Shown: one piece after another, positions 1 through 64,000 of the stretch | Position numbering within the stretch: the first letter of the stretch is position 1 | Layout: every line of letters begins with the position of its first letter | The notes under the pieces: generated by a model | Told to the model about the DNA's origin: nothing | What the model saw: the letters and a program-made list of their open reading frames with translations, nothing else | The model's database searches: none | Assembly (NCBI GenBank): GCA_900169975.1 | Contig: LT827125.1 | Span: 186,001-250,000, forward strand | Length of the DNA: 64,000 bases | Source of the DNA: Pseudoflavonifractor sp. Marseille-P3106 | Lineage (GTDB): Bacteria > Bacillota > Clostridia > Oscillospirales > Oscillospiraceae | Direction of reading: 5' to 3' | Translations under genes and position numbers: made by a program

Positions 1-729
1 CCATACCCCCTGCGGAGTGGAGTCGGCAGGCGAAACCACCACGCTGTTATCTCCCACGGCGGCTATGGGGCGCTGATCGGTCGAGGAGAGACGCCGTGAG
101 AAAAACTCATTGAAGGTGGTCCAGTTATCCGGCGACTCATACCAGTCGGTTTGCAGGCCGAAGCGCTCATCGGCGTAGGCCAGCTGATAGTATTCCTCGT
201 TCCATGATTCTGGGGTGCTCAGATACTCGCCCCACGCCCGAGTGAACTCTATGAGCCACGAACGGTAAGGTTCCGCATATTGTAAGGAGTTGTTGTAAAG
301 ACCCTGCCCCTCCAGTTCATCAAGAGGCTGGTCGTTGATAAAGTAGAAATAATTCAGCGATTGGTCGATCTTTTCATACAGGCCCTCTGCCTTCACATTT
401 TTTGAGATGTTCCACGGCATTGCGGTGCAGGCCCAGTCGATATAATCGTAATATTCCTCCAGAGACTGCGCTGGATTTGTCAATGGATCTGGATTGATCT
501 TCTTGGCTGCGTCTATGCTTTTTTGAAGCAGGTTTTTTACGTTCGGGTTTTCCTCCAGAATTTTAATAAGCCTTTGAGTCATTTCCGCTCTGGCGGGCGC
601 TGCGGTTGGCATGGAAGAAACTGCTGCCGTGGGAGTCGGCGTTACCTGGGAGCTGCCGCAGGCAGACAGGCAGAGTATCAGTGAGAGAGATAAAATCAAA
701 GCGGTCGGACGTCTATGGAAAGCTGACAT
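1..729 (-). CDS. Phosphatidylserine decarboxylase-like lipoprotein (3' end outside window)
   Basis: 243 codons are visible and the frame stays open to the left edge. The ATG at 729 follows a strong GAGGAGG ribosome site. The N-terminus has a basic start, a hydrophobic stretch and a lipobox LSAC with Cys24, so a membrane-anchored lipoprotein is predicted. Residues about 201-243 carry NWTTFNEFFSRRL followed by RPI and VVSPAD, the signature of the phosphatidylserine decarboxylase family (usually FNEFFTRKL...RPI...VSPADG). The family makes phosphatidylethanolamine from phosphatidylserine and self-cleaves at an LGST-like site to form a pyruvoyl group; that part lies outside the window, so activity cannot be judged. 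The long linker (25-200) and secretion signal are unlike housekeeping Psd. Confidence 0.75.
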   Translation of the reverse strand, partial: MSAFHRRPTALILSLSLILCLSACGSSQVTPTPTAAVSSMPTAAPARAEMTQRLIKILEENPNVKNLLQKSIDAAKKINPDPLTNPAQSLEEYYDYIDWACTAMPWNISKNVKAEGLYEKIDQSLNYFYFINDQPLDELEGQGLYNNSLQYAEPYRSWLIEFTRAWGEYLSTPESWNEEYYQLAYADERFGLQTDWYESPDNWTTFNEFFSRRLSSTDQRPIAAVGDNSVVVSPADSTPQGVW

Positions 730-862
730 TATGGTTCCTCCTCGGTGCGTCATAGTATCGGCTAGTTTTCCCGGTCCGGTGAAGGATATACGTAATAACA
801 GATGGGTTTCAGTTGGAATGTGACGGGGAGGCTGGTTGCTCTGCGAAGATCAGGGTCAGCGC

Positions 863-900
863 AAAAAAATCCCGAAACGCTGATTGATCAACGTTTCGGG
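863..900 (-). terminator. Terminator of the tRNA-Ser pair
   Basis: On the minus strand CCCGAAACG pairs with CGTTTCGGG across a short loop and is followed by seven T (A run at 863-869 on the plus strand). It lies just downstream of the tRNA-Ser(GCU) 3' end. Confidence 0.85.
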
Positions 901-903
901 AAA

Positions 904-994
904 TGGCGGAGAAGGAGGGATTTGAACCCTCGCGACGGTTTCCCGCCCTACTCCCTTAGCAGGGGAGCCCCTTCGGCCACTTGGGTACTTCTCC
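904..994 (-). tRNA. tRNA-Ser, anticodon GCU
   Basis: Acceptor arms GGAGAAG/CTTCTCC close the molecule and the 3' CCA is encoded at 904-906. The anticodon stem CTCCC/GGGAG encloses CTGCTAA, giving anticodon GCU. The long variable arm is typical of class II serine tRNAs, and the T arm reads GGTTCAAATCC. It is the second gene of a two-tRNA transcript. Confidence 0.95.
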
Positions 995-1030
995 AAGCCG
1001 AATCTGTCTGTGCACCTGAGCGAAAAATCG

Positions 1031-1117
1031 TGGCGGAGAGAGTGGGATTCGAACCCACGGCTCTTGCGAGTCACCAGTTTTCAAGACTGGCTCCTTAAAC
1101 CACTCGGACATCTCTCC
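1031..1117 (-). tRNA. tRNA-Ser, anticodon UGA
   Basis: The acceptor stem GGAGAGA/TCTCTCC, long variable arm, T arm GGTTCGAATCC and encoded CCA (1031-1033) are all present. The anticodon loop TTGAAAA gives UGA. It is transcribed first, from the promoter at 1158-1186, with tRNA-Ser(GCU) 36 bases downstream. Confidence 0.95.
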
Positions 1118-1157
1118 ATGCCTGTCCTCAATGAAAGATCGATCAGATGCGAAAGTT

Positions 1158-1186
1158 ATAATAACATATTTTGAGACCGCTGTCAA
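1158..1186 (-). promoter_or_regulatory. Sigma-A promoter of the tRNA-Ser pair
   Basis: TTGACA (1181-1186), 17-base spacer, TATTAT (1158-1163), read on the minus strand. About 35 bases separate it from the first tRNA. Confidence 0.85.
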
Positions 1187-1239
1187 CTGCAAACCGGGGG
1201 AGAATTCCCCATATTTTTTGCCTTATGGTCTAAAAACCC

Positions 1240-1268
1240 TTGCAAATTATGTGCATATGGGGTAAAAT
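1240..1268 (+). promoter_or_regulatory. Promoter of efp
   Basis: TTGCAA (1240-1245), 17-base spacer, TAAAAT (1263-1268); 46 bases before the efp start. Confidence 0.75.
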
Positions 1269-1314
1269 ATCTTCGCATGATTTTATGAAATCAAATTTTG
1301 GAGGATGAATACCA

Positions 1315-1884
1315 ATGCCTACGATTACTGCCAGTGAATTCCGCAACGGCGTGACTTTTGAGATGGACGGTCAGGTCATGCAGGTGGTCGAGTTCCAGCA
1401 CGTCAAGCCCGGCAAGGGCGCTGCCTTTGTGCGGACCAAGATGAAGAATGTCCTCAGCGGCGGCGTGACTGAGACCTCGTTCAACCCCACTGCCAAGTTT
1501 GAGAGCGCCTATATTGAGCGCAAGGACGCCCAATACAGCTACAACGACGGCGACCTGTATTATTTTATGGACCAGGAGACTTTCGACATGGTTCCCGTGT
1601 CCAAAAAGGATCTGCCCGACGGTTTTGCGTTCGTTAAGGAAGAGACCGTCTGCAAGCTGATGATTTACAAGGAGAAGGTCGTGGGCGTTGAAGCCCCTAA
1701 CTTTGTGGAGTTGGAGATCACCGAGACCGATCCCGGCTTCCGGGGCGATACGGCCACCAACGTCACCAAGCCTGCCACCGTGGAGACCGGCGCCGAGATC
1801 AAGGTGCCTTTGTTCATCAACCCCGGCGACCGCATCAAGATTGACACTCGCACCGGAGAGTATCTGGAGCGCTGCAAGGGCTGA
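1315..1884 (+). CDS. efp: Translation elongation factor P
   Basis: 189 residues, slightly longer than the usual 185. EF-P binds between the P and E sites and relieves stalling at polyproline stretches. The N-terminal KOW-like domain carries [10 protein letters not shown] with Lys34 at the tip position that is modified in some bacteria; the two OB folds follow, with the C-terminal signature [16 protein letters not shown]. The start is fixed by GGAGG 8 bases upstream. The next gene, a small zinc-ribbon protein, follows after 116 bases and probably shares the transcript, because the only strong terminator lies after it at 2449-2490. Confidence 0.97.
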
Positions 1885-2000
1885 GAATCAGCCGGCCGGA
1901 ATCCCGTTTGGGCGGCGGGGAGACCCGCCCTACCGCGAGGCCACGGCGAATGTGGCTGAAAGTCGGGCCCTGAAAGGCCCGCCGCTGAAAGGAGTTTACT

Positions 2001-2438
2001 ATGACCATTTCTGAGAAGGTCGCGTATCTGAAAGGGCTGGCCGAGGGCCTGAACCTGGATACCGAGAAGTCCAAGGAGGGCAAACTCATCTCCGTGATGA
2101 TCGGCATCCTGGAGGAGGTCGGCTTGTCCCTGGAGGATCTGGACGAGAACACCACCGCTCTGGGCGAGGAGTTGGACGCTGTGTCCGATGACCTGGCCGA
2201 CGTGGAGGAGATCGTTTACGGAGACGACGAGGACGAGTGCGGCTGCGGCTGTGAGGATGAGGATTTTTTTGAGGTGGAGTGCCCCAACTGCGGGGAGGAC
2301 CTGGAGATTGATGAGTCCGTGCTGGAGACCGGCAGCGTGGAGTGCCCCAACTGCGGGGAGAAGTTTGCCATTGATTTGAGCGATGAAGACGATGGCTGCG
2401 GTTGCGGCTGTGACCACGACCACGGAGAAGACAAGTAA
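2001..2438 (+). CDS. CD1247 N-terminal domain-type protein with zinc ribbon
   Basis: 145 residues. The first 70 form a helical, acidic domain (EKVAYLKGLAEGL at 5-17) matching small Clostridia proteins described as CD1247 N-terminal domain proteins, commonly encoded beside efp. Two CPNCGE knuckles in the second half form a probable zinc ribbon, flanked by unusual CGCGCE and CGCGCDHDH clusters that could bind further metal. It is very acidic with no signal peptide, so probably cytoplasmic. The start follows GAAAGGAG. Its function is unknown; linkage to efp hints at a translation role, but that is inference. Confidence 0.85.
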   Translation: MTISEKVAYLKGLAEGLNLDTEKSKEGKLISVMIGILEEVGLSLEDLDENTTALGEELDAVSDDLADVEEIVYGDDEDECGCGCEDEDFFEVECPNCGEDLEIDESVLETGSVECPNCGEKFAIDLSDEDDGCGCGCDHDHGEDK

Positions 2439-2448
2439 ATTGCGCGAA

Positions 2449-2490
2449 CGATAAGAAACGGACGGCCAAAAGGCCGTCCGTTTCTTATCG
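2449..2490 (+). terminator. Long perfect hairpin after the efp operon
   Basis: Two perfect 19-base arms (2449-2467 and 2472-2490) around an AAAA loop, 11 bases after the stop codon. The following T run is short (GTTTATG), but the stem is very stable. Confidence 0.8.
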
Positions 2491-2679
2491 TTTATGAGAT
2501 CTGATGGAAAAAGTCCTGGGAAAAACGGGGAAATATCCCGTGAAGAAAGGTTACTATGGACAAGGAAAAACTCAGGGAACGACAATAAAAACGCGCAAAA
2601 CCTGGAAGCGTTTCCGGCTTTGAACCGGCATTTTGCCTATGGAGAGAGGCGGAATGAAATTTGAGAAGGAAGAGTTTGC

Positions 2680-3544
2680 ATGGTTACATTCTTTGTCTGT
2701 CTGGTTGTTCTGATCGTGTTTTTTTCACTTACAGCAAATTGGTGGAAAAGGTATTCCACATCGGTGACCGAGAGACTCCCGCCGTAACCCATCCGGATGA
2801 AGTGGACTACGTTCCCATGAAGACGTAGCGCATCTTTTTGGTGCAGCTGCTGAACATTGCGGGACTGGGGCCGATTTACGGGGCCTTGTCCGGCATGATG
2901 TCCGAGCGCAATGATGGCTCCATTTCCGGGGGGGACTTTACATGGGAGAGGTGATCGCCTTTATAATGCGCGTGTTCTCCGTTGTGCTGCTGGTAACGGC
3001 GGGCGTCAATTTCTCCGTTGCTCCGGCCAGCCTTTTGGCCAGACTGACTCCTGAGGTGCTGGGCACCATGTTCTGGCTGGTGGCGATCATGGTCTACTAC
3101 ATGGTTTCCACGTTCCTGCCCATCGATAAAATTACCGGTGAGCTCTACCCGGTGTTTGGCGTATCCCTGATCATTATGGGGCTGGGGATCGCCGGGACGA
3201 CGATGATCTTTTACGGCTCCGATATGCCCGAGCTCACCGCTGCTGCCTTGATGGCGGTGCATCCCAATAACCTGCCCAAGTGGTCCATGATGCTTGTCAC
3301 GGTGGTCTGTGGCGCCATTTCCGGCTTCCACGCTGCCCAGCGCTGTATTACCAGCGAGAAGGAAGGCCGGACCGTTTTCCGCGGCGCGATGGTGGCGGAG
3401 GGAATTATTGCCCTGATTTGGGCCGCTGCCGGCGACCTTTATGACAGCGGTGTCCGTGACATACTTTTTCCAGACTCCCGAGTGTCTGCGCCTGTCCGCG
3501 TCGGTGGCCTATCCGGTGAGGATCGCCGCCGTGTATAACGCCTG
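2680..3544 (+). pseudogene. cstA: Decayed carbon starvation protein CstA
   Basis: Pieces of a CstA-family peptide/pyruvate permease are read in more than one frame. After an ATG at 2680, shifting frame near 2728 gives KLVEKVFHIGDRETPAV, DYVPMK, an in-frame TAG at 2826-2828, then IFLVQLLNIAGLGPIYGAL, all hallmarks of the CstA N-terminus. From 2942 a second open stretch reads MRVFSVVLLV, LLPIDKI-like FLPIDKI, ELYPVFG, CGAISGFHAAQRC and GAMVAEGIIALIWAA, the central transport core. The segment between these blocks and the last 200 or more residues are missing, and the tail changes frame near 3460. An intact gene has roughly 480-700 residues. It is certainly non-functional as CstA; the 198-codon open stretch is a remnant, not a gene. 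Confidence 0.85.
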
Positions 3545-3591
3545 ACGGAACAAAAACTGGAAAACCCTCTCACAAAAAGGAAGTTGTCCGG

Positions 3592-3620
3592 TTGTACGGT
3601 TTCCCTTTTTGTGTTATCCT
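3592..3620 (+). promoter_or_regulatory. Probable promoter of cobB
   Basis: TTGTAC (3592-3597), 17-base spacer, TATCCT (3615-3620), 57 bases before the cobB ATG. The hexamers are moderate matches. Confidence 0.5.
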
Positions 3621-3677
3621 AAAAAAATCAGAGCCAGCCCATTTCAAAGAGCGGGCGATTCAGCGGGGGGTATTGCC

Positions 3678-4400
3678 ATGGAAGAATTAGAGAAGCTGCA
3701 AAAATGGCTGGACGAAAGCCGGAGCGCCGTATTTTTTGGCGGGGCCGGGGTGTCAACAGAGAGTGGGATCCCGGATTTCCGCAGCGTGGACGGACTGTAC
3801 AATCAGTCGTACCGATATCCGCCCGAGACCATCATCAGCCGCAGTTTTTTTGCGCGCGATCCGGAGGAGTTCTACCGGTTTTACAGGGAGAAGATGCTCT
3901 GGCTGGATGCGGAGCCCAACGCGGCGCACCGCAAGCTGGCCGAACTGGAGCGGGCGGGCAGACTGGCGGCGGTGGTGACGCAAAATATTGACGGGCTGCA
4001 TCAAAAGGCGGGCAGCAGGGTCGTGCTGGAGCTCCATGGGAGCGTTCATCGAAATTATTGTATGAAGTGTCATAAGAGTTTTGACGCCGCATATGTGAAG
4101 AATGCGCCCGGGATCCCCCGCTGTGATGTCTGCGGGGGAGTGGTGAAGCCGGATGTGGTTTTATATGAGGAGTCGCTGGATGACAAAACACTCCGCGAGG
4201 CGGTGCGCCGCATCGAGGCGGCGGATCTGCTCGTGGTGGGCGGGACCTCTCTGGCGGTCTATCCGGCCGCGGGATTGATCCAGTATTACAGAGGAAACCG
4301 CCTGGTTTTGATCAATCGGACGCCCACGCCTTACGACAGCCAGGCAGATCTGATTTTGACGGAAAACATTGGCGCGCTGATGGGGAAGCTGCGCGCCTAA
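3678..4400 (+). CDS. cobB: NAD-dependent protein deacylase, Sir2 family
   Basis: 240 residues, normal for a bacterial sirtuin. It removes acyl groups from lysines using NAD, releasing nicotinamide and O-acyl-ADP-ribose. Visible motifs: GAGVSTESGIPDFR (22-35) and TQNIDGLH (101-108) of the NAD pocket, catalytic His120 in LELHGS, four zinc cysteines (128, 131, 149, 152), KPDVVLYEE and GGTSLAVYP. The ATG at 3678 sits 7 bases after a GGGGGG ribosome site; an upstream GTG extension has no homology. It has its own promoter and a hairpin downstream, so is probably monocistronic. Confidence 0.95.
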   Translation: MEELEKLQKWLDESRSAVFFGGAGVSTESGIPDFRSVDGLYNQSYRYPPETIISRSFFARDPEEFYRFYREKMLWLDAEPNAAHRKLAELERAGRLAAVVTQNIDGLHQKAGSRVVLELHGSVHRNYCMKCHKSFDAAYVKNAPGIPRCDVCGGVVKPDVVLYEESLDDKTLREAVRRIEAADLLVVGGTSLAVYPAAGLIQYYRGNRLVLINRTPTPYDSQADLILTENIGALMGKLRA

Positions 4401-4442
4401 AAAAGTGGCTCAAACCTGCAACGAATTTCTTCTGCTGACAGA

Positions 4443-4483
4443 CTTTGGGGGTGAACGGAAAAGGATGCCGTTCACCCCTAAAG
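4443..4483. repeat. Inverted repeat after cobB
   Basis: Sixteen-base arms (4443-4458 and 4468-4483, one G-T pair) around a 9-base loop. It lies 42 bases after the cobB stop and could end transcription, but there is no T run on either strand. Confidence 0.6.
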
Positions 4484-4485
4484 TC

Positions 4486-5064
4486 ATGATATGGAGGAAT
4501 GGAGCATGGACCATAAAAATTGCTGCCGGACTGGCAGGTTTGATGGCCCCGCCCGCAGGGGCCTGCGGCGCCAAGAAGGGCGGCGGGGCTGCTGTCTGTT
4601 TACGGGAAAGAGTTCTCCGCCCTGCCGGCGGAAACGGAAAAGAATGAGGTGATCCGTGCCCGGATTGTCAATGCCTGTGAGACCCCGGAGGACTATCTGG
4701 CGGACACCCGTTATTTTTACAATTACGTTGATTTGGACGGAGGCGGAACCGACAAGGTTCTGCGGTTGTAATGGGCCCATACACCAGCAGGGCCGACGGA
4801 GGCTCCGCGCTGATTGTGAAGCAGGAGGCTGGTGCGCTCACGGTGCTCCAAAAGCTTACCCTGGCCCATATGCCTGTTGTGGTCAGCGACACGGTAAGCA
4901 ATGGATGGAAAGAGATCGTTGTCCCTTATTCCGGAGGGGGTGTGGAGCCTGCTTGTGTTGTGCTCAGAGCGGAAAATGGGATCTGTCCCAGCGTTGCGGA
5001 TGGTGCCGCCATTGACTCGCTGGAAGGTGTCAGCGGAACGGCAGTTCTCTATATACAGGTGTGA
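4486..5064 (+). pseudogene. Decayed gene for an exported calcium-binding-like protein
   Basis: An ATG at 4486 starts a lipoprotein-like signal (IKIAAGLAGLMA ... AGAC). The frame then has to shift near 4590 to give YGKEFSALPAETEKNEVIRARIVNA and YFYNYVDLDGGGTDKVLRL, which stops at TAA near 4770. A further shift gives MGPYTSRADGGSALIVKQE through to YIQV at 5064. The three pieces join into one sensible protein of about 190 residues with an FG-GAP/EF-hand-like loop (DLDGGGTD) followed by GPYTS...GGSALIV. I do not recognise a named family. At least two frameshifts make it a pseudogene unless the sequence is wrong. Confidence 0.65.
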
Positions 5065-5136
5065 CGGCTCCGGATGCCCCGGTGCTGACTCTGGCTGGCT
5101 GAGCGTGGGGAGTGCTCTTCCGGACGGAAAGTGGAA

Positions 5137-5169
5137 GGGAGGCGGAGGTCGATCAGACCTCCGCCTCCC
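5137..5169. terminator. Terminator of the thioesterase/Smr pair
   Basis: GGGAGGCGGAGGTC (5137-5150) pairs perfectly with 5156-5169 around GATCA. It lies 8 bases beyond the minus-strand thioesterase stop; T runs are short on both sides. Confidence 0.65.
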
Positions 5170-5177
5170 TTTCCTGT

Positions 5178-5579
5178 TCAGCGGTTTTCAACGCAAAAGA
5201 AGGTATAGCTGCCGCTGGCCAGCAGCCGCCCCTGAGAGTCGGTGATGTCGACTTCTGCCACACATGTGGTGCGGCCGCGGTGGCGGATGGTGCCTGTGGC
5301 CTGAATGGTGTCGCCCAGCTGTCCGCTGCGGAGGAAGTTGAAGCTGCTGGACAGGGTGACGTACCTGCGGCCGTCACTGCGGGCCGCAAGGCCGGCGGCG
5401 CAGTCTCCCATGGTGTAAAGAACCCCTCCATGGGCGATGCCGTAAGGATTCAGGCTCTCCTTGACAACAGTCAGTTCCATGACGGTCCGGCCGTGTTCCG
5501 CCTCCTTCAGGTGGATGTGGTTGTAATTCATAAATTCGTTTTTTTCACAAAGAGTGAGGATCCCATCGGGTGCAAGCAT
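5178..5579 (-). CDS. PaaI-type hotdog thioesterase
   Basis: 133 residues, one hotdog domain. The signature HGG followed by D (His50-Gly-Gly and Asp59 in GIAHGGVLYTMGD) is the active-site helix of PaaI/YdiI-type acyl-CoA thioesterases, and VTLSSSFNFLR and GDTIQATG form the conserved beta strands. It would hydrolyse an aryl- or acyl-CoA thioester in the cytosol; the substrate cannot be told. AAGGAG lies 8 bases before the ATG. The Smr gene ends 3 bases upstream, so the two share a transcript ending at the hairpin at 5137-5169. Confidence 0.9.
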   Translation of the reverse strand: MLAPDGILTLCEKNEFMNYNHIHLKEAEHGRTVMELTVVKESLNPYGIAHGGVLYTMGDCAAGLAARSDGRRYVTLSSSFNFLRSGQLGDTIQATGTIRHRGRTTCVAEVDITDSQGRLLASGSYTFFCVENR

Positions 5580-5582
5580 AAT

Positions 5583-5945
5583 TCAAACTCCTTTTTCTCT
5601 TTTGAGTACAATAAAAGTTACGCCGTTGTTGCTGCGCTCCAGGTCCCGATCCCGCCGAAGTTCTCCGCACAGGCGAAAGGCGGCCAAGGTGGAGGCATCA
5701 AAAATGGAGAAACATTCTCCGGGAATAAATCCGGAAATGCTCCCCTGATTTTTAAGGCGGGTCAAATAATTTCTGGCCTCGATCCGGATGCGGCCGCCCG
5801 CGCCGGTGGAGCCGTAACCGTGGATGATTTTCACAACGGCGTCCCCGATCATTCGGCTGTGATTGATCTCAAAGGTCAAACGGCGGATTGCAGCATCCAC
5901 AGTTGGATGACCAAGCTCCAGATTGACTTCCCGCAGGTTTCCCAT
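5583..5945 (-). CDS. Small Smr-domain protein
   Basis: 120 residues from the ATG at 5945 (GGGGTGA upstream). The frame is open further upstream, but that part is antisense to a tRNA and has no homology. VNLELGHPTVDAAIRRL followed by IIHGYGSTGAGGRIR (40-54) is the Smr signature also found at the C-terminus of MutS2; such domains nick or bind branched nucleic acid or stalled-ribosome mRNA. The C-terminal 60 residues are less conserved. It is cotranscribed with the thioesterase, with no evident functional link. Confidence 0.85.
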   Translation of the reverse strand: MGNLREVNLELGHPTVDAAIRRLTFEINHSRMIGDAVVKIIHGYGSTGAGGRIRIEARNYLTRLKNQGSISGFIPGECFSIFDASTLAAFRLCGELRRDRDLERSNNGVTFIVLKREKGV

Positions 5946-6006
5946 GCTGTCACCCCACTTGGCGTAAGCAAAAATATTATATCCTGATTTCTCATGGGAA
6001 GCAATA

Positions 6007-6035
6007 TTGACAAGTGACAAAAAATAGGGTATTCT
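6007..6035 (+). promoter_or_regulatory. Promoter of tRNA-Ser(CGA)
   Basis: TTGACA (6007-6012), 17-base spacer, TATTCT (6030-6035). Transcription would start about 100 bases before the tRNA. Confidence 0.75.
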
Positions 6036-6140
6036 ACATAAAGTGTTTTTAAGGGCGCAGGCAGAGGCAGTTCCTGAAAGGGGCCGGATTGGAGGGCTCC
6101 GGGGGCGGTCGAGGACATTTTGAATGAGGCGCCCTTTTAT

Positions 6141-6229
6141 GGAGCGGTATCGAAGTGGTCGCAACGAGCCTGATTCGAAATCAGGTTGTCCGCAAGGGCA
6201 CGTGGGTTCGAATCCCACCCGCTCCGCCA
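6141..6229 (+). tRNA. tRNA-Ser, anticodon CGA
   Basis: Acceptor arms GGAGCGG/CCGCTCC with encoded CCA (6227-6229). Anticodon stem CCTGA/TCAGG encloses TTCGAAA, giving CGA. A long variable arm and T arm GGTTCGAATCC are present. Confidence 0.95.
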
Positions 6230-6234
6230 ACGGA

Positions 6235-6267
6235 GAAGTCCAGCAAACGATAAGTTTGCTGGACTTC
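6235..6267 (+). terminator. Terminator of tRNA-Ser(CGA)
   Basis: GAAGTCCAGCAAAC (6235-6248) pairs perfectly with 6254-6267 around GATAA, followed by the T-rich TTCTGTTCTT. Confidence 0.8.
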
Positions 6268-6306
6268 TTCTGTTCTTGAAAAAATGTGCAGTCCGGTGGG
6301 ATCGGA

Positions 6307-6654
6307 TCAACGTTTCAACAGTGAGATCAGTTTCTGTCGGGCGGTCTGCAGTTCCTCGCAGCGTGGGAGCAGTCCTGCGGCAGACCCTCCGCGCAGCGGC
6401 TCCACAATTGTGACAATGTACCTGTAAAGTGGAGTCAGGCCAGTATTGGAAATGATCCCTTTGAGGGTGTGAGCAGCATCGAAGGCCTGCCGGACCTCAT
6501 TTTGGAGGAGATGGCTTTCCAGTGCGTCAAAGGCGGGGTCCTTGGAGACTTCGGTGATACACTCCAGCATAAACTCTTCGTCATTCAGAAAGCGGGGGAG
6601 GGAACCCTTGATGTCACACCCCCATTGCTCAAGAAGCTGAAGTTTTGGATTCAT
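6307..6654 (-). CDS. Histidine phosphotransfer (Hpt) protein
   Basis: 115 residues from the ATG at 6654, which overlaps the hybrid kinase stop as ATGA and so is translationally coupled. FDAAHTLKGI (58-67) is the Hpt helix with phospho-accepting His62. Such proteins take a phosphoryl group from the receiver of a hybrid kinase and pass it to the receiver of a response regulator. Both partners lie immediately upstream, so this is the middle step of the phosphorelay. No other domain is present. Confidence 0.9.
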   Translation of the reverse strand: MNPKLQLLEQWGCDIKGSLPRFLNDEEFMLECITEVSKDPAFDALESHLLQNEVRQAFDAAHTLKGIISNTGLTPLYRYIVTIVEPLRGGSAAGLLPRCEELQTARQKLISLLKR

Positions 6655-9600
6655 TTTACATCCTGTCCTTTCTGTTTCCGGCACAGCTCCGCCAGAGTCT
6701 CATACAGCGGATCCGGCTCAATGGGTTTGACCAGATGGGCGTTCATGCCGGCATTCCGGGAAAGGCGAATGTCCTCCTCGTAAGCGTTGGCCGTCATGGC
6801 AATGATCGGAATCTTTTTGGCGTCTGCGCGTTTGCTTGCCCGAATGGCCGCGGCAGCGGAAAGGCCGTCCATTACCGGCATACGGATATCCATCAGCACG
6901 GCGTCATATTCCCACAACTTGCTGGAACGGAAGGCGTCCATCCCCAGTTTCCCGTTTGCCGCGGTGTCGACTGTGCAGTCGAGTTGTTCCAGCATCCGTT
7001 TGACCACGATGGTGTTGAGCGGGTGATCCTCACACACAAGGATCTTTCGGTTCCGCAGACTGGAATAAGATTTCCCGGCGGGTGGAGACTCGTCCCCGGC
7101 GTCGGAAGAGGTGTGCTGAATGGAAAAACACATGACGGCGGTAAAGACGGACCCCTTTCCCTTTTGGCTTTTTACAGTGAGGTCTCCGTTCATCAGCCGG
7201 GTCAGCTGCCTGGCAATGGCAAGGCCGAGCCCGCTTCCGCCATAGGCGGAGGTGATCTCTGCATTTTCCTGGGTGAAAGGTTTAAAGAGATGCGGCAGGA
7301 ATTCTTCCGAGATCCCAACGCCGGTATCTGCAACCACAAACTCCAGACACACCTGATCCCGGTTTTCCCAACGCTTGTCTATGGTCAGACTCACCTCGCC
7401 GCCCTCCGGCGTGAATTTGACCGCGTTGCCCAGCAAATTGATGAGGACCTGTTCCACACGGGTAACATCCCCCAGCATATGTTCAGGACATTTTACCTGC
7501 TGCCGGATTTTGAAACGAACGTTTTTTGCCGCTGCCTGTGTGCCGATAATGGTGTCGATGCTGCTGAGAACATGGGGACAGTCCATCACCTGGCATGACA
7601 GCGTGATTTTACTGCTTTCAATTTTTGACATGTCCAGGATGTCATTGATGATGGAGAGAAGATAATGAGAAGAATCCAAAATTTTCAGGACATAGTCCCG
7701 GGTATCGTCCAGGTTGGGCTCCGGCCGGGCCAGATTTTTCTGCCCCAGGATTGCAAGGCCGATAATGGCATTCAACGGGGTGCGGATCTCGTGGCTCATA
7801 CGGGAGAGAAATTGACTCTTGATTTGGCTGGCCTGGTTCGCGGCAGCCACAGCCTGCTCCAGCTGCCGCTGCTTTTGCTGCTCTTTTTTTACAACGTCGT
7901 CAATATCCTGCCGGGTGATCAGCATAATGTTGCAGCTGCTGCCGAGATACTGAAAGCGCATGAGAAAAAATCGGCGCTGTCCAGTGCGGGACAAACCCAG
8001 AAACTGCACCTCGTAGATGCGGTGTTTTTGAATCATTTTTTTCAGATAAGGGAGCTGAAGCAGCTTGACCATGCGGGCGCGATCCTGCTCAGCCACGCAA
8101 GATGTGCAAAACCGCTCTATATTGTCGGAATACCTGCATTCGCCTCCGGCCTGGCTTAAGGCTTCGTTTCCAGCATTCCTCTTATAGAAGCCGGTTCGGA
8201 AATCTACGATCCCAACCTCTTCATAGTCTTTTGTCAGAACCGTGTTCATAATGTTGAGCCGGATCAGGTCGTCCGTCAGATCCCGGTTATAGAAAAACGC
8301 CAAAATATCTCCCGACTCCGGGTGCTTGACCAGATTGACATCCACCCGGATCCAGCAATACCGGTTTTCTTTGATGCGGGCCAGGTATTCTTCGGATACA
8401 GCGGTGTTTCCCTCGTCGTAGGAGCGAATCAGGCCATCCGGACTGAGCCGTTCATTCTGAGCGTCGGACATCTCGTTGTCGACAAGGAAGGCCAGGGTGC
8501 GCTTTCGGTAATCAAAGAGATCTCGATCGATCTGCACGGGGACAGGCCGTCCCACAATGCGCATGCTCTCTACCTTGCGTGTATTGAGATTGACGCAGCA
8601 GGTGGCGACCACCGAGTCCACGACCTGATCCCGGTAAGTGAGTTCTTCCTGATAGCGCTTTTCCGCCAGCTTGCTCTGGGTGACATCCATGCTGACGCCG
8701 TAGCCGGTAACAGGCCTGCCCTCCTGATCGAAGGCGACAGAATAGGTTACCCGTTCGCACCGACGGCTGTGCGTCTGTGGGTTGGTCACCCAAAAATCAC
8801 CGCTGACCTTGCTCGCCCCACATTCCATGGAATGGAGCATGCCCTTCAGCTCATCAAACTGCTTGGGAGAGATCCCCAATTTGTCAGCCACGGAGTCCGG
8901 GAAGTTTTCAAAAACGAGCATTTCCCCGTCAGCTCTCGGGCTGTTCTGGGGCAAAATCACCCGATGGTTTTGAATGTCATATTCCCAGACGGTGATACCG
9001 GCACCCTCAATGGCGATGCGGTATCGCTCCTCGTTTTCGCGCAGCTTTTGCTCCGCCTCTTTTTGACCGGTGATGTCCACAAAGGTGCAGTAAAAATGTT
9101 CTGCGCCCTCTTGGCTTCGGCAGAGAAGTGCGTGAATGGAGATCCATTTTACTGTGCCGCCTTTGCACACCAGACGATTGATATTTTCAACATAGTTGCT
9201 GTTTGCGAGCTGAGCTTGGGTGGTCGACATCATGTTCGCCAGGTCGTCCTTATAAATGACACCCGACATTTTATCATGAAACAGTTGTGTAAATTCCTGG
9301 CGTGTATAGCCCAGAAAGCTGTAAAACCTCTCGTTGGCGAATGTGACGTCCCAGTCCGGATTGAACTTGCAGATGAACACACCGCCTGGAATGATGTCAT
9401 AGAGATTACGGATTTCCTGATTCTGAGCCTTGACCAGAAGCTCTGCGTTCTTCCGGGCGGAAATATTATTGATGATCCCAACCAGCGCAGTGCGCCCGCT
9501 TTTCGTCAGTATGGCTTTCCCGCGGGACTCCACCCAGATAGTGCTGCCGTCCCGGCGGATCATGCGATACTCCACTAGGTAGCGTTTATTTCGCGCCAGC

Positions 9601-10253
9601 TGCGCAGCCGTGGAGCGGGCGATGGCGTCGCGGTCTTCCGGGTGGATCAGATTCGCGGCACAGTTGTTTAAAGCAGCCCGGAAAGCTTCCTCGGAGGGAT
9701 AGCCGAGAAAGCCCAGTAGCTGGCGGTTCACAATGAAGATTTCCGACGACGGATCATCATATCTGCCCAGAATGCCGCCTTCGATCATGTCGTTGAGGAA
9801 TTCCTGATGGAGCTCCCGCTCATACTGCTCCGTCAGGGAAAAAGGCAAGTATTCGCCGTCCTGTTGTATGGAGTCCGGGATGGACATATGAAGGGCATAG
9901 ATTTTGAGCTTGCCGTCCTCTGGACGGATGAAAGCGCTGCATCGGCAGAGCAAGGTGATGCCGCAGCCGGTTATACGACACTTCACATGCGCTGCGCCGG
10001 TCCCGTCTGCCTGCGTTTGATCGACACAACTGAGGTATTCAACCTGATATGCGAAGGGAGCGGATTCCATTTTCCGTTGAAAATACTGTCCTGCTTCCGC
10101 GATCCCGCGGACGTCCTCGTCTGCGCCTGTCCCATACCACCAAATGTCCCGGCTTAAGAAGGAGAGCGCTTTTTCTGCATCCCGCTGTTCCAGGTCTGCG
10201 GACAGAAAAGCCTTCAAAAGCGTCAGCGCGGATCCCTCAGTCTGTAAGCTCAT
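6651..10253 (-). CDS. Hybrid sensor histidine kinase with SnoaL-like and multiple PAS domains
   Basis: 1200 residues, soluble (no membrane segment seen). Order: SnoaL/NTF2-like domain (about 10-125); PAS/PAC (155-272) and PAS/PAC (280-400), each ending in a VDI/NIS-type hinge; a third PAS-like unit (405-530); two weaker PAS-like stretches (540-665 and 670-785); HisKA with His821 in SRMSHEIRTPLNAIIG; HATPase with N943, DTGVG (976-980) and GGSGLGLAIA; C-terminal receiver (1070-1190) with Asp1122 in MDIRMP and Lys1176. The first gene of the operon encodes a receiver-cyclic-di-GMP enzyme and the last an Hpt protein, so this kinase probably feeds a four-step phosphorelay. The inducing signal is unknown; the SnoaL domain suggests a small ligand. 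Confidence 0.93.
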   Translation of the reverse strand: MSLQTEGSALTLLKAFLSADLEQRDAEKALSFLSRDIWWYGTGADEDVRGIAEAGQYFQRKMESAPFAYQVEYLSCVDQTQADGTGAAHVKCRITGCGITLLCRCSAFIRPEDGKLKIYALHMSIPDSIQQDGEYLPFSLTEQYERELHQEFLNDMIEGGILGRYDDPSSEIFIVNRQLLGFLGYPSEEAFRAALNNCAANLIHPEDRDAIARSTAAQLARNKRYLVEYRMIRRDGSTIWVESRGKAILTKSGRTALVGIINNISARKNAELLVKAQNQEIRNLYDIIPGGVFICKFNPDWDVTFANERFYSFLGYTRQEFTQLFHDKMSGVIYKDDLANMMSTTQAQLANSNYVENINRLVCKGGTVKWISIHALLCRSQEGAEHFYCTFVDITGQKEAEQKLRENEERYRIAIEGAGITVWEYDIQNHRVILPQNSPRADGEMLVFENFPDSVADKLGISPKQFDELKGMLHSMECGASKVSGDFWVTNPQTHSRRCERVTYSVAFDQEGRPVTGYGVSMDVTQSKLAEKRYQEELTYRDQVVDSVVATCCVNLNTRKVESMRIVGRPVPVQIDRDLFDYRKRTLAFLVDNEMSDAQNERLSPDGLIRSYDEGNTAVSEEYLARIKENRYCWIRVDVNLVKHPESGDILAFFYNRDLTDDLIRLNIMNTVLTKDYEEVGIVDFRTGFYKRNAGNEALSQAGGECRYSDNIERFCTSCVAEQDRARMVKLLQLPYLKKMIQKHRIYEVQFLGLSRTGQRRFFLMRFQYLGSSCNIMLITRQDIDDVVKKEQQKQRQLEQAVAAANQASQIKSQFLSRMSHEIRTPLNAIIGLAILGQKNLARPEPNLDDTRDYVLKILDSSHYLLSIINDILDMSKIESSKITLSCQVMDCPHVLSSIDTIIGTQAAAKNVRFKIRQQVKCPEHMLGDVTRVEQVLINLLGNAVKFTPEGGEVSLTIDKRWENRDQVCLEFVVADTGVGISEEFLPHLFKPFTQENAEITSAYGGSGLGLAIARQLTRLMNGDLTVKSQKGKGSVFTAVMCFSIQHTSSDAGDESPPAGKSYSSLRNRKILVCEDHPLNTIVVKRMLEQLDCTVDTAANGKLGMDAFRSSKLWEYDAVLMDIRMPVMDGLSAAAAIRASKRADAKKIPIIAMTANAYEEDIRLSRNAGMNAHLVKPIEPDPLYETLAELCRKQKGQDVK

Positions 10254-10274
10254 ATCTTATCGTCCTTTCGGAGG

Positions 10275-10310
10275 AACGCATGCGGCCCTACATTCGGGGC
10301 CGCATGCGTT
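10275..10310 (+). terminator. Terminator-like hairpin between two minus-strand genes, oriented plus
   Basis: Fourteen-base perfect arms (10275-10288, 10297-10310) around 8 bases. The T run (10309-10314) is on the plus strand, opposite to the flanking genes. On the minus strand the hairpin ends about 20 bases before the kinase ATG, so it could act on read-through or translation rather than as a terminator. Confidence 0.55.
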
Positions 10311-10346
10311 TTTTCCGGCCGCTGTGGAGTTGAATTGCGTGCTGTG

Positions 10347-13300
10347 TCAGCCTTGGGTCGTGGCCTTGTGGAAATGTTTTTCCCGGTACATTGCAGCATC
10401 CGCGATCCGCAGCAGCTCCTGAACCGTGGCGTAGGTGGTGTCAAATCGGTCTGTGTACGCATAGCCGAAATCGGCTTGGACCAACGAGGTGCCCTCGCCG
10501 CAGTACGGAATGCTGCCCAGCGCTTTCCGCATCCGTTCAACTGCGTCGATGACCTGGGCCTCGCTGCATTCGGTGAGGATCACCACGAACTCGTCGCCTC
10601 CGTAGCGGATCACAGAATCGCTCTGACGCACCGTCTCCCGCAGTTTCTTTGCCGTTGCGACCAGGAGACTGTCCCCGGTCTCGTGCCCGTACCGGTCGTT
10701 GATCTGCTTAAATCTGCTCAAATCAAGCAGCACGAGGCCCAGTCGCTTGGCCACGCATTTCTGCGCATGGTGGGAAAACATCAATTCAGAGAGGTAACGC
10801 CGGTTGTAGGCACCTGTGAGCGCATCCGTATAAATCTTTTTCTGGGTCTCCTCGATCATCTGCTCGATCGTTTTCCCGTTGGGCGGTGTGATCATCAGAT
10901 GATCGGAAATGTGGCTGACCAATTCGAGGGCAAATTTGTGGCATTCTCCCAGATTGTCCGCTACCGCGACCGGGTTGGACACGACATAGAAAATGTTGTT
11001 TTTGATGTATTCGTATTTGGTCATACGGCAGTCGTTTCTCAGGGCACAGATGCTGGAGCAGTTTTCGCACCGGGTGCCTTTACCCCATACGTTGAAGCAG
11101 GTATAGGGCTTGTAGGCGAGCCCGCCTTCGTTGGGCAGGCTGACAACGGATGTATTGACCGGGTCCACCAGCCGTGCCACGTCGAAGATCTGGGTCAGAA
11201 AGGCGAGCAGTTCCCGAATATTGGAAAGGGTGAAAGGCCTGCTCAGGTCAAATCTGCGCAGGGTGGGGGAGTGAGAGAGGGCATCCAGATAGTTTGTTTC
11301 CATCAGCTTCAGTGCGGTGATGTTTTCCATGTGGGCCATCAGAATATATTTGGTGCCCACCTGCTGGATATACTGAAGCGTGAGACGGATCCAAAGCTGT
11401 TTTCCGTGAGCGGTGACGCACCGGTACTCGCATTCCTCCCGCTCTTGCGTTTCCGCGCAGGAGCAGCATGCGGCCAGCACACTCTCGTGATGTTCGGGAG
11501 CGATAAAATCGAGAGGAGAAGTATCGGCGGCGAAACCGAGCAGATCCTTGAATGCCAGGTTTACCCGCAGCAGTTCGAGTTCGTCTCCGTTGAACTCGCA
11601 GATCGCTTTGGGGGACGGGTCGTCTGAAAACAGAAGGAGCATTTCCGGCTCCAGGCTCCAGAGCCGGTCCGGATTCAGGCCGGCATACCGACCGGCTTCG
11701 ACGGCTGTCTGGGCCGCGGAGTTCGTTTCACGCACCAAATTGACATAATCGTCTACGGGCATAGGCCTGGCAAAATAGAATCCCTGCACATAATCGCATC
11801 CGGCACTCCGCAGAAAGTCCACCTGCTCCTGGGTCTCCACGCCCTCTGCAATCACCGGGAGATTCAGCCATTTGGCCATGCGGACGATGGAGGCGATAAT
11901 ATTCTCTCCGCGTCCGGATACACGGGTCTTTTCAAAAAAACGTATATCGATCTTGAGCGCATCAACATCTACGTTTTTCAGGACACTGAGAGACGAATAT
12001 CCGCTTCCAAAGTCGTCCATTAAAACAGTGAAGCCGGCTTTATGCAGCTGGTTTACCACCTGCTCCATCGTCTGCGGGTTGCCCATATAGGCGCTCTCGG
12101 TCATTTCCAGCTGGAGGAGGTGGGGAGGGACCGCGTATTTTTGGATAAGATCGGTGATGATGTCCAGCAGATTCGGGTCATACAGATTGACTCTGGACAC
12201 GTTTACAGAGATGGGAGAGGGCGACATGCCGTGCTGGAGCCATTGATGAAGCAGAAAACAGACCGACTCCCACACAAAGTAATCCAGTTTGGAAATAAAT
12301 CCGTTCCTCTCGAAAATAGGAATGAATTCGTCGGGAGAGATCATGCCCTTTTGGGGGTGGTGCCACCGTACCAGCGCTTCCCCGCCCGCGGGCCGGTTTG
12401 TGAAAAGCGCATATTTTGGCTGCAGATAGATGCAAAACTGCTTTTGTTCCAACGCGTCTGACATTTCGTTGACGATCTCCTGCTCCTCCTCCAGCCGCTG
12501 TCGGAGTTGAGGCTGATAGATCGCGGTGGTGCTGAGATATTGCCCCTTGCAGGTTTTTGCCGCCAGCTCCGCCCGATCCAGCATCTCGTTGACCCCCAGG
12601 GAGAGGTCATCCAAAAAATAGACGCCAAAGACCGGAACGATATTAAAGCTGCGGTTGTAGGATTTGATGCGCTCTTTTGCGTGCTCCAGGTGGAGCAGGA
12701 CAGCGTCCTTTGTGGAGTAAGCAAAGCAGGCGGCGAAAACATCTGCTTCCATCCGCCCGTAAGTATAAGTGTCGCTGGAATATGCGGCTCTGAAACTGTC
12801 CGCCAAAAAACACAGCAGTTTGTCGCCTTCCTCGCTGCCGAAGAAGGAGTTGATCAGTTGAAACTGGTCAATGTTCAGGCGCAGAAAAGCAAAGAGGGTC
12901 CCGGGATTTGCATCCAGCATTTTGCGGGTCATCTGGAAAAACTTTGTCTTATTGTAGATCCCGGTCAGCGTGTCGTATTCAGCCAGAAATTTCAACTGAT
13001 TGAATGCGGAGAACTGGCTGCGCTCAATGGCATTTTTCAGCCGGAACCGAATAATGTCGCCGTTGTACGGCTTTGTGATAAAGTCCCACGCGCCCAGCTT
13101 CAGCGCTTCCACCGCGGACTGGTCGCCCATGTTGTCTGCTGCGACGATGAGGGGAAGGTTCTTATAGGCGTCCATTTTCTGGATGGCTTTCAGAAAGCCG
13201 AAGCCGTCCAGTACCGGCATGATCAGATCCAGAATAACTGCGGAAATGGAGTTTCCATACTTGCGCAAGAGATCCAGCGCCTCCTGCCCATTTTCCGCCT

Positions 13301-13394
13301 CAACCAGAGCATATTCTGCGGAGAGCAGCTTTACCAGCACCTTGCGGTTGACGGTTGTATCTTCCGCAATCAGAATCGTTGTTTTAACCGGCAT
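10347..13394 (-). CDS. Response regulator with cyclic-di-GMP turnover domains (REC-GGDEF*-EAL-PAS-GGDEF)
   Basis: 1015 residues from the ATG at 13394, 6 bases after GGGAGGGAC. Receiver 5-125 (Asp56, Lys108). First GGDEF-like domain (135-285) is degenerate: GRMEADVF replaces the RxGGDEF loop. EAL phosphodiesterase domain (305-555) keeps EALVRW (339-344), DDFG (460-463), Lys481 and Glu517 in IAEGVE. A PAS-like segment (about 590-720) and a cysteine-rich PAS-like unit (CENC...C...C) follow. The C-terminal GGDEF (932-936) is intact, with an RxxD inhibitory site at 923-926, five residues upstream as in product-inhibited cyclases. It probably makes and degrades cyclic-di-GMP under control of the phosphorelay. 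Confidence 0.93.
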   Translation of the reverse strand: MPVKTTILIAEDTTVNRKVLVKLLSAEYALVEAENGQEALDLLRKYGNSISAVILDLIMPVLDGFGFLKAIQKMDAYKNLPLIVAADNMGDQSAVEALKLGAWDFITKPYNGDIIRFRLKNAIERSQFSAFNQLKFLAEYDTLTGIYNKTKFFQMTRKMLDANPGTLFAFLRLNIDQFQLINSFFGSEEGDKLLCFLADSFRAAYSSDTYTYGRMEADVFAACFAYSTKDAVLLHLEHAKERIKSYNRSFNIVPVFGVYFLDDLSLGVNEMLDRAELAAKTCKGQYLSTTAIYQPQLRQRLEEEQEIVNEMSDALEQKQFCIYLQPKYALFTNRPAGGEALVRWHHPQKGMISPDEFIPIFERNGFISKLDYFVWESVCFLLHQWLQHGMSPSPISVNVSRVNLYDPNLLDIITDLIQKYAVPPHLLQLEMTESAYMGNPQTMEQVVNQLHKAGFTVLMDDFGSGYSSLSVLKNVDVDALKIDIRFFEKTRVSGRGENIIASIVRMAKWLNLPVIAEGVETQEQVDFLRSAGCDYVQGFYFARPMPVDDYVNLVRETNSAAQTAVEAGRYAGLNPDRLWSLEPEMLLLFSDDPSPKAICEFNGDELELLRVNLAFKDLLGFAADTSPLDFIAPEHHESVLAACCSCAETQEREECEYRCVTAHGKQLWIRLTLQYIQQVGTKYILMAHMENITALKLMETNYLDALSHSPTLRRFDLSRPFTLSNIRELLAFLTQIFDVARLVDPVNTSVVSLPNEGGLAYKPYTCFNVWGKGTRCENCSSICALRNDCRMTKYEYIKNNIFYVVSNPVAVADNLGECHKFALELVSHISDHLMITPPNGKTIEQMIEETQKKIYTDALTGAYNRRYLSELMFSHHAQKCVAKRLGLVLLDLSRFKQINDRYGHETGDSLLVATAKKLRETVRQSDSVIRYGGDEFVVILTECSEAQVIDAVERMRKALGSIPYCGEGTSLVQADFGYAYTDRFDTTYATVQELLRIADAAMYREKHFHKATTQG

Positions 13395-13531
13395 GGGTAC
13401 GTCCCTCCCATAAGTGATCGGCTCTCGATCATTCCCGCTTTGGATTTCCTGTTTGATTCGAGCCCTGCCTGTATGCCGCCGCGGGTGAGAAAAATCGCTT
13501 TCACCTGAAGGGCTCACCAGAATTTAGTACA

Positions 13532-13560
13532 AATGTAACACAATCCGCCATAAATTACAA
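13532..13560 (-). promoter_or_regulatory. Promoter of the phosphorelay operon
   Basis: TTGTAA (13555-13560), 17-base spacer, TACATT (13532-13537) on the minus strand, leaving a leader of about 130 bases before the ATG at 13394. Confidence 0.6.
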
Positions 13561-13650
13561 CAATTTTTGGCAAAAACGTACACTTCATCCAGACACATAG
13601 TGAGGGAAACAGTTTTTCCAAAAAATTCTTTCCGGAATCGGAAAACTTAC

Positions 13651-13697
13651 AAAGAAAACACCCCCTGACGCAGTTCGTGCAGTGCTGCGCCAGGGGG
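13651..13697 (-). terminator. Terminator of the 13.7-17.7 kb operon
   Basis: On the minus strand CCCCTGGCGCAG pairs with CTGCGTCAGGGG and is followed by TGTTTTCTTTG. It ends the minus-strand series begun by the XRE regulator. A second GC-rich hairpin precedes it at 13705-13733. Confidence 0.8.
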
Positions 13698-13704
13698 GAT
13701 TTCT

Positions 13705-13733
13705 CCCGGCGGCCCTGTGAGAGGACCGCCGGG
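13705..13733 (-). repeat. Hairpin directly after the flavodoxin-fold gene
   Basis: CCCGGCGG arms pair across 13705-13733, 8 bases beyond the stop at 13742. It may be an RNA-stabilising 3' hairpin placed before the true terminator at 13651-13697. Confidence 0.6.
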
Positions 13734-13741
13734 AAACACCA

Positions 13742-14338
13742 TTAGAAAAATTCAGCCAGCCCGTCGGCCTCCGCCCGGGCCTGCGCCAGCAGAGCCTCCG
13801 CGTCGTTTCGGACATCGTCCAGCCCCTCGGCGCAGAGCAGCAGCGGCTCTTGGATCCCGAACATGCCGCACAGCCCGCGGATCTGCCGCCAGCCGCACTC
13901 ATCCTCGGAGCCGTCGTAAGAGCCGCCCCGGGTGGTGATATAGAGGAGCCGGTCCGCCCGGCACAGTCCCACGCACCTTCCGTCCTCAGCGTAGCGGAAG
14001 GTGACGTTTACCGCCGAGATGTGCTCCAGATAGAGCTTGACCACGGCGGGGAAAGAAAGCTCCCAGAAGGGGGCGGCCAGCACGATGCGGTCGGCGGCGG
14101 CAAACTGCCGGGCCAGAGCAAAGTCGGGGCCGTCCAGAGCGCCGGAGCGCTCCTGCTCGCCCCGACGCGCCACCTCGGCCCCGGAGAAGGGGCGCAGCTC
14201 CAGCGCCGCCAGATCCACCTGTTCCACCGACCAGTCGGGATTTTGTGCCTGCCACCGCGCTAAAAAGTGCCGGGCCAGGGCCAGTGTCCGGGACTGTTCG
14301 CCCCGGACGCAGCCATCCAAAAATAACAGCTGATTCAT
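13742..14338 (-). CDS. NAD(P)H-dependent flavodoxin-fold oxidoreductase (azoreductase-like)
   Basis: 198 residues from the ATG at 14338; GAGG is 6 bases upstream. A GTG at 14350 overlapping the previous stop is an alternative. The N-terminus QLLFLDGCVRGEQSRT matches the FMN-phosphate loop of AzoR/NQO-type quinone reductases; IVLAAPFWELSFPAVVKLYLEHI is the conserved second block and ITTRGGSY the third. These enzymes pass two electrons from NAD(P)H through FMN to quinones, azo dyes or nitro compounds. It follows the GDSL gene by 8 bases and is last in the operon. Confidence 0.9.
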   Translation of the reverse strand: MNQLLFLDGCVRGEQSRTLALARHFLARWQAQNPDWSVEQVDLAALELRPFSGAEVARRGEQERSGALDGPDFALARQFAAADRIVLAAPFWELSFPAVVKLYLEHISAVNVTFRYAEDGRCVGLCRADRLLYITTRGGSYDGSEDECGWRQIRGLCGMFGIQEPLLLCAEGLDDVRNDAEALLAQARAEADGLAEFF

Positions 14339-14346
14339 AAAACGCC

Positions 14347-14919
14347 TCACACCAAATGAAATTCACGCAGCCCCGTCAATACCTCTTCCGCCAGAACGGC
14401 CTGTCCGGCGGCGTTCAGGTGATGGGGCGGGTGGTCGTTGTACCACTGGGTCTGCCCCTGAAACCGGGGCGTGGTGTCCCGGAAGGGGACGCCATGCCGG
14501 CGGCACAGGGCCGCCAGGGCGCCGTTCCACTCCGGCAGGCGGGCCTGGGAGCCCGGGAAGCCGTAGCCGTATTCAAACCACAGAATGGAGAGTACCAGCA
14601 GAGGCCGCCCTCCGTTTTCCAGAAGGATGGCCTCCATGTGGGCCAGATAGTCCGCCAGCGAGGACTCGGGCAGCTTGATGTCATTGGTGCCGAAAGCCAG
14701 GATGGCCCCATCCGAACCCTCCGTGAGGCGGCGAAATTCCCGGCGGGCAAAGGCAGTCCCGCCGCCGGGCCAGCCCTCGTTTCGAACTGAGGCGTCTCTG
14801 CCCTCCTGTTGGAGCAGGGCCTCCAGCCGGGCGGGCCAGGCCTGGGAGAGCGGGCCGGGATCACCCGCGTCCCCCAGCCAGTAGCGGGTGTTGGAGTCCC
14901 CGAATGCGGTAAAAGTCAT
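14347..14919 (-). CDS. GDSL-family esterase/lipase (SGNH hydrolase)
   Basis: 190 residues. Block I FTAFGDSNTR places the nucleophile at Ser9; AFGTNDIK is block III, and DHPPHHLN near the C-terminus supplies the Asp-His pair. There is no signal peptide, so it is cytoplasmic. The ATG at 14919 overlaps the stop of the VanX-like gene (ATGA) and has AAGGAG upstream. The family hydrolyses acyl or acetyl esters; the substrate is not apparent. Confidence 0.9.
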   Translation of the reverse strand: MTFTAFGDSNTRYWLGDAGDPGPLSQAWPARLEALLQQEGRDASVRNEGWPGGGTAFARREFRRLTEGSDGAILAFGTNDIKLPESSLADYLAHMEAILLENGGRPLLVLSILWFEYGYGFPGSQARLPEWNGALAALCRRHGVPFRDTTPRFQGQTQWYNDHPPHHLNAAGQAVLAEEVLTGLREFHLV

Positions 14920-15677
14920 TCGTCGCACTCCTTGCAGTAGCCGTAGAAGGGGGATTTCCCCGTCCGCACGGCCCATTGGCGCTCTCCGTAGGCGTAGTGC
15001 CACCACTCGCAGGGATAGTTCGCCAGCCCCACGGAGGTCATCAGGTTGTACAAAATCCGCCGGGCATCCCGGCAATCCTCCTGACCGGGCGGGCAGGAGC
15101 GTTCCAGCCAGTCGGTGTGGGCCATGGCGGTCAGATCGTCGAAGCCGGTGCCCATATCCAGTGCAGTTCCGTTTTTGGACAGGGTCAGATCCACCGCCCC
15201 GCCGGTGGTGTGGGGGGCGGGCCGGTTCCGGCGCTTCACGGGCTTGGCCACGAAGGTGTCCAGCACCATTTCGATCTCCGCCGGGCTGGCCTGGAGGCGC
15301 TCCCGGATCACGACTTCCCGGAACTGATCGTAGAGGGCCTGCTGGAGCCGCATGGTGCGCAGACCGTCAAATATGAGAAGAGACCAGCCCTCGGGGAGTT
15401 TTTCGGCCGCCTGGGCCAGACGGAGGGCCAGCCCCCGGCGCACCAGACATTGCCCCAGCGCCCCGGGCAGGCCCTGACAGAGGTAGGCCGCGCCGTAGGT
15501 GATGCGGAGGGAGAGGGTGGTGGGGTCGACCAGGGGATCCCCGTTCTCCGCTGGGGGCGGGACCCGGTCCCAGTTCTCCGCCGGAGCGGGAGGGATGGGG
15601 CGTCAGATGGTTAAAAGAGACAGGTTCTCCGCCGGAGCGGGAGGGATGGGGGCCAGAAAATCACGGGGGAAGCCCAT
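14916..15677 (-). pseudogene. D-Ala-D-Ala dipeptidase (VanX family) interrupted by a 51-base duplication
   Basis: The natural start is the ATG at 15677, overlapping the GNAT stop and preceded by GAGGTGG. After 24 codons an in-frame TGA (15603-15605) stops the reading. The frame continues after it with DPLVDPTTLSLRITYG and the full VanX domain: FDGLR, HTTGGAVDLTL (zinc His and Asp) and CEWWHYAY (catalytic Glu and zinc His). The stop lies within a 51-base unit bounded by two 28-base repeats; removing one unit restores an uninterrupted frame of about 235 residues. A GTG at 15443 could still give 175 residues with all catalytic residues but no N-terminus. Intact enzymes cleave D-Ala-D-Ala in cell-wall turnover or glycopeptide resistance. 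Confidence 0.8.
15573..15651 (-). repeat. 51-base duplication inside the VanX-like gene
   Basis: An identical 28-base sequence occurs at 15573-15600 and 15624-15651, separated by 23 bases. It encodes PIPPAPAEN twice on the minus strand. The spacer encodes LSLLTI-stop. A further short GTTCTCCGC copy lies at 15543. Confidence 0.9.
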
Positions 15678-16351
15678 CAAACCACCTCGAACCAGCTGGA
15701 GAGCACACCGGTCTGAACAAAACCGACACTCTCGTAGAGTTTGACGGCGGAGGGATTGGCGGTAGAGACCACCAGATCGCAGGACGGGACCTTGGGGAGG
15801 CCGTCCAGCACGGTGAGGAGCAGGGCGCGGCCCAGCCCCTGCCGCCACAGGTCGGGATCAATGGCCAGGGTGGCCAGATGGGGGGTTTTCTCCGTGAGAT
15901 CCAGCTCGTAGACGCCGACCGTTTGATCGCCCCGCAGAGCCAGTCCGCAGCGGTGGTTTTGGACCTTCAGGTCGGCTGCCCCAAAGGTCCGGGCATTGGG
16001 GACATCCCGGAAGGCGCGGTTGACCAGCTCCAGATAGGTCTTTTCCTCCTGCGGCTTTTTGACCGGCCGGAGGGTGAGCCGGTCCTCGGTGCGGGGCCGG
16101 TCGGGGCCCAGGGGGCAGGACATGGTCACCATGTCATGGACGTGGGTGAGCCGCCACACCCCCACGGGGCCGGGGCGAAGGGGTTCTCCCTCGGGGAGAG
16201 AGGTAGCCAGAACCTGCTTTGCCCCGGCCTTTTTGAGCTTTTCCATGCCCTTGCCCAGCGCCTCGCCCAGCCGTTCCTCGGGACAGTCCCGGAGAATGAG
16301 ATAGCCGATGCCCCGGGCAGGCACCTCTTTTTGGATAACTTCCAGTACCAT
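15677..16351 (-). CDS. GNAT-family N-acetyltransferase
   Basis: 224 residues with one complete GNAT domain in the C-terminal half: LATLAIDPDLWRQGLGRALL (acetyl-CoA pyrophosphate loop, RQGLGRA) and the closing NPSAVKLYESVGFVQTG. The N-terminal half looks like a degenerate second GNAT fold. AAGGAGG lies 7 bases before the ATG and the gene starts 12 bases after the peptidase stop. It acetylates an unknown amine with acetyl-CoA. Confidence 0.88.
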   Translation of the reverse strand: MVLEVIQKEVPARGIGYLILRDCPEERLGEALGKGMEKLKKAGAKQVLATSLPEGEPLRPGPVGVWRLTHVHDMVTMSCPLGPDRPRTEDRLTLRPVKKPQEEKTYLELVNRAFRDVPNARTFGAADLKVQNHRCGLALRGDQTVGVYELDLTEKTPHLATLAIDPDLWRQGLGRALLLTVLDGLPKVPSCDLVVSTANPSAVKLYESVGFVQTGVLSSWFEVV

Positions 16352-16363
16352 GGCGGGGCCTCC

Positions 16364-17428
16364 TTACAAAATGATGAGCTCCTTGGGAGATTGGGTGATG
16401 TCGGTGCAGCCGCCCTCGTCCATGCGGACCACGTCCTCGATGCGCACGCCGAACTGACCGGGGAGGTAGATGCCCGGCTCAGCGGAGACCATGGCGCCCA
16501 CGGGCATGGGCGTGGTGTCCCGGGTGTTGGCGTTTGGGCTTTCGTGGATCTCGATGCCCACGCTGTGGCCGTAGCCGTGGCCGAAATAGGGGCCGTAGCC
16601 CGCGTCCTGAATGACCTGGGCAGCGGCGGCGTGGATGGCGGTGCCGGGGACGCCCGCCCTGGAGGCGGCGATGCCGGCCCGCTGGGCGGCCAGCACGGTC
16701 TCATAGACCTTGCGCTTGTCGTCGTTGATCTCGCCCAGAGCCACGGTGCGGGTCATGTCGGAGCAGTAGCCCTGATAGACGCAGCCGAAGTCCATGGTGA
16801 TGAACTCCCCCTTCTGCACCTGCCGGGGGCCGGGGATGGCGTGGGGGCGGCTGCCATTGGGGCCGGAAGCCACGATGGGGTCGAAGCTCATCCGCTGTGC
16901 GCCGAAGCGGAGCATGTCGTAGGTGAGCCTGGCGGCGATCTCGGACTCAGTGACGCCGGGCTTGATGAAGTTCAGGATCTCGGTGAAGGCCCGGTCGGTG
17001 ATGCGCTGGGCCTCCACCATCCGGGAGAATTCTTCCTCGTCCTTGGCCGCCCGCAGACCTACTACGAGGCCGTTGGCGGGGACAAGTTCCGCGTGAAGGG
17101 CAGCTTTCAAGCTGTTATACTGGGACAGGGACATGTAGCCGTCCTCGATGCCCAGCTTTTTGACGCCCTGGGCGTCCAGGAACTCGTTGATGAGAGCGAT
17201 ATAATTCCGGGCGTGATCCACCATCACCACCTCGGCGTCGGCAACGCTCTCCCGGGCCGCTTCAATGTAGCGGGAGTCGGTGATATAGCGGGCGGCGTCG
17301 GGAGCGACCACGGCAAAGCCCTCGCCGTGGAGCCCCACGGCGTAGAATTCGCCGGGCTCGGAGTTGACGAGCATGGCGTCGATGTGATATTCCGCCAGCT
17401 TGGCGGCGATTTGCTTGAGATGGTTCAT
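16364..17428 (-). CDS. Xaa-Pro peptidase, M24B family
   Basis: 354 residues from the ATG at 17428 (AAAGGAAG upstream). Creatinase-like N-terminal domain (1-125), then the pita-bread domain with metal ligands Asp213 (MDFG), Asp224 (CSDMTRT), a His of GHGYGH (283-288), Glu317 (SAEPG) and Glu331 (RIEDVV). It removes N-terminal residues before proline in the cytosol using two metal ions. It follows the XRE regulator by 22 bases and leads the enzyme part of the operon. Confidence 0.93.
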   Translation of the reverse strand: MNHLKQIAAKLAEYHIDAMLVNSEPGEFYAVGLHGEGFAVVAPDAARYITDSRYIEAARESVADAEVVMVDHARNYIALINEFLDAQGVKKLGIEDGYMSLSQYNSLKAALHAELVPANGLVVGLRAAKDEEEFSRMVEAQRITDRAFTEILNFIKPGVTESEIAARLTYDMLRFGAQRMSFDPIVASGPNGSRPHAIPGPRQVQKGEFITMDFGCVYQGYCSDMTRTVALGEINDDKRKVYETVLAAQRAGIAASRAGVPGTAIHAAAAQVIQDAGYGPYFGHGYGHSVGIEIHESPNANTRDTTPMPVGAMVSAEPGIYLPGQFGVRIEDVVRMDEGGCTDITQSPKELIIL

Positions 17429-17450
17429 GGTGATGACTTCCTTTCTTTGT

Positions 17451-17669
17451 TTACGGCTGGTCGGTTCGGCCCGGCAGATAGTCGGCGGAGACGCCGAAGT
17501 GGTCACAGAGGAGACAGAGGCGGGGGAGAGAGGTGGTTTTTGTCCCTTTCTCCATCTCACTGATTTGGTTGGCGCTTACACCCAGCAGGGCTGCCAGCGA
17601 TTGTTGCGTCTCTCTGCGTTCCTTTCGCAAGGCGCGGATTCGACTGGAAAACTTTTCTTGATCAAACAT
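17451..17669 (-). CDS. XRE-family transcriptional regulator
   Basis: 72 residues, almost only a helix-turn-helix: QQSLAALLGVSANQISEMEKG is the recognition unit and LCDHFGVSADYL the closing helices. The ATG follows AGAGGCTC. It is the first gene of the minus-strand operon. A 13-base perfect inverted repeat 18 bases upstream is its likely operator and covers the start region of the divergent small gene, so both may be repressed by it. Confidence 0.92.
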   Translation of the reverse strand: MFDQEKFSSRIRALRKERRETQQSLAALLGVSANQISEMEKGTKTTSLPRLCLLCDHFGVSADYLPGRTDQP

Positions 17670-17686
17670 AAGAGCCTCTTTAACGA

Positions 17687-17723
17687 TTCATCTTTTAGAT
17701 GATATATTCGTCTAAAAGATGAA
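17687..17723. promoter_or_regulatory. Palindromic operator between the XRE gene and a divergent small gene
   Basis: TTCATCTTTTAGA (17687-17699) is repeated as its perfect reverse complement at 17711-17723 with an 11-base AT-rich centre (TGATATATTCG). The layout suits a homodimeric XRE repressor. Confidence 0.75.
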
Positions 17724-17741
17724 GGGCGGAGATTGAGCACA

Positions 17742-17978
17742 ATGGATCAACTGGAAGAACTGTTTTTGGCACTTTTTCCGCAACGCATTCCAGATACTCC
17801 AAATGATCAGGAGTACACACGGTTAGAACAAATCCTGTTGGAACGAGTGCGCGCCGACAGCGGGGAGCCGATGGTGGAGAAGCTAACCGATTTTTGGGCA
17901 GAAAAGGGAGAGGCCGACTGTCGGCGGTTCTTTCAGGAAGGACTCCGTTTGGGTCTGGAGCTGGTACGGCTCCTATAA
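17742..17978 (+). CDS. Small acidic protein of unknown function (DUF6809-like)
   Basis: 78 residues from the ATG at 17742, after GGGCGGAG. It is helical and acidic (MDQLEELFLALF, then FFQEGLRLGLELVRLL), resembling the small Clostridia proteins grouped as DUF6809; that match is from memory of the pattern and tentative. It is divergent from the XRE regulator, starts just after the shared palindrome, and its 3' end overlaps the convergent TIM-barrel gene by 6 bases. Confidence 0.65.
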   Translation: MDQLEELFLALFPQRIPDTPNDQEYTRLEQILLERVRADSGEPMVEKLTDFWAEKGEADCRRFFQEGLRLGLELVRLL

Positions 17979-18824
17979 CGCCCCGCGGTACAACGCCTTC
18001 ATGGTCAGCGCGTCCTGCTCCTGGGTCCCGGCGCTCTCACAGATGAAGGTGGGCGACCAGCCCCGGCGGGCCACGGCGGCCATGAGGGGGGCGGGATCGG
18101 GGCCGAAGCCTCCGTTGTCGGCAAAGGTGCGGTGGCACTTTTCTCCCCCGTTGGGGGTGAACTCGATTTGAGAGAAGTGGCTGTGGAACTGCCCGGCCCG
18201 CTCCGGGCCCAGGGCAGCCTCCATCTCATCCAATATGGCCTCGCAGGCTGCCGGGCCGGTGAGCGCGCCCAGAGTGCGGGCGTAGAGATGGCCGAAGTCC
18301 ACGCAGGGGATGAGCCGCCCGTCCGTTTGGCACAGCTCCAAAACCTCGGTGAGGTCGCCCAGCTGATTGATCTTGCCCATGGTCTCCGGGCAGAGGGCGA
18401 TGTGGGAATAGCCCTCGCCCTCCCAGATCCGCAGCACCTCGGCCATGGAGACTTTGGCGATGTCCAGCGCCTCCCGGCGGCTGCGCTTCATCAGCGCCCC
18501 GGTATGGATCACCACCCGGCGGGCCCCCATCCAGTCGGCGGCCCGGCAGGACGCGAGAATGTAACCCGTGGTCTTTTTCAGGCTGTCCGGGTCGGGGTTG
18601 GCCAGATTGATGAAGTATGGGGCGTGAAGGGAGAGGGAGATCCCAGCCTCCAAAGCCGCCTCGCCCAGCTTCCGGGCGGTGGATTCCCCCACGTTGACCC
18701 CCTTGCCGCACTGGTATTCATAGCAGTCCAGGCCCAGCGCCGCCAGCCAGCGGGGGGCATCTGTCGAGGACTTGTAGGGAAAGGCGTCGGCGTTGCCCGC
18801 CGGACCAAATTTCGCGTTTAAGAT
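17973..18824 (-). CDS. Endonuclease IV-type TIM-barrel protein, apparent ATC start
   Basis: About 283 residues from position 18824. LSLHAPYF, VVIHTGA, LCPETMGK, CVDFGHLYAR, FHSHFSQIEF and FICES supply the His/Glu/Asp trinuclear metal ligands of the Nfo (AP endonuclease) family. Nfo cuts DNA 5' of abasic sites in base-excision repair; near relatives are sugar isomerases, but the ligand pattern favours the nuclease. Homology begins at ILNAKFG, where the codon is ATC, 5 bases after AAGGG; no ATG, GTG or TTG fits nearby. A TTG or GTG extension up to 18929 would overlap the YqeG gene. The start is therefore uncertain. Confidence 0.85.
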   Translation of the reverse strand: MLNAKFGPAGNADAFPYKSSTDAPRWLAALGLDCYEYQCGKGVNVGESTARKLGEAALEAGISLSLHAPYFINLANPDPDSLKKTTGYILASCRAADWMGARRVVIHTGALMKRSRREALDIAKVSMAEVLRIWEGEGYSHIALCPETMGKINQLGDLTEVLELCQTDGRLIPCVDFGHLYARTLGALTGPAACEAILDEMEAALGPERAGQFHSHFSQIEFTPNGGEKCHRTFADNGGFGPDPAPLMAAVARRGWSPTFICESAGTQEQDALTMKALYRGAL

Positions 18825-18852
18825 AAGATCCCTTCTTTCTGCGGGGGAAACC

Positions 18853-19353
18853 TCAGCGGCGGCGCTTTCCGGCCAGCCGGAACGGGGTCTCCGCCGCGTA
18901 CCGCACCGCCCGAAGAGGATTCTTCCCAATGGCGATGGGTTTTACCAAAACTGCCCGGATCCCCGCCCGGTTGGCCCCCCAGATATCGGTAAAGATCTGG
19001 TCTCCCACCATGATGGCCGCCTCGGGAGGGATGCCGGTCTCCTCCAGCGCACGGCGAAAGCCGGAGATCCCCGGCTTTCCGGCGTGGCGGACGCAGGGGA
19101 TGTCCAGCGCGGCACAGAAGTCGGGGCAGCGGCGGCTCTTACGGCTGTTGGAAACCACAAAGAGCCGGATGTCCGCCGCATCCAAAGCCTCCTTCCACCT
19201 CCGCAGGGCGGGGGAGGGAAGGCGTTCCTCGTAGGATACCAGAGTGTTGTCCAGATCGGCCAGCACCAGCCGGATCCCGGCAGAACGGAGCGCCTCCGGG
19301 GTCAAATCAAAAATACTGCCCGCCACGTGGGCCGGGACCAGGGGAAAGGCCAA
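18853..19353 (-). CDS. YqeG-family HAD phosphatase
   Basis: 166 residues. ADLDNTLVSYEE is the HAD nucleophile motif, FVVSNSRKSR motif II, and MVGDQIFTDIWGANRAG motif III/IV, the specific YqeG (HAD IIIA) pattern. The start is a TTG at 19353 behind GAGGTGATCC; SIFDLTPEALR is the usual YqeG N-terminus. Members are cytoplasmic phosphatases of unclear substrate. Its stop lies 29 bases before the TIM-barrel gene, so they are probably cotranscribed from the promoter at 19414-19443. Confidence 0.9.
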   Translation of the reverse strand: MAFPLVPAHVAGSIFDLTPEALRSAGIRLVLADLDNTLVSYEERLPSPALRRWKEALDAADIRLFVVSNSRKSRRCPDFCAALDIPCVRHAGKPGISGFRRALEETGIPPEAAIMVGDQIFTDIWGANRAGIRAVLVKPIAIGKNPLRAVRYAAETPFRLAGKRRR

Positions 19354-19413
19354 AGGATCACCTCTTTTATCACCGTGGGGCGTTCTGTTTCACAGAGCCC
19401 ATACATATAAAAA

Positions 19414-19443
19414 ATTATAGCACTTTCTATGCCGTTTGGACAA
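19414..19443 (-). promoter_or_regulatory. Promoter of yqeG and the TIM-barrel gene
   Basis: TTGTCC (19438-19443), 18-base spacer, TATAAT (19414-19419) on the minus strand. Its -35 box overlaps the ribosome site of the divergent gene starting at 19456. Confidence 0.7.
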
Positions 19444-19455
19444 GGGGGAAATCAA

Positions 19456-20216
19456 ATGACGCAAACGATGATTCTGGCCGCCGCGCCGGGCCAGGCCGCC
19501 GCCGCGGGCGGGTGGGGTCTGACCCTGGCCCATCTGGCCTATCGGGTGGGGGGTGGCCCTCACCTCTTCCGGGCCAACGCGCCGGTGGCCCCCCGGGGCG
19601 GCCTGTTGGTCATGGAGGCCGATCGCTTCGACGGCGCGGGGGAGAGCGAACCCTTCTGCAACGAGGTGCTCCGGGAGTGCGCGGCCCGGAAGTTCACCGG
19701 GGTGGTCTGCCGGTTCCGGGGGCGGGCGATCCCGCTGCTGGGGGAGGGCTGTCCTGTTATGTCACCGAGACCTATGGCGCGGCAGCACCGGGGGCGAAGG
19801 TCCTCATTCCGACAGCCCTCTCGGGAGGCTCGCTTCAAAATCGTCTGGAGGAGGCTCAGGGGCGGTTTGGCCCCGGGCGGGTGGCCCTCTGGGTCGAGCG
19901 GTCGGCGGAGGACTTCTTGCTGCCCTCGCCGGGGGGCGCGGGGGCGCCTTTGACGGCGGAGGAGCTGTCCCGCCGGCGGGCGGAGCACAGCCCCAGCGTT
20001 TTTTTCTCCGATGAGCTGTGCGCCCACTACTTTACCTACATGGCGGGGGAGAAAGGCCACTTCGTCCTGTTTGACGATGCCGGGAGCATCCGAAAAAAGC
20101 TCCACATCGCGGGCCGCCTGGGCATCCAGACCGCCTTTCTGCCCTATGAGAGCACGGCGGATCTCCTGCCCGAGCTGCTGGAGCGAAAGGCACCGCAGGG
20201 AGAAAATCAAAATTAG
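19456..20216 (+). pseudogene. Unknown protein gene split by a frameshift near 19745
   Basis: The ATG at 19456 follows AAGGGGG and opens 95 codons (MILAAAPGQ ... GWGLTLAHLAYRVGGGPHLFRANAPVAPRGG ... FTGVVCRFRG). Near 19740-19750, in a G-rich stretch, the reading must change frame to continue as CYVTETYGAAAPGAKVLIPTALSGGSL through to an ordinary end at 20216. Both halves have coding character and no gap in sense, so a single-base deletion (mutation or assembly error) is the simplest reading. The intact product would be about 253 residues, without signal peptide. I do not recognise the family; the second half has a hydrolase-like feel but no motif I can name. Confidence 0.7.
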
Positions 20217-20230
20217 CCTATCATGATGAG

Positions 20231-20266
20231 AAAAAAGCCCCGTGTCCAGATGGACACGGGGCTTTT
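20231..20266 (-). terminator. Terminator of rpsU
   Basis: AGCCCCGTGTCC (20236-20247) pairs with GGACACGGGGCT (20252-20263) around AGAT and is followed on the minus strand by six T. It begins 8 bases after the rpsU stop. Confidence 0.9.
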
Positions 20267-20273
20267 GACGCTT

Positions 20274-20456
20274 TTAGAAGAACTTTTTCTTGTTTTTCCG
20301 GGCGGCCTCAGACTTCTTGCGGCGCTTGACGCTCGGGCTCTCGTAGTGCTCGCGCTTGCGCACTTCGGCCAGGACTCCGGACTTGGCGCAGCTGCGCTTA
20401 AAACGCTTCAGCGCATTGTCCAGGGACTCGCCCTCTTTTACGTGGATTTCCGACAT
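20274..20456 (-). CDS. rpsU: 30S ribosomal protein S21
   Basis: 60 residues, the normal size. [21 protein letters not shown] is cut short here as [21 protein letters not shown] and the basic tail [15 protein letters not shown] identify bS21, which helps mRNA selection on the small subunit. The ATG is preceded by GGAGGGGAAG. It is monocistronic, with a consensus promoter and terminator. Confidence 0.97.
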
Positions 20457-20534
20457 TGACTTCCCCTCCCTCCGAAGCGGCGGCAGGTTGTCCGCCGCGA
20501 AAGGGCCACATAGAGCTATGGCTTTAACAGTAGT

Positions 20535-20563
20535 ATTATATGAAAAAAAGGCCCATCTGTCAA
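20535..20563 (-). promoter_or_regulatory. Consensus promoter of rpsU
   Basis: TTGACA (20558-20563), 17-base spacer, TATAAT (20535-20540): both hexamers are perfect. Confidence 0.9.
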
Positions 20564-20640
20564 GTTGGAATTTTGATTTTGCATCGCAAATCGGAAAATG
20601 GCGCCTGTTTGTTCTTCCCCCAGGGGAGAAAAACAGCGGT

Positions 20641-23079
20641 TTACGCCTGGGGTTTGACGATAAAGTTGACCAGTTTGCCGGGGACGTGGATGATCTTGAC
20701 CACGTCCATTCCGTTGAGGAATTTGGCCACCTTGGGCTCAGCTTTGGCCGCGGCGACGATGGCATCCTGGTCGCTGCCCACGGGGACTTCCACGGTGCCC
20801 CGGAGTTTGCCGCCCACCTGGACGGCGATGGTGAGGACGCTGGATACGGTCTTGCTCTCGTCGTAGACGGGCCAGTTCTGCTGGCAGGCCATGCCGCCGC
20901 GGGCGGCGGCGAAGCCCAGGCTCTCCCACAGCTCTTCCACCATATGGGGGGCGAAGGGGGAGAGCATCAGCAGCAGCGCGCCGAAGTCGCCCCTGGAGCA
21001 GCCGTTGGCATAGAAGTCGTTGACCAGGGCCATGAGAGCGGCAATGGCGGTGTTGAACTTCATGGCCTCGATATCATCGGAGACTTTTTTGATGGCCTTG
21101 TGGACGGCCGAGATATTGGCGGGGGAGTAGTCCGGGCTGTCGGTGAGCTGCTCGGAGAGGTTCCACACCCGGTCCAGGAAGCGCTTGCAGCCCTTGACGG
21201 CGTTGTCGCTCCACGCGGCGGCCTTCTCGAAGTCTCCGATGAACATGATATACATGCGCATGGTGTCCGCGCCGTAGAGGGCCACCACGTCGTTGGGGTT
21301 GACCACGTTGCCCCGGGACTTGGACATCTTTTCGCCGCCCTCCCCTAGGATCATGCCGTGGCTGGTGCGCTTGGCGTAGGGCTCCTTGGTGGGTACCACG
21401 CCCAGGTCGTAGAGGAACTTGTGCCAGAAGCGGCTGTACAGCAGGTGGAGCGTGGTGTGCTCCATGCCGCCGTTGTACCAGTCCACCGGGGACCAGTAGT
21501 CCAGGGCCTCCTTGGAGCAGAGGGCCTCGCTGTTGCCGGGATCCATATACCGCAGGAAATACCAGGAAGAGCCGGCCCACTGGGGCATGGTGTCGGTCTC
21601 CCGGCGGGCCTTGCCGCCGCAGTGGGGGCAGGTGGTGTTCACCCAGTCGGTCATCTTGCTGAGGGGGGACTCGCCGTCGTCGGTGGGTTCATAGCTCTCC
21701 ACCTCAGGCAGCAGCAGGGGGAGCTGATCCTCGGGGAGGGGCACCCAGCCGCAGTGCTCGCACCAGACCATTGGGATGGGCTCGCCCCAGTAGCGCTGGC
21801 GGGAGAACACCCAGTCCCGGAGCTTGTAGTTGACCTTCTCGTGGCCGATGCCTTGCTCGCCCAGCCATTTGGTCATGGCGGGGATGGCCTCCTTGACGGT
21901 GAGGCCGTCCAGGAAGCCGGAGTTGACCATGATGCCGGTGTCGTCCTTGAGGGTGAAGGCCTCCTCCTGGACGTTGCCGCCCTTGACGACCTCTACGATG
22001 GGCAGGCCGAACTTCTTGGCGAAGGACCAGTCCCGGCTGTCGTGGGCGGGGACGGCCATGATGGCGCCGGTGCCGTAGGAGGCCAGGACGTAGTCGGAGA
22101 TAAAGATGGGGATCTCCTTGCCGGTGACGGGGTTGACGGCCCGGACGCCCTGAAGCTCCACGCCGGTCTTTTCCTTGTCGGCGGTGAGCTCGGTGCGCTC
22201 AAAATCGCTCTTCCGGGCGGCTTCGGCCACATAGGCATCCACCTCGGCCCGGTTGGAGAGCTTGTCCGCCCACTTCTTCACACATGCGTGCTCGGGGGAG
22301 ATGACCATATAAGTGGCGCCGAACAGGGTGTCGGGCCGGGTGGTAAAGACGGTGAGGGTGTCTCCCTCGGTAGTCCGGAAGTCCACCTCCGCGCCGGTGG
22401 AGCGGCCGATCCAGTTCTTCTGCTGGACCTTGACCCGGTCGATGAAATCCACCTCGTCCAAATCGTCGATGAGCCGCTGGGCGTACTCGGTGATCTTGAG
22501 CATCCACTGACTCTTCTCCTTGCGGATGACGGGGGAGCCGCAGCGCTCACACACGCCCTCGACCACTTCCTCGTTGGCCAGCACGCACTTGCAGGAGGTG
22601 CACCAGTTCACGGGCATTGTGGTTTTGTAGGCCAGGCCCTTTTTATAGAGCTGGAGGAAGATCCACTGGGTCCACTTGTAGTAGGCCGGGTCAGTGGTGT
22701 TGACCTCCCGGTCATAATCAAAGGAGTAGCCCAGCATCTGGAGCTGGGAGCGGAAGTTCCGGATGTTGTCGTGGGTCACCTGGGCGGGGTGAATGTGGTT
22801 TTTGATGGCGTAGTTCTCGGTGGGAAGGCCAAAGGCGTCATAGCCGATGGGGAAGAGGACGTTGCAGCCATCCATGCGTTTTTTCCGGGCCACTACGTCC
22901 ATGGCGGTATAGGGGCGGGCGTGGCCCACATGCAGCCCCTGTCCGGAGGGGTAGGGAAACTCCACCAGGCCGTAGAACTTGGGCTTGGGGCTGCCGGTGA
23001 CGGCGGCGAAGGTCTTTTCCTCCAGCCATTTCTTCTGCCACTTGGGCTCGATACTGGCAAAATCGTACTTCAAATCCAA
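20641..23079 (-). CDS. leuS: Leucyl-tRNA synthetase
   Basis: 812 residues, class I. The HIGH motif is HVGH (50-53) and KMSKS lies in [10 protein letters not shown] near residue 575. The zinc finger CTSCKCV...CERCG, the CP1 editing domain (roughly 220-410, with TTRPDT), the anticodon domain and the C-terminal VQVGGKLRG are all present. It charges tRNA-Leu with leucine and edits norvaline. The start is a TTG at 23079, giving [15 protein letters not shown], the family N-terminus, behind AGGAAAG. There is a consensus promoter and no T-box-like leader. Confidence 0.97.
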
Positions 23080-23145
23080 TCACGCTTTCCTATCGTTCTG
23101 CCGGGCCGGACCGCAGCCCGCCGGTTTTGATACAAATTCCAAAAC

Positions 23146-23174
23146 ATTATATCCGAAAAAAGGATTCTTTGCAA
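23146..23174 (-). promoter_or_regulatory. Promoter of leuS
   Basis: TTGCAA (23169-23174), 17-base spacer, TATAAT (23146-23151), about 70 bases before the start. Confidence 0.85.
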
Positions 23175-23219
23175 GGCCCGGGGCTGTTTTTCCGGGAGGA
23201 GAGCGGAGTAGAGCACACA

Positions 23220-23255
23220 ATTTCCACAAAACAGGAGCCCCCTTTTTGTGGAAAT
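23220..23255. repeat. Hairpin between divergent leuS and rrf2 promoters
   Basis: ATTTCCACAAAA (23220-23231) is perfectly complementary to 23244-23255 around 12 bases. It lies upstream of both promoters, so it may be a protein site or cruciform; it has no T run. Confidence 0.55.
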
Positions 23256-23280
23256 GAGAAATTTGACTGAAAAACAGCAG

Positions 23281-23304
23281 ATGTAACTTGACAAAAATTA
23301 TCCA
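23281..23304 (+). promoter_or_regulatory. First copy of a 24-base element, over the rrf2 promoter
   Basis: ATGTAACTTGACAAAAATTA, then TCCA. It matches 20 of 24 bases of 23771-23794 and covers the -35 box of the rrf2 promoter. A candidate Rrf2 operator. Confidence 0.5.
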
Positions 23305-23316
23305 CATTGGTAAGAT
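23288..23316 (+). promoter_or_regulatory. Promoter of rrf2
   Basis: TTGACA (23288-23293), 17-base spacer, TAAGAT (23311-23316), 32 bases before the start codon. Confidence 0.8.
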
Positions 23317-23347
23317 AAGGCCAGAACAGGAAGGGAGAGTGAACGGC

Positions 23348-23761
23348 TTGCTCATCACCAGGGAGACGGACTACGCGCTGCGGATCCTGCGCGCTCTGTC
23401 CGACGGCGAGCTTTTGACCGCCAAGGCACTCACGCAGAAGGAGGCGGTCCCCCATCAGTTCGCTTATAAGATCCTGAAGAAGCTGGAGGGTGCCGGACTC
23501 ATCCGAATCACCAGGGGGACGGGGGGAGGCTGCCGGCTGACCGCCGATCTTCGGCAGGTCTCTCTGTACGACCTGATGGGAGCGGTGGGGGAGGATACCC
23601 GGCTGATCTCCTGCATGATGCCTGATTACCAGTGTACCCGCCCGCAGGAGAATCCCCGGTGTGCTGTGCACTACCGGCTTTGCGACATTCAGAAGACCGT
23701 GGACCGGGAACTGCAGTCCCACACCGTTCACTGGCTGTTATTCGGCCCGAAGCAGGACTGA
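23348..23761 (+). CDS. Rrf2-family transcriptional regulator with cysteine cluster
   Basis: 137 residues from a TTG at 23348, which gives LITRETDYALRILRAL, the standard Rrf2 start; a GTG nine bases upstream is possible but too close to the ribosome site. A winged helix (LTQKEAVPHQFAYKILKKLEGAG) is followed by cysteines in SCMMPDYQC and RCAVHYRLC that could hold an iron-sulfur cluster. Rrf2 proteins such as IscR and NsrR sense Fe-S status, NO or redox. It lies 59 bases before the ACAD fusion gene, and the same 24-base element precedes both, so it probably controls itself and the fusion-FprA pair. Confidence 0.9.
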   Translation: MLITRETDYALRILRALSDGELLTAKALTQKEAVPHQFAYKILKKLEGAGLIRITRGTGGGCRLTADLRQVSLYDLMGAVGEDTRLISCMMPDYQCTRPQENPRCAVHYRLCDIQKTVDRELQSHTVHWLLFGPKQD

Positions 23762-23770
23762 TTTTTTACA

Positions 23771-23794
23771 ATGAAACTGGACAAAAAATATCAA
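23771..23794 (+). promoter_or_regulatory. Second copy of the 24-base element, before the ACAD fusion
   Basis: ATGAAACTGGACAAAAAATA, then TCAA; 20 of 24 bases match 23281-23304. A weak promoter TTTACA (23765-23770), 18 bases, TATCAA (23789-23794) overlaps it, so binding would affect initiation. Confidence 0.5.
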
Positions 23795-23820
23795 GTATAA
23801 AGTGAGAAGGAGGCACCGGT

Positions 23821-25731
23821 ATGTTGTTCCAAACTACACAGGCCCACGAGGAGCTGCGGAAGAAGGTCCGGGAGTTTGCGGAGGCGGAGGTGAAGCCCCT
23901 GGCCTTCACCCTGGATCAGAACAATGAATTCCCGGACGAGGCGGTCAAAAAGATGGGGGAGCTGGGCCTGATGGGCCTGCCTTATCCCAAGGAGTACGGC
24001 GGAGCCGGACTGGATGTGCTCAGTTACGCCATTGCCGTGGAGGAGCTCTCCCGGGTGGACGGCGGCACCGGCGTCATCCTCTCCGCCCACACCAGCCTGG
24101 GCACCTGGCCCATCGCCGCCTATGGTACCGAGGCCCAGAAGAAGAAATATCTGGTGCCCCTCTGCAAGGGGGAGAAGATCGGCGCCTTCGGCCTTACCGA
24201 GCCTAACGCCGGAAGCGACGCCGGCGGTACCGAGACCACCGCCGTCCTCAAGGGCGACCACTATATCCTCAACGGGGGCAAGATCTTCATCACCAACGCC
24301 CCCAAAGCCGACACCTATGTGGTCTTTGCGGTCACCACCCCCGATATCGGCACCCGGGGCATCTCCGCCTTTATCGTGGAGAAGGGCTGGAAGGGCTTCG
24401 AATTCGGCGACCACTACGACAAGATGGGTATCCGCTCCTCCTCCACCGCCGAGCTGATCTTCAACGACGTGAAGGTGCCCGCGGAAAACCTGCTGGGCAA
24501 GGAGGGCGACGGCTTCAAGATCGCCATGGCCACGCTGGACGGCGGCCGCATCGGCATTGCCTCCCAGGCGCTGGGCATCGCCCAGGGGGCTTATGAGGCC
24601 GCCGTGGATTACGCCAAGGAGCGGGTGCAGTTCGGCAAGCCCATCGGCTTCCAGCAGGCCATCAGCTTCAAACTGGCCGACATGGCCACCAAGCTCCGCT
24701 GCGCCCGCATGCTGGTCTACTCCGCCGCCGAGATGAAGGAACACCACGTCCCTTATGGCATGGAATCCGCCATGGCCAAGATGTACTCCTCCGATATCGC
24801 CCTGGAGGTCACCAACGACGCCCTCCAGATCTTCGGCGGCACCGGCTTCCTCAAGGGGATGGACGTGGAGCGGATGTACCGGGACGCCAAGATCACCACC
24901 ATTTACGAGGGCACCAACGAGATCCAGCGGGTGGTCATCGCCTCTCACATCATGGGCAAGCCGCCCAAGCGGGAGGGAGGCTCCTCCAGCCAGCCCAAGA
25001 AGCCCGCCCCCATCACCGGTGTGCGGAAAAAGCACATCTTCAAGGAAGGGGATGCCGCCGGGAAGGTGGCGGAGCTGGTGGAGCACCTGAAGAAGGACGG
25101 CTATGACTTCACCGTGGGGATCCCCATGGACACTCCCATCCTTCAGGCCGAGCGGGTGGTCTCCGCGGGCAAGGGCATCGGCGACAAGAAGAACATGAAG
25201 CTCGTCGAGGATCTGGCCAAGGCCGCAGGCGCTGCCGTAGGATCCTCCCGCCCGGTGGCCGAGACGCTGAAGTATGTGCCGCTCAACCGCTATGTGGGCA
25301 TGTCCGGCCAGAAGTTCACCGGCAATCTGTACATCGCCTGCGGCATCTCGGGCGCTATCCAGCACCTCAAGGGCATCAAGGACGCCTCTACCATCGTGGC
25401 CATCAACAAGAACGGAAACGCCCCCATCTTCAAAAACTGTGACTACGGCATCGTGGGCGACGTCAACGAGATCCTGCCCCTGCTCACCGCCGCCCTGGAC
25501 ACCGGGGCCAAGCAGCCCGCACCGCCCATGGTGAAAATGAAGCGGCCTGTCGCCCCCAAGCCTGAGCCTTTGGGCAAGCACTACGTCTGCGGCGGCTGCG
25601 GCTATGAGTACATCCCCGAGCTGGGCGACGAGGACGCCGAGATCGCCCCGGGCACCCTGTTTGAAAAGCTCCCCGAGGACTGGGTCTGTCCCGAGTGCGC
25701 CGAGTCCAAAGACATGTTTATCGAGGCCTGA
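23821..25731 (+). CDS. Acyl-CoA dehydrogenase - EtfA C-domain - rubredoxin fusion
   Basis: 636 residues, three parts. Acyl-CoA dehydrogenase 1-380: [14 protein letters not shown] (flavin/substrate loop), catalytic Glu363 in [11 protein letters not shown]. EtfA FAD-binding C-domain about 405-560: SSRPVAE, GMSGQKF and [18 protein letters not shown], but the EtfA N-domain and all of EtfB are absent. Rubredoxin 586-636 with CGGCGYEY (C590, C593) and CPEC (C623, C626). Electrons could flow acyl-CoA to FAD to FAD to rubredoxin inside one chain. The flavodiiron gene starts 27 bases later and is the natural rubredoxin partner. GGAGG precedes the ATG. Confidence 0.93.
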
Positions 25732-25758
25732 GCGCCCCACGAAAAAGGAGGAATCACG

Positions 25759-26970
25759 ATGTATTGTGTACGAAATGTGACCGAAGACCTTTACTGGGTG
25801 GGCGCCAACGACCATCGGCTCCACCTCTTTGAAAACATCCACCCCATCCCCCGGGGGGTGAGCTATAACGCCTATCTGCTGCTGGACGAGAAGAGCGTTC
25901 TCTTTGACACGGTGGACTGGTCGGCCTGCCGCCAGCTTCTGGAAAACATCGAGCACCTGCTGGCGGGCAAGCCCCTGGATTTTCTGGTCATCAACCACAT
26001 GGAGCCTGACCACGGCGCCTCCATTGAGGAAATTCTGATCCGCTACCCTGACGTGAAGGTCATCTCCACCGAAAAGTCCTTTATGCTCATGCGCCAGTTC
26101 GGCTTCCATGTGGACGGCCACGAGTGCATCGAGGTGAAGGAGGGGGATACCCAGACCTTCGGCAGGCACACCGTCACTTTTGTGGCGGCCCCCATGGTCC
26201 ACTGGCCCGAAGCCATGGTCACTTTCGATGTGACCAACGGCGTGCTCTTCTCCGCCGACGCCTTCGGCTCCTTCGGCGCCCTGGACGGCAAGCTCTTCGC
26301 CGACGAGGTGAACTTCGACCGGGACTGGATCGACGATGCCCGGCGCTACCTGACCAACATCGTGGGCAAGTACGGCCCCCACGTCCAGCTCCTGCTGAAA
26401 AAGGCGGCGGGCATCCTGGATCAGATCAGGTTCATCTGTCCCCTCCACGGGCCGGTATGGCGCAAGGACCTGATGTACTTCATCGACAAGTACGACAAGT
26501 GGAGCCGCTATGAGCCTGAGGAGAAGGGCGTGATGATCGCCTACGCCTCCATGTACGGCAACACCGAGGCAGCCGCCCAGGCCCTGGCCGCCAAGCTCTG
26601 TGAGCGGGGCATGACCAACGTGTGGGTCTACGACGTCTCCAACACCCACGTCTCCCAGCTCATCTCCGAGTCCTTCCGCCTGAGCCACATCGTGCTGGCC
26701 AGCGTCACCTACAATCTGGGCATTTACCCCGTGATGCATGACTATCTCATGCACATGAAGGGCCTGAACCTCCAGAACCGCACCTTCGCTCTGGTGGAGA
26801 ACGGCTCCTGGGCCTGCAAGTCCGGGGACCTGATGCAGAAGTTCATCCATGAGGAAATGAAGAACATGACGGTCCTCAACGAGCGGTTGAGCCTGGCCTC
26901 CGCCCTCAACGACGGCAAGGCCGCCGAGCTGGACGCCCTGGCCGACGCCATCCTGGAATCCATGAAATGA
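25759..26970 (+). CDS. Flavodiiron protein, FprA type
   Basis: 403 residues: metallo-beta-lactamase-like diiron domain (1-250) and flavodoxin domain (257-403, YASMYGNTE for FMN). Diiron ligands His80, Glu82, Asp84, His85 (NHMEPDH), His148, Asp167 and His230 are all visible. These enzymes reduce O2 to water or NO to N2O with electrons from rubredoxin in the anaerobe cytosol. It lies 27 bases after the ACAD-EtfA-rubredoxin fusion, behind AAAGGAGG, in one transcript that ends at 27002-27045. Confidence 0.95.
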   Translation: MYCVRNVTEDLYWVGANDHRLHLFENIHPIPRGVSYNAYLLLDEKSVLFDTVDWSACRQLLENIEHLLAGKPLDFLVINHMEPDHGASIEEILIRYPDVKVISTEKSFMLMRQFGFHVDGHECIEVKEGDTQTFGRHTVTFVAAPMVHWPEAMVTFDVTNGVLFSADAFGSFGALDGKLFADEVNFDRDWIDDARRYLTNIVGKYGPHVQLLLKKAAGILDQIRFICPLHGPVWRKDLMYFIDKYDKWSRYEPEEKGVMIAYASMYGNTEAAAQALAAKLCERGMTNVWVYDVSNTHVSQLISESFRLSHIVLASVTYNLGIYPVMHDYLMHMKGLNLQNRTFALVENGSWACKSGDLMQKFIHEEMKNMTVLNERLSLASALNDGKAAELDALADAILESMK

Positions 26971-27001
26971 ACCCAGGTTGTCCCTGGTCGTGTGCATTTG
27001 C

Positions 27002-27045
27002 AAAAGAGCAGCGGAAGGAGCAAATGCTCCCGCCGCTGCTCTTTT
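27002..27045. terminator. Bidirectional terminator between fprA and the ABC importer
   Basis: AAAAGAGCAGCGG (27002-27014) pairs with CCGCTGCTCTTTT, with a second inner stem GGAGCA/TGCTCC. It has T runs on both strands and serves the two convergent operons. Confidence 0.9.
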
Positions 27046-27067
27046 TCCCGCTGTGCGGGGGTGTGCG

Positions 27068-28057
27068 TCAGTCCTTGCAGGCCTCTTCTGCGTAAGTATT
27101 GTCGACCAGCTGGGCAAAATCCACACGATGGTCCAGCTCGCCCGCCGTCTCCATGACGGTCTCCAGGCGCTCCAGGGCCTCCTGCTTCATCACCGGCGTC
27201 TCGTTCCAGGCGTCGATGTCCTGATAGCGCTGAGCCACCAACGTCAGCACATCCAGCTTGGTGTCGGGGAACTGGTCGGCGACTGCCTCGGCGATCTCCT
27301 TGGCGGTGTGCTCCTGCACCCATTTCTGCCCCTTGGCCACGGCGTTGGTGAAGCTCTGGATGACCTTGGGATTGTTCTCGATGTAGCTCTGAGAGGCGAA
27401 AAACGCGGTGTAGGGGATTTCTCCGCTCTCCTGCCCGATGGAGGTGAGGACATAGCCCTTGCCCTCCAGTTCCACCTCGGTGGCAGTGGGTTCAAACAGT
27501 GCCACGTAGTCTCCGTTCCCTCCGGTGAAGGCCCCCGCCATCATGTTGAACTGGACCGAGGTGTCTACCACGGCGTCCTGGCTGGGGACGACGCCGTTCT
27601 GACGCATGACATATTCCAGCGTCATCTCCGGCACGCCGCCCTTGCGGCCGCCGATCACGGTGCTGCCCTTCAGGTTTTCCCAGAGGAAGGGCCCATTCGT
27701 CCGTCCCACCAGGAAGGAGCCGTCCCGCTTGGTCAGCTGGGCAAAGACCACCGGATGATCCTCCCGGCCTTCGTTGAGCACATAGATGCAGGCCTCCGGT
27801 CCGGCCAGCCCCACATCGGCCTGCCCTGCTAGGACGGCGGTCATCACCTTGTCGGCCCCGCCGCCGTTGGTGAGCTCCACGTCCAGCCCCTCCTCTTCGA
27901 AGAAGCCCAGCTTGAGCGCGGCGTACATCGGCGCGTAAAAGACCGAGTGGGTGACCTCGTTGAGCCTCACTTTTGTACTGGTTTCCCGTCTGCCGCAGGC
28001 GGTAAACAGGCTTATCGTCAGAACCAGACTCAGAACCAATGCGATGCGTTTTTTCAT
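27068..28057 (-). CDS. ABC transporter substrate-binding lipoprotein (NMT1/SsuA-like)
   Basis: 329 residues with a lipoprotein signal (LFTACGRR, Cys21). EVTHSVFYAPMYAALKLGFFEEEGLDVEL is the family N-terminus; part of it, FYAPMYAALKLGFFEEEGL, identifies the NMT1/THI5-like and SsuA group. GGGADKVMTAVLAGQADVGL binds the ligand. It would capture an aromatic sulfonate, nitrate-like or thiamine-precursor ligand outside the membrane; no riboswitch or metabolic neighbour narrows it. It is last in the importer operon, overlapping the permease by 4 bases. Confidence 0.93.
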   Translation of the reverse strand: MKKRIALVLSLVLTISLFTACGRRETSTKVRLNEVTHSVFYAPMYAALKLGFFEEEGLDVELTNGGGADKVMTAVLAGQADVGLAGPEACIYVLNEGREDHPVVFAQLTKRDGSFLVGRTNGPFLWENLKGSTVIGGRKGGVPEMTLEYVMRQNGVVPSQDAVVDTSVQFNMMAGAFTGGNGDYVALFEPTATEVELEGKGYVLTSIGQESGEIPYTAFFASQSYIENNPKVIQSFTNAVAKGQKWVQEHTAKEIAEAVADQFPDTKLDVLTLVAQRYQDIDAWNETPVMKQEALERLETVMETAGELDHRVDFAQLVDNTYAEEACKD

Positions 28058-28869
28058 ACCGTCACTCCCATATACTTTTTCATGGCTTTTTCAAGCCATA
28101 GGATACACTGGTACATCAGCGCCGCCGCCGCGGCCAGGATCAGCACGGTGGTCATGACAAGGTCCATCTTGAACACCTGCGAGCCGTATACAATGAGGTA
28201 GCCCAGACCGGCCCTGGACACCAGAAACTCTCCCATGATGACCCCCACCCACGACAGCCCCACATTCACCTTGAGGGCGTTGATCATTGTGGTGAAGTTT
28301 GCGGGCAGCACCAGCTTGCAGAGGATCTGCCGGCGGCTGGCGCCCAGCGTGCGCATCAGGCGGATCTTTTCCGGGTCTGTGGCGAGGAAACCGTTGTGCA
28401 TATCCAGGATCGTAACGATCAGCGAGATCGCCAGTGTCATGGCAATAATGGAGGCCGGCCCGGCGCCGATCCAGACGATGAAGACCGGTCCCAGCGCCGT
28501 CTTGGGCAGGGAGTTCAGCACTACGAGATAGGGATCCAGCACCCGGGAGAGAAATTCGCTCCACCAGAGCAGGATGGCGATGACGGTGCCGACAAACGTG
28601 CCCAGCAAAAAGCCGGTCACAGTCTCCATTACAGACGTTCCGACGTGCAAAAACAGATCTCCCGAGCGCCAAAGGTTCAAAAAGGTGGACAGCATCCGGG
28701 AAGGGCTGCTCACAATAAAGGCGTCGATGACGCCCAGCCGGGCGGCCAGCTCCCAGCTGGCAAACAGCAAAAACAAGATCCCCAGGCGCAGTCCGATGAC
28801 CGCGCCCTTCACCCGTTTTTGATGCCGTAAGTAAGCCTGCCGCTGCAGCGAGGGGGTTAAATCAGGCAT
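28054..28869 (-). CDS. ABC transporter permease (SsuC/ThiX-like)
   Basis: 271 residues from the ATG at 28869, overlapping the ATPase stop by 8 bases. About six membrane segments; the EAA loop reads EKIRLMRTLGASRRQILCKLVLP and contacts the ATPase. VSSPSRMLSTFLNLWRSGDLF and the DPYLVVLNSLPKTALGP segment are typical of sulfonate/nitrate/taurine permeases. It forms the membrane channel of the importer. Confidence 0.93.
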   Translation of the reverse strand: MPDLTPSLQRQAYLRHQKRVKGAVIGLRLGILFLLFASWELAARLGVIDAFIVSSPSRMLSTFLNLWRSGDLFLHVGTSVMETVTGFLLGTFVGTVIAILLWWSEFLSRVLDPYLVVLNSLPKTALGPVFIVWIGAGPASIIAMTLAISLIVTILDMHNGFLATDPEKIRLMRTLGASRRQILCKLVLPANFTTMINALKVNVGLSWVGVIMGEFLVSRAGLGYLIVYGSQVFKMDLVMTTVLILAAAAALMYQCILWLEKAMKKYMGVTV

Positions 28870-29620
28870 GGGCGTCCAACTCCTTCCAGATCTCATTGAA
28901 GTGTGTTCGGAAGGCGGGATGGTCCCGGCGCTGGAGGGGAGGGACATCTTTTAAGTCGTCCAGCGTATGGATGTTCTTGACCCGGGACGGGCGGTGGGTC
29001 AGCACGACCACCCGGTCCGACAGGCTGATGCTTTCGGAGATGTCGTGGGTCACCAGCAGAGCGGTCTTGTGTTCCTGGCGGATGATTGTGTAGATATCGG
29101 CGGAGACGGACAGGCGGGTCTGGTAGTCCAGCGCGGAGAAGGGCTCATCCAGCAGCAGGATCTTGGGGTCGGTGGCCAGGGTGCGAATGAGGGCGCACCG
29201 CTGCCGCATGCCCCCGGAGAGCTGGGCGGGCGTTTTCTGAATGAATTCCGCCAGTCCGTACCGCTCCAGCAGTTCATGTGCATGGGCCTGCCGCTCCCCG
29301 GTGTTCTGGTGCTGTATTTCCAGCCCCAGGGTCACGTTTGCCCAGATCGTGCGCCAGGGAAACAGCTGATCTTTCTGCGGCATATAGCCGATCTTGGCCG
29401 ACGGAGCGGTGACGGCCTCGTGGTCAATGGATATGGTTCCGGCGGACGGTGGCTCCAGTCCGGCGATCGTCGAGAGCAGGGTCGATTTTCCGCAGCCCGA
29501 CGGCCCGACCAGACTGACAAACTCGCCTTCTTCGATGCCAAAACTGATATCGCTGATGGCGTCCACCTCGCCGTCCGGCGCTTGGTATGTCAGTTTGACG
29601 TGTTGCAGGTCTACAATCAT
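28862..29620 (-). CDS. ABC transporter ATP-binding protein (SsuB-like)
   Basis: 252 residues from the ATG at 29620. Walker A GPSGCGKST, Q loop MPQKDQLFPW, signature LSGGMRQR, Walker B ILLLDEPFSALD, H-loop THD. MPQKD.LFPWRT is characteristic of SsuB/TauB/ThiZ-type importers. It powers the adjacent permease. It is the first gene of the operon; upstream is the Crp/Fnr gene with its own terminator. Confidence 0.95.
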   Translation of the reverse strand: MIVDLQHVKLTYQAPDGEVDAISDISFGIEEGEFVSLVGPSGCGKSTLLSTIAGLEPPSAGTISIDHEAVTAPSAKIGYMPQKDQLFPWRTIWANVTLGLEIQHQNTGERQAHAHELLERYGLAEFIQKTPAQLSGGMRQRCALIRTLATDPKILLLDEPFSALDYQTRLSVSADIYTIIRQEHKTALLVTHDISESISLSDRVVVLTHRPSRVKNIHTLDDLKDVPPLQRRDHPAFRTHFNEIWKELDAHA

Positions 29621-29727
29621 GTCACCGGCGGCTCCTTCCAACAAATGAGCTGGGGCCAAAAGGCCCTCTGAATCATCATATGGAGCCGGGAGAAGAATGT
29701 GACGACACCCATGCGCCGCAGGTGGCG

Positions 29728-29772
29728 GAAAACAGCAGGCCGGCAGACACCGAAGTGTCTGCCGGCCTGCTG
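29728..29772 (-). terminator. Terminator of the Crp/Fnr gene
   Basis: Perfect 18-base arms (29733-29750, 29755-29772) around CGAA, followed by TTTT on the minus strand. Confidence 0.9.
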
Positions 29773-29804
29773 AGAAGTATTTCCAGGCGCTGGGGCCCAG
29801 AGGG

Positions 29805-30503
29805 TCAGTCGGTGCAGTCATACCCTGCGCAGGGTGTGATCCGCAGGAGGTATCGCCCGTTTTCCGACAGGAGGATCCCCTCTTTTTTCAGCTTGTTCCA
29901 CTCTGTGGAGAGGCCGCTGCGGTCGATGAAGAGATAGTCGGCCAACTCCTGCTGATTGAAGGGAATGGAAAAGGGCCGGCCGCCGGAGAATCGCATCTGT
30001 TCCGAGAGGTAGGACAGCAGCTTTCGGCGGGTGGTGCGCCCGGAGAGGTGAATGAGCTTCTGGTTGATGCTCACGTATTTTTCGGCAAGGAGATGAATCA
30101 AATTTTCATTGAGCTGTTGGTGCTGCTTGCAGGTGGCGGCACAGGAGTGGAGGATGAGATCGATGTCGATGAGCAGCACGGTGCTCTCCACCTGTGCCAC
30201 CACGCTGACCGGCAGAGACCGGTTGATGGTGCAGGCGAAAGCCTCGCAGAAGAGCTGCCCGGGATTCATGGAGCCGATGATGCTGCGCCCGCCCAGAATG
30301 TCGTCGTATACTGTGTTGACCCGCCCTGCGAGCACGATCCCCAGGTGACGGGCGGTCTCCCCCTTGGCAAAGATCACACTCCCTTTGGGGCAGACGCGCT
30401 TTTTGGCTTTGAGGCACTCCAGCAGGGGGAGAAGCTCCTCCGCCGGGACCCCTTTGAAAAGCGGATTGTTTTGATAGAGGGAGAGATAGTGTTCCATAAA
30501 CAT
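29805..30503 (-). CDS. Crp/Fnr-family transcriptional regulator
   Basis: 232 residues. Cyclic-nucleotide-like beta barrel (15-130, GETARHLGIVLAGRVN), dimer helix, and a winged helix with NQQELADYLFIDRSGLSTEWNKLKKEG (about 185-210). Cysteines at CLK, RVCPKG, LFCEAFAC and SCAATC are scattered and not in the Fnr Fe-S pattern, so the signal is unclear. The gene is divergent from an RclA-like/TrxA/TrxB operon; the 16-base palindrome at 30514-30529 between them is its probable site. The start may be the ATG at 30503 or 30497. Confidence 0.9.
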   Translation of the reverse strand: MFMEHYLSLYQNNPLFKGVPAEELLPLLECLKAKKRVCPKGSVIFAKGETARHLGIVLAGRVNTVYDDILGGRSIIGSMNPGQLFCEAFACTINRSLPVSVVAQVESTVLLIDIDLILHSCAATCKQHQQLNENLIHLLAEKYVSINQKLIHLSGRTTRRKLLSYLSEQMRFSGGRPFSIPFNQQELADYLFIDRSGLSTEWNKLKKEGILLSENGRYLLRITPCAGYDCTD

Positions 30504-30513
30504 TCACACTCTT

Positions 30514-30529
30514 TGTCGAAATTTCAACA
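30514..30529. promoter_or_regulatory. Crp/Fnr-type operator between divergent genes
   Basis: TGTCGAAATTTCAACA, a palindrome with a single mismatched pair. Its centre is 41.5 bases upstream of the start predicted from the -10 box TACAAT at 30551-30556, the position used by class II activators; no good -35 box is present. For the regulator's own gene it lies 11 bases before the ATG, which suggests autorepression. Confidence 0.65.
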
Positions 30530-30550
30530 GACCATTCTTCGCTATGGTAT

Positions 30551-30556
30551 TACAAT
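30551..30556 (+). promoter_or_regulatory. -10 box of the RclA*-TrxA-TrxB operon
   Basis: TACAAT with no recognisable -35 box 17 bases upstream; the Crp/Fnr-type palindrome takes that place. Confidence 0.5.
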
Positions 30557-30600
30557 ATACAAAGGACGTCAAGGCCTGGCTCGAATCGGAGGGGAAAAAG

Positions 30601-31969
30601 ATGAAAAATTTTTAAAATGTCGTGATCGGGGTTGGAAAGGGGGGAAAGACTTTGGCGGGCGCACTGGCCCAGACGGGACAGTCCGTGGCTTTGATCGAGC
30701 GGGACGGAGGAATGTACGGCGGAACCTGCATCAACGCGGCCCGCATCCCCACCAAGGCCCTGGAGTACAGCGCCCGGCTTTCCAATGCCGCGGGGGGCAG
30801 TTTTGAAGAAAAGGCGGCCGTTATCGTGCGGCGGTGGAGGGAAAGGACCACCTGACGGCCATGCCCGCCAGAAAAACTATGACAAGGCGGCCTTCTCAGG
30901 AGTTGCGGTCCTTACCGGAACGGCTGCGTTTCTGGGGGAGCACCGGATCCGGGTGACTTACGGGGACGGCTCTTCCGAGGAACTCACTGCCGACCGCTTT
31001 TTCCTCAATACCGGCTCCAGGCCCTTCCTGCCCCCCATTGCGGGCTTGAAAGAGAGCGCGTTCGCCTACACCAGCGAGGCCCTGATGGCCCGGCGGGTGC
31101 TGCCCCGCCGTCTGGCCATTATCGGCGGCGGTTACATCGGGCTGGAGTTTTCCTCCCACTTTGCCAACTTCGGTTCACAGGTCACGGTGATCCAGGACTG
31201 GGAGCAGTTCATTCCCCGAGAGGATGCCGAGGTGGCCCGGTCCGTACTGGAGAGCCTGACGGCCCGGGGCGTACAGATGCGGATGGGCGCCGCCATCCAG
31301 TCTGTGCGGGATGAGGGTGACTGTGCAGTGCTGACGCTCCGGACGACCGCCGGTGCCGAGGAGCTGGAGGCCGATGCCATTTTGGTGGCCGCCGGACGGC
31401 GGCCCAACGGGAAGGAGCTCAACCTTCCGGCGGCGGGGGTGGAGCTGACGGATCGGGGAGCGGTCAAGGTGGATGAGCACCTGCGGACCAGCGCCCCGCA
31501 CATCTGGGCCATGGGAGATGTGGCGGGCGGGCTGCAGTTTACGTGTATTTCTCCGGACGACTTCCGCATCATCAAGCCTCAGCTTCTGGGAGACGGCCGG
31601 CGCACTACCCAGAATCGGGGCGAGGCGCCCTATACCGTGTTCCTGGATCCTCCGCTCTCCCGGGTGGGCCTGTCCGAACAGGAGGCTTTGGAGCGGAGGT
31701 ATGAGGTCAAGGTGGCTCGCCTTCCGGCGGGGGCCATCCCCAAAGCCCACGTGCTCCGTCGGCCCACCGGTCTTTTGAAGGCCGTTGTGGATGCCAGGAC
31801 CGGGCTGATCCTGGGGGCGCACTTCTTCTGCGCGGAATCCCAGGGGATGATCAACCTCATCAAGCTCTGCATGGATGCCAAGCTGCCCTATGCCACCCTG
31901 CGGGACGGTATTTTCAACCATCCCACCATGAGTGAGGCGCTCAATGATCTGTTCGGCGCCCTCAAATAA
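30601..31969 (+). pseudogene. Broken RclA-like pyridine nucleotide-disulfide oxidoreductase
   Basis: The ATG at 30601 follows GGAGGGGAAAAAG, but codon 5 is TAA. The same frame then reads VVIGVGKGGKTLAGALA (FAD loop) and GGTCINAARIPTK, where the second redox cysteine (normally in CxxxxC) is Arg. Around 30830-30880 two frameshifts are needed (VEGKDHLTAM, then RQKNYDKAAF) before a long open part: IIGGGYIGLEFSSHFANFG (NAD loop), AMGDVAGGLQFTCISPDDFRI and the dimer domain. The ISPDDFRI stretch resembles RclA, the flavoenzyme that defends against hypochlorous/hypothiocyanous stress. One stop, two frameshifts and a lost catalytic cysteine make it non-functional as a disulfide reductase. Confidence 0.85.
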
Positions 31970-32071
31970 AAACGAAATTCTTTCCGCCGGTATGGAGAGC
32001 GGGCAGCGGGGAAAAGCTCTTGACGGGTGGGTCATTACGCAGTTGTAAACGACGAAAAAGGAGAAATTGAT

Positions 32072-32404
32072 ATGATCGAAACCATTACGCAGGAAAACTT
32101 CAAAGAGAAAGTATTGGAGGCCGACGGTCCCGTCCTGGTGGAGCTTTGGGCGCCCTGGTGCGTGTACTGCCGCCGCCTGTCCCCCGCGCTGGACCGCCTG
32201 GCCGTCAAGCTGGAGGGAAAGATCGCGGTCGGGAAGATCAACGTGGATGAGCAGCCCGAGTTGGAACGGGAGCTGGATGCCTCGACCATCCCCGCGCTGT
32301 ATCTGTATCAGCAGGGCGCGCACGGAGAGAAGCTGGTGGCTCCGTCATCTCAGGCGCAGGTGGAGGAGTGGATCGCAGATCAGGTGGCCGACGCGGGGAT
32401 TTGA
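32072..32404 (+). CDS. trxA: Thioredoxin
   Basis: 110 residues, one thioredoxin fold. The active site is WAPWCVYCRR (Cys30, Cys33) instead of the usual WCGPC, which would change redox potential. INVDEQPELERELDASTIPALYLY holds the cis-proline (TIPAL). The ATG at 32072 follows AAGGAG. It lies 102 bases after the broken oxidoreductase and 60 before a thioredoxin reductase, so it is the likely partner of the latter. Confidence 0.92.
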   Translation: MIETITQENFKEKVLEADGPVLVELWAPWCVYCRRLSPALDRLAVKLEGKIAVGKINVDEQPELERELDASTIPALYLYQQGAHGEKLVAPSSQAQVEEWIADQVADAGI

Positions 32405-32464
32405 CCCGCAAAAAACAAATCGGTGCCGCACCCACCGGGGAGCGGGCCGCACGAGGTGAAAAAG

Positions 32465-33385
32465 ATGGAAAAACGGTATGATGTGGTCGTTGTGGGCGGA
32501 GGCCCGGCGGGATATTCGGCGGCGCTCTACTGCGTCCGTGCCGGGCTCTCCGTGCTGGTGCTGGAGATGCTCAGCGCAGGAGGACAGATGGCCACCACCT
32601 CCCAGGTGGACAACTACCCGGGTTTTGACAGCGGTGTGGATGGCTTTGAGCTGGCTGAGAAGATGCAGGCCGGGGCGGAGCGCTTCGGTGCGGTGAGTGA
32701 ATTTGCCGAGGTCACCGGGATGGAGCTGGGTGGTCAGCCCAAGGTGATCCATACCACCGATGGGACCGTGGAGGCCCGGGCCGTGGTGCTGGCCATGGGG
32801 GCATCGCCCCGGAAAATGGGGCTGCCCGGCGAGGCGGAGCTGGTGGGCCGGGGCGTGGCCTACTGTGCCGCCTGCGATGGAATGTACTACAAGGGCAAGG
32901 TGGTGGCGGTGGCCGGAGGGGGGAACTCCGCTGCGGCTGATGCCCTCACGCTGTCCAAACTCTGTAAAAAGGTATATCTGATCCATCGCCGGGACTCCCT
33001 GCGGGCTGACCCGGTCTATCTGGAGCCGCTGAAACAGGCGGGAAATCTGGAATTTGTCTGGAACACGCAGATCGACGCACTGCTGCATGGGGAGAAACTG
33101 ACCGGACTGGCTCTGACCGATCGAGTGACGGGGGAACACTCTACGATGTCCTGTGACGGGCTGTTCGTGGCCATTGGGCGTGATCCCAACACTGCCCTGG
33201 TTCAGGATCAGGTGGAGCTGGACGATCAGGGCTACCTGATTGCAGACGAGACCACCAGAACCAGCGTACCCGGGGTCTTTGCCGCGGGAGATGTGCGCAC
33301 CAAACCTCTGCGCCAGATCGTGACGGCTGCGGCGGATGGAGCCGTGGCGTCGAAATTTGTGACGGAATATCTGCGGGAGCACTGA
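32465..33385 (+). CDS. trxB: Thioredoxin reductase-like flavoprotein
   Basis: 306 residues from the ATG at 32465 (GAGGTG upstream). FAD loop GGGPAGYSAA (11-20), redox pair Cys134/Cys137 in YCAACDG, NADPH loop VAGGGNSAAADAL, and C-terminal FAAGDVRTKPLRQIVTAAADGA. It transfers electrons from NADPH to the thioredoxin encoded just upstream. It ends the redox operon at the terminator at 33413. Confidence 0.93.
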   Translation: MEKRYDVVVVGGGPAGYSAALYCVRAGLSVLVLEMLSAGGQMATTSQVDNYPGFDSGVDGFELAEKMQAGAERFGAVSEFAEVTGMELGGQPKVIHTTDGTVEARAVVLAMGASPRKMGLPGEAELVGRGVAYCAACDGMYYKGKVVAVAGGGNSAAADALTLSKLCKKVYLIHRRDSLRADPVYLEPLKQAGNLEFVWNTQIDALLHGEKLTGLALTDRVTGEHSTMSCDGLFVAIGRDPNTALVQDQVELDDQGYLIADETTRTSVPGVFAAGDVRTKPLRQIVTAAADGAVASKFVTEYLREH

Positions 33386-33412
33386 ACTTTGGCGCTCAAA
33401 GCAAATCAAACG

Positions 33413-33457
33413 GCCCCCTGATGCAGGAAAGCAAACCTGCATCAGGGGGCTTGTTTT
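33413..33457 (+). terminator. Terminator of the redox operon
   Basis: GCCCCCTGATGCAGG (33413-33427) pairs perfectly with 33436-33450 and is followed by TTGTTTT. Confidence 0.92.
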
Positions 33458-33496
33458 GTGGATCTGAGCGATGTATGACTGACGCCGGAAGGGAGC

Positions 33497-33667
33497 ATGG
33501 CAGAAGAAGTGAGAAAGGCACGGCAGAAGGCGAAGGGATTCTCTGAGCACAGATCTGCAGGGAGGACGGAAGGGCTTGCGGATCTGGGGCTATACGGGAA
33601 GCGGAATAAGTGGAGGCTCCCTGGAATTCGCAGGCGGAGAACTCTTTGGGGGTTAAGGCGTTTTTGA
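33497..33667 (+). CDS. Possible small basic protein
   Basis: A 56-codon frame starts with ATG 3 bases after GGAAGGGAG and ends TGA at 33667. The product is strongly basic (ends IRRRRTLWGLRRF), without a recognisable domain or signal. It fills the gap between the redox operon terminator and sigK. No promoter is evident and codon use is not distinctive, so it may be chance. Confidence 0.25.
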   Translation: MAEEVRKARQKAKGFSEHRSAGRTEGLADLGLYGKRNKWRLPGIRRRRTLWGLRRF

Positions 33668-33693
33668 CGAAAGCCCCCCCGGCTTGGGGATCG

Positions 33694-34389
33694 TCAGCAA
33701 AGTTCTCTTTCTAGGGCCGTACGCAGTTTTTCAAGGGCTTTCTTTTCAATGCGCGATACATAGGAGCGGCTGATGCCGCACTGCTGGGCGATCTCCCGCT
33801 GGGTGAGAGGAGCCGCTCCGGTAAGGCCGTACCGCAGAGCAATGACTTGCTTTTCCCGGGGATCCAGGCACTGCTCCACGCAGAGACGTACCCGAACTCC
33901 GGCATCCCGGGCCGACAGCTCTTCCAGCATATTGTCATCCACCCGGATCACGTCCATGAGGGACAGAGAGTTTCCCTCTCCATCAGAATCGAGAGAGTCC
34001 GAAAGGGAGACCTCTCCCTGAAGTTTTCGCTGGCTTCGAAAGTACATCAGAATTTCATTTTCAATGCAGCGGGATGCATAGGTGGCAAGACGCACGTTTC
34101 GATCCGGTTTAAATGTGGAGATTCCTTTGATGAGTCCAATGGTGCCAATGGAGATAAGATCGTCCTGATCGCCTGACTGTGTGTAGTATTTTTTGACGAT
34201 ATGAGCCACAAGCCTGAGGTTGTGTTCGATCAGAGCATCCCGGGCTGCCATATCTCCCGAGGCATAGCGTTCCAGGTATTCCTGCTCCTTTTCCGGCTTT
34301 AGGGCTTTGGGAAAGGAACCGGTGCCGCCGGAAAGGCGAAGCGGAAAGAAAAGAGTCTGAAACATCAGAACAAGCCAGGCGGAGAGCAT
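33694..34389 (-). CDS. sigK: Sporulation sigma factor K, uninterrupted
   Basis: 231 residues. Region 2: IEHNLRLVAHIVKKYY, DDLISIGTIGLIKGI and RLATYASRCIENEILMYFRSQRK; region 4: REKQVIALRYGL, LTQREIAQQCGISRSYVSRIEKKAL. A hydrophobic N-terminus (LSAWLVLMFQTLFFPLRL) looks like the SigK pro-sequence removed by a membrane protease. It directs late mother-cell genes, including coat proteins. The gene is whole, with no skin element between regions 2 and 4. GAAAGGAGG precedes the ATG. Confidence 0.95.
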   Translation of the reverse strand: MLSAWLVLMFQTLFFPLRLSGGTGSFPKALKPEKEQEYLERYASGDMAARDALIEHNLRLVAHIVKKYYTQSGDQDDLISIGTIGLIKGISTFKPDRNVRLATYASRCIENEILMYFRSQRKLQGEVSLSDSLDSDGEGNSLSLMDVIRVDDNMLEELSARDAGVRVRLCVEQCLDPREKQVIALRYGLTGAAPLTQREIAQQCGISRSYVSRIEKKALEKLRTALERELC

Positions 34390-34462
34390 GGGCGGGGCCT
34401 CCTTTCATCAGTGTTCTGTCCCATCTTATTCTCCGAGGCGTTGTCCTGATACGAAAATACAG

Positions 34463-34498
34463 AAAAAGGGACCGGATCTGAACAGTCCGGTCCCTTTT
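34463..34498 (-). terminator. Terminator of the small lipoprotein gene
   Basis: AAAAGGGACCGGA (34464-34476) pairs perfectly with 34486-34498; T runs occur on both strands, TTTTTCTG on the minus strand. Confidence 0.88.
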
Positions 34499-34501
34499 GT
34501 G

Positions 34502-34786
34502 TTACCGCACGGCGTTTTTGATTCCGTTGCCCACATCCCGTGCGGCGTTTCCTACGCCATTGACTACGTCGCCCACACCGTCGACAGCTCCGCGAGCCAC
34601 ATCTCCGGCATCATGCATGGCGTTCCCCGCAGCATTTTTTCCATCCGTGACGGCAGGGCTGGCCTGCGGCGTCACCACCGGTGCGGAAGGAGCGGGGGTC
34701 ACCGCCGGGGCATTTGACCCAGAACAGCCCGCCAGAGTCAGGACCAGTGCCATTGACAGGGTGAGCAAGCCAATATTCCGATTCAT
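34502..34786 (-). CDS. Small lipoprotein with amphipathic repeats
   Basis: 94 residues. Signal ends at LAGC (Cys20), then a Pro/Ala/Thr-rich linker and a tail of imperfect seven-residue units (GDVARGAVDGVGDVVNGVGN) that would form an amphipathic helix. It is probably on the outer face of the membrane. AGGAGAAGAA precedes the ATG. It lies between sigK and the Fur-family gene, transcribed with its own terminator. Function unknown; sporulation-related proteins with similar tails exist, but that link is weak. Confidence 0.85.
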   Translation of the reverse strand: MNRNIGLLTLSMALVLTLAGCSGSNAPAVTPAPSAPVVTPQASPAVTDGKNAAGNAMHDAGDVARGAVDGVGDVVNGVGNAARDVGNGIKNAVR

Positions 34787-34885
34787 TTCTTCTCCTCCTG
34801 AATAACAGAATCTTTGGAATCTCTATCCGGATATAGTATGCACCAGAAGCAAAAATTCACCCGAGGAAAAAAACGAAAAAAACAC

Positions 34886-34914
34886 TTGATTTTTCAAAAA
34901 GGGTATGCTATTTT
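34886..34914 (+). promoter_or_regulatory. Promoter of the Fur/PerR-type gene
   Basis: TTGATT (34886-34891), 17-base spacer, TATTTT (34909-34914). An AT-rich stretch after it could hold a Fur/PerR site, but no clear 7-1-7 palindrome is seen. Confidence 0.65.
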
Positions 34915-34954
34915 AATAACAGTAACAATTCTTAATTTTGAAAAGGAGATCGCT

Positions 34955-35353
34955 ATGGCCGGCAAGCGCTATTCCCGTCAGAGGGAACTTATTTTTGATG
35001 CCGTCTGCGGTACCGACCAGCACCCAACTGCGGAGATGGTCTACCACTGGCTCAAGCCGAAGAATCCAAACCTTAGTTTGGGGACAGTGTATCGAAATCT
35101 GAATCTCCTGGCGGAGGAAGGGGTCTTGGTGCGCATGCCCTTTCCGGTAGAGCGGTACGACGCCAATGTCGTACCACACACCCATTTCCGCTGCAAGAGC
35201 TGCGGGGGCGTGTTCGACCTGGAACTGGCTTATGATCCGGGGCTTGACCAGGCCGCCGCGGCGGAAGAGCCGGGATTTCAAATTGAGAACCACGACCTCA
35301 TCTTTTCCGGCCTGTGCCCTGAGTGCGCGGGCGGGAGAGGAAAAATGAATTGA
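34955..35353 (+). CDS. Fur-family metalloregulator, PerR-like
   Basis: 132 residues. Winged helix with HPTAEMVYHWLK and LGTVYRNLNLLAEEG. Asp69, His75, His77 and Asp88 fit the PerR regulatory metal site (HTHF), and Cys80-Cys83 plus Cys121-Cys124 form the structural zinc site. PerR-type proteins sense peroxide through iron-catalysed His oxidation and repress detoxification genes. The next gene is rubrerythrin, a standard PerR target. AAGGAG precedes the ATG. Confidence 0.92.
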   Translation: MAGKRYSRQRELIFDAVCGTDQHPTAEMVYHWLKPKNPNLSLGTVYRNLNLLAEEGVLVRMPFPVERYDANVVPHTHFRCKSCGGVFDLELAYDPGLDQAAAAEEPGFQIENHDLIFSGLCPECAGGRGKMN

Positions 35354-35378
35354 TTTTCTCATTTTTACATGATAAGAT
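35350..35378 (+). promoter_or_regulatory. Promoter of the rubrerythrin gene
   Basis: TTGATT (35350-35355), 17-base spacer, TAAGAT (35373-35378); its -35 box overlaps the Fur-family stop codon. Confidence 0.7.
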
Positions 35379-35437
35379 GAAGGTGCTTACAAAAGACCAA
35401 AACAATCTGTTTTTATTTAGAAAGGAGAAATAACATT

Positions 35438-35971
35438 ATGGAACTCAAGGGGAGCAAGACCGAAGCCAATCTGTGGAAAGCATTTGCCGGCGAGAGCATG
35501 GCCCGCAATAAGTATACGTATTTTGCCAGCAAGGCGAAGAAGGACGGCTACGAGCAGATCGCGGCTATTTTCGAAGAGACTGCCGGCAATGAGAAGGAGC
35601 ATGCCAAGCTGTGGTTCAAGGAACTTGGCGGCATCGGTGATACTGCGGCGAACCTGAAGTCTGCCGCAGCCGGCGAGAACGAAGAGTGGACCCAGATGTA
35701 TCGCGAGATGGCGGAGACCGCCAAGGAAGAGGGCTTTACCAAGCTGGCCTTCCTCTTCGAGGGTGTGGGCAAGATCGAGAAGGAGCATGAAGAGCGCTAC
35801 CTGACCCTCCTGAAGAATCTGGACGAGGGTGTGGTGTTCCAGCGCGGCGATGAGTATATGTGGAAGTGCCGCAACTGCGGCCACATCCATTTTGGAAAGA
35901 CTGCCCCCAGCGTGTGCCCCATCTGTGCGCATCCCCAGGCGTACTTTGAGCTGCTGTCCAAGAACTACTAA
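35438..35971 (+). CDS. rbr: Rubrerythrin
   Basis: 177 residues. Ferritin-like diiron domain 1-135 with Glu19 ([10 protein letters not shown]), [10 protein letters not shown] and [10 protein letters not shown]-terminal rubredoxin-like site Cys144, Cys147 (CRNCG), Cys160, Cys163 (CPIC). It reduces hydrogen peroxide to water in the cytosol of anaerobes with NAD(P)H-derived electrons. AGAAAGGAG precedes the ATG. It lies 84 bases after a PerR-like gene and 11 before a MarR gene. Confidence 0.96.
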
Positions 35972-35982
35972 GGGGAACCGAA

Positions 35983-36441
35983 ATGGCCAGCCCGGACGAG
36001 TTGGTCCGACTGATCGGGCATCTTTACGAAATGGAACGTTTTTTACAGGCGGATGAGAAGCGGCCCAAGCAGCATGGGAAAATTTCTCTCTTTGACAGCG
36101 AGATACGTGCGCTTTTGGCAATCTTCACTCAGGAGGGACAGTCCCAGGCAGAGCTGTGCCGCCGCCTGATGCGGAGTAAGGGCGTGACTTCCGGTGTGGT
36201 AGATCGGCTGGAAGAAAAGGGACTGGTGCGCCGGGATAAGAAGGACACCAGATGCCTTCTCTATCTGACGGAACGGGGCCGGTATATCTGTCGGGAAAAA
36301 AGAGAGCTGGATTTTCGCCGTGCGAATGAAGCGGTGGAGGAGATCCCAGTGGAACTGGAGGATCTGAGGAGCGCCAATGAGGTGCTGGAGCAACTGATTC
36401 TCTACTTCCGAAAGAAATGCGGACAGGAATCTGCGCAGTGA
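35983..36441 (+). CDS. MarR-family transcriptional regulator
   Basis: 152 residues. Winged helix: SQAELCRRLMRSKGVTSGVVDRLEEKGLVRR and wing KKDTRCLLYLTERG. N- and C-terminal helices make the dimer interface. It starts 11 bases after rubrerythrin, so it is cotranscribed and may feed back on the rubrerythrin operon. No cysteine at the OhrR position is obvious; the signal is unknown. The 3' end overlaps the terminator. Confidence 0.92.
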   Translation: MASPDELVRLIGHLYEMERFLQADEKRPKQHGKISLFDSEIRALLAIFTQEGQSQAELCRRLMRSKGVTSGVVDRLEEKGLVRRDKKDTRCLLYLTERGRYICREKRELDFRRANEAVEEIPVELEDLRSANEVLEQLILYFRKKCGQESAQ

Positions 36442-36486
36442 AAAAGCCCGCCGCCTGCTGATTTGCAGGCGGCGGGCTTTTTCACT
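36437..36486 (+). terminator. Terminator of the rubrerythrin-MarR operon
   Basis: Perfect 22-base arms (36437-36458, 36465-36486); the T run CTTTTT is inside the right arm. The left arm begins in the last codons of the MarR gene. Confidence 0.92.
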
Positions 36487-36510
36487 GCGGCAGGCAGCGG
36501 ACGGCTGGAC

Positions 36511-36539
36511 TTGTTCCCATCCGCGGATTGTGGTACAAT
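36511..36539 (+). promoter_or_regulatory. Promoter of mrnC
   Basis: TTGTTC (36511-36516), 17-base spacer, TACAAT (36534-36539), 52 bases before the ATG. Confidence 0.7.
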
Positions 36540-36591
36540 GACGCAAAAAGCTGTTCGCGCAGCAGAGTTTGTGAAGAGAGCAGGAACGTTA

Positions 36592-36993
36592 ATGACTGAT
36601 TATTTCCATCTGGATGCCACGCAGGAGACCATTGGCGGCATCAGTAATTTGGGCCTGGCCCACCTGGGGGACGCGGTATTTGAACTGATGGTGCGTTCCT
36701 GGCTGTGCCTGCATGGAAAGGCCACCGCGAAGGGGCTGCACCGGGCGGCCGTGCGCTATGTGGCGGCGCCGGCCCAGGCGGCGGCAGTGGAGAAGATCCG
36801 CCCTCTTCTGACCTCTGAGGAGACAGACGTGTTCCGCCGGGGCCGCAACGCCAGCCCGCACTCCATCCCCCAGAATGCCAGCCGGGAGGAGTACCAGGCG
36901 GCCACCGCGCTGGAGGCCCTTTTCGGCTGGCTGTACCTGAACGGACGCTGTGACCGGCTCAACGAGCTGTTTGGCCGGATGATGGAGGAATAA
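36592..36993 (+). CDS. mrnC: Mini-ribonuclease III
   Basis: 133 residues, a single RNase III catalytic domain without a dsRNA-binding domain. NLGLAHLGDAVFELMVRSWL carries the acidic site (LGDAVFE) and EYQAATALEALFGWLYL the second (ALEALFGWLYL). It matures 23S rRNA ends. The ATG at 36592 has AGGA upstream. Only one base separates its stop from the rqcH ATG, so the two are coupled. Confidence 0.93.
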   Translation: MTDYFHLDATQETIGGISNLGLAHLGDAVFELMVRSWLCLHGKATAKGLHRAAVRYVAAPAQAAAVEKIRPLLTSEETDVFRRGRNASPHSIPQNASREEYQAATALEALFGWLYLNGRCDRLNELFGRMMEE

Positions 36994-36994
36994 C

Positions 36995-38614
36995 ATGGCG
37001 CTGGACGCAATTTGTCTGTCTGCCGCGGTGGCCGAGCTCCGCGCCGCCGTGGGGGGCGGGAAGATCGACAAGATCTATCAGCCCGGCGGGCAGGACGTGG
37101 TCCTGGCCGTCCGCGGCCCGGCGGGAAACGTGCGGGTGCTTCTCTCGGCCAATCCCAGCCATCCCAGGCTCCACCTGACCACACTGGACCGAGAGAATCC
37201 GGACAAGCCGCCCATGTTCTGCATGCTCTTGCGCAAACACCTGACCGGGGCCCGCATCCTGGAGATCGAGCAGCCCTACATGGAGCGGATCGTCACCCTC
37301 CGTCTGGAGGCGCTGGATGAGCTGGGGGACCGGGTGAGCCGTTCTCTGGTGCTGGAGGCCATGGGCCGCCGGGCCAATCTGATCCTGCTGGATGGAGAAG
37401 GTCGGATCATGGAGTGCATCCGTCGGGTGGACGGAGATCTGACCACCGGCCGGCAGGTGCTGCCCGGGCTCTTTTACCGCATGCCGGAGCCCCGGTTCGG
37501 GGTGCCGCCTCTACTGGAGCGGGAGCTGCGCTTCCGGGGAGAGACCGGTGATCTGGCTTCCGCCGTGGAGAAGCTCTGGGACGAGGTGGGGAAGAAGGGC
37601 GGAAAGCCGGTGATGCTCCTGAGGGAGGGAAAGCCGGCGGATTTCTCCTTCCTGCCTATTTTGCAGTACGGCCTGGAGACCGAACTGCGGGAGTACGCCT
37701 CCTTTGGCGCGCTGCTGGATGACTTCTATGAGACCCGGGAGCGGCAGGAGCGGACCCGGCAGCGGGGAGAGGATCTGGTCCGGGCGGTGAAAAACGCCCG
37801 GGACCGCACGGCGCGCAAGCTGGAAAACCAGCGCCGGGAGCTGGAGGCCACCAAAGATCGGGAGCGGCTGCGCCAACTGGGCGATATCCTCACTACCAAT
37901 CTCCATACCCTGGAGAAGGGGCGCTCCACCGTCCGGCTTCAGGACTACTATGACCCGGAGTGCCGGGAGGTGGAGATCATGGTGGATCCGCTGCTCACTC
38001 CTCAGCAGAACGCCGCCCGATATTATAAGGAGTACAACAAGGCCAAGAACGCGGAGAGTGCTCTCACCCGGCAGATCGAGCGGGGGGAGAGCGATCTGGC
38101 CTATTTGGAGAGTGTGCTGGAAAACCTTACCCTGGCCGAGGGAGAGCGGGACCTCCAGGAGATCCGGCAGGAACTCACCGATACGGGTTATCTGCGCAGG
38201 GCCACAAAGGCGGCCAAGCGAGAAAAGCGGGTGACGGGAAAGCCCATGGAGTTCCGCACCGACAGCGGGCTTCGTGTGAGCGTGGGCAAGAACAACAGCC
38301 AGAACGACCAGCTCACGATGAAGCTGGCCTCCAAGTGGGACTGGTGGTTCCACACCCAGAAGATCCACGGCTCTCACGTTATCCTCTGGACCGGCGGGGC
38401 CGAGCCGGACGAGTTGAGTGTGGCCCAGGCGGCCAGCCTGGCAGCGTGGTTTTCCCAGGGCCGGGAGGCAGGCAAGGTGCCGGTGGATTTTACGCCGGTC
38501 AAATATGTGAAAAAAACCGCGGGGGCGAAGCCGGGGATGGTGGTCTACACCACGTATCAGACCAGGATGGCTCCGCCGGATGAAACGCTGGCCAAGCGTC
38601 TGCGGACCAAGTAA
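36995..38614 (+). CDS. rqcH: Ribosome quality control factor RqcH (NFACT family)
   Basis: 539 residues. NFACT-N (1-180) starts LDAICLSAAVAELRAAVGGGKIDKIYQ; a helix-hairpin-helix and coiled coil (250-400, rich in Arg/Glu) follow; NFACT-R carries KWDWWFHTQKIHGSHVIL near residues 445-460. RqcH binds obstructed 50S subunits and recruits tRNA-Ala to add alanine tails to stalled chains. The ribosome site GGAGG is in the end of mrnC. A response regulator follows after 12 bases. Confidence 0.94.
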   Translation: MALDAICLSAAVAELRAAVGGGKIDKIYQPGGQDVVLAVRGPAGNVRVLLSANPSHPRLHLTTLDRENPDKPPMFCMLLRKHLTGARILEIEQPYMERIVTLRLEALDELGDRVSRSLVLEAMGRRANLILLDGEGRIMECIRRVDGDLTTGRQVLPGLFYRMPEPRFGVPPLLERELRFRGETGDLASAVEKLWDEVGKKGGKPVMLLREGKPADFSFLPILQYGLETELREYASFGALLDDFYETRERQERTRQRGEDLVRAVKNARDRTARKLENQRRELEATKDRERLRQLGDILTTNLHTLEKGRSTVRLQDYYDPECREVEIMVDPLLTPQQNAARYYKEYNKAKNAESALTRQIERGESDLAYLESVLENLTLAEGERDLQEIRQELTDTGYLRRATKAAKREKRVTGKPMEFRTDSGLRVSVGKNNSQNDQLTMKLASKWDWWFHTQKIHGSHVILWTGGAEPDELSVAQAASLAAWFSQGREAGKVPVDFTPVKYVKKTAGAKPGMVVYTTYQTRMAPPDETLAKRLRTK

Positions 38615-38626
38615 GGGGAGAGAAAT

Positions 38627-39322
38627 ATGGAGAGCTTTCATATTCTGGTGGTCGAGGACGACCCGGACATCAACAATCTGCTGTGCCGCATCGTCACCGA
38701 CGCCGGATACGACTGCCGCCAGGCATTCTCCGGAAGCGAGGCGGCCCTGCTGGCGGAGAGCTACGCCTACGATCTCATCCTGCTGGATCTGATGCTTCCC
38801 GGTCTGTCCGGGGAGGAGCTGATCCAGCGGCTGCGCCGCGGCAAGACGATGCCGATTTTGGTCCTCTCCGCCAAGGCCGGACTGGAGGACCGGGTGAATG
38901 TGCTGCGGCTTGGGGCGGACGACTTCATACCCAAGCCCTTCGACAACGCCGAGGTGCTGGCCCGCATCGAGGCCCAGCTCCGCCGCTATAAGAAATTTTC
39001 CGGGCAGTCAGCAGGGGGAAGCCTTTGCTGCGGAGATCTGATGCTGGACCGGGAGAGCGTGACAGTCACGGCGGGGAAACAAGAGGTCGTTCTGACCGGC
39101 CGGGAGTTTGAGATCCTGGCGCTCTTGATGGAGCATCCCAAAAAGGTATTTACCCGGGAACAGATCTATGAGCGTGTCTGGGGCGAGGAGTATATAGGGG
39201 ACGACAATACGGTGAACGTCCACGTGAGCAATCTCCGTGCTAAGCTGGCCAAGGCCAGCGACCGGGAGTACATCAAGACAGTGTGGGGCATCGGCTTTAA
39301 AATGGCCGAGCCGTGGGCGTGA
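38627..39322 (+). CDS. OmpR/PhoB-type response regulator
   Basis: 231 residues. Receiver: acidic pair D11/D12, phospho-acceptor Asp54 (LILLDLMLP), Lys103 (PKPF). C-terminal winged helix: LTGREFEILALLMEHPKKVFTREQI and DDNTVNVHVSNLRAKL, ending TVWGIGFKM. The likely kinase is encoded at 42173, beyond the ABC transporter; regulator-ABC-kinase groups of this kind usually answer to antimicrobial peptides. It follows rqcH by 12 bases behind AAGGGGAG, an unusual placement. Confidence 0.93.
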   Translation: MESFHILVVEDDPDINNLLCRIVTDAGYDCRQAFSGSEAALLAESYAYDLILLDLMLPGLSGEELIQRLRRGKTMPILVLSAKAGLEDRVNVLRLGADDFIPKPFDNAEVLARIEAQLRRYKKFSGQSAGGSLCCGDLMLDRESVTVTAGKQEVVLTGREFEILALLMEHPKKVFTREQIYERVWGEEYIGDDNTVNVHVSNLRAKLAKASDREYIKTVWGIGFKMAEPWA

Positions 39323-39325
39323 CGT

Positions 39326-39365
39326 GAATAGAGGCGGCGGGCCACAGGGCCCGCCGCCTCTATTC
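39326..39365. terminator. Hairpin between convergent genes
   Basis: Perfect 18-base arms (39326-39343, 39348-39365). No T run, but it is placed between the response regulator and the convergent zinc-ribbon gene and probably ends both. Confidence 0.7.
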
Positions 39366-39373
39366 GGGGATGC

Positions 39374-39538
39374 TCAGCCGGCGTCCTGCCGGGACTCTTC
39401 GCCGCACTCGATCTCCAGGAGATCTTCCGGCTCGGGGGGCTGCCAGTGAAATTCGCAGGTCTTGTCCTCGCAGCGCCCATCCACCATGATGGAACCGCAC
39501 AACGGACACCGCTCGTTCTCAGGCTCTCGGGTGAACAT
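39374..39538 (-). CDS. Small zinc-ribbon-like protein
   Basis: 54 residues from the ATG at 39538, behind GGGAGGAGGG. CPLCG...CEDKTC gives a C4-type zinc site; the tail is acidic (PEPEDLLEIECGEES). The longer frame upstream has no ribosome site and covers the ABC promoter region. Function unknown; size and motif suit a nucleic-acid or protein-binding knuckle. Confidence 0.75.
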   Translation of the reverse strand: MFTREPENERCPLCGSIMVDGRCEDKTCEFHWQPPEPEDLLEIECGEESRQDAG

Positions 39539-39660
39539 ACGATCCCTCCTCCCAGGTTTGAAATCGGGGTGCTTCCCCACCCTTATGATACCACAAAACC
39601 GAAAAAAGAGCAGGAAAAGGGACATTAAGATTTTCTTCACCTTCTCTTCAGGTTCTCTTG

Positions 39661-39689
39661 TTGACTCTCTGCTATACTCAGGGCATACT
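39661..39689 (+). promoter_or_regulatory. Promoter of the ABC exporter-kinase operon
   Basis: TTGACT (39661-39666), 17-base spacer, CATACT (39684-39689). Direct TTCTCTTCAGGTTCTCTT-type repeats just upstream (39645-39660) could be the response regulator site. Confidence 0.65.
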
Positions 39690-39713
39690 CACAAAGAAGA
39701 GAGGTCATGTGAA

Positions 39714-40637
39714 ATGGCGGAAAATATCCTGGTGACCAGGGGGCTGACCAAACGTTACGGCGCAGCCCTGGCGGTGGACCACGCGGATATCACACTTCCC
39801 AAGGGAGAGATCTACGGCTTGGTGGGCCGCAACGGAGCGGGCAAGACCACGATTATCCGGATGGTGGCGTCTCAGACGGTGCCCACCTCCGGTGAGGTGG
39901 AGCTTTTTGGAGCCACCGGCGAGCGGGATCTGGAGAAGGCGCGCTCCCGCACTGGGGCTATGGTGGAGATCCCCAGCTTTTATCCCTATCTCACCGCCCG
40001 GGAGAATCTGGAATACTACCGCCGCCAGCGGGGGATCGCCGGTGCCCGGGTGGTGGAGGATGCGTTGGAGCAGGTGGGACTGACCGATACGGGAAAGAAA
40101 AAGTTCAAGACTTTTTCCCTGGGCATGAAACAGCGGCTGGGGTTGGCCCTGGCGCTGATGAACCGCCCGGAGCTGCTGCTGCTGGACGAACCCATCAACG
40201 GACTGGACCCGGAGGGGATCGTGGAATTCCGCAACCTGCTTTTGGAGCTCAACCGGCAGTATCAGACTACCATCCTCATCTCCAGCCACATCCTCTCGGA
40301 GCTGCAAAATCTGGCCACCTGCTACGGCTTTATCGACAAGGGACGCATGTTGGAACAGCTCACTGCCGTTCAGCTGGCGGAGAAGTGCCGGGACTGCCTG
40401 GAGCTTCGGGTGGACGACGCGCCACGCGCCGCCGCCATGCTGGAGCGGGAGCTGGGACTTCGGGACTTCGAGATTTTGCCCGGAGGAGCCATCCGGCTCT
40501 ATGAGGGCCTCTCCGAGCCGCAGAAGGTCACCCGGCTCCTGGTGGAGCAGGGGATCGCCCTGTCTGGAATGGAGCATCGGGGAGCCAATCTGGAAGATTA
40601 CTTCCTGAGCTTGATCGGGGGTGTTCACCATGCTTAA
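39714..40637 (+). CDS. ABC transporter ATP-binding protein (BcrA/lantibiotic-immunity type)
   Basis: 307 residues. Walker A GRNGAGKTT, signature FSLGMKQR, Walker B LLLLDEPINGLDP, H-loop SSH. LGMKQRLGLALALM and a C-terminal regulatory region of about 90 residues match BcrA/NisF-like exporters. AGAGAGG precedes the ATG. Two permeases follow with overlaps, so it powers a heterodimeric export or immunity pump. Confidence 0.93.
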   Translation: MAENILVTRGLTKRYGAALAVDHADITLPKGEIYGLVGRNGAGKTTIIRMVASQTVPTSGEVELFGATGERDLEKARSRTGAMVEIPSFYPYLTARENLEYYRRQRGIAGARVVEDALEQVGLTDTGKKKFKTFSLGMKQRLGLALALMNRPELLLLDEPINGLDPEGIVEFRNLLLELNRQYQTTILISSHILSELQNLATCYGFIDKGRMLEQLTAVQLAEKCRDCLELRVDDAPRAAAMLERELGLRDFEILPGGAIRLYEGLSEPQKVTRLLVEQGIALSGMEHRGANLEDYFLSLIGGVHHA

Positions 40638-41388
40638 ATACATGAATGCCGAGTTCTACAAGGTTACTCACCGTGTCTATCCGGCCGGTTTTCTGGGCGT
40701 CATTGTGGGCGGCATCGCCTTGATCATGGTGCTGCTCCGCCAAAACGCCGGGCCGGGGGCCAGCTTCGATTTTATGGCGGGGGCCCTCTGCATGGTTCTT
40801 TCCGTGGGGCTGTATCTGGTTGTGATCACCTGTGATATGGTGTTTTCCGATCAGTATAAGTACAATACCCTGAAAAATGAGGTGGCTTACGGTCTGCCCC
40901 GAGCTCGGATCTATCTGGGCAAACTAATCGCTGCGGCCATCGTCTCGGTTGTGCTCTGTGCCGTGATCCTGGCCTTCTATCTGCTTCTGGCCCGGCTGCT
41001 CTTCCCCCTGGGTGCGGCGACCGGGGAGACCATGACCGCCCTGGGGCAGGCTCTGCTGGTGGCATTTCCCCTGTGGCTGGGCGGCATGGGCCTGTTTCAT
41101 ATGCTCCTGTTCCTGATGAAGGGGTCCACCGCCGCCTCCATCGTGTATGTGCTGGTGGTAGGCGTACTGGGCGGCGGGACCCTGGAGCTGTTCAGCACGT
41201 TTCTCCCCCGCCTGCGCCCGGTGATCGAGGCGATCCAGGTCTGCCTGCTCACCACTCCCTTTGACCGTTTGCTGAGCGGCGGCCCCTCCAATGGGCTGAT
41301 CGCTTACGCCTGGATCGTGGGGATGGCCTGGCTCCTGGGCTCCACAGCGCTGGGGCTGATCGTGTTTCGAAAGAGAGAGATTTCCTGA
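40630..41388 (+). CDS. ABC transporter permease 1
   Basis: 252 residues from the ATG at 40630, overlapping the ATPase by 8 bases. About six membrane segments; MNAEFYKVTHR at the start and DQYKYNTLKNEVAYGLPRARIYLGKL after the second segment are typical of BcrB/LanE-like (ABC-2) permeases. It pairs with the next permease. Confidence 0.92.
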   Translation: MLKYMNAEFYKVTHRVYPAGFLGVIVGGIALIMVLLRQNAGPGASFDFMAGALCMVLSVGLYLVVITCDMVFSDQYKYNTLKNEVAYGLPRARIYLGKLIAAAIVSVVLCAVILAFYLLLARLLFPLGAATGETMTALGQALLVAFPLWLGGMGLFHMLLFLMKGSTAASIVYVLVVGVLGGGTLELFSTFLPRLRPVIEAIQVCLLTTPFDRLLSGGPSNGLIAYAWIVGMAWLLGSTALGLIVFRKREIS

Positions 41389-42155
41389 TGCTCAACTATA
41401 TCGGCGCTGAGTGCTATAAGCTCTGCCGCAAAAAGAGCCTTTTTATCGGCATGGCTGTGCTGCTGGTGCTGGAGAGTCTGGTTTTTCTGCCCATGCTCAG
41501 CGGGGAAGAGGTTGGGCGAGGCTTGGCCTATCTGTTTCTGCTGATGATGCTCCCCATAGGTCTGCTGGTGGCTCCTGTTTTTGCATCTCTCACCGTCGAT
41601 GACCAGTACCGGAACGGGACGCTGAAAAATGAGATCATCTTTGGGATTCCCCGCTCCAGGGTCTACCTGGGCAAGTTGGCGGCGGCCATTTTGGTGGGGA
41701 CGGCCGCGGCTGCTGTAACGGTCGGATGGTATCTGCTGCTGTGTCAGCTCTGCTGCACGCCGGAGGGCACTTTGGAACTGCCGCTGACACAGGTGCTGTT
41801 CCATGTGGCTTGTACGCTGCCCTTATGGATCGGGGCACTTTCGTTTTCATTTCTTTTGCTGATGCTGCTGCGCAGCGCCTCGGGCGCGATGGCGCTGACC
41901 TATCTGATCTGTGTGTTCGGCACGCCGGTGGCCCTGGTGGGCTGCGGGGAGGATTCCTCCCTGGCCCTGCGGCTGTTTGACACGCTCTTTTATGCGGCGC
42001 CCTTCCGTGCGCTTTACGCCGATCAGAGCGGCCTGCGCTTTTGGAATCTGTCCGGCGGATTGACCTGGCTTTCCTGCTGGGGCCTGGGACTGGGCTGGGT
42101 CGTTGTGACCAGTGCCATTGGTCTGGCTGTATTTCGGCGGAGGGAGATTCGATAA
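41388..42155 (+). CDS. ABC transporter permease 2
   Basis: 255 residues; its ATG overlaps the previous stop by one base. It is a paralogue of permease 1: same order of segments, with DDQYRNGTLKNEIIFGIPRSRVYLGKL and an RRREIR end against RKREIS. The two probably arose by duplication and form a heterodimeric channel. Confidence 0.92.
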   Translation: MLNYIGAECYKLCRKKSLFIGMAVLLVLESLVFLPMLSGEEVGRGLAYLFLLMMLPIGLLVAPVFASLTVDDQYRNGTLKNEIIFGIPRSRVYLGKLAAAILVGTAAAAVTVGWYLLLCQLCCTPEGTLELPLTQVLFHVACTLPLWIGALSFSFLLLMLLRSASGAMALTYLICVFGTPVALVGCGEDSSLALRLFDTLFYAAPFRALYADQSGLRFWNLSGGLTWLSCWGLGLGWVVVTSAIGLAVFRRREIR

Positions 42156-42172
42156 TCAAAGGAGGCGGCTCC

Positions 42173-43063
42173 ATGCTGCTGACGGCTATCCTGACCCTCC
42201 TGTGCATCCTGCTCCTGATCCGGGTCTATGCCCTGGAGCGGAATCTGAGGCTGGGAGCGGAACAACTGAAACAGCGGCGGCAGGAGGGGGGCGGCGCCCC
42301 CCTCCGTTTGGCTGCTCCCAATCGGGCCGCCGAGAAACTGATGGCCGAGGTCAACGACCTTTTAAAATCCGGAGAGGAGGCGCGGGCTGATTTTCGCCGC
42401 CGGGAAAAGATCCTGCGTCAGCAGATCGCCAACGTCTCTCACGATCTGCGCACCCCGCTGACCTCCATTTTGGGATATCTCCAGCTGCTGGAGTCCGAGA
42501 CCCTTTCTGAGGAACAACGCCGGGAGTATCTGGAGATCGTGGAGAGTCGGGCAAAGGTACTTCAGGGGCTCATCACCAGCTTCTACGACCTGTCCCGGCT
42601 GGAGGCGGGGGAGTACCCCATCCAGAGGGAACGGGTGGATCTGCGAGAGGTGATCAGCGAGCTGCTGGCCGCTTTTTACGATGAACTGGAGGCATGTTTC
42701 CAAGTGACGGTGGAACTGCCGGACGACCTTTCGGCGGTGTGGGGGGACCGGGGAGCGCTCTCCCGGGTGTACACCAACTTGATTCGAAACGCGCTGGAAC
42801 ACGGCTCGGGGACTCTCACGATTTCCGCGCGGCAGGTACCGGGAGGCGTGGAGACCCGCTTTTCCAACGGGGGAGCCGATCTGAAGCGGGGAGAGCTGGA
42901 TCACGTGTTTGACCGTTTCTTCACCTCCGATCAGACCCGCTCCGGACGAAACACCGGTCTGGGGCTGGCCATCGTGAAGGCGCTGGCCGGACAGATGGGG
43001 GGCACAGTCTCGGCCAGCCTGGACGGGGAGACCTTTACCGTGCTCCTGCGTTGGAAAATATGA
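42173..43063 (+). CDS. Sensor histidine kinase with a single membrane anchor
   Basis: 296 residues from the ATG at 42173, behind AAAGGAGG. One N-terminal membrane helix (LLTAILTLLCILLLIRVYA) and no extracellular sensor; HisKA with His90 (NVSHDLRTPLTSILGYL); HATPase with NLIRNALEHG and NTGLGLAIVKALA. Such intramembrane-sensing kinases rely on the ABC transporter for the signal. Cognate regulator: 38627-39322. Confidence 0.93.
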   Translation: MLLTAILTLLCILLLIRVYALERNLRLGAEQLKQRRQEGGGAPLRLAAPNRAAEKLMAEVNDLLKSGEEARADFRRREKILRQQIANVSHDLRTPLTSILGYLQLLESETLSEEQRREYLEIVESRAKVLQGLITSFYDLSRLEAGEYPIQRERVDLREVISELLAAFYDELEACFQVTVELPDDLSAVWGDRGALSRVYTNLIRNALEHGSGTLTISARQVPGGVETRFSNGGADLKRGELDHVFDRFFTSDQTRSGRNTGLGLAIVKALAGQMGGTVSASLDGETFTVLLRWKI

Positions 43064-43067
43064 GAAA

Positions 43068-43115
43068 ATAAAGGCGGCAGAGTTCTCACGCAAGGGGAGA
43101 AATCTGCCGCTTTAT
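43068..43115 (+). terminator. Terminator of the kinase operon
   Basis: ATAAAG-G-CGGCAGA pairs with TCTGCCG-CTTTAT with small bulges; ends TTTATCTT. Confidence 0.7.
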
Positions 43116-43116
43116 C

Positions 43117-43145
43117 TTGACATTGCGTGCAGAAGCTGATAGAGT
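43117..43145 (+). promoter_or_regulatory. Promoter of nfnAB
   Basis: TTGACA (43117-43122), 17-base spacer, TAGAGT (43140-43145), starting 2 bases after the previous terminator. Confidence 0.65.
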
Positions 43146-43195
43146 TTTTATATTGCATTTCGGCGAAAAACGAGGAAGAAAGAGGTCGTTTGCGC

Positions 43196-44053
43196 ATGGC
43201 AAAAATCGTACGGAAACAGGTGCTCAATCCCACAGTGACCCTTCTGGAAGTGGATGCGCCTCTGATTGCTAAAAAGGCCAGGGCCGGACAATTTATTATT
43301 TTCCGGCTGGATGAATACGGGGAGCGGGTGCCGCTCACCATTGCCGATTATGACCGGGAGAAGGGGACTGTCACCATCATTTTTCAGAAGGTGGGTCTGT
43401 CTACACAGCTTCTGTCCGATTTGAATGAGGGGGACTCCATCCTGGATTTTGTGGGGCCGCTGGGGGTGCCCACGGAGATCCCCGAGGGGGCCAAACGGGT
43501 GTGCGTGATCGGAGGCGGCGTTGGCTGCGCCATCGCCTATCCCCAGGCCAAGGCCCTCCACGCCGCCGGGATCACGGTGGATGTCATCGCAGGCTTCCGC
43601 TCCCGGGACATTGTCATTCTGGAGGATGAGTTCCGGGCGGTGAGCGACAACTTTTACCTGATGACCGACGACGGTACATACGGAGAGAAGGGGCTGGTCA
43701 CGCAGAAGCTCCAGGAACAGATCGATGGCGGTGTGGCCTACGATGCCGTCATTGCCATCGGCCCCATCCCCATGATGAAGTTTGTCTGCAAGACCACCCG
43801 GCCTTACGGTGTAAAGACCATTGTCAGCCTCAACCCTCTCATGATCGACGGCACCGGTATGTGCGGCTGCTGCCGGGTCACCGTGGGCGGGAAGGTGCGG
43901 TTTGCCTGCGTGGACGGACCTGATTTTGACGGACACCAGGTGGATTTTGACGAGTTGATGAACCGTAACGCCGTCTACCGAGAGAGAGAGGCGGAGGAAA
44001 AGGAACACCACGCCTGCCGTCTGGATCAGCTGGGCAAGTCCATGATCCATTGA
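43196..44053 (+). CDS. NfnA/SudB-type FAD/NAD(P)-binding subunit
   Basis: 285 residues from the ATG at 43196 (GAGG upstream). Ferredoxin-reductase fold: FIIFRLDEYGERVPLTIADYD (FAD), VCVIGGGVGCAIAYPQAKAL (NAD(P)), and the 2Fe-2S cluster near the end (DGTGMCGCCRVTV...FACVDGP). With the next gene it forms NfnAB, the electron-bifurcating NADH-dependent ferredoxin:NADP oxidoreductase, or the related sulfide dehydrogenase; sequence alone cannot separate these. The ribosome site of the partner follows 13 bases after the stop. Confidence 0.92.
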   Translation: MAKIVRKQVLNPTVTLLEVDAPLIAKKARAGQFIIFRLDEYGERVPLTIADYDREKGTVTIIFQKVGLSTQLLSDLNEGDSILDFVGPLGVPTEIPEGAKRVCVIGGGVGCAIAYPQAKALHAAGITVDVIAGFRSRDIVILEDEFRAVSDNFYLMTDDGTYGEKGLVTQKLQEQIDGGVAYDAVIAIGPIPMMKFVCKTTRPYGVKTIVSLNPLMIDGTGMCGCCRVTVGGKVRFACVDGPDFDGHQVDFDELMNRNAVYREREAEEKEHHACRLDQLGKSMIH

Positions 44054-44066
44054 GGAGGAGACAACG

Positions 44067-45461
44067 ATGCCGAATATGAGCTTGACCAAGGTTCCCGCCG
44101 AAGAGCAGGAGCCGCTGGTGCGCAATCAGAACTTTCTGGAAGTCACCATGAGCTATACGCCCGACCAGGCGGTCGAGGAGGCCAGGCGGTGCCTGAGCTG
44201 CAAGAACAAGCCCTGTGTGGCGGGCTGCCCGGTGAATGTGCGCATCCCCGAGTTTATCGCCAAGGTCGCCGTGGGCGACTTCAAGGCCGCCTATGAGATC
44301 ATCTCCGATACCAACGCTCTGCCCTGCGTCTCCGGCCGGGTCTGTCCCCAGGAGAACCAGTGCGAGGAGCGCTGTGTCCGGGGGATCAAGGGAGAGGCCG
44401 TGGCCATCGGCCGGTTGGAGCGTTTTGTGGCCGACTGGTATCTGAAACACGGCAATGCCCTTCCGGAAAAACCCCAGCCAAACGGCGTCAAGGTGGCGGT
44501 GGTGGGTTCCGGACCCGCCGGGCTCACCTGTGCCAGCGATCTGGCCAAGCGCGGCTATGCGGTCACGGTCTTCGAGGCATTCCATACCGCAGGCGGCGTG
44601 CTGGTCTACGGGATCCCGGAGTTCCGGCTGCCCAAGGCCATCGTCCAGAGCGAGGTGGACAAACTGAAGGCTCTGGGAGTGGACCTCCGCCTGGATGTGG
44701 TGGTGGGGCGTACCATCACCATTGATGAGCTGATCGAGAATGGCTATGAGGCCGTCTTTATAGGCTCGGGTGCGGGCCTTCCCATGTTCATGGGCATTGA
44801 GGGTGAGAACCTGGCAGGGGTCTACTCTGCCAACGAGTATCTCACCCGAGTGAACCTGATGAAGGCTTACCGGAATGACCACGATACCCCGCTCCGGCAC
44901 AGCCGGGCGGTGGCGGTAGTGGGCGGCGGCAACGTGGCCATGGACGCCGCCCGCTGTGCCAAGCGCATGGGGGCGGAAAAGGTCTACCTCCTCTACCGCC
45001 GGGACGAGGAGGAGATGCCCGCCCGCCGGGAGGAGGTCAACCACGCCAAGGAAGAAGAGATCGACTTCCGCCTGCTGACCAACCCGGTGCGGATCCTGGG
45101 CAATGAAAAGGGGCAGGCCTGCCAGATCGAGTGCATGCGGATGCGGCTCCAGGCCCCCGATGAGAGCGGCCGCCGTTCGCCCAAGGCGGTCCCCGGCTCC
45201 AACTTTTTCCTCAATGTCGATACGGTCATCATGGCCCTGGGCACCAGCCCCAACCCACTGATCCGCTCCACCACACCAGGCCTGGAAACCAACCGGAAGG
45301 GCTGCCTTGTGGTGGATGAGGACACCATGCGCACCACCCGGGAGGGCGTCTACGCCGGCGGCGACGCCGTCACCGGCGCGGCCACCGTCATCCTTGCCAT
45401 GGGCGCGGGGAAAAAGGCGGCGCAGGCCATGGACGAGTACCTGCGGGGCAAGCGGGCCTGA
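44067..45461 (+). CDS. NfnB/GltD-type NADPH-dependent subunit
   Basis: 464 residues. N-terminal two-cluster ferredoxin-like part with Cys42, 45, 50, 54 and Cys87, 93, 99, 103; FAD loop VAVVGSGPAGLTCASDLA; NADPH loop VAVVGGGNVAMDAARCA; GGDAVTGAATVILAMGAGKKAA near the end. Annotated in relatives as glutamate synthase small subunit, but no large subunit is nearby and the partner is an NfnA-like protein, so NADPH/ferredoxin transhydrogenation is more likely. Confidence 0.93.
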   Translation: MPNMSLTKVPAEEQEPLVRNQNFLEVTMSYTPDQAVEEARRCLSCKNKPCVAGCPVNVRIPEFIAKVAVGDFKAAYEIISDTNALPCVSGRVCPQENQCEERCVRGIKGEAVAIGRLERFVADWYLKHGNALPEKPQPNGVKVAVVGSGPAGLTCASDLAKRGYAVTVFEAFHTAGGVLVYGIPEFRLPKAIVQSEVDKLKALGVDLRLDVVVGRTITIDELIENGYEAVFIGSGAGLPMFMGIEGENLAGVYSANEYLTRVNLMKAYRNDHDTPLRHSRAVAVVGGGNVAMDAARCAKRMGAEKVYLLYRRDEEEMPARREEVNHAKEEEIDFRLLTNPVRILGNEKGQACQIECMRMRLQAPDESGRRSPKAVPGSNFFLNVDTVIMALGTSPNPLIRSTTPGLETNRKGCLVVDEDTMRTTREGVYAGGDAVTGAATVILAMGAGKKAAQAMDEYLRGKRA

Positions 45462-45514
45462 CAGAAAAAAGATCATGGAAGCCTGGGCAGCGCCCATAAA
45501 ACCCATAAAACAGG

Positions 45515-45553
45515 AAATCCTCCGTATGGCTGCGTTCATACGGGGGATTTTTG
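45515..45553 (+). terminator. Terminator of nfnAB
   Basis: AAATCCTCCGTATG (45515-45528) pairs with 45537-45550, followed by TTTTTG. Confidence 0.88.
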
Positions 45554-45648
45554 TATTCATGCACCGGCGTGGGACGCACCCGGCAGGAAGGAGGGCGCGT
45601 CCTTGCGCCCCAGGCGGGCTTTCAGCAGCCAGACAAACGGGAAGCTGT

Positions 45649-46215
45649 TTATTTCTTGGCTGCTCTTTTTATACCAAAGAAAATGGATGTAGAAATAATA
45701 ATACCGAATGAGTTTAGAATAATATCGTTTATATCAAATGCTCTGCCGAAAATGGGTTGAAGCACTTCGATCACTACAACTACAAAAAGTCCGGCAGTGA
45801 CGGTTTTCTTCCATGTGGGGGTTGCCTGTGATAACGGATCAAGAAAACCAAATGGAAAAAACATCAAAAAGTTTCCGATTGTTTCTCCGCTGATATTGTT
45901 GAAGAAATCGGGCACAAGGTCAATCTCGCCACCAAACCAATCTATCTCGATACCGGAATTCATAGAGTAGAACAGGTTATAATAAAATGTATTCATCAGG
46001 TCTAATCCGATTACCAAGCAGATAAGCCCTGTGATATAGCAGGCAAAAATACATGAGAATAGCTTTCTGCTCTTATGCGTTTCTTTGTCTTTCCTAAATC
46101 TAACAAAACCATATATTGTACTTGTCACCAATGCAATGGGCAGTGCTTGTAGAAAGTAACCTATATATGTATCAAAGAAGAAGTATTGGAAAGTCATATG
46201 ATCAGGAAAATACAT
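45649..46215 (-). CDS. VanZ-like membrane protein, AT-rich
   Basis: 188 residues from the ATG at 46215 behind AAGGAGGATATT. About five membrane segments; DLVPDFFNNISGETIGNFLMFFPFGF contains the VanZ core (NLxMFxPFG), and DINDIILNSFGIIIS the second (DxDDxxxNxxG). VanZ gives low teicoplanin resistance; most family members have unknown roles. Base composition is much richer in A+T than all neighbours and codon use differs (many AAA, ATA, TTT), so recent transfer is likely. Promoter at 46265-46292. Confidence 0.88.
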   Translation of the reverse strand: MYFPDHMTFQYFFFDTYIGYFLQALPIALVTSTIYGFVRFRKDKETHKSRKLFSCIFACYITGLICLVIGLDLMNTFYYNLFYSMNSGIEIDWFGGEIDLVPDFFNNISGETIGNFLMFFPFGFLDPLSQATPTWKKTVTAGLFVVVVIEVLQPIFGRAFDINDIILNSFGIIISTSIFFGIKRAAKK

Positions 46216-46264
46216 AATATCCTCCTTTGTCAAACCCCGACTGTGCGTACCATTTTATTGAGAA

Positions 46265-46292
46265 AGTATACCAAAAAACGCGGAAAAAGCAA
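46265..46292 (-). promoter_or_regulatory. Promoter of the VanZ gene
   Basis: TTGCTT (46287-46292), 16-base spacer, TATACT (46265-46270), minus strand. Confidence 0.65.
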
Positions 46293-46302
46293 CCATTTAC
46301 AC

Positions 46303-46345
46303 AGAGGAACGCCCGAGCGGTTTGAACCTCTCTCGGGCGTTCTTC
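46303..46345. terminator. Hairpin between the small protein gene and VanZ
   Basis: GAACGCCCGAG (46307-46317) pairs with CTCGGGCGTTC (46332-46342). T-rich TTCTCT follows on the plus strand; it probably ends minus-strand transcription from 46622 before the VanZ promoter. Confidence 0.6.
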
Positions 46346-46409
46346 TCTGTATTCGGATCATGGCTTTCCCGGATTCGCTCTCTGCCTGGTTTGACGAACA
46401 GTCGGCTTA

Positions 46410-46622
46410 TTATGCCTGCGCGGTATTTTTATGGCACTCGCCCTCGTCAGAGGGATCTTCCGCGGACTCTACGGCCAGGAGAGCCAGGCTGTCCCCCACA
46501 GTGGTGAAAAAGGCGGCCAGGAGAGCAAGCTGATCGGCTGTGACTTGATGGGAGATTTGAATGGAGATCAAAGAGGCCAGCAGCAGCAGTCCTTCATTGC
46601 CGGAACGCCCGCATTTTTCCAT
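46410..46622 (-). CDS. Small protein of unknown function
   Basis: 70 residues from the ATG at 46622, 6 bases after GGGGGG (an ATG at 46628 is an alternative). LLLLASLISIQISHQVTADQLALLAAFFTTVGDSLALLAV is a hydrophobic pair of helices, with a charged tail. Small proteins with a TxDQLALLAAFFTxxGDxLA pattern are common in Clostridia; no function is known. Confidence 0.7.
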   Translation of the reverse strand: MEKCGRSGNEGLLLLASLISIQISHQVTADQLALLAAFFTTVGDSLALLAVESAEDPSDEGECHKNTAQA

Positions 46623-46660
46623 TTTCATCCCCCCATCAGCTTATTTTACGCGGGGATGGG

Positions 46661-46858
46661 CTAAAAGGTTCGCCGGGCGCCCAGCTCGGAGACCAGTGCC
46701 CGCATTTCCGACCGACTGCCCACCTGGTGGGAGCGGGAGACATACCCTGCCTTTTCCTCCGGCGACAGGCGGCCAAAGGCATCCAAGGCCGCCGGGTCCT
46801 GGGCCAGAGCCATGGCAAAGCCCTCGGGCAATTCGGTAAAGGGATCAAAATGGGACAT
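46661..46858 (-). CDS. Small protein of unknown function
   Basis: 65 residues behind AAAGGAGGG. PEGFAMALAQDPAALDAFGRLSPEEKAGYVSRSHQV resembles a helical domain seen in small Clostridia proteins of unknown role. It lies 38 bases before the next small gene and 58 after the MATE gene, all on the minus strand. Confidence 0.72.
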   Translation of the reverse strand: MSHFDPFTELPEGFAMALAQDPAALDAFGRLSPEEKAGYVSRSHQVGSRSEMRALVSELGARRTF

Positions 46859-46916
46859 GAAAAATCCCTCCTTTCAGCCTTAGTATGGGCGAAAAAGGAG
46901 GGAAATATCGTCTGGA

Positions 46917-48284
46917 TCACGGCTCCAGCGGATCCACCCGCTCCCGGCGCACTTTCCGATAGAGCAGAGCGGCAAGGGCGCAGGAAAAAATTTCTGCGGC
47001 GGGGAAGGAGAGCCAGACGAGAGAAGGATCGACCAGAGCCAGGATCAGGCACACCGGCAGAACGATGACGATCTGCCTGGTGAGCCCCAGGAGCAGGGCC
47101 AGATTGGGGGCGCCCAGAGACTGAAATGCGCCGGAGAGAATAAAGGAGGCCCCGGCGCACAGAAACGTGGCACTGATGACCCGCAGGGCAAAGATGCCGG
47201 TGGGGATCATCTCGGCCGGAGTGCTGAAGATGGCCAGGAGCTGAGAGGGGAAGAGCTGAAAGAGGAGCGTTCCTGCCGCCATGATTCCCAGGGAAACTTT
47301 GAGGGCGAAGTGGACGCCGTCCACGATGCGGGTCCGGTGCCTGGCACCATAATTGTAGCCGAGCACCGGCGTCATGCCGTTGTTGAGCCCGGCTACCGGC
47401 ATAAAGACAAAGGACTGGAGCTTGAAGTAGGCCCCCAGCACAAAGACAGGGGCGTCCCCGGCCACAGCGGTCACCCGGGGCAGGCTGAGGATCTTATTGA
47501 GCCCCAGGGTCATGAAGGTGCCCAGAGACTGCATGGCCATGGCGGGAAAACCAATCCGGTAGATATCCCGGATGGCTCCGGTGTCGGGCCGGAAGCTGCG
47601 AAAAGAGATCTGAACCACCGGACAGCGGTGAACCAGAAGAAACCCGACACACATCCCCACCAGCTGTCCAAACACCGTGGCGATGGCGGCCCCGGTCACG
47701 CCAAGGGCCGGAGCGGGGCCGAGGCCGAAGATGAGAATAGGATCCAGGATCAGGTTGATGACAGCGCCGATCCCCTGAATCACCATCGGCCCCACCGGTC
47801 TTCCGCTGGCCTGGAGGACCCGCTCTCCGGCAAACTGCATGCACATCCCCATGGAACCGCACAGTACCACCGTGAGATACTGCCCGCCATAGGCCACCAC
47901 CTGGGCATCCGAGCTGAAAAAGCCCACAAAGCGGGGCCCGAGAAGGACCCCCGCCGCCAGGAAGACCAGTCCGGTGAGAAAGTAGACAAAAAAGCCATTG
48001 GCGGCCACTGCGGCGGCCGCATCCTTCTTCCCCTCACCCAACCGCCGGGAGAGCATGGCGTTGACACCCACACCTGTGCCCACGCAGACGGAGATCATCA
48101 GCGTTTGCACGGGAAAAGCCAGGGAGAGGGCCAGGAATCCCTTGGGATCGCATAGGGAGACATAGTAGCTGTCCACCATGTTGTAAAGCGCTTGGATGAG
48201 CATGGAGAGCATCATGGGCCAGGACATGGTCAGAATAAGGCTCCGGATGGGCATTGTGCCAAATCGGTTCTCTCTCTCGTCCAT
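46917..48284 (-). CDS. MATE-family multidrug efflux transporter
   Basis: 455 residues from the ATG at 48284 behind GAGGTG. Twelve predicted membrane segments in two halves; ALYNMVDSYYVSL and GVGVNAMLSRRLGEGKKDAA in the first half and FVFMPVAGLNNGMTPVLGYNYGAR in the second are family hallmarks. It exports cationic drugs or metabolites with Na+ or H+. The ligand is unknown; two small genes follow on the same strand. Confidence 0.93.
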   Translation of the reverse strand: MDERENRFGTMPIRSLILTMSWPMMLSMLIQALYNMVDSYYVSLCDPKGFLALSLAFPVQTLMISVCVGTGVGVNAMLSRRLGEGKKDAAAAVAANGFFVYFLTGLVFLAAGVLLGPRFVGFFSSDAQVVAYGGQYLTVVLCGSMGMCMQFAGERVLQASGRPVGPMVIQGIGAVINLILDPILIFGLGPAPALGVTGAAIATVFGQLVGMCVGFLLVHRCPVVQISFRSFRPDTGAIRDIYRIGFPAMAMQSLGTFMTLGLNKILSLPRVTAVAGDAPVFVLGAYFKLQSFVFMPVAGLNNGMTPVLGYNYGARHRTRIVDGVHFALKVSLGIMAAGTLLFQLFPSQLLAIFSTPAEMIPTGIFALRVISATFLCAGASFILSGAFQSLGAPNLALLLGLTRQIVIVLPVCLILALVDPSLVWLSFPAAEIFSCALAALLYRKVRRERVDPLEP

Positions 48285-48417
48285 CCACAGCACCTCGCTA
48301 CGGGGAGAATAGGTGTAGAGTGCTTCTCCCTTTCAAGATATCCCCTTTCATAGGGGAAAAAAGAAATTTCAAAAAACGAAAAGTGTTTTCCTTTTCATCT
48401 GCTGCGCTGCAAGGGAA

Positions 48418-49746
48418 TTACCGGGCAGAAACGGGTTCGCCCGAAGGTCCTTCCTCTGGATCCAGGGTGCGGGCACGCTGTTCCTTGGCCAGAGCCCGGG
48501 CGTTGGCAAGCATGAGCTTAATGCGGTTTTCCTGATTGATCCGGGTGGCGCCGGGGTCATAGTCGATGGCCACCACGTTGGACCAGGGGTAGTCGTCCTT
48601 GATCTTGCGGATCATCCCTTTGCCCACGATGTGGTTGGGCAGGCATCCGAAGGGCTGGGTGCAGACGATGTTGGGCACGCCGGTGTTGATGAGCTCCAGC
48701 ATCTCGGCGGTGAGGAGCCAGCCCTCCCCCATCTTGTTGCCGTCGCCCAGGTAGCCGCTGATATAGCTGTGAAGATCGTGGAAGTCCCCCGGGGCCCGGA
48801 AGCGGCCGGAATTTTTCAACGCGTCGATCATGGCGTGCTGGTACTTCATCACATACTTCTGAAGCCAGCGGCAGAAGACCTCCTTGACCCACTTGCCGCC
48901 GTAGATGCCCACGTCCACTTCCCGGTTGTTGATTTTGAAGAGAATGAAATCAATGAGCCCGGGGACCACCGGCTCCGCCCCCTCGGCAAGGAGGAAGTCA
49001 CACAGGTTGTTGTTGCCCAGGGGGGCGTATTTGACGTAGATTTCGCCTACCACGCCCACCAGCACCTTCTGCTCCCCAGTTACGGGGACGGCCTTGAAAG
49101 CTTCGATGATGCGGTCAAAGTTGGCCCGCATGCTCTTGAAGGTCATGCCCTTGCCCGCGTCCATGTCCTTCAGGAGGAAATCCATGCAGGCGCTGACTGC
49201 GGCGTCGGCGGCCCCCGGTGTGACCTCGTAGGGGCGGACCTGGTGGGCCGCATTCATGATGAGGTCGCCGTAAATAATGGCAAAGACGGCCTTGCGCAGC
49301 AGGTTCAGGCTCAGCTTGAAACCGGGGTTGGACTCCAGACCGGACAGGTTCACGGAGATGACGGGCACGAAGGAGAGCCCCGCCTTCTCCAGCGCCTTGC
49401 GCAGCAGATGGATGTAATTGGAGGCCCGGCAGCCGCCGCCGGTCTGCGTGATGACCAGCGCCACTTTGTGGGGATCGTATTTCCCGGACTGGATGGCGTT
49501 GATGAGCTGGCCGATGACCAGAATGGCGGGGTAGCAGGCGTCGTTGTGGACATATTTCTGCCCGGCGTCGATGACGGGGCGGCCGGTGTTGTCGAGCATC
49601 TCCACCTGATAGCCCTCGCCCCGGAAAATGCTCACCAGCATGGCGAAGTGGTCGGGGAGCATCTGCGGGATCAGGAGGGTATATTCTTTTTTCATCTCCT
49701 TGGTGAAGAGGAGACGTCCGGTTTTGTCATATTTCAGTTCTGCCAT
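48418..49746 (-). CDS. 2-hydroxyacyl-CoA dehydratase-type protein (HgdB-like)
   Basis: 442 residues from the ATG at 49746, behind AAAGGACC. LLIPQMLPDHFAMLVSIFRGEGYQVEML, YVHNDACYPAILVIGQLINAI, TQTGGGCRASNYIHLLRKAL and CTQPFGCLPNHIVGKG carry the conserved cysteines of the HgdB/DUF2229 group. In many Clostridia this forms the C-terminal part of one protein of about 1400 residues with the activase; here it is a separate gene 104 bases downstream of it. It probably receives electrons from the activase; the reaction, if any, is not known. Confidence 0.88.
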   Translation of the reverse strand: MAELKYDKTGRLLFTKEMKKEYTLLIPQMLPDHFAMLVSIFRGEGYQVEMLDNTGRPVIDAGQKYVHNDACYPAILVIGQLINAIQSGKYDPHKVALVITQTGGGCRASNYIHLLRKALEKAGLSFVPVISVNLSGLESNPGFKLSLNLLRKAVFAIIYGDLIMNAAHQVRPYEVTPGAADAAVSACMDFLLKDMDAGKGMTFKSMRANFDRIIEAFKAVPVTGEQKVLVGVVGEIYVKYAPLGNNNLCDFLLAEGAEPVVPGLIDFILFKINNREVDVGIYGGKWVKEVFCRWLQKYVMKYQHAMIDALKNSGRFRAPGDFHDLHSYISGYLGDGNKMGEGWLLTAEMLELINTGVPNIVCTQPFGCLPNHIVGKGMIRKIKDDYPWSNVVAIDYDPGATRINQENRIKLMLANARALAKEQRARTLDPEEGPSGEPVSAR

Positions 49747-49850
49747 AAGTTCCAGGTCCTTTCTGCGGGACGGCAATCAGTAGAGCGCGAAAGAGGTGGA
49801 TGCACCTGCGCTGCCCCAAAGCACGCTTCGTGTATGATATACAGCCGCGA

Positions 49851-52814
49851 TCAAGGCGTTCCTCGGCCGCTTTCTTTCTCGGAAGAAAGTGACCGGGCGT
49901 CCATGGCGGCCATGAGGGAGCGGATGCGGATCTTGACGGCGCCCAGGTTGTTGATGTCGTCGATCTTGAGCTGGGTGTAGAGCTTGCCGCCCTGCTCCAG
50001 GATGGAGCGGATCTCGTCGGCGGTGATGGCGTCGGTGCCGCAGCCGAAGGAGACCAGCTGCACCAGCTGCATGTCCGGCTGGGTGCAGACATACCGGGCG
50101 GCGTTGTACATCCGGGACTGGAAGGTCCACTGGTTGAGCACCTTCCGGGGCTCGTAGCCCTCCAGATGGGAGACGGCGTCCTCGGTGATGAGGACAAAGC
50201 CCTGGCCGGTGATGAGGTCGTTGATGCCGTGGTTGATTTCCGGGTCGATGTGGTAGGGCCGTCCGGCCTGGACCAGGATGGGGAGCTTGTGCTCCCGGGC
50301 ATAGGCCACATACTGCTGACCAGTGGTCCAGAGATCCCGCTTGTAGGCGTCATAGGCGTCATAGGCCGCCCGGGCCGCCGCCACTGTTTCCCGCCTGGGC
50401 ACGGAAAACTCGGATTCCATGAGAATGGAGATCCGCTTTTCAAAATCACGGTGCCGCCACAGCCCAACATAGGGATCCAGGAAGCGAGTCTGCTTCAGGG
50501 CCGGGACATTGGCGGCCAGAAGCTCGGGATAGTAGGCCACCACCGGGCAGTTGTAGTGGTTGTCCCCGATGCCCTCGTCGTAGTTATAGGACATGCAGGG
50601 ATACCAGATGGCCTCCACGCCCATTTCCACCAGCGCCTCCACATGGCCGTGGAGCAGCTTGGCGGGATAGCACACCGTGTCGGAGGGGATGGTGTGCTGA
50701 CCCTTGAGATAGAGCTTCCGGGAGGATTCAGGGGAGAGGACCACCTCGAAGTTGAGGCGGGTGAAGAATTCGTACCAGAAGGGGAGGTTTTCGTACATGT
50801 TGAGCCCGAAGGGGATGCCGATCCGGCCCCGGACGCCGGTGCCTGTGCCCTTGCCCTCCATGGCGCGGAGCTTCCGGTACTTGTAGAGGCCCAGGTCGGG
50901 GAGCTCGGCCTTTTCCCGTCCGAGCGGCCGGGAGCAGCGGTTGCCGGAGATGAACCGCCGCCCGCCGTCAAACTGGTTGACGGTGAGAGAGCAGTGATTG
51001 GTACAAAGGCCGCAGGTGGCAGGCTTGGCTGTATGGGAGAAGGAGCGCAGAGCCTCTTCGCTCAGCAGCTCGCTCTGCGCCAAACGGAGATCACGGGCGG
51101 CCAGCGCGGCCCCAAAGGCCCCCATAAGCCCGGCGATGGTGGGGCGGATCACGTCCCGGCCCAGCTCCTGCTCAAAGGCCCGGAGAACGGCGTCGTTGAG
51201 GAAGGTGCCCCCCTGGACCACGATGTGCTTTCCCAGGTCGTCGGCGTTGGCCGCTCGTATGACCTTGTAGACGGCGTTTTTCACAATGGAAATGGAGAGA
51301 CCGGCGGAGATGTCGGCCACACTGGCCCCGTCCTTCTGGGCCTGCTTCACCGAGGAGTTCATAAACACGGTGCAGCGGGAGCCCAGATTCACCGGGTGCG
51401 GGGAGAAGAGGCCCAGCTTGGAAAACTCCGCGATGTCGTACCCCAGCGCCTTGGCGAAGGTCTCGATGAAGGAACCGCAGCCGGAGGAGCAGGCCTCGTT
51501 GAGCATGATGGAGTCCACCGCGCCATTGCGGATCTTGAAGCACTTCATATCCTGTCCGCCGATGTCGATGATAAAATCCACGTCGGGGTTGAAGTGCTTG
51601 GCGGCGTTATAGTGGGCCATGGTCTCTACCAGGCCCAGGTCGCACTGGAAGGCGTTTTTGATGAGCTCCTCGCCATAGCCGGTGACGGCGGCTCCCTTGA
51701 CGACCACCCGGTCTCCGCAGCGGCGGTAGATCTCCCGGAGCTGTTCCAGCACGATGGCCACAGGGTTGCCCTGGTTGGAGTGGTAGTAGCTGTACAGGAT
51801 CCCGCCCTGAGGGTCGATGAGGACCATCTTGGTGGTGGTGGAGCCGGCGTCGATGCCCAGCCAGGCATCCCCGGTATAGGCGGCCAGATCGGCCTCGGGG
51901 GGATGGTTGGCGTTGTGCCGGGCCAGGAAAGCGCCGTACTCAGCCTCGCCGGCAAAGAGCGGGGGCATGGTGTCCAGCGCCTCGGAAGCGTCCACGCTCT
52001 CCTCCAGCAGCCGGAGGCATTCCTCAAAGGGGCGGGGGGCATACTCCTCAGCGCACAGGGCGGCGCCCATGGCGGCAAAGCAGTCGCCGTCGGCGGGGAA
52101 CACGGCGTGCTCTTCGTCCAGCTTCAGCGTGTCCACAAACCGCTCCCGCAGGCCCTGCAGGAAGTGGAGGGGGCCGCCCAGGAACACGATTTTGCCCTTG
52201 AGCTCCCGGCCCTGAGTGAGCCCGGCCACCGTCTGATCCACCACGGCCTGGAAGATGGAGGCGGCCAGATCTTCCTTCCGCCCGCCCTGGTTCAAAATGG
52301 GCTGGATGTCGCTCTTGGCGAACACGCCGCAGCGGGAGGCGATGGGATAGATCTTCTCATGCTTCAGAGACAGCGCGTCCAGTTCATCGATGGTGACGTT
52401 CAGAAGGGAGGCCATCTGGTCGATAAAGGCCCCGGTGCCGCCGGCGCAGGAGCCGTTCATCCGCTCCTCCAGAGCCCCGCCGAAAAAGATGATCTTGGCG
52501 TCCTCGCCGCCCAGCTCAATGACGGCGTCGGTGCCCGGAATGTAGGTGTTTACGGCGGCGGCGGTGGCGTAGACTTCCTGAACAAAGTCAATGCCGCTGG
52601 CTTTGGCCACACCCAGACCGGCGGAACCGGTGATGACCATATGTACGTCCTTGCCCGCCAGCAGGCCGCTGATGGACCGCAGGGTCTCGGCGGCCCGCTC
52701 CCGGGTTTTGGAGTAGTGCCGCTCATAGGAGCGGAAAAGGAGCTGATTGTGTTCATCCAGCACTACCACCTTGACAGTGGTGGAGCCGATGTCAATGCCG
52801 ACGCGCAGGTTCAT
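49851..52814 (-). CDS. Double acyl-CoA dehydratase activase with DUF2229 domain
   Basis: 987 residues. Two BadF/BadG/BcrA/BcrD ATPase domains: first 4-260 (GIDIGSTTVK, Cys123 in GSCAGGTG, Cys162), second 319-585 (GIDAGSTTTK, Cys442 and Cys446 in ACSSGCGSF, Cys481); then CGLCTNHCSL (about 610) and a DUF2229 part (RIGIPFGLNMYENLPFW, HTIPSDTVCYPAKLLHGH, YPCMSYN). Activases couple ATP hydrolysis to one-electron transfer to 2-hydroxyacyl-CoA dehydratase through a 4Fe-4S cluster. No classical HgdAB or CoA-transferase is nearby, so the substrate is unknown. The promoter is at 52858-52886. Confidence 0.92.
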   Translation of the reverse strand: MNLRVGIDIGSTTVKVVVLDEHNQLLFRSYERHYSKTRERAAETLRSISGLLAGKDVHMVITGSAGLGVAKASGIDFVQEVYATAAAVNTYIPGTDAVIELGGEDAKIIFFGGALEERMNGSCAGGTGAFIDQMASLLNVTIDELDALSLKHEKIYPIASRCGVFAKSDIQPILNQGGRKEDLAASIFQAVVDQTVAGLTQGRELKGKIVFLGGPLHFLQGLRERFVDTLKLDEEHAVFPADGDCFAAMGAALCAEEYAPRPFEECLRLLEESVDASEALDTMPPLFAGEAEYGAFLARHNANHPPEADLAAYTGDAWLGIDAGSTTTKMVLIDPQGGILYSYYHSNQGNPVAIVLEQLREIYRRCGDRVVVKGAAVTGYGEELIKNAFQCDLGLVETMAHYNAAKHFNPDVDFIIDIGGQDMKCFKIRNGAVDSIMLNEACSSGCGSFIETFAKALGYDIAEFSKLGLFSPHPVNLGSRCTVFMNSSVKQAQKDGASVADISAGLSISIVKNAVYKVIRAANADDLGKHIVVQGGTFLNDAVLRAFEQELGRDVIRPTIAGLMGAFGAALAARDLRLAQSELLSEEALRSFSHTAKPATCGLCTNHCSLTVNQFDGGRRFISGNRCSRPLGREKAELPDLGLYKYRKLRAMEGKGTGTGVRGRIGIPFGLNMYENLPFWYEFFTRLNFEVVLSPESSRKLYLKGQHTIPSDTVCYPAKLLHGHVEALVEMGVEAIWYPCMSYNYDEGIGDNHYNCPVVAYYPELLAANVPALKQTRFLDPYVGLWRHRDFEKRISILMESEFSVPRRETVAAARAAYDAYDAYKRDLWTTGQQYVAYAREHKLPILVQAGRPYHIDPEINHGINDLITGQGFVLITEDAVSHLEGYEPRKVLNQWTFQSRMYNAARYVCTQPDMQLVQLVSFGCGTDAITADEIRSILEQGGKLYTQLKIDDINNLGAVKIRIRSLMAAMDARSLSSEKESGRGTP

Positions 52815-52857
52815 AAATACACCTCGAAGGGGTCATGCCCATAATTTCTTAGCCTAT

Positions 52858-52886
52858 AGTTTATCCCAATTCGACTGGATTTACAA
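52858..52886 (-). promoter_or_regulatory. Promoter of the activase operon
   Basis: TTGTAA (52881-52886), 17-base spacer, TAAACT (52858-52863), minus strand, 44 bases before the ATG. Confidence 0.75.
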
Positions 52887-52946
52887 CTATAAAATCATAC
52901 GAAAACAGAAGGAAAAAAGAACCGGTTTGCGGGGATAGAAACGGTG

Positions 52947-52994
52947 GAGACCGGCGGAGCACCGAAAGACTTATCTCGGTGTTCTGCCGGTCTC
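52947..52994 (-). terminator. Hairpin after the NSS transporter
   Basis: GAGACCGGCGGAGCACCGA pairs with TCGGTGTTCTGCCGGTCTC with one mismatch and one G-T pair, 9 bases beyond the transporter stop. No T run. Confidence 0.65.
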
Positions 52995-53002
52995 AATGGG
53001 GC

Positions 53003-54322
53003 TCAGCCGATCCCGTGAAAGACAAAGCCCAGGATCAGGATGATCACGGTGAGGGGGACATACAGGTATTTGGCGCAGGGGCCGAAGAACTGGGAGAGGG
53101 GCTTTTGCCGTCCCAGTTCCAGCTCCCGCCGGATGGTGGGCCAGCCCAGCACATAGTAGATGGCCACCGCCCCCAGCATGGCCCCGATGGGGACCACCAC
53201 GATGGTGATGAAGTCCATCCAGCTCCCAACCAGGGGTTCTGCCTCCAAAAAGACTCCGGCGGTCAGAATGATGCCGCTGCAGAGGAGGACCGCAGCGGTG
53301 CGGGAGAGCCGGAACCGGGTCTGCCAGCTTTCGCAGACGGCCTCCACCATGTTGACCAGCGAGGTCAGGCCGGCAAAAATGACAGAGACGAAGAACAAAA
53401 CGGCAAAGACCCGGCCCAGAGGCATCTGAGCGAAGATGCCGGGAAGTGTGATAAACAGGAGGGAGGGCCCTGCGGAGGGGTCGATCCCGAAGGAGAACAC
53501 AGCGGGCATGATGGCCAGGGCGGAGAGCAGGGCCGCACAGGTATCGAAAAAGGCGGTGCGGAGCGCCGCACCGGGGATATCCGCGCTCCGGTCCAGGTAT
53601 GCGCCGTAGACGATCATGCCGGAGCCGGTGATGGACAGGGAAAAGAAAGCCTGTCCCATGGCCATCACCCAGGTGAAGGGATCGAGCAGGGCGGACCAGT
53701 CGGGGGCGAACAGAAAGCGGTAGCCCTCGCCGGCGCCGGGGAGAAAGGCCACCCGTACCGCCACTACCAGGAAGAGCAAAAAGAACAGGGGCATCATGAC
53801 CTTGCTGATCTTCTCAATGCTTCCCGCCGCGCCGGTGAGGAGCATCAGACACACCAGAGCCACCACCAGAACGTGCCAGGGGAGACTGCCGAAGCTGCCG
53901 GTGGCCTGGGCAAAGAAGTCCGGCTCGGTGAGCAGGGCCCCGGTGACGGCTCCGGCCGCGGAGCGGACTACCCAGCCCACAATGATGGCATAGCCGATGG
54001 CGATACCAAGTGAGCCCATCAAGGGGATCCAGCCCAGAGCTTTACCGACGGTTTCCCGGCCCCGGCTGCGGAAGCAGAAGGCGTATGCGCCCAAGGTCCC
54101 GGTGCGGGCCAGACGCCCGATGCCGAACTCGGCGGAGAGTCCCACCCACCCAAAGAGGAAAACGAACAGCAGATATGGGATAAGAAAGGCCCCGCCGCCA
54201 TACTGCCCCAGGCGGTAGGGGAACAGCCAGATGTTTCCGAGGCCTACGGCGGAGCCGACGCAGGCCAAAACGAAGCCGAAGGAGGAGCTGAAGCTCCCGT
54301 TGCGGTGGGTGTCTGTGGCCAT
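53003..54322 (-). CDS. Sodium-dependent (NSS family) amino acid transporter
   Basis: 439 residues, about 11-12 membrane segments. SSSFGFVLACVGSAVGLGNIWLFPYRLGQYGGGAFLIPYL is the family signature; its sodium and substrate part GSAVGLGNIWLFPY is complete. FFSLSITGSGMIVYGAYLDR holds the second sodium site. Bacterial members (LeuT, MhsT, TnaT) import amino acids. It has its own promoter, so it appears monocistronic. Typical LeuT has 12 segments and 510 residues; this one is shorter, as in many Clostridia. Confidence 0.93.
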   Translation of the reverse strand: MATDTHRNGSFSSSFGFVLACVGSAVGLGNIWLFPYRLGQYGGGAFLIPYLLFVFLFGWVGLSAEFGIGRLARTGTLGAYAFCFRSRGRETVGKALGWIPLMGSLGIAIGYAIIVGWVVRSAAGAVTGALLTEPDFFAQATGSFGSLPWHVLVVALVCLMLLTGAAGSIEKISKVMMPLFFLLFLVVAVRVAFLPGAGEGYRFLFAPDWSALLDPFTWVMAMGQAFFSLSITGSGMIVYGAYLDRSADIPGAALRTAFFDTCAALLSALAIMPAVFSFGIDPSAGPSLLFITLPGIFAQMPLGRVFAVLFFVSVIFAGLTSLVNMVEAVCESWQTRFRLSRTAAVLLCSGIILTAGVFLEAEPLVGSWMDFITIVVVPIGAMLGAVAIYYVLGWPTIRRELELGRQKPLSQFFGPCAKYLYVPLTVIILILGFVFHGIG

Positions 54323-54416
54323 GGAGAATCCTCCTTTTCAAGTGTGAGGTCAAAAGAAAGGGATGGCCCTTGAAAACGAATGTTTCCAAGGGCGGAAAGA
54401 CCGTGCGGTGTTTCCT

Positions 54417-54445
54417 ATTATAAAGGACTTCTGTGGCTTTGGCAA
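54417..54445 (-). promoter_or_regulatory. Promoter of the NSS transporter gene
   Basis: TTGCCA (54440-54445), 17-base spacer, TATAAT (54417-54422). A GCCCTTG/CAAGGGC hairpin lies in the leader at about 54366-54393. Confidence 0.8.
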
Positions 54446-54496
54446 GACATGTCCGCCCGAGTGGGCGCATAAACTTCACAGAGGGGGTGGAATGGG

Positions 54497-55066
54497 ATGG
54501 AGTGGAGCTTTGACAGTCCCGGCGGCGCGGTGACGGTACGGCGGGAGGGAGATCAGGCCATCTGCCAGGCCATCCGGGCCTCCGACGGCAGTGGGTTTTA
54601 CAAGGCGTGGCTGCACGGGGCAGGGAAGCGCTTCCTGCTGGGAACGCTCATCCCGGAGGGCGGGGCGCTTCGGCTGCGGAGAGCGCTTCCTGTCGCCCAG
54701 CTGGAGCGTCGGGGCGTCTGGCCGCCGGTGGGGGCGGAGATCCTCCCGGCGGAACCCGCCGGGGAAAACCGGCCTCCGGCCGGCTGGAACTGGGTGGATT
54801 GCCCCGGCCGGCTCATGCGGGATCCCGTGGCGGCTTCCGCAGGGCGGAGGCTGACCCGGGCCCTGCTCCGCCGGGGGGAGGAGGGCTTTGAACTGGCGTT
54901 TCCCCTTGACCCCGCCGCGCCCTTTCCACTGGAGCCCCTGTTCTGCCTGTGCCGCCTGGAGCGGATAGAGCGGGCTTGGTACCTTCTTTTTTCCTTTTCT
55001 GCCCGGGGATGTCCGGAACTTCCGCATAGCGGCGGCATCTTTGGAGAGACTAAGAGGGAATCTTGA
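54497..55066 (+). CDS. Hypothetical protein
   Basis: 189 residues behind GGGGGTGG. The middle reads GSGFYKAWLHGAGKRFLLGTLIPEGGALRLRRALPVAQLERRGVWP in parts: the pattern AWLHG...LLGTLIPEGG...LRRAL...LERRGVWP recurs in hypothetical Oscillospiraceae proteins as I recall, and implies a beta-rich domain. No signal or membrane segment. It is upstream of two coat-protein genes on the same strand, 16 bases apart, which suggests a sporulation link but does not prove it. Confidence 0.72.
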   Translation: MEWSFDSPGGAVTVRREGDQAICQAIRASDGSGFYKAWLHGAGKRFLLGTLIPEGGALRLRRALPVAQLERRGVWPPVGAEILPAEPAGENRPPAGWNWVDCPGRLMRDPVAASAGRRLTRALLRRGEEGFELAFPLDPAAPFPLEPLFCLCRLERIERAWYLLFSFSARGCPELPHSGGIFGETKRES

Positions 55067-55082
55067 AAAGGAGGGAAAACCT

Positions 55083-55268
55083 ATGGCTAATCTCAGTGCG
55101 AAGGAACTTGACGCTCTCGGCGATCAGCTCAATTTTGAAAAAGTGCTCTGCTGCAAGTATCAGGCCGCGGTACAGGAGGCGGAGGACGCCCAGCTCAAGG
55201 CCAGCTTTCAGCAATACGCCGACCAGCACCGGCAGAATTTTACCTGCCTGCTGAACTATTTGCGGTAA
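55083..55268 (+). CDS. Small CotF-like spore coat protein
   Basis: 61 residues behind AAAAGGAGG. LDALGDQLNFEKVLCCKYQAAVQEAEDAQLKASFQQYADQH-type two-helix bundle, of which LNFEKVLCCKYQ and HRQNFTCLLNYL are the typical ferritin-like CotF ends. It probably assembles in the spore coat. It overlaps in transcription with the next gene, 14 bases away, and may depend on SigK. Confidence 0.8.
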   Translation: MANLSAKELDALGDQLNFEKVLCCKYQAAVQEAEDAQLKASFQQYADQHRQNFTCLLNYLR

Positions 55269-55282
55269 AAGGAGGGACTTGC

Positions 55283-55534
55283 ATGAACGACCAGGAGCGT
55301 ATCACAGATCTGATCCTCAGCGAGAAAAAAATGAGCGGCAACTATGACGCCTTCGCCTCGGAATGCGTCAACGTTCAGCTTCGGGACGAATTTTTGAAGA
55401 TCCTGGATCAGGGTCACCAGACCCAGACCGATCTGTTCCAGGCGGCCAAGAGCCGCGGCTGGTATCAGGTGGAGCCCGCCCCGGCCAGCAAGGTCAGCGA
55501 GGCCTACAACAAGTTCAACGCCCAGAAGCCCTGA
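55283..55534 (+). CDS. CotF-family spore coat protein
   Basis: 83 residues behind AAGGAGG. ERITDLILSEKKMSGNYDAFASECVN and LRDEFLKILDQGHQTQTDLFQAAKSRGWYQVEPA carry the CotF/DUF pattern (a helical pair followed by RGWY). It partners the previous small protein. The terminator begins 6 bases after the stop. Confidence 0.88.
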   Translation: MNDQERITDLILSEKKMSGNYDAFASECVNVQLRDEFLKILDQGHQTQTDLFQAAKSRGWYQVEPAPASKVSEAYNKFNAQKP

Positions 55535-55539
55535 GGCTG

Positions 55540-55577
55540 AGCAGGGAGCGATTTTTTCGCTCCCTGCTTATTTTTTC
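55540..55577 (+). terminator. Terminator of the coat protein genes
   Basis: AGCAGGGAGCGA (55540-55551) pairs perfectly with 55557-55568 and is followed by TATTTTTTCC. Confidence 0.9.
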
Positions 55578-55578
55578 C

Positions 55579-55606
55579 TTGACAAACAGAGATTTTTTGT
55601 TATAAT
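55579..55606 (+). promoter_or_regulatory. Strong promoter of nifSU
   Basis: TTGACA (55579-55584), 16-base spacer, TATAAT (55601-55606). It starts 1 base after the previous terminator. Confidence 0.88.
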
Positions 55607-55662
55607 CATATTAAACATATAGGAATTATATAAAATCGAAAATCCGAAAGGAGTTCTCTGAT

Positions 55663-56853
55663 ATGACAAGGATCGTTTACGCTGACCATGCGGCCACTAC
55701 GCCTCTTTCCACGGCGGCTCGGGAGGCTATGGAGCCCTTCTTTTCCCAGCGCTTTGGAAACCCTTCCAGCCTCTATGCCTTCGGCCAGGAGGCCAAGACC
55801 GATCTGGACGAGGCCCGGGCCCTCATCGCGGCCTGCCTCAACGCCCAGCCCGGAGAGATCTATTTTACTTCCGGCGGCACCGAGGGAGACAATTGGGCGC
55901 TGAAGGGAGTGGCCGAGCTGCGGGGGAAGAAGGGAAAGCACATCATCACCTCTGCCATCGAGCACCACGCCATTCTCCACACGGCGCAGTATCTGGAAAA
56001 GCAGGGCTTTGAGGTCACGTACCTGCCAGTGGATGCCCTGGGCCGGGTGGATCCGGAGCAGGTGCGCGCGGCCATCCGCCCCGACACGATTTTGATCTCC
56101 ATTATGGCGGCCAACAACGAGATCGGCACCATAGAACCCATTGCGGCCATCGGGGCCATCGCCCGGGAGCACGGGGTGCTCTTCCATGTGGACGCGGTGC
56201 AGGCGGTGGGCCATATCCCGGTGGATGTGCAGGCCTGGAACTGCGATCTGATGTCCTTCTCGGCCCATAAGTTCTACGGTCCCGGCGGTGTGGGAGGATT
56301 CTATATGCGCAAGGGCGTCCGCCTTCCGCCGCTCATCCTGGGCGGCGGACAGGAGAGGGGCCTGCGCTCCGGCACTGAGAATGTGGCGGGCGCCGTGGGC
56401 ATGGCGGCGGCGCTGCGGGAGTCCGTGGAAGAGATGAAGACGGAATCCCGCCGGCTGTCGGCCCTGCGGGACCGGATTTTGGACGAGCTTTCCAAGCTGC
56501 CCTATTCCAAGGTGACCGGAGATCGGGAGAACCGACTCCCCGGTACGGCCTCCCTTATCTTTGAGGGGGTGGAGGGCGAGGCCCTGCTCCTCCATCTGGA
56601 CAGCCGCGGCATCCGGGGATCCTCCGGCTCGGCCTGCTCTTCGGCCTCGCTGGATCCCTCCCACGTGCTGCTGGCCATCGGCCTGCCCCACGAGGTGGCC
56701 CACGGCTCCCTGCGGCTCTCCCTGGGCCGGGAGACCACCGATGAGGACGTGGATTATATTTTGAAGGAAGTGCCCGAAGTGGTGAATTATCTGCGGGCCA
56801 TGTCGCCGGTCTGGGATGAGGTGCAGCAGCGTCCCGTCTGGTACGAAAAGTGA
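55663..56853 (+). CDS. nifS: Cysteine desulfurase NifS
   Basis: 396 residues. PLP lysine Lys203 in SAHKFYGPGG; catalytic Cys325 in GSACSSASLDPSHVL, the loop type of group I NifS/IscS enzymes; HAATTPLS near the start; HHAIL. It takes sulfur from cysteine as a persulfide and passes it to NifU for iron-sulfur cluster assembly. GAAAGGAG precedes the ATG. The nifU gene follows 18 bases later. Confidence 0.96.
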   Translation: MTRIVYADHAATTPLSTAAREAMEPFFSQRFGNPSSLYAFGQEAKTDLDEARALIAACLNAQPGEIYFTSGGTEGDNWALKGVAELRGKKGKHIITSAIEHHAILHTAQYLEKQGFEVTYLPVDALGRVDPEQVRAAIRPDTILISIMAANNEIGTIEPIAAIGAIAREHGVLFHVDAVQAVGHIPVDVQAWNCDLMSFSAHKFYGPGGVGGFYMRKGVRLPPLILGGGQERGLRSGTENVAGAVGMAAALRESVEEMKTESRRLSALRDRILDELSKLPYSKVTGDRENRLPGTASLIFEGVEGEALLLHLDSRGIRGSSGSACSSASLDPSHVLLAIGLPHEVAHGSLRLSLGRETTDEDVDYILKEVPEVVNYLRAMSPVWDEVQQRPVWYEK

Positions 56854-56871
56854 GAAAAGGAGCGAGTGAAT

Positions 56872-57309
56872 ATGCTTTATTCGGAAAAGGTCATGGACCA
56901 TTTTGAGCATCCCAGGAACGTGGGCGTTCTGGAAAACGCCGACGGGGTGGGCCAGGTGGGCAACCCCAAGTGCGGCGACATCATGAAGATGTACCTGAAG
57001 ATCGACGACGGCGTCATCACCGACGTAAAGTTCAAGACCTTCGGCTGCGGCTCGGCCATCGCCACTTCTTCCATGGCTACCGAGCTGATCAAGGGCAAGC
57101 GGGTGGAAGAGGCGCTGAACCTCACCAACGCCGCTGTCGCCGAAGCGCTGGATGGCCTGCCCGGGTACAAGATGCACTGTTCCGTGCTGGCCGAGGAGGC
57201 CATCAAGGCGGCACTGGGCGACTACTACCGGAAGCAGGGACTGCCGGTACCGGAGAGCTGTAAACTGCCCTGTGAAGATGAGCACGGAAGCTGTGCCTGC
57301 GGCCACTGA
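56872..57309 (+). CDS. nifU: Iron-sulfur scaffold protein NifU (IscU type)
   Basis: 145 residues from the ATG at 56872 (AAAGGAG upstream; a GTG at 56866 is possible). Cluster cysteines Cys34 (NPKCGD), Cys59 (TFGCGSA) and Cys103 (MHCSVLAEEA). It ends with an extra Cys-rich tail (SCKLPC...CACGH). It builds clusters on sulfur from NifS and passes them to target proteins such as the many Fe-S enzymes in this window. Confidence 0.95.
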   Translation: MLYSEKVMDHFEHPRNVGVLENADGVGQVGNPKCGDIMKMYLKIDDGVITDVKFKTFGCGSAIATSSMATELIKGKRVEEALNLTNAAVAEALDGLPGYKMHCSVLAEEAIKAALGDYYRKQGLPVPESCKLPCEDEHGSCACGH

Positions 57310-57336
57310 GACAGTTTGCCCCAATGTTTGAAATCG

Positions 57337-57379
57337 ATGCCCGGACGTAGTGCTGCTGAAGCGGCACTCGCCCGGGCAT
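57337..57379 (+). terminator. Hairpin after nifU
   Basis: ATGCCCGG/CCGGGCAT outer stem and GTGCTGC/GCGGCAC inner stem. No T run; it may limit read-through into hprK. Confidence 0.55.
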
Positions 57380-57402
57380 TCTGCGCCGGATGGGAAAAAC
57401 AG

Positions 57403-57431
57403 TTGCCCCCGCTTTTGCCCGGTGCTATACT
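57403..57431 (+). promoter_or_regulatory. Promoter of hprK
   Basis: TTGCCC (57403-57408), 17-base spacer, TATACT (57426-57431), 29 bases before the ATG. Confidence 0.65.
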
Positions 57432-57460
57432 GGGAACAAGACAAAAGAGGAGGGAAGGTC

Positions 57461-58426
57461 ATGGAGAGCCTTTACAGCGTTAAGCTGTCCACGCTGGTGG
57501 AGGAGTTCGGCCTGGATGTCCTGCGGAAGGGGAAAGGGTACGACAAGTGCCTCATCCGCACCGAGGACGTGAACCGGCCGGGACTTCAGCTCATCGGTTT
57601 TTTCGATTATTTCGACCCCATGCGTCTTCAGGTGCTGGGCAAAGTGGAGTCCACCTTTTTAGAGGGAATGTCTCCGGAGGAGCGCCGCAAGAGCTTTGAA
57701 CAGCTCCTGGCGCAGGACATCCCCGCTCTGATCCTCACCCGGGGAATGGAGCCCTTTCCCGAGTGCCTGGAAATGGCGGAAAAATACGACCGCACCCTGT
57801 TGAGCAGCCAGGAGACCACCTCGGCCTTCATGGGTGCGCTGATCTCCGGCCTGCGGACCAACCTTTCTCCCCGTATCACCCGCCACGGCGTACTGGTGGA
57901 GATCTACGGCGAGGGTGTGCTCATTCTGGGCGAGTCCGGCGTGGGCAAGAGCGAGACCGCCATTGAGCTTATCAAGCGCGGCCACCGGCTCATTGCCGAC
58001 GATGCCGTGGAGATCAAGCGGGTGGCCGCCCACCAGCTGGTGGGCAGCGCCCCGGAGCTCATCCGGCATTATATGGAACTCAGAGGCATCGGCGTGGTGG
58101 ATGTGCGGCAGCTCTTCGGCGTTTCCGCCGTCAAGGACGAGGCCAACATCGACCTGGTGGTGAATCTGGAACAGTGGCGCGATGGGGCCATGTACGACCG
58201 CCTGGGGCTGGAGGAGCTTTTCACAACGATCCTGGACGTCCAGGTCCCCGCCGTCACCATCCCGGTAAAGCCGGGCCGGAATCTGGCTGTTATCGTGGAG
58301 GTGGCGGCTATGAACAACCGCCACAAGAAGATGGGCTACAACGCGGCCCAGGCCTTTACCGAACAGATCAACAGGCACTTCGACGAGGCCATGGCCGCCC
58401 AGAACCAGCAGGAGGAAGAAGAGTAG
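57461..58426 (+). CDS. hprK: HPr kinase/phosphorylase
   Basis: 321 residues from the ATG at 57461, behind GAGGAGGG. N-terminal domain about 1-130; catalytic domain with His142 (ITRHGVLVEIYG), Walker A GESGVGKS (157-164), and MELRGIGVVDVRQLFGVSAV plus the C-terminal helix region. It phosphorylates HPr on Ser46 in response to glycolytic intermediates and controls carbon catabolite repression with CcpA. The partner genes are not in the window. The C-terminus is rich in Glu. Confidence 0.96.
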   Translation: MESLYSVKLSTLVEEFGLDVLRKGKGYDKCLIRTEDVNRPGLQLIGFFDYFDPMRLQVLGKVESTFLEGMSPEERRKSFEQLLAQDIPALILTRGMEPFPECLEMAEKYDRTLLSSQETTSAFMGALISGLRTNLSPRITRHGVLVEIYGEGVLILGESGVGKSETAIELIKRGHRLIADDAVEIKRVAAHQLVGSAPELIRHYMELRGIGVVDVRQLFGVSAVKDEANIDLVVNLEQWRDGAMYDRLGLEELFTTILDVQVPAVTIPVKPGRNLAVIVEVAAMNNRHKKMGYNAAQAFTEQINRHFDEAMAAQNQQEEEE

Positions 58427-58456
58427 AATTTTTCTCCGGAAAAAGGGAAATAATCC

Positions 58457-58485
58457 TTGCATTATGAACCCTTTCATGATAAAAT
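58457..58485 (+). promoter_or_regulatory. Promoter of rpsB-tsf
   Basis: TTGCAT (58457-58462), 17-base spacer, TAAAAT (58480-58485). Confidence 0.8.
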
Positions 58486-58489
58486 ACCA

Positions 58490-58600
58490 GAGCATGTGAC
58501 CAGAACACACACCCCAGGGATGGCGGTCTTGTGTCCCCCACAGGGGATAGACCAGGCCAGATGACCAGGGTGGCGGCACAACAAAAAAGGAGGAAAACAA
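58490..58600 (+). promoter_or_regulatory. Structured leader of rpsB, possible S2 autoregulatory site
   Basis: A leader of about 110 bases with repeated ACCAG/CCAGG blocks and a GTCCCC/GGGGAT stem near 58531-58549. Ribosomal S2 leaders regulate rpsB in many bacteria; I see no confirmed consensus, so this is inference from length and folding. Confidence 0.3.
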
Positions 58601-58603
58601 ACT

Positions 58604-59311
58604 ATGGCAGTCGTATCTATGAAGCAGCTTCTCGAGGCGGGCGTTCACTTTGGCCACCAGACCCGTCGGTGGAACCCCAAAATGGCCGCTTATATCTACA
58701 CCGAGCGCAACGGTATCTATATCATCGACCTGCAGAAGACCGTGAAGAAGCTGGAAGAGGCCTATAACTTCGTCCGCGATACTTCCGCTCAGGGCGGCAC
58801 GCTCCTGTTCGTGGGCACCAAGAAGCAGGCTCAGGAGGCCATCAAGGAAGAGGCCGGGCGCTGCGGCATGTACTATGTCAACGCCCGCTGGCTGGGCGGC
58901 ATGCTCACCAACTTCAAGACCATGCGCGGCCGCGTGGATCGTCTCAATCAGCTCAAGAAGATGCAGGAGGACGGCACCTTCGACATGCTTCCCAAGAAGG
59001 AAGTCATGAAGCACATGGGCGAGATCGCCAAGTTGGAGAAGTACCTGGGCGGCGTCACCGAGATGCGCAAGCTCCCCTCCGCCATGTTTGTGGTCGATCC
59101 CCGCAAGGAGCGCAACGCCATCAATGAGGCCCGCAAGCTGAACATCCCCATCGTGGCCATCGTGGACACCAACTGCGATCCCGATGAGATTGACTATGTC
59201 ATCCCCGGCAACGACGACGCCATCCGCGCCATCAAGCTCATTTCCGGCGTGATGGCCAACGCCATCCAGGAGGGCCGTCAGGGCCAGGATGCTCCCACTG
59301 CTGAGGCCTAA
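58604..59311 (+). CDS. rpsB: 30S ribosomal protein S2
   Basis: 235 residues. [50 protein letters not shown] and [31 protein letters not shown] are the S2 signatures. It binds the 30S subunit last and is needed for S1. AAAGGAGG precedes the ATG. An intrinsic terminator separates it from tsf. Confidence 0.97.
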
Positions 59312-59337
59312 GTCTCTTATCACAGAAGAGAAAATGC

Positions 59338-59377
59338 GGAGCGCCCGCCCGTGCGCGGGCAGGCGCTCCTTTTATTT
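59338..59377 (+). terminator. Intrinsic terminator between rpsB and tsf
   Basis: GGAGCGCC (59338-59345) pairs with GGCGCTCC (59362-59369), inner stem GCCCG/CGGGC, followed by TTTTATTT. It would cut tsf expression relative to rpsB unless read through. Confidence 0.85.
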
Positions 59378-59399
59378 AAATTATTTGGAGGTATATACC

Positions 59400-60314
59400 A
59401 TGGCTGCAATTACCGCAAAAGACGTACAGGCTCTGCGCGAGAAGACCGGCGTTGGCATGATGGAGTGCAAGAAGGCTCTGGTTGCCACCGAGGGCGATAT
59501 GGATAAGGCTGTCGAGTTCCTGCGTGAGAAGGGCCTGGCCGCTTCCATCAAGAAGGGCGGCCGCATCGCCGCCGAGGGCGCCGCTTACGCTGCCGTGATC
59601 GACGGCGTGGGTGTGGTGGTCGAAGTCAACGCCGAGACCGATTTCGTGGGCAAGAACGAGAAATTCGTGGACTTTGTCCACGGTGTGGCTGCCGTGGTGG
59701 CCAAGTCCGCCCCCGCTGACTTGGACGCCTTGATGGCCGCTCCCTACGGCAACGGCCGTACCGTCCAGGAGGAGCAGCAGGAGATGGTCCTGGTCATCGG
59801 TGAGAACATCAAGGTCCGCCGTTTTGCCCGTTATGCTGAGAATATCAGCGTGCCATACGTCCACGCCGGCGGCAAGATCGGCGTGCTGGTGAACCTGGAG
59901 AGCGACCTGCCCGCCGAGAAGGTGGAGGTCATCGGTAAGGATGTGGCCATGCAGATCGCCGCCCTGAACCCCCGCTTCTGGGATAAGTCCCAGGTGGATG
60001 ACGCCACCTTGGAAGAGGAGAAGAAGATCATGATGGTCCAGATGGCCAATGATCCCAAGATGGCTGCCAAGCCGGAGAAGGTTCGCGAGGGCATTGTCAC
60101 CGGCAAGCTGCGCAAGTTCTACGAGGAGAACTGCCTGCTCCAGCAGTCCTTTGTCAAGGACGGCTCCATGAGCGTGGAGGCCTATATTGCCTCCGCCGCC
60201 AAGGCCGCCGGCGGCAGCGTGAAGTTCCTCACTGCCGTTCGCTTTGAGAAGGGCGAGGGCATCGAGAAGAAGCAGGAGAACTTTGCCGAGGAGATCGCCA
60301 AGCTCCAGAAGTAA
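59400..60314 (+). CDS. tsf: Translation elongation factor Ts
   Basis: 304 residues from the ATG at 59400 (TTGGAGG upstream). AITAKDVQALREKTGVGMMECKKAL and CNAETDFV-like EVNAETDFVGKNEKF are the EF-Ts signatures; the two core subdomains and C-terminal module are complete. It exchanges nucleotides on EF-Tu. No pyrH follows; a terminator closes the operon. Confidence 0.97.
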   Translation: MAAITAKDVQALREKTGVGMMECKKALVATEGDMDKAVEFLREKGLAASIKKGGRIAAEGAAYAAVIDGVGVVVEVNAETDFVGKNEKFVDFVHGVAAVVAKSAPADLDALMAAPYGNGRTVQEEQQEMVLVIGENIKVRRFARYAENISVPYVHAGGKIGVLVNLESDLPAEKVEVIGKDVAMQIAALNPRFWDKSQVDDATLEEEKKIMMVQMANDPKMAAKPEKVREGIVTGKLRKFYEENCLLQQSFVKDGSMSVEAYIASAAKAAGGSVKFLTAVRFEKGEGIEKKQENFAEEIAKLQK

Positions 60315-60396
60315 GCAGTTCTTGTTGGCGTCCCCTGAAAACGGTCACTTGGTCTGCAATGTTGACCCGTTCAGCGGTTTCAACAAGTCCATTTAG

Positions 60397-60438
60397 AAAG
60401 ACTCTAAGACACATTTTCGTGCCTTAGAGTCTTTTTTA
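60397..60438 (+). terminator. Terminator of tsf
   Basis: AAGACTCTAAG (60398-60408) pairs with CTTAGAGTCTT (60423-60433) and is followed by TTTTTATC. Confidence 0.92.
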
Positions 60439-60439
60439 T

Positions 60440-60711
60440 CTATTTTCAGGCTCAAAGACGCCGCCATGACGGCCTCACAAGGCGGGTTGCGCCATGCGGA
60501 AACGGATTCCTGCCCGCCCGATACTGTCTGCCGTGAAAGAAGAAGGCTTGTGTACCAACGGTTTCCAGGGAGGATGACGAGGAGATTGAATCCGGGGCCA
60601 TAGAAAAATGGTTTTGGAAAACGGGAATGATGGGGGTAAAATCTAAAATAGGGAGGAAAAGGCCGCTGTGAAGCGGACTCTTTCTTGCAGCGGAATCCAG
60701 TCCCTCAAAAT
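60440..60711. other. Gap without a supported gene
   Basis: About 270 bases between tsf and the flavodoxin-fold gene. A minus-strand frame of 108 codons (60452-60778) overlaps the next gene, lacks homology and a ribosome site, and is judged chance. On the plus strand DDEEIESGAIEKWFWKTGMM can be read before a stop; it may be a fragment of something decayed but is not recognised. Confidence 0.5.
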
Positions 60712-61425
60712 TCAATCCCGAATTGCTGAGACTGTATTCCACGGCCGGTTTTTGCCATGCCATCCTCGCTCCTCCCAATAAGAGTAATCCGGTTCGATAT
60801 TCAGGGAGTGCATGTGCGCAAACCTGACGGCATAAAACCAGAATTTTGCCTTGAGGCTTGGCGCGGAGGGGGGATTGTTCCTGCGGATCTTGTTTGCCAG
60901 AGCATCTGTTTTTCGGTGAATCTTCTGACGTATTTTTTCCGGGATTTCCTTTGGCCCGGCGGCTCGAACAGCGAATCCAAGCCGGTAGATTTTTGGAAGA
61001 CCCCAGAACATCAGGCTGTGATACATGTCCTGATTGGTGCTCCGCATACCCCCGCCCGCCGCCGTGGAGATGCAGACGCCCTGTTTATGAAACATGCGCT
61101 CGTCGGGCCGATGTACCATCCAGCGGGTTCCGTAGTGGTCGAGAAAGGACATCATCTGGCCGGTGGCGTGAAACACGTAGACGGGGCTTGCCAGAATGAT
61201 CAAGTCCGCCCGATCCATTGTATCTGTAAGCTTTTGCAGTTTCCCATAGTGGGGGCAATGGGACAGTTCGGTCCGAAAACAGGTCCAACAGCCAATACAG
61301 GGTTCGTCAAAATCCCGGGGCAAGAAGAATTCTGTAATTTCTCCGCCCACCTTTTCAGCAAGCTCCCGCGCCACAAGGTATGTGCTGCCTTTGTGATTTT
61401 GACCGCTGATGATGACGATATTCAT
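60712..61425 (-). CDS. Flavodoxin-fold NAD(P)H-dependent oxidoreductase
   Basis: 237 residues. NIVIISGQNHKGSTYLVARELAEKV is the FMN-phosphate loop; CIGCWTCFRTELSHCPHY is the cysteine block of the iron-sulfur flavoprotein/NADPH-dependent FMN reductase group; ILASPVYVFHATGQMMSFLDHYGTRW the third block. The C-terminal 90 residues are an unusual extension (KFWFYAVRFAHMHSL). It reduces an unknown acceptor. No ribosome site is strong (GGGGGGACAACAGAC upstream of the ATG). Confidence 0.88.
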   Translation of the reverse strand: MNIVIISGQNHKGSTYLVARELAEKVGGEITEFFLPRDFDEPCIGCWTCFRTELSHCPHYGKLQKLTDTMDRADLIILASPVYVFHATGQMMSFLDHYGTRWMVHRPDERMFHKQGVCISTAAGGGMRSTNQDMYHSLMFWGLPKIYRLGFAVRAAGPKEIPEKIRQKIHRKTDALANKIRRNNPPSAPSLKAKFWFYAVRFAHMHSLNIEPDYSYWEERGWHGKNRPWNTVSAIRD

Positions 61426-61509
61426 GTCTGTTGTCCCCCCCTGTTTTTGTGCCGCCCTTTTTTAAATGAAGTACTGGGACCTGCTCCAGGGCATCTTTCA
61501 TGATTTTTG

Positions 61510-61537
61510 ATTATATTCTTTTTCAGCAAAAATACAA
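61510..61537 (-). promoter_or_regulatory. Promoter of the flavodoxin-fold gene
   Basis: TTGTAT (61532-61537), 16-base spacer, TATAAT (61510-61515), about 85 bases before the ATG. Confidence 0.65.
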
Positions 61538-61539
61538 CC

Positions 61540-61822
61540 GGACGATGGATCCTGCAGGATGTGCCGACTCGAAACGACCTGAGTTCAGATCTGAAATGCA
61601 GGAATTGTTTGCCCCAAAAGTGCCGGACGCCTTGAATTTAAGCGGAGAGTGCTCCACAATATCTTTGTGATACGGTCAAAGGCCGGATCAACATTAAAAT
61701 TTTAGGAGACTGCTGTTTGAAAAACAACACCTTGGAGATTGTCGGCTGACCGGGAGGTTTGTGCCAGACGATTTCAACCAAACCTCCCCAAATTGAACGC
61801 CAACAATTTTAGGAGGAGTACC
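61540..61822. other. Gap with one hairpin
   Basis: Intergenic between divergent genes. GGGAGGTTTG (61752-61761) pairs with CAAACCTCCC (61779-61788). No coding frame or RNA gene is recognised. Confidence 0.5.
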
Positions 61823-62423
61823 ATGAAAAAAGACGGCATTATTCGGTTAGAGACCGCAGAAGACTATCGTGAAGCAGAAAATTTGACCCGGGTGTCTGGA
61901 GCATTATGTCCTGCACAGCTTTCGGGGCAGGCCGGACTTTGTTCCGGAACTGGATTTTGTGCTGGAACGGGACGGCAAACTCATCGGCCATGTGATGTAT
62001 GCCCGCTCTGAGATCCGGACGGATGGCGGCGGCACAGTCTCCAGTATGACGTTTGGACCCATCAGCATAGCCCCGTCGGAGCAGCACAAGGGCTACGGCA
62101 CCGCCCTGCTCCGGCACTCTATGGAGGTGGCTGGACGTCTTGGAGCGGGGGCCCTTGCCATAACCGGAAATATCCATTTTTACGGGAAATCCGGCTTCGT
62201 GGTTGCCGGTACCAAGGGGATCCACTACTACCACTCACTTTACTCTGGGGATGCGGCGCCTCAATCCGCTTATTGCAGACATACATTTCACATCGTGCAG
62301 CAATGCCGTCAGGGAAGTGACAAAGGCCTTGTCCTGTTCTGCCGTTCGATTGGAAGAGTCCTGAACCGACCGCCGTTACGAATCTTTTGGCTGGGTGCCG
62401 CGCCGCCAGCAGGGGGGCGATGA
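61823..62423 (+). pseudogene. Decayed GNAT acetyltransferase
   Basis: ATG at 61823 behind AGGAGG reads IIRLETAEDYREAENLTR, then an apparent deletion of roughly 25 bases near 61885 drops the reading into another frame: PGCLEHYVLHSFRGRPDFVPELDFVLERDGKLIGHV in part, with GPISIAPSEQHKGYGTALLRHSM (the acetyl-CoA loop) and IHYYHSLYSGDA. After about 62262 the frame continues to 62423 but no longer resembles the family, so the C-terminus is probably lost as well. The middle 154-codon stretch contains the catalytic core and might still be translated. Confidence 0.75.
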
Positions 62424-62513
62424 TGCCGCCCGGATCTCTTCATCCGACACCGGGCAGCCATCGGCATTCGCATGGTTTGCCCCTTCTGTCAAACAAATGC
62501 GTTTCCTTGAAGT
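62263..62513. other. Gap, probably decayed sequence
   Basis: On the minus strand short stretches such as EQDKAFVTSLTALLHDVK and ADGCPVSDEEIRAA look coding but lie in different frames with stops. They may be remnants of one or two lost genes; neither is recognised. Confidence 0.4.
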
Positions 62514-62888
62514 CTATTTGGCCATAGAAAACTGATACGCCTCGTTGATCCAGTCCAGCAGCTGTGCATCCAGATCTTCCGCCCGCTCTATGATCACGTG
62601 GTGCGTCCATCGACCGGGATATGCCTCCACCGCCGCTGCGATGCGTGGTGATTCCTTTTGCACCGCCAGCCCGAAGGAGACCATCAGGTATTTGTCGGGC
62701 CAGTCTTTTTTGCGCCCGCAGGGCAGTGAAACCATGGTGAACACGTATCTGCTCCGAAAGGAAATTTGCGTTTTCGTTACCCTGACGGTCATCTCCGGGT
62801 AACGCGCTGCGAGGGTGTTCTTCAGCGCTTCGTAGACAGACAAAAATTGTGGCAGCGGGTCAAAGAACAGCAGTTCATCCGTAGTCAT
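62514..62888 (-). CDS. DUF5655-type protein
   Basis: 124 residues behind GAGGAGG. LLFFDPLPQFLSVYEALKNTL and RVTKTQISFRSRYVFTMVSLP plus RWTHHVIIERAEDLDAQLLDWINEAYQFS match the DUF5655 domain, a fold also seen in some small regulators and in restriction-linked proteins. Cytoplasmic, function unknown. It ends the run GyrI-like, DUF5655 on the minus strand. Confidence 0.85.
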   Translation of the reverse strand: MTTDELLFFDPLPQFLSVYEALKNTLAARYPEMTVRVTKTQISFRSRYVFTMVSLPCGRKKDWPDKYLMVSFGLAVQKESPRIAAAVEAYPGRWTHHVIIERAEDLDAQLLDWINEAYQFSMAK

Positions 62889-62898
62889 GGATACCTCC

Positions 62899-63530
62899 TC
62901 AAACTTTCCGGATCGGATGCCGAATCACCGTTTTCCACTTTTCCGGGGCGACCTTACAGGCGTCGGTCAGATAGATTTCATGGTGCAGACGGGTGCCGGA
63001 AAGGTCGTTTTCGCAGCCGTTTTCTGCGAGATAGGCGTCCATCCGGGCTACGGAGGCGGGCTCGTCGTCATACGGCCCGAGGTGCATCATCTGTACGCAG
63101 GGCCCCTCGTCGACGGTCAGAAATTCGGCGGCGGAGCAGTCCGGCGTTTTCTTCTTCGAGGCGGTTTCCAGCGCCCAGCCAAAGTCCTCCCGTGCCGCGA
63201 AGTACGGAAGGCGGATGACCGAGATCCATTGAAACGAATCCTTGTGCGCACTGTCCACGCCTCGCACGCCCTCCTGCCACCAGAAGCCCTCCAGCGGCGG
63301 CACTACGAAATCGAAATGACCTTCGATGCGCCGGTCGCCCATCTTGCTCATCTTAATGGCGTAGGCAACGGCGTAGACAACACCCACCGCCGCTTTGTAC
63401 GCACCGCCCTCCTCATTGGGGTCGCCCTGTCCGCGCACGGCAATGTAATTGGCCTTCGGCACCGTCACGATTGGGGGGTACTTTTCGGCAAATAAAATTC
63501 CCCGTACTCTTTTTTAAAATCAAACGCCAT
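62899..63530 (-). pseudogene. GyrI-like protein, frameshifted in a C tract
   Basis: The ATG at 63530 reads AFDFKKEYGEFYLPKSTP, then a run of six C (63473-63478 on the plus strand is GGGGGG) shifts the frame: with seven C the reading would be PPIVTVPKANYIAVRGQGDPNEE, the family start, and continues to 62899. The downstream 189 codons, beginning at a GTG, contain YKAAVGVVYAVAYAIKM, GFWWQEGV and HLGPYDDEPASVARM, the GyrI-like small-molecule-binding domain. Such proteins bind or hydrolyse cyclopropane or similar ligands and serve as effectors. A sequencing slip in the C tract is as likely as a true mutation. Confidence 0.8.
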
Positions 63531-64000
63531 CGTGATCCATCCTTTCCGCCGCTTTCAACTCTGACTTTTCCCACTTGCGCAGCACAGACAGCTGCTCAGG
63601 CGTATGGAACCAATGCTCGCCGTTTTCCATGACGGTCAGCGCCGCACTGTGGGCGGACGCGAACCGCTCCACGGTTTGGCGGCCGGTCATGTCGTCCCGC
63701 CCGGCATAGAGAATCGCCGTGGGGCAGCACCAGTTTTGTATGGGATGCTCCCGCTCCCAGGTTAGATAGCGCCACGAAAGAGTCTGACCAGAATGAGTGA
63801 CGATTTCGCCCCGCTCTTTTAGTTCCTGATCGGTGATGCCTGCCCAGCCCATCATATCAGCAATCAGCCGCTCCATGTTGACAATGGGTGAGACGAAAAG
63901 CGCCTTGTGAATATGCTCTCCTGTAAAGGCAAGCATGGAGAAATGCGCGCTGATGCTGTTGGCGCGGAGGCTGATTTTCCTCCAACGGGACTTCATGTAC
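63520..64000 (-). CDS. Alpha/beta hydrolase (5' end outside window)
   Basis: The frame stays open to the right edge. ISLRANSISAHFSMLAF contains the nucleophile elbow position (NSIS here; G-x-S-x-G is not strictly kept), PTAILYAGRDDMTGRQTV carries the acid Asp and GEHWFHT the catalytic His. The protein is a member of a Clostridia alpha/beta hydrolase group. Its last codons overlap the start of the GyrI-like gene by 11 bases, so they are coupled. Substrate unknown. Confidence 0.8.
   Translation of the reverse strand, partial: YMKSRWRKISLRANSISAHFSMLAFTGEHIHKALFVSPIVNMERLIADMMGWAGITDQELKERGEIVTHSGQTLSWRYLTWEREHPIQNWCCPTAILYAGRDDMTGRQTVERFASAHSAALTVMENGEHWFHTPEQLSVLRKWEKSELKAAERMDHDGV

Follow-up and report, generated by a model that had tools for sequence, protein, structure and literature searches.

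A probable butyryl-CoA oxygen reductase locus with an Rrf2 gene and operator-like palindromes, and relatives whose fused rubredoxin lacks iron ligands

Introduction

The 64,000-nucleotide stretch of the Pseudoflavonifractor sp. Marseille-P3106 genome analysed here (the window) holds a gene in which an acyl-CoA dehydrogenase, part of EtfA and a rubredoxin are fused, with a gene for a flavodiiron protein (FDP) directly behind it, and the question raised by this arrangement is where electrons taken from acyl-CoA would go and what would control the genes. There is a precedent in the butyryl-CoA oxygen oxidoreductase (BOOR), the original description of which is reportedly that of Bystrom and Wolthers in 2024. 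In Fusobacterium nucleatum the fusion and FDP that make up BOOR form an alpha4beta4 complex with butyryl-CoA-dependent O2 reduction and without NO reductase activity, although either O2 or NO can be reduced within the FDP family at large (PMC12288474). The F. nucleatum genes are FN1423-FN1424 (PMC12630350). Acyl-CoA-driven O2 reduction by a fusion and an FDP is already in print, and the window would be a further case; what is new here is a probable DNA switch for the regulator and a set of relatives in which the fused rubredoxin has no iron ligands.

Results

The fusion gene (BCR) occupies positions 23821..25731 on the + strand, which also carries the other window genes and domains described below. 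Its 636-residue open reading frame and its Pfam matches confirmed the acyl-CoA dehydrogenase/EtfA-FAD/rubredoxin fusion described in an earlier note on this DNA, with all three domain types scoring far over cut-off: a butyryl-CoA dehydrogenase-like part (Acyl-CoA_dh N/M/1; residues 6-377, 23836..24951), an EtfA FAD-binding domain (PF00766; residues 440-520, 25138..25380) and a rubredoxin domain (PF00301; residues 588-633, 25582..25719). The ETF_alpha FAD-binding match covered positions 2-81 of the 81 in the model and PF00766 was the sole ETF domain, Pfam listing no N-terminal ETF domain for the fusion, which agrees with the claim that only the FAD half of EtfA is present; NCBIfam EtfA models extended to about residue 560. 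The best solved chain for the dehydrogenase part was 5ol2_C (E 3.7e-145), the Bcd within the EtfAB/Bcd complex of C. difficile. In an alignment of 91 of the 100 loci (the rest failed length and stop filters) Glu363 (codon 24907-24909), the catalytic base to judge from its place in the motif YEGTNE, was invariant (91/91), as were Arg477, Ser495, Gln514 and Asn529 of the EtfA FAD-binding domain. Cysteines 590, 593, 623 and 626 of the rubredoxin were present in 90/91.

Only 27 bases separate the stop codon of the fusion from the ATG of a class A-like FDP gene (25759..26970), as the same note had said of what it called a complete FprA. Completeness was borne out by both FDP domains, a beta-lactamase-like diiron domain and a flavodoxin domain (Pfam ODP and Flavodoxin_1), and by the seven positions that the motif marks as diiron ligands (H80, E82, D84, H85, H148, D167 and H230), all invariant in the 90 FDPs that passed filters. 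The survey of fusion-FprA adjacency that had been suggested found an FDP downstream at 78/81 loci, these being the window copy plus the best 80 out of 585 matches that were confirmed, and therefore close relatives; the remaining three had less than 300 b of contig after the fusion, so the count was 78/78 where there was room. Some of these FDPs were partial at contig ends, that of L028 comprising just 21 residues. An FDP also followed the fusion in 20/20 fusion-bearing genomes among 291 of the class (the window's own genome included), in 12/12 further genera sampled from family f36, and in all 29 genomes of genus g102 with a fusion; at L149 the FDP match spanned residues 1-313 of 413. A full-length fusion without any FprA, which the earlier note had named as speaking against electron flow from the fusion to FprA, was not seen among the loci examined (close relatives, class sample, f36 genera and g102).

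Ahead of the pair, at 23339..23761, is a gene for an Rrf2-family regulator (PF02082, 84.7 bits against a cut-off of 30). GTG 23339 is the more likely start, since a purine-rich stretch precedes it, whereas TTG 23288 sits inside a sigma-70-like promoter (23288..23316, + strand; TTGACA, 17, TAAGAT, with TG before; 10/12 matches); the region has two promoter-like sites, where shuffled versions averaged 0.8. The regulator has an NsrR-like ligand set consisting of the Asp of an N-terminal TDYA motif and three cysteines. Among 31 aligned Rrf2 proteins, drawn from 36 loci of which five failed filters, the cysteines were kept in 31/31 and the Asp in 30/31, the remaining one being masked. Its score to the NCBIfam NsrR equivalog (NF008240) was 31.8 bits, under the cut-off of 182. 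An Rrf2 gene near the fusion was not found within 2 kb by hmmsearch in 35/68 close relatives with room (from the best 80 of 585 matches), nor by tblastn at 1e-5 in 18/19 other genomes of the class sample, searches that distant Rrf2 genes may escape.

Two operator-like palindromes, resembling NsrR sites, flank the regulator gene. O1 (TAACTTGACAAAAATTATCCACATT; 23284..23308, score 30.1) overlaps the -35 element in the promoter ahead of rrf2, and O2 (AAACTGGACAAAAAATATCAAGTAT; 23774..23798), ahead of the fusion gene, is the best site in the window with a score of 32.7; apart from these two the best place in the window scored 4.8. Across the 36 Rrf2-bearing loci all 54 sites scoring >16 preceded rrf2 or the fusion, the scoring model having been made from 51 sites that came from the very loci it scanned. 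When the models were cross-trained, 13/36 Rrf2 loci had no site on the fusion side that exceeded the highest shuffle, and 1/55 loci without Rrf2 (those of 64 having at least 130 b upstream) did have one; a 99% threshold had been preset, and the stricter one, the highest shuffle, was picked after the result. Because the two motif models were seeded with half-sites read beforehand from both promoters, this test is not fully independent. Taken with the window scan it suggests that O1 and O2 are a probable DNA switch for the Rrf2 regulator, and it supports the description of the fusion as Rrf2-controlled. A wider regulon in the same genome was considered and dropped, as a search of the whole genome for the pattern, allowing up to two mismatches, gave 28 matches against 30 for the reversed control, which taken together is chance level. 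Four of those matches had 0 or 1 mismatch: both BOOR sites, plus a further two that lie within open frames (L100, L102). At loci without Rrf2, a Fur/PerR-like box ahead of the fusion reached at least 13 of 19 letters in 14/55 cases, against 3.75 in mononucleotide shuffles, and Rrf2 loci also exceeded their shuffles (3/36 against 0.45); such a box where Rrf2 is missing is at present a weak lead.

In the whole genome PF00301 (E up to 0.001) matched the fused rubredoxin and nothing else. Since this domain also has its four cysteines, electrons probably pass straight through it in the window protein, as the earlier note proposed, but as a general route this is called into question by pairs in genus g102. 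There all four cysteines are replaced by D,S,S,S in 29/29 fusion-bearing genomes (31 were listed and 29 matched, G305 and G320 being unmatched; 21 further unmatched genomes were left out). The serines are encoded by both TCN and AGY codons, dN/dS is 0.104 for the rubredoxin domain, similar to the 0.098 of the ETF domain, the neighbouring FDPs keep intact ligands, and in a tree the Cys-less fusions form one clade (support 0.996). The Cys-less domain is under purifying selection, and we rejected sequencing error or a decaying domain in view of the 29 genomes, the mixed serine codons, the low dN/dS and the single clade. All four cysteines are kept in the 12 other f36 genera sampled. Fusions without rubredoxin were also seen, at L161, where the fusion lies 121 b ahead of an FDP, and at L162, where it appears incomplete. 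Going by the sequences of g102 and of these rubredoxin-free fusions, a carrier order that runs through rubredoxin is not universal.

Discussion

We consider it very probable that the window encodes a butyryl-CoA-driven oxygen reductase of the BOOR type under Rrf2 repression through the two palindromes. If the pair acts like that of F. nucleatum, the FAD of the dehydrogenase domain would take electrons from butyryl-CoA, giving crotonyl-CoA. The next carrier would be the FAD in the EtfA part of the fusion, followed by the rubredoxin part, from which the electrons would reach the FMN and then the diiron site in the neighbouring FDP, where O2 would be reduced to water. The regulator probably holds an Fe-S cluster by its three cysteines and one Asp. 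Acting at the two 25-bp palindromes, it would keep both rrf2 and bcr-fdp repressed until the cluster was destroyed by O2 (or NO). The earlier note's term "short circuit" undersells such a system, as BOOR has been argued, in the review PMC12288474, to save energy by returning crotonyl-CoA to the bifurcating Bcd-ETF, and the crotonyl-CoA formed here may likewise return to a bifurcating Bcd-EtfAB. BOOR partners named in print occur in the window's own genome: rnfC exceeded the cut-off at two loci, and EtfA matches lie near further acyl-CoA dehydrogenases. Through BOOR, defence against oxygen is tied to the metabolism of butyrate, in gut bacteria prized as butyrate makers.

Acyl-CoA dehydrogenases are reversible, and the fusion might run the other way, with rubredoxin electrons reducing enoyl-CoA; the best NCBIfam model for the fusion is indeed an acryloyl-CoA reductase, at 492.7 bits and so below the cut-off of 640. 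This has little support and strikes us as extremely improbable, given that an FDP is paired with the fusion at every locus with room, that no rubredoxin reductase lies between or beside the genes among the window neighbours, and that the other dehydrogenase-EtfA sets of the genome could reduce enoyl-CoA. The alternative that the pair acts mainly on NO, in nitrosative stress, would suit both the FDP family, which reduces O2 or NO, and the NsrR-like ligand set of the regulator, but it is highly unlikely, and we rejected it as the main function on the reported lack of NO reductase activity in the F. nucleatum complex (PMC12288474). Of the oxygen or NO reduction first suggested for the locus, the oxygen half has the F. 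nucleatum precedent behind it and the NO half is unsupported.

The rubredoxin might instead be mainly a docking module, the EtfA-domain FAD giving electrons to the FDP's FMN directly or via free rubredoxin, with the Fe(Cys)4 centre helpful but dispensable. Genus g102 argues for this through its uniform replacement of the cysteines in a domain still under purifying selection, with an adjacent FDP in all 29 matched genomes and intact FDP ligands, as does the rubredoxin-free fusion of L161 with its nearby FDP. The cysteines are nevertheless kept in nearly all aligned fusions and in the other f36 genera, and free rubredoxin, encoded in 18/18 g102 genomes tested, could substitute for the lost centre, yet it is also encoded in 5/5 Cys-bearing f36 genomes. 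We judge this explanation rather unlikely. A bolder proposal, possible but doubtful, would be that rubredoxin is no obligate wire in BOOR, that the metal-free rubredoxin of g102 is a docking clamp only, electrons going from EtfA-domain FAD to FDP FMN or via free rubredoxin, and that in gut Clostridia, the window organism included, a dedicated NsrR-like repressor switches BOOR on and off by way of a palindrome present at two sites. In either event a clade without rubredoxin iron ligands is a natural experiment on how electrons leave an EtfA-type flavin, by wire or by clamp.

Returning to the BOOR reading, F. nucleatum has the same three-domain fusion (Bcd, C-terminal EtfA part and rubredoxin) in the same order beside an FDP, and the window pair has every BOOR feature that could be checked here from sequence; it differs in belonging to an Oscillospiraceae-like genome and in coming with an Rrf2 gene of its own and with operator-like sites. 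F. nucleatum was absent from the best 80 among the 585 matches confirmed in our scan of named genomes. Orthology with the F. nucleatum pair is putative, based on shared architecture and gene pairing rather than on alignment. In bifurcating Bcd-EtfAB the alpha-FAD on EtfA domain II and the Bcd FAD are 8 A apart (PMC5691135). The window fusion shares the dehydrogenase and the EtfA FAD domain with that complex (5ol2) but is without EtfB and EtfA domain I, and hence without a bifurcating flavin, and adds a rubredoxin; no ETF match was found among the six window neighbours scanned. NsrR-type Rrf2 regulators have in common with the window protein the Asp and three cysteines, and their sites are laid out with the 11-1-11 symmetry of the palindromes here, although the window sites differ in letters and linked target and the protein falls under the NsrR cut-off. 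A further parallel is the Rrf2 factor C0FN14, which according to the available part of a 2026 preprint (PMC13404960) adjoins BOOR in gut Clostridia, Roseburia among them, likewise lies near BCR and FDP genes, has three Cys and an Asp, and is hypothesised to exert Fe-S-controlled repression. That part of the preprint names no operator, binding site or palindrome, whereas two candidate operator sites are proposed here, and with them control of BOOR would become directly testable.

The fusion gene and its flavodiiron partner

The open reading frame at 23821-25731 (+ strand) encodes a 636-residue fusion in which Pfam models place a complete acyl-CoA dehydrogenase (residues 6-377), an EtfA FAD-binding domain (residues 440-520) and a rubredoxin (residues 588-633); no N-terminal ETF domain was matched in the fusion, and no ETF matches were found among the six window neighbours scanned. 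After a spacing of 27 bases comes an open reading frame (25759-26970, + strand) for a 403-residue flavodiiron protein (FDP) with diiron and flavodoxin domains, and the gene preceding the pair encodes an Rrf2 regulator (Pfam). The earlier note had described the genes in this way, and every detail we tested by ORFs, Pfam and conserved residues was correct. When we aligned the 91 fusions and 90 FDPs that passed filters, out of 100 loci, we found Glu363, which from its position in the YEGTNE motif we take to be the dehydrogenase base, to be invariant (91/91), the four rubredoxin Cys to be kept in 90 of 91 fusions, and the seven diiron-ligand positions to be invariant in all 90 FDPs.

A survey of how often fusion and FDP adjoin, proposed in the same note, bore out the pairing. 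Among 81 loci (the best 80 named relatives, of 585 confirmed matches, plus the window copy), 78 had a same-strand FDP gene no further than 700 b downstream, and in the three remaining loci (L025, L027, and L046) the contig ends less than 300 b beyond the fusion. The gap exceeded 100 b in 8 of the 78, and a few of these FDPs are truncated where the contig stops. We also sampled 291 genomes of the class: 20 of them, including the window's own, carried a fusion at E-values up to 1e-40, and an FDP lay directly behind it in all 20 (19 of which were read closely). The same held in 12/12 further genera sampled from the family f36, where the fusion search matched 89 of 130 genomes, and in 29/29 genomes of g102, a genus within f36. 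No full-length fusion without an FDP was seen among the loci examined, which for f36 were part of the fusions from the 89 matched genomes.

The window's genome as a whole has a second FDP away from any fusion, other acyl-CoA dehydrogenases with EtfA matches nearby, two rnfC loci and four Rrf2 genes over the cut-off. Convergent with the pair, at 27068-30503 (- strand), lie genes for an NMT1/THI5-like binding protein, a permease, an ATPase and a Crp-like regulator. An NAD(P)-disulphide oxidoreductase gene at 30601-31969 (+ strand) appears broken, with an in-frame stop and a frame change near its start; judged by the motif, its second active-site Cys is missing as well.

Rrf2 and a candidate operator

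Where 700 b or more of upstream sequence was available (68 loci, the window among them), an Rrf2 gene lay within 2 kb of the fusion in 33; of the 13 loci with less, 2 had one; by tblastn, 1 of the 19 other fusion-bearing genomes of the class sample had one (L110, diverged, 39%). In the 31 Rrf2 proteins aligned from 36 loci (five were dropped by filters), three Cys are invariant, and an Asp is kept in 30, being masked in the 31st.

A 25-bp palindrome (symmetrised consensus AAACTgGAtAAAaTTTaTCcAGTTT) precedes both rrf2 (23284-23308) and the fusion gene (23774-23798). With a model built from the rrf2-side sites, the fusion-side site outscored all 720 shuffles (maximum 14.4) in 23/36 Rrf2 loci and in 1/55 loci without Rrf2 (L071, 14.9); a threshold at the 99% level of the shuffles (7.1, derived from shuffles of Rrf2 loci only) gave 25/36 versus 10/55. 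Conversely, the fusion-side model found the rrf2-side site in 32/35 loci, in each case with a score that none of 700 shuffles reached (maximum 14.0), although this cross-trained test is not fully independent because the seeds of both models were read from both promoters. A pooled-site model found 54 sites scoring above 16 in 382,835 bases of the 36 Rrf2 loci, every one of them at one or other of the two promoters, and one in 621,810 bases of 64 loci without Rrf2. That lone strong site (L116, around 7892, score 25.3) has no nearby Rrf2 gene. In the window the fusion-side and rrf2-side sites score 32.7 and 30.1, and the next best place 4.8.

The rrf2-side site overlies the -35 of a good promoter, a placement of the candidate operator that would fit repression. 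Across the whole genome the left-half pattern, allowing up to two mismatches, gave 28 matches versus 30 for a control pattern, so we claim no wider regulon. We found no description of the candidate operator in the parts of the literature consulted, the preprint PMC13404960 included. Near the fusion start in six Rrf2-less loci (L014, L015, L016, L039, L066, and L084) we saw a Fur/PerR-like box (e.g., GATAATGATTCTCATTACT), a faint hint that the regulator may have been swapped there.

Loss of the rubredoxin iron ligands

The sole fusion among the 91 without any rubredoxin Cys, L126 (complement 3713-5635), belongs to g102, and the same loss was found in L128-L156: D,S,S,S replace the four Cys in 29/29 matched genomes, with both TCN and AGY codons used for the serines. 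The L126 domain is still recognised by Pfam (52 bits, cut-off 23). Pooled over all pairs (Nei-Gojobori), dN/dS in g102 was 0.104 for rubredoxin, 0.098 for ETF and 0.061 for the dehydrogenase; the Cys-less domain is under purifying selection. In a tree of 33 tips, with four genomes present twice, the g102 fusions group together in a single clade (support 0.996), and the Cys are still present in its sister, L168.

Family f36 also has fusions from which rubredoxin is missing altogether; the fusion search there gave 14 shorter matches, of about 160 residues. Six such regions were read (L158-L163, fusions of about 560 aa): no FDP was seen near L158 or L159, a divergent one accompanies both L163 and the incomplete L162, in L161 an FDP begins 121 b on, and L160 lies immediately upstream of a full fusion-FDP pair. 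In g102 the adjacent FDP has its ligands intact in 29/29 genomes. The iron ligands can thus vanish while the pair persists.

Electrons in g102 may jump from flavin to flavin, or may go through a free rubredoxin, which is encoded in 18/18 g102 genomes tested and likewise in 5/5 Cys-bearing f36 genomes tested. In the window's genome (assembly completeness rated 99%) the only PF00301 match is the fusion's own domain, so the search revealed no free member of that family as a possible stand-in. With the g102 loss, nature supplies a test of how the electrons travel. In the literature consulted we found no prior mention of iron-ligand-less or rubredoxin-free fusions; Bystrom & Wolthers 2024 may mention them.

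Comparison with the described oxidoreductase

According to PMC12288474, which cites Bystrom & Wolthers 2024 (doi 10.1021/acs.biochem.4c00279) for the system, two paired genes of Fusobacterium nucleatum, one for a fusion of this kind (BCR) and one for an FDP, encode butyryl-CoA oxygen oxidoreductase (BOOR), an alpha4beta4 complex that oxidises butyryl-CoA, reduces O2 to water and has no NO reductase activity; many obligate anaerobes among the Firmicutes encode it. The genes are given as FN1423-FN1424 in PMC12630350. The earlier note had proposed acyl-CoA-driven reduction of O2 or NO: its O2 core agrees with what was already in print, and the published work lends no support to its NO half. According to the 2026 preprint PMC13404960, an Rrf2 factor adjoins BOOR in gut Clostridia, BCR and FDP occur in 123/149 and 115/149 neighbourhoods, respectively, and an Fe-S cluster of the factor is proposed to govern the pair. 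Because both the F. nucleatum pair and the Rrf2 neighbour are in print, we regard the window locus as a further case of BOOR, and from its sequence it very probably encodes a BOOR that reduces O2 and is switched by an Rrf2 protein of its own; new relative to the described system, and the points now worth testing, are the candidate operator and the clade without rubredoxin iron ligands.
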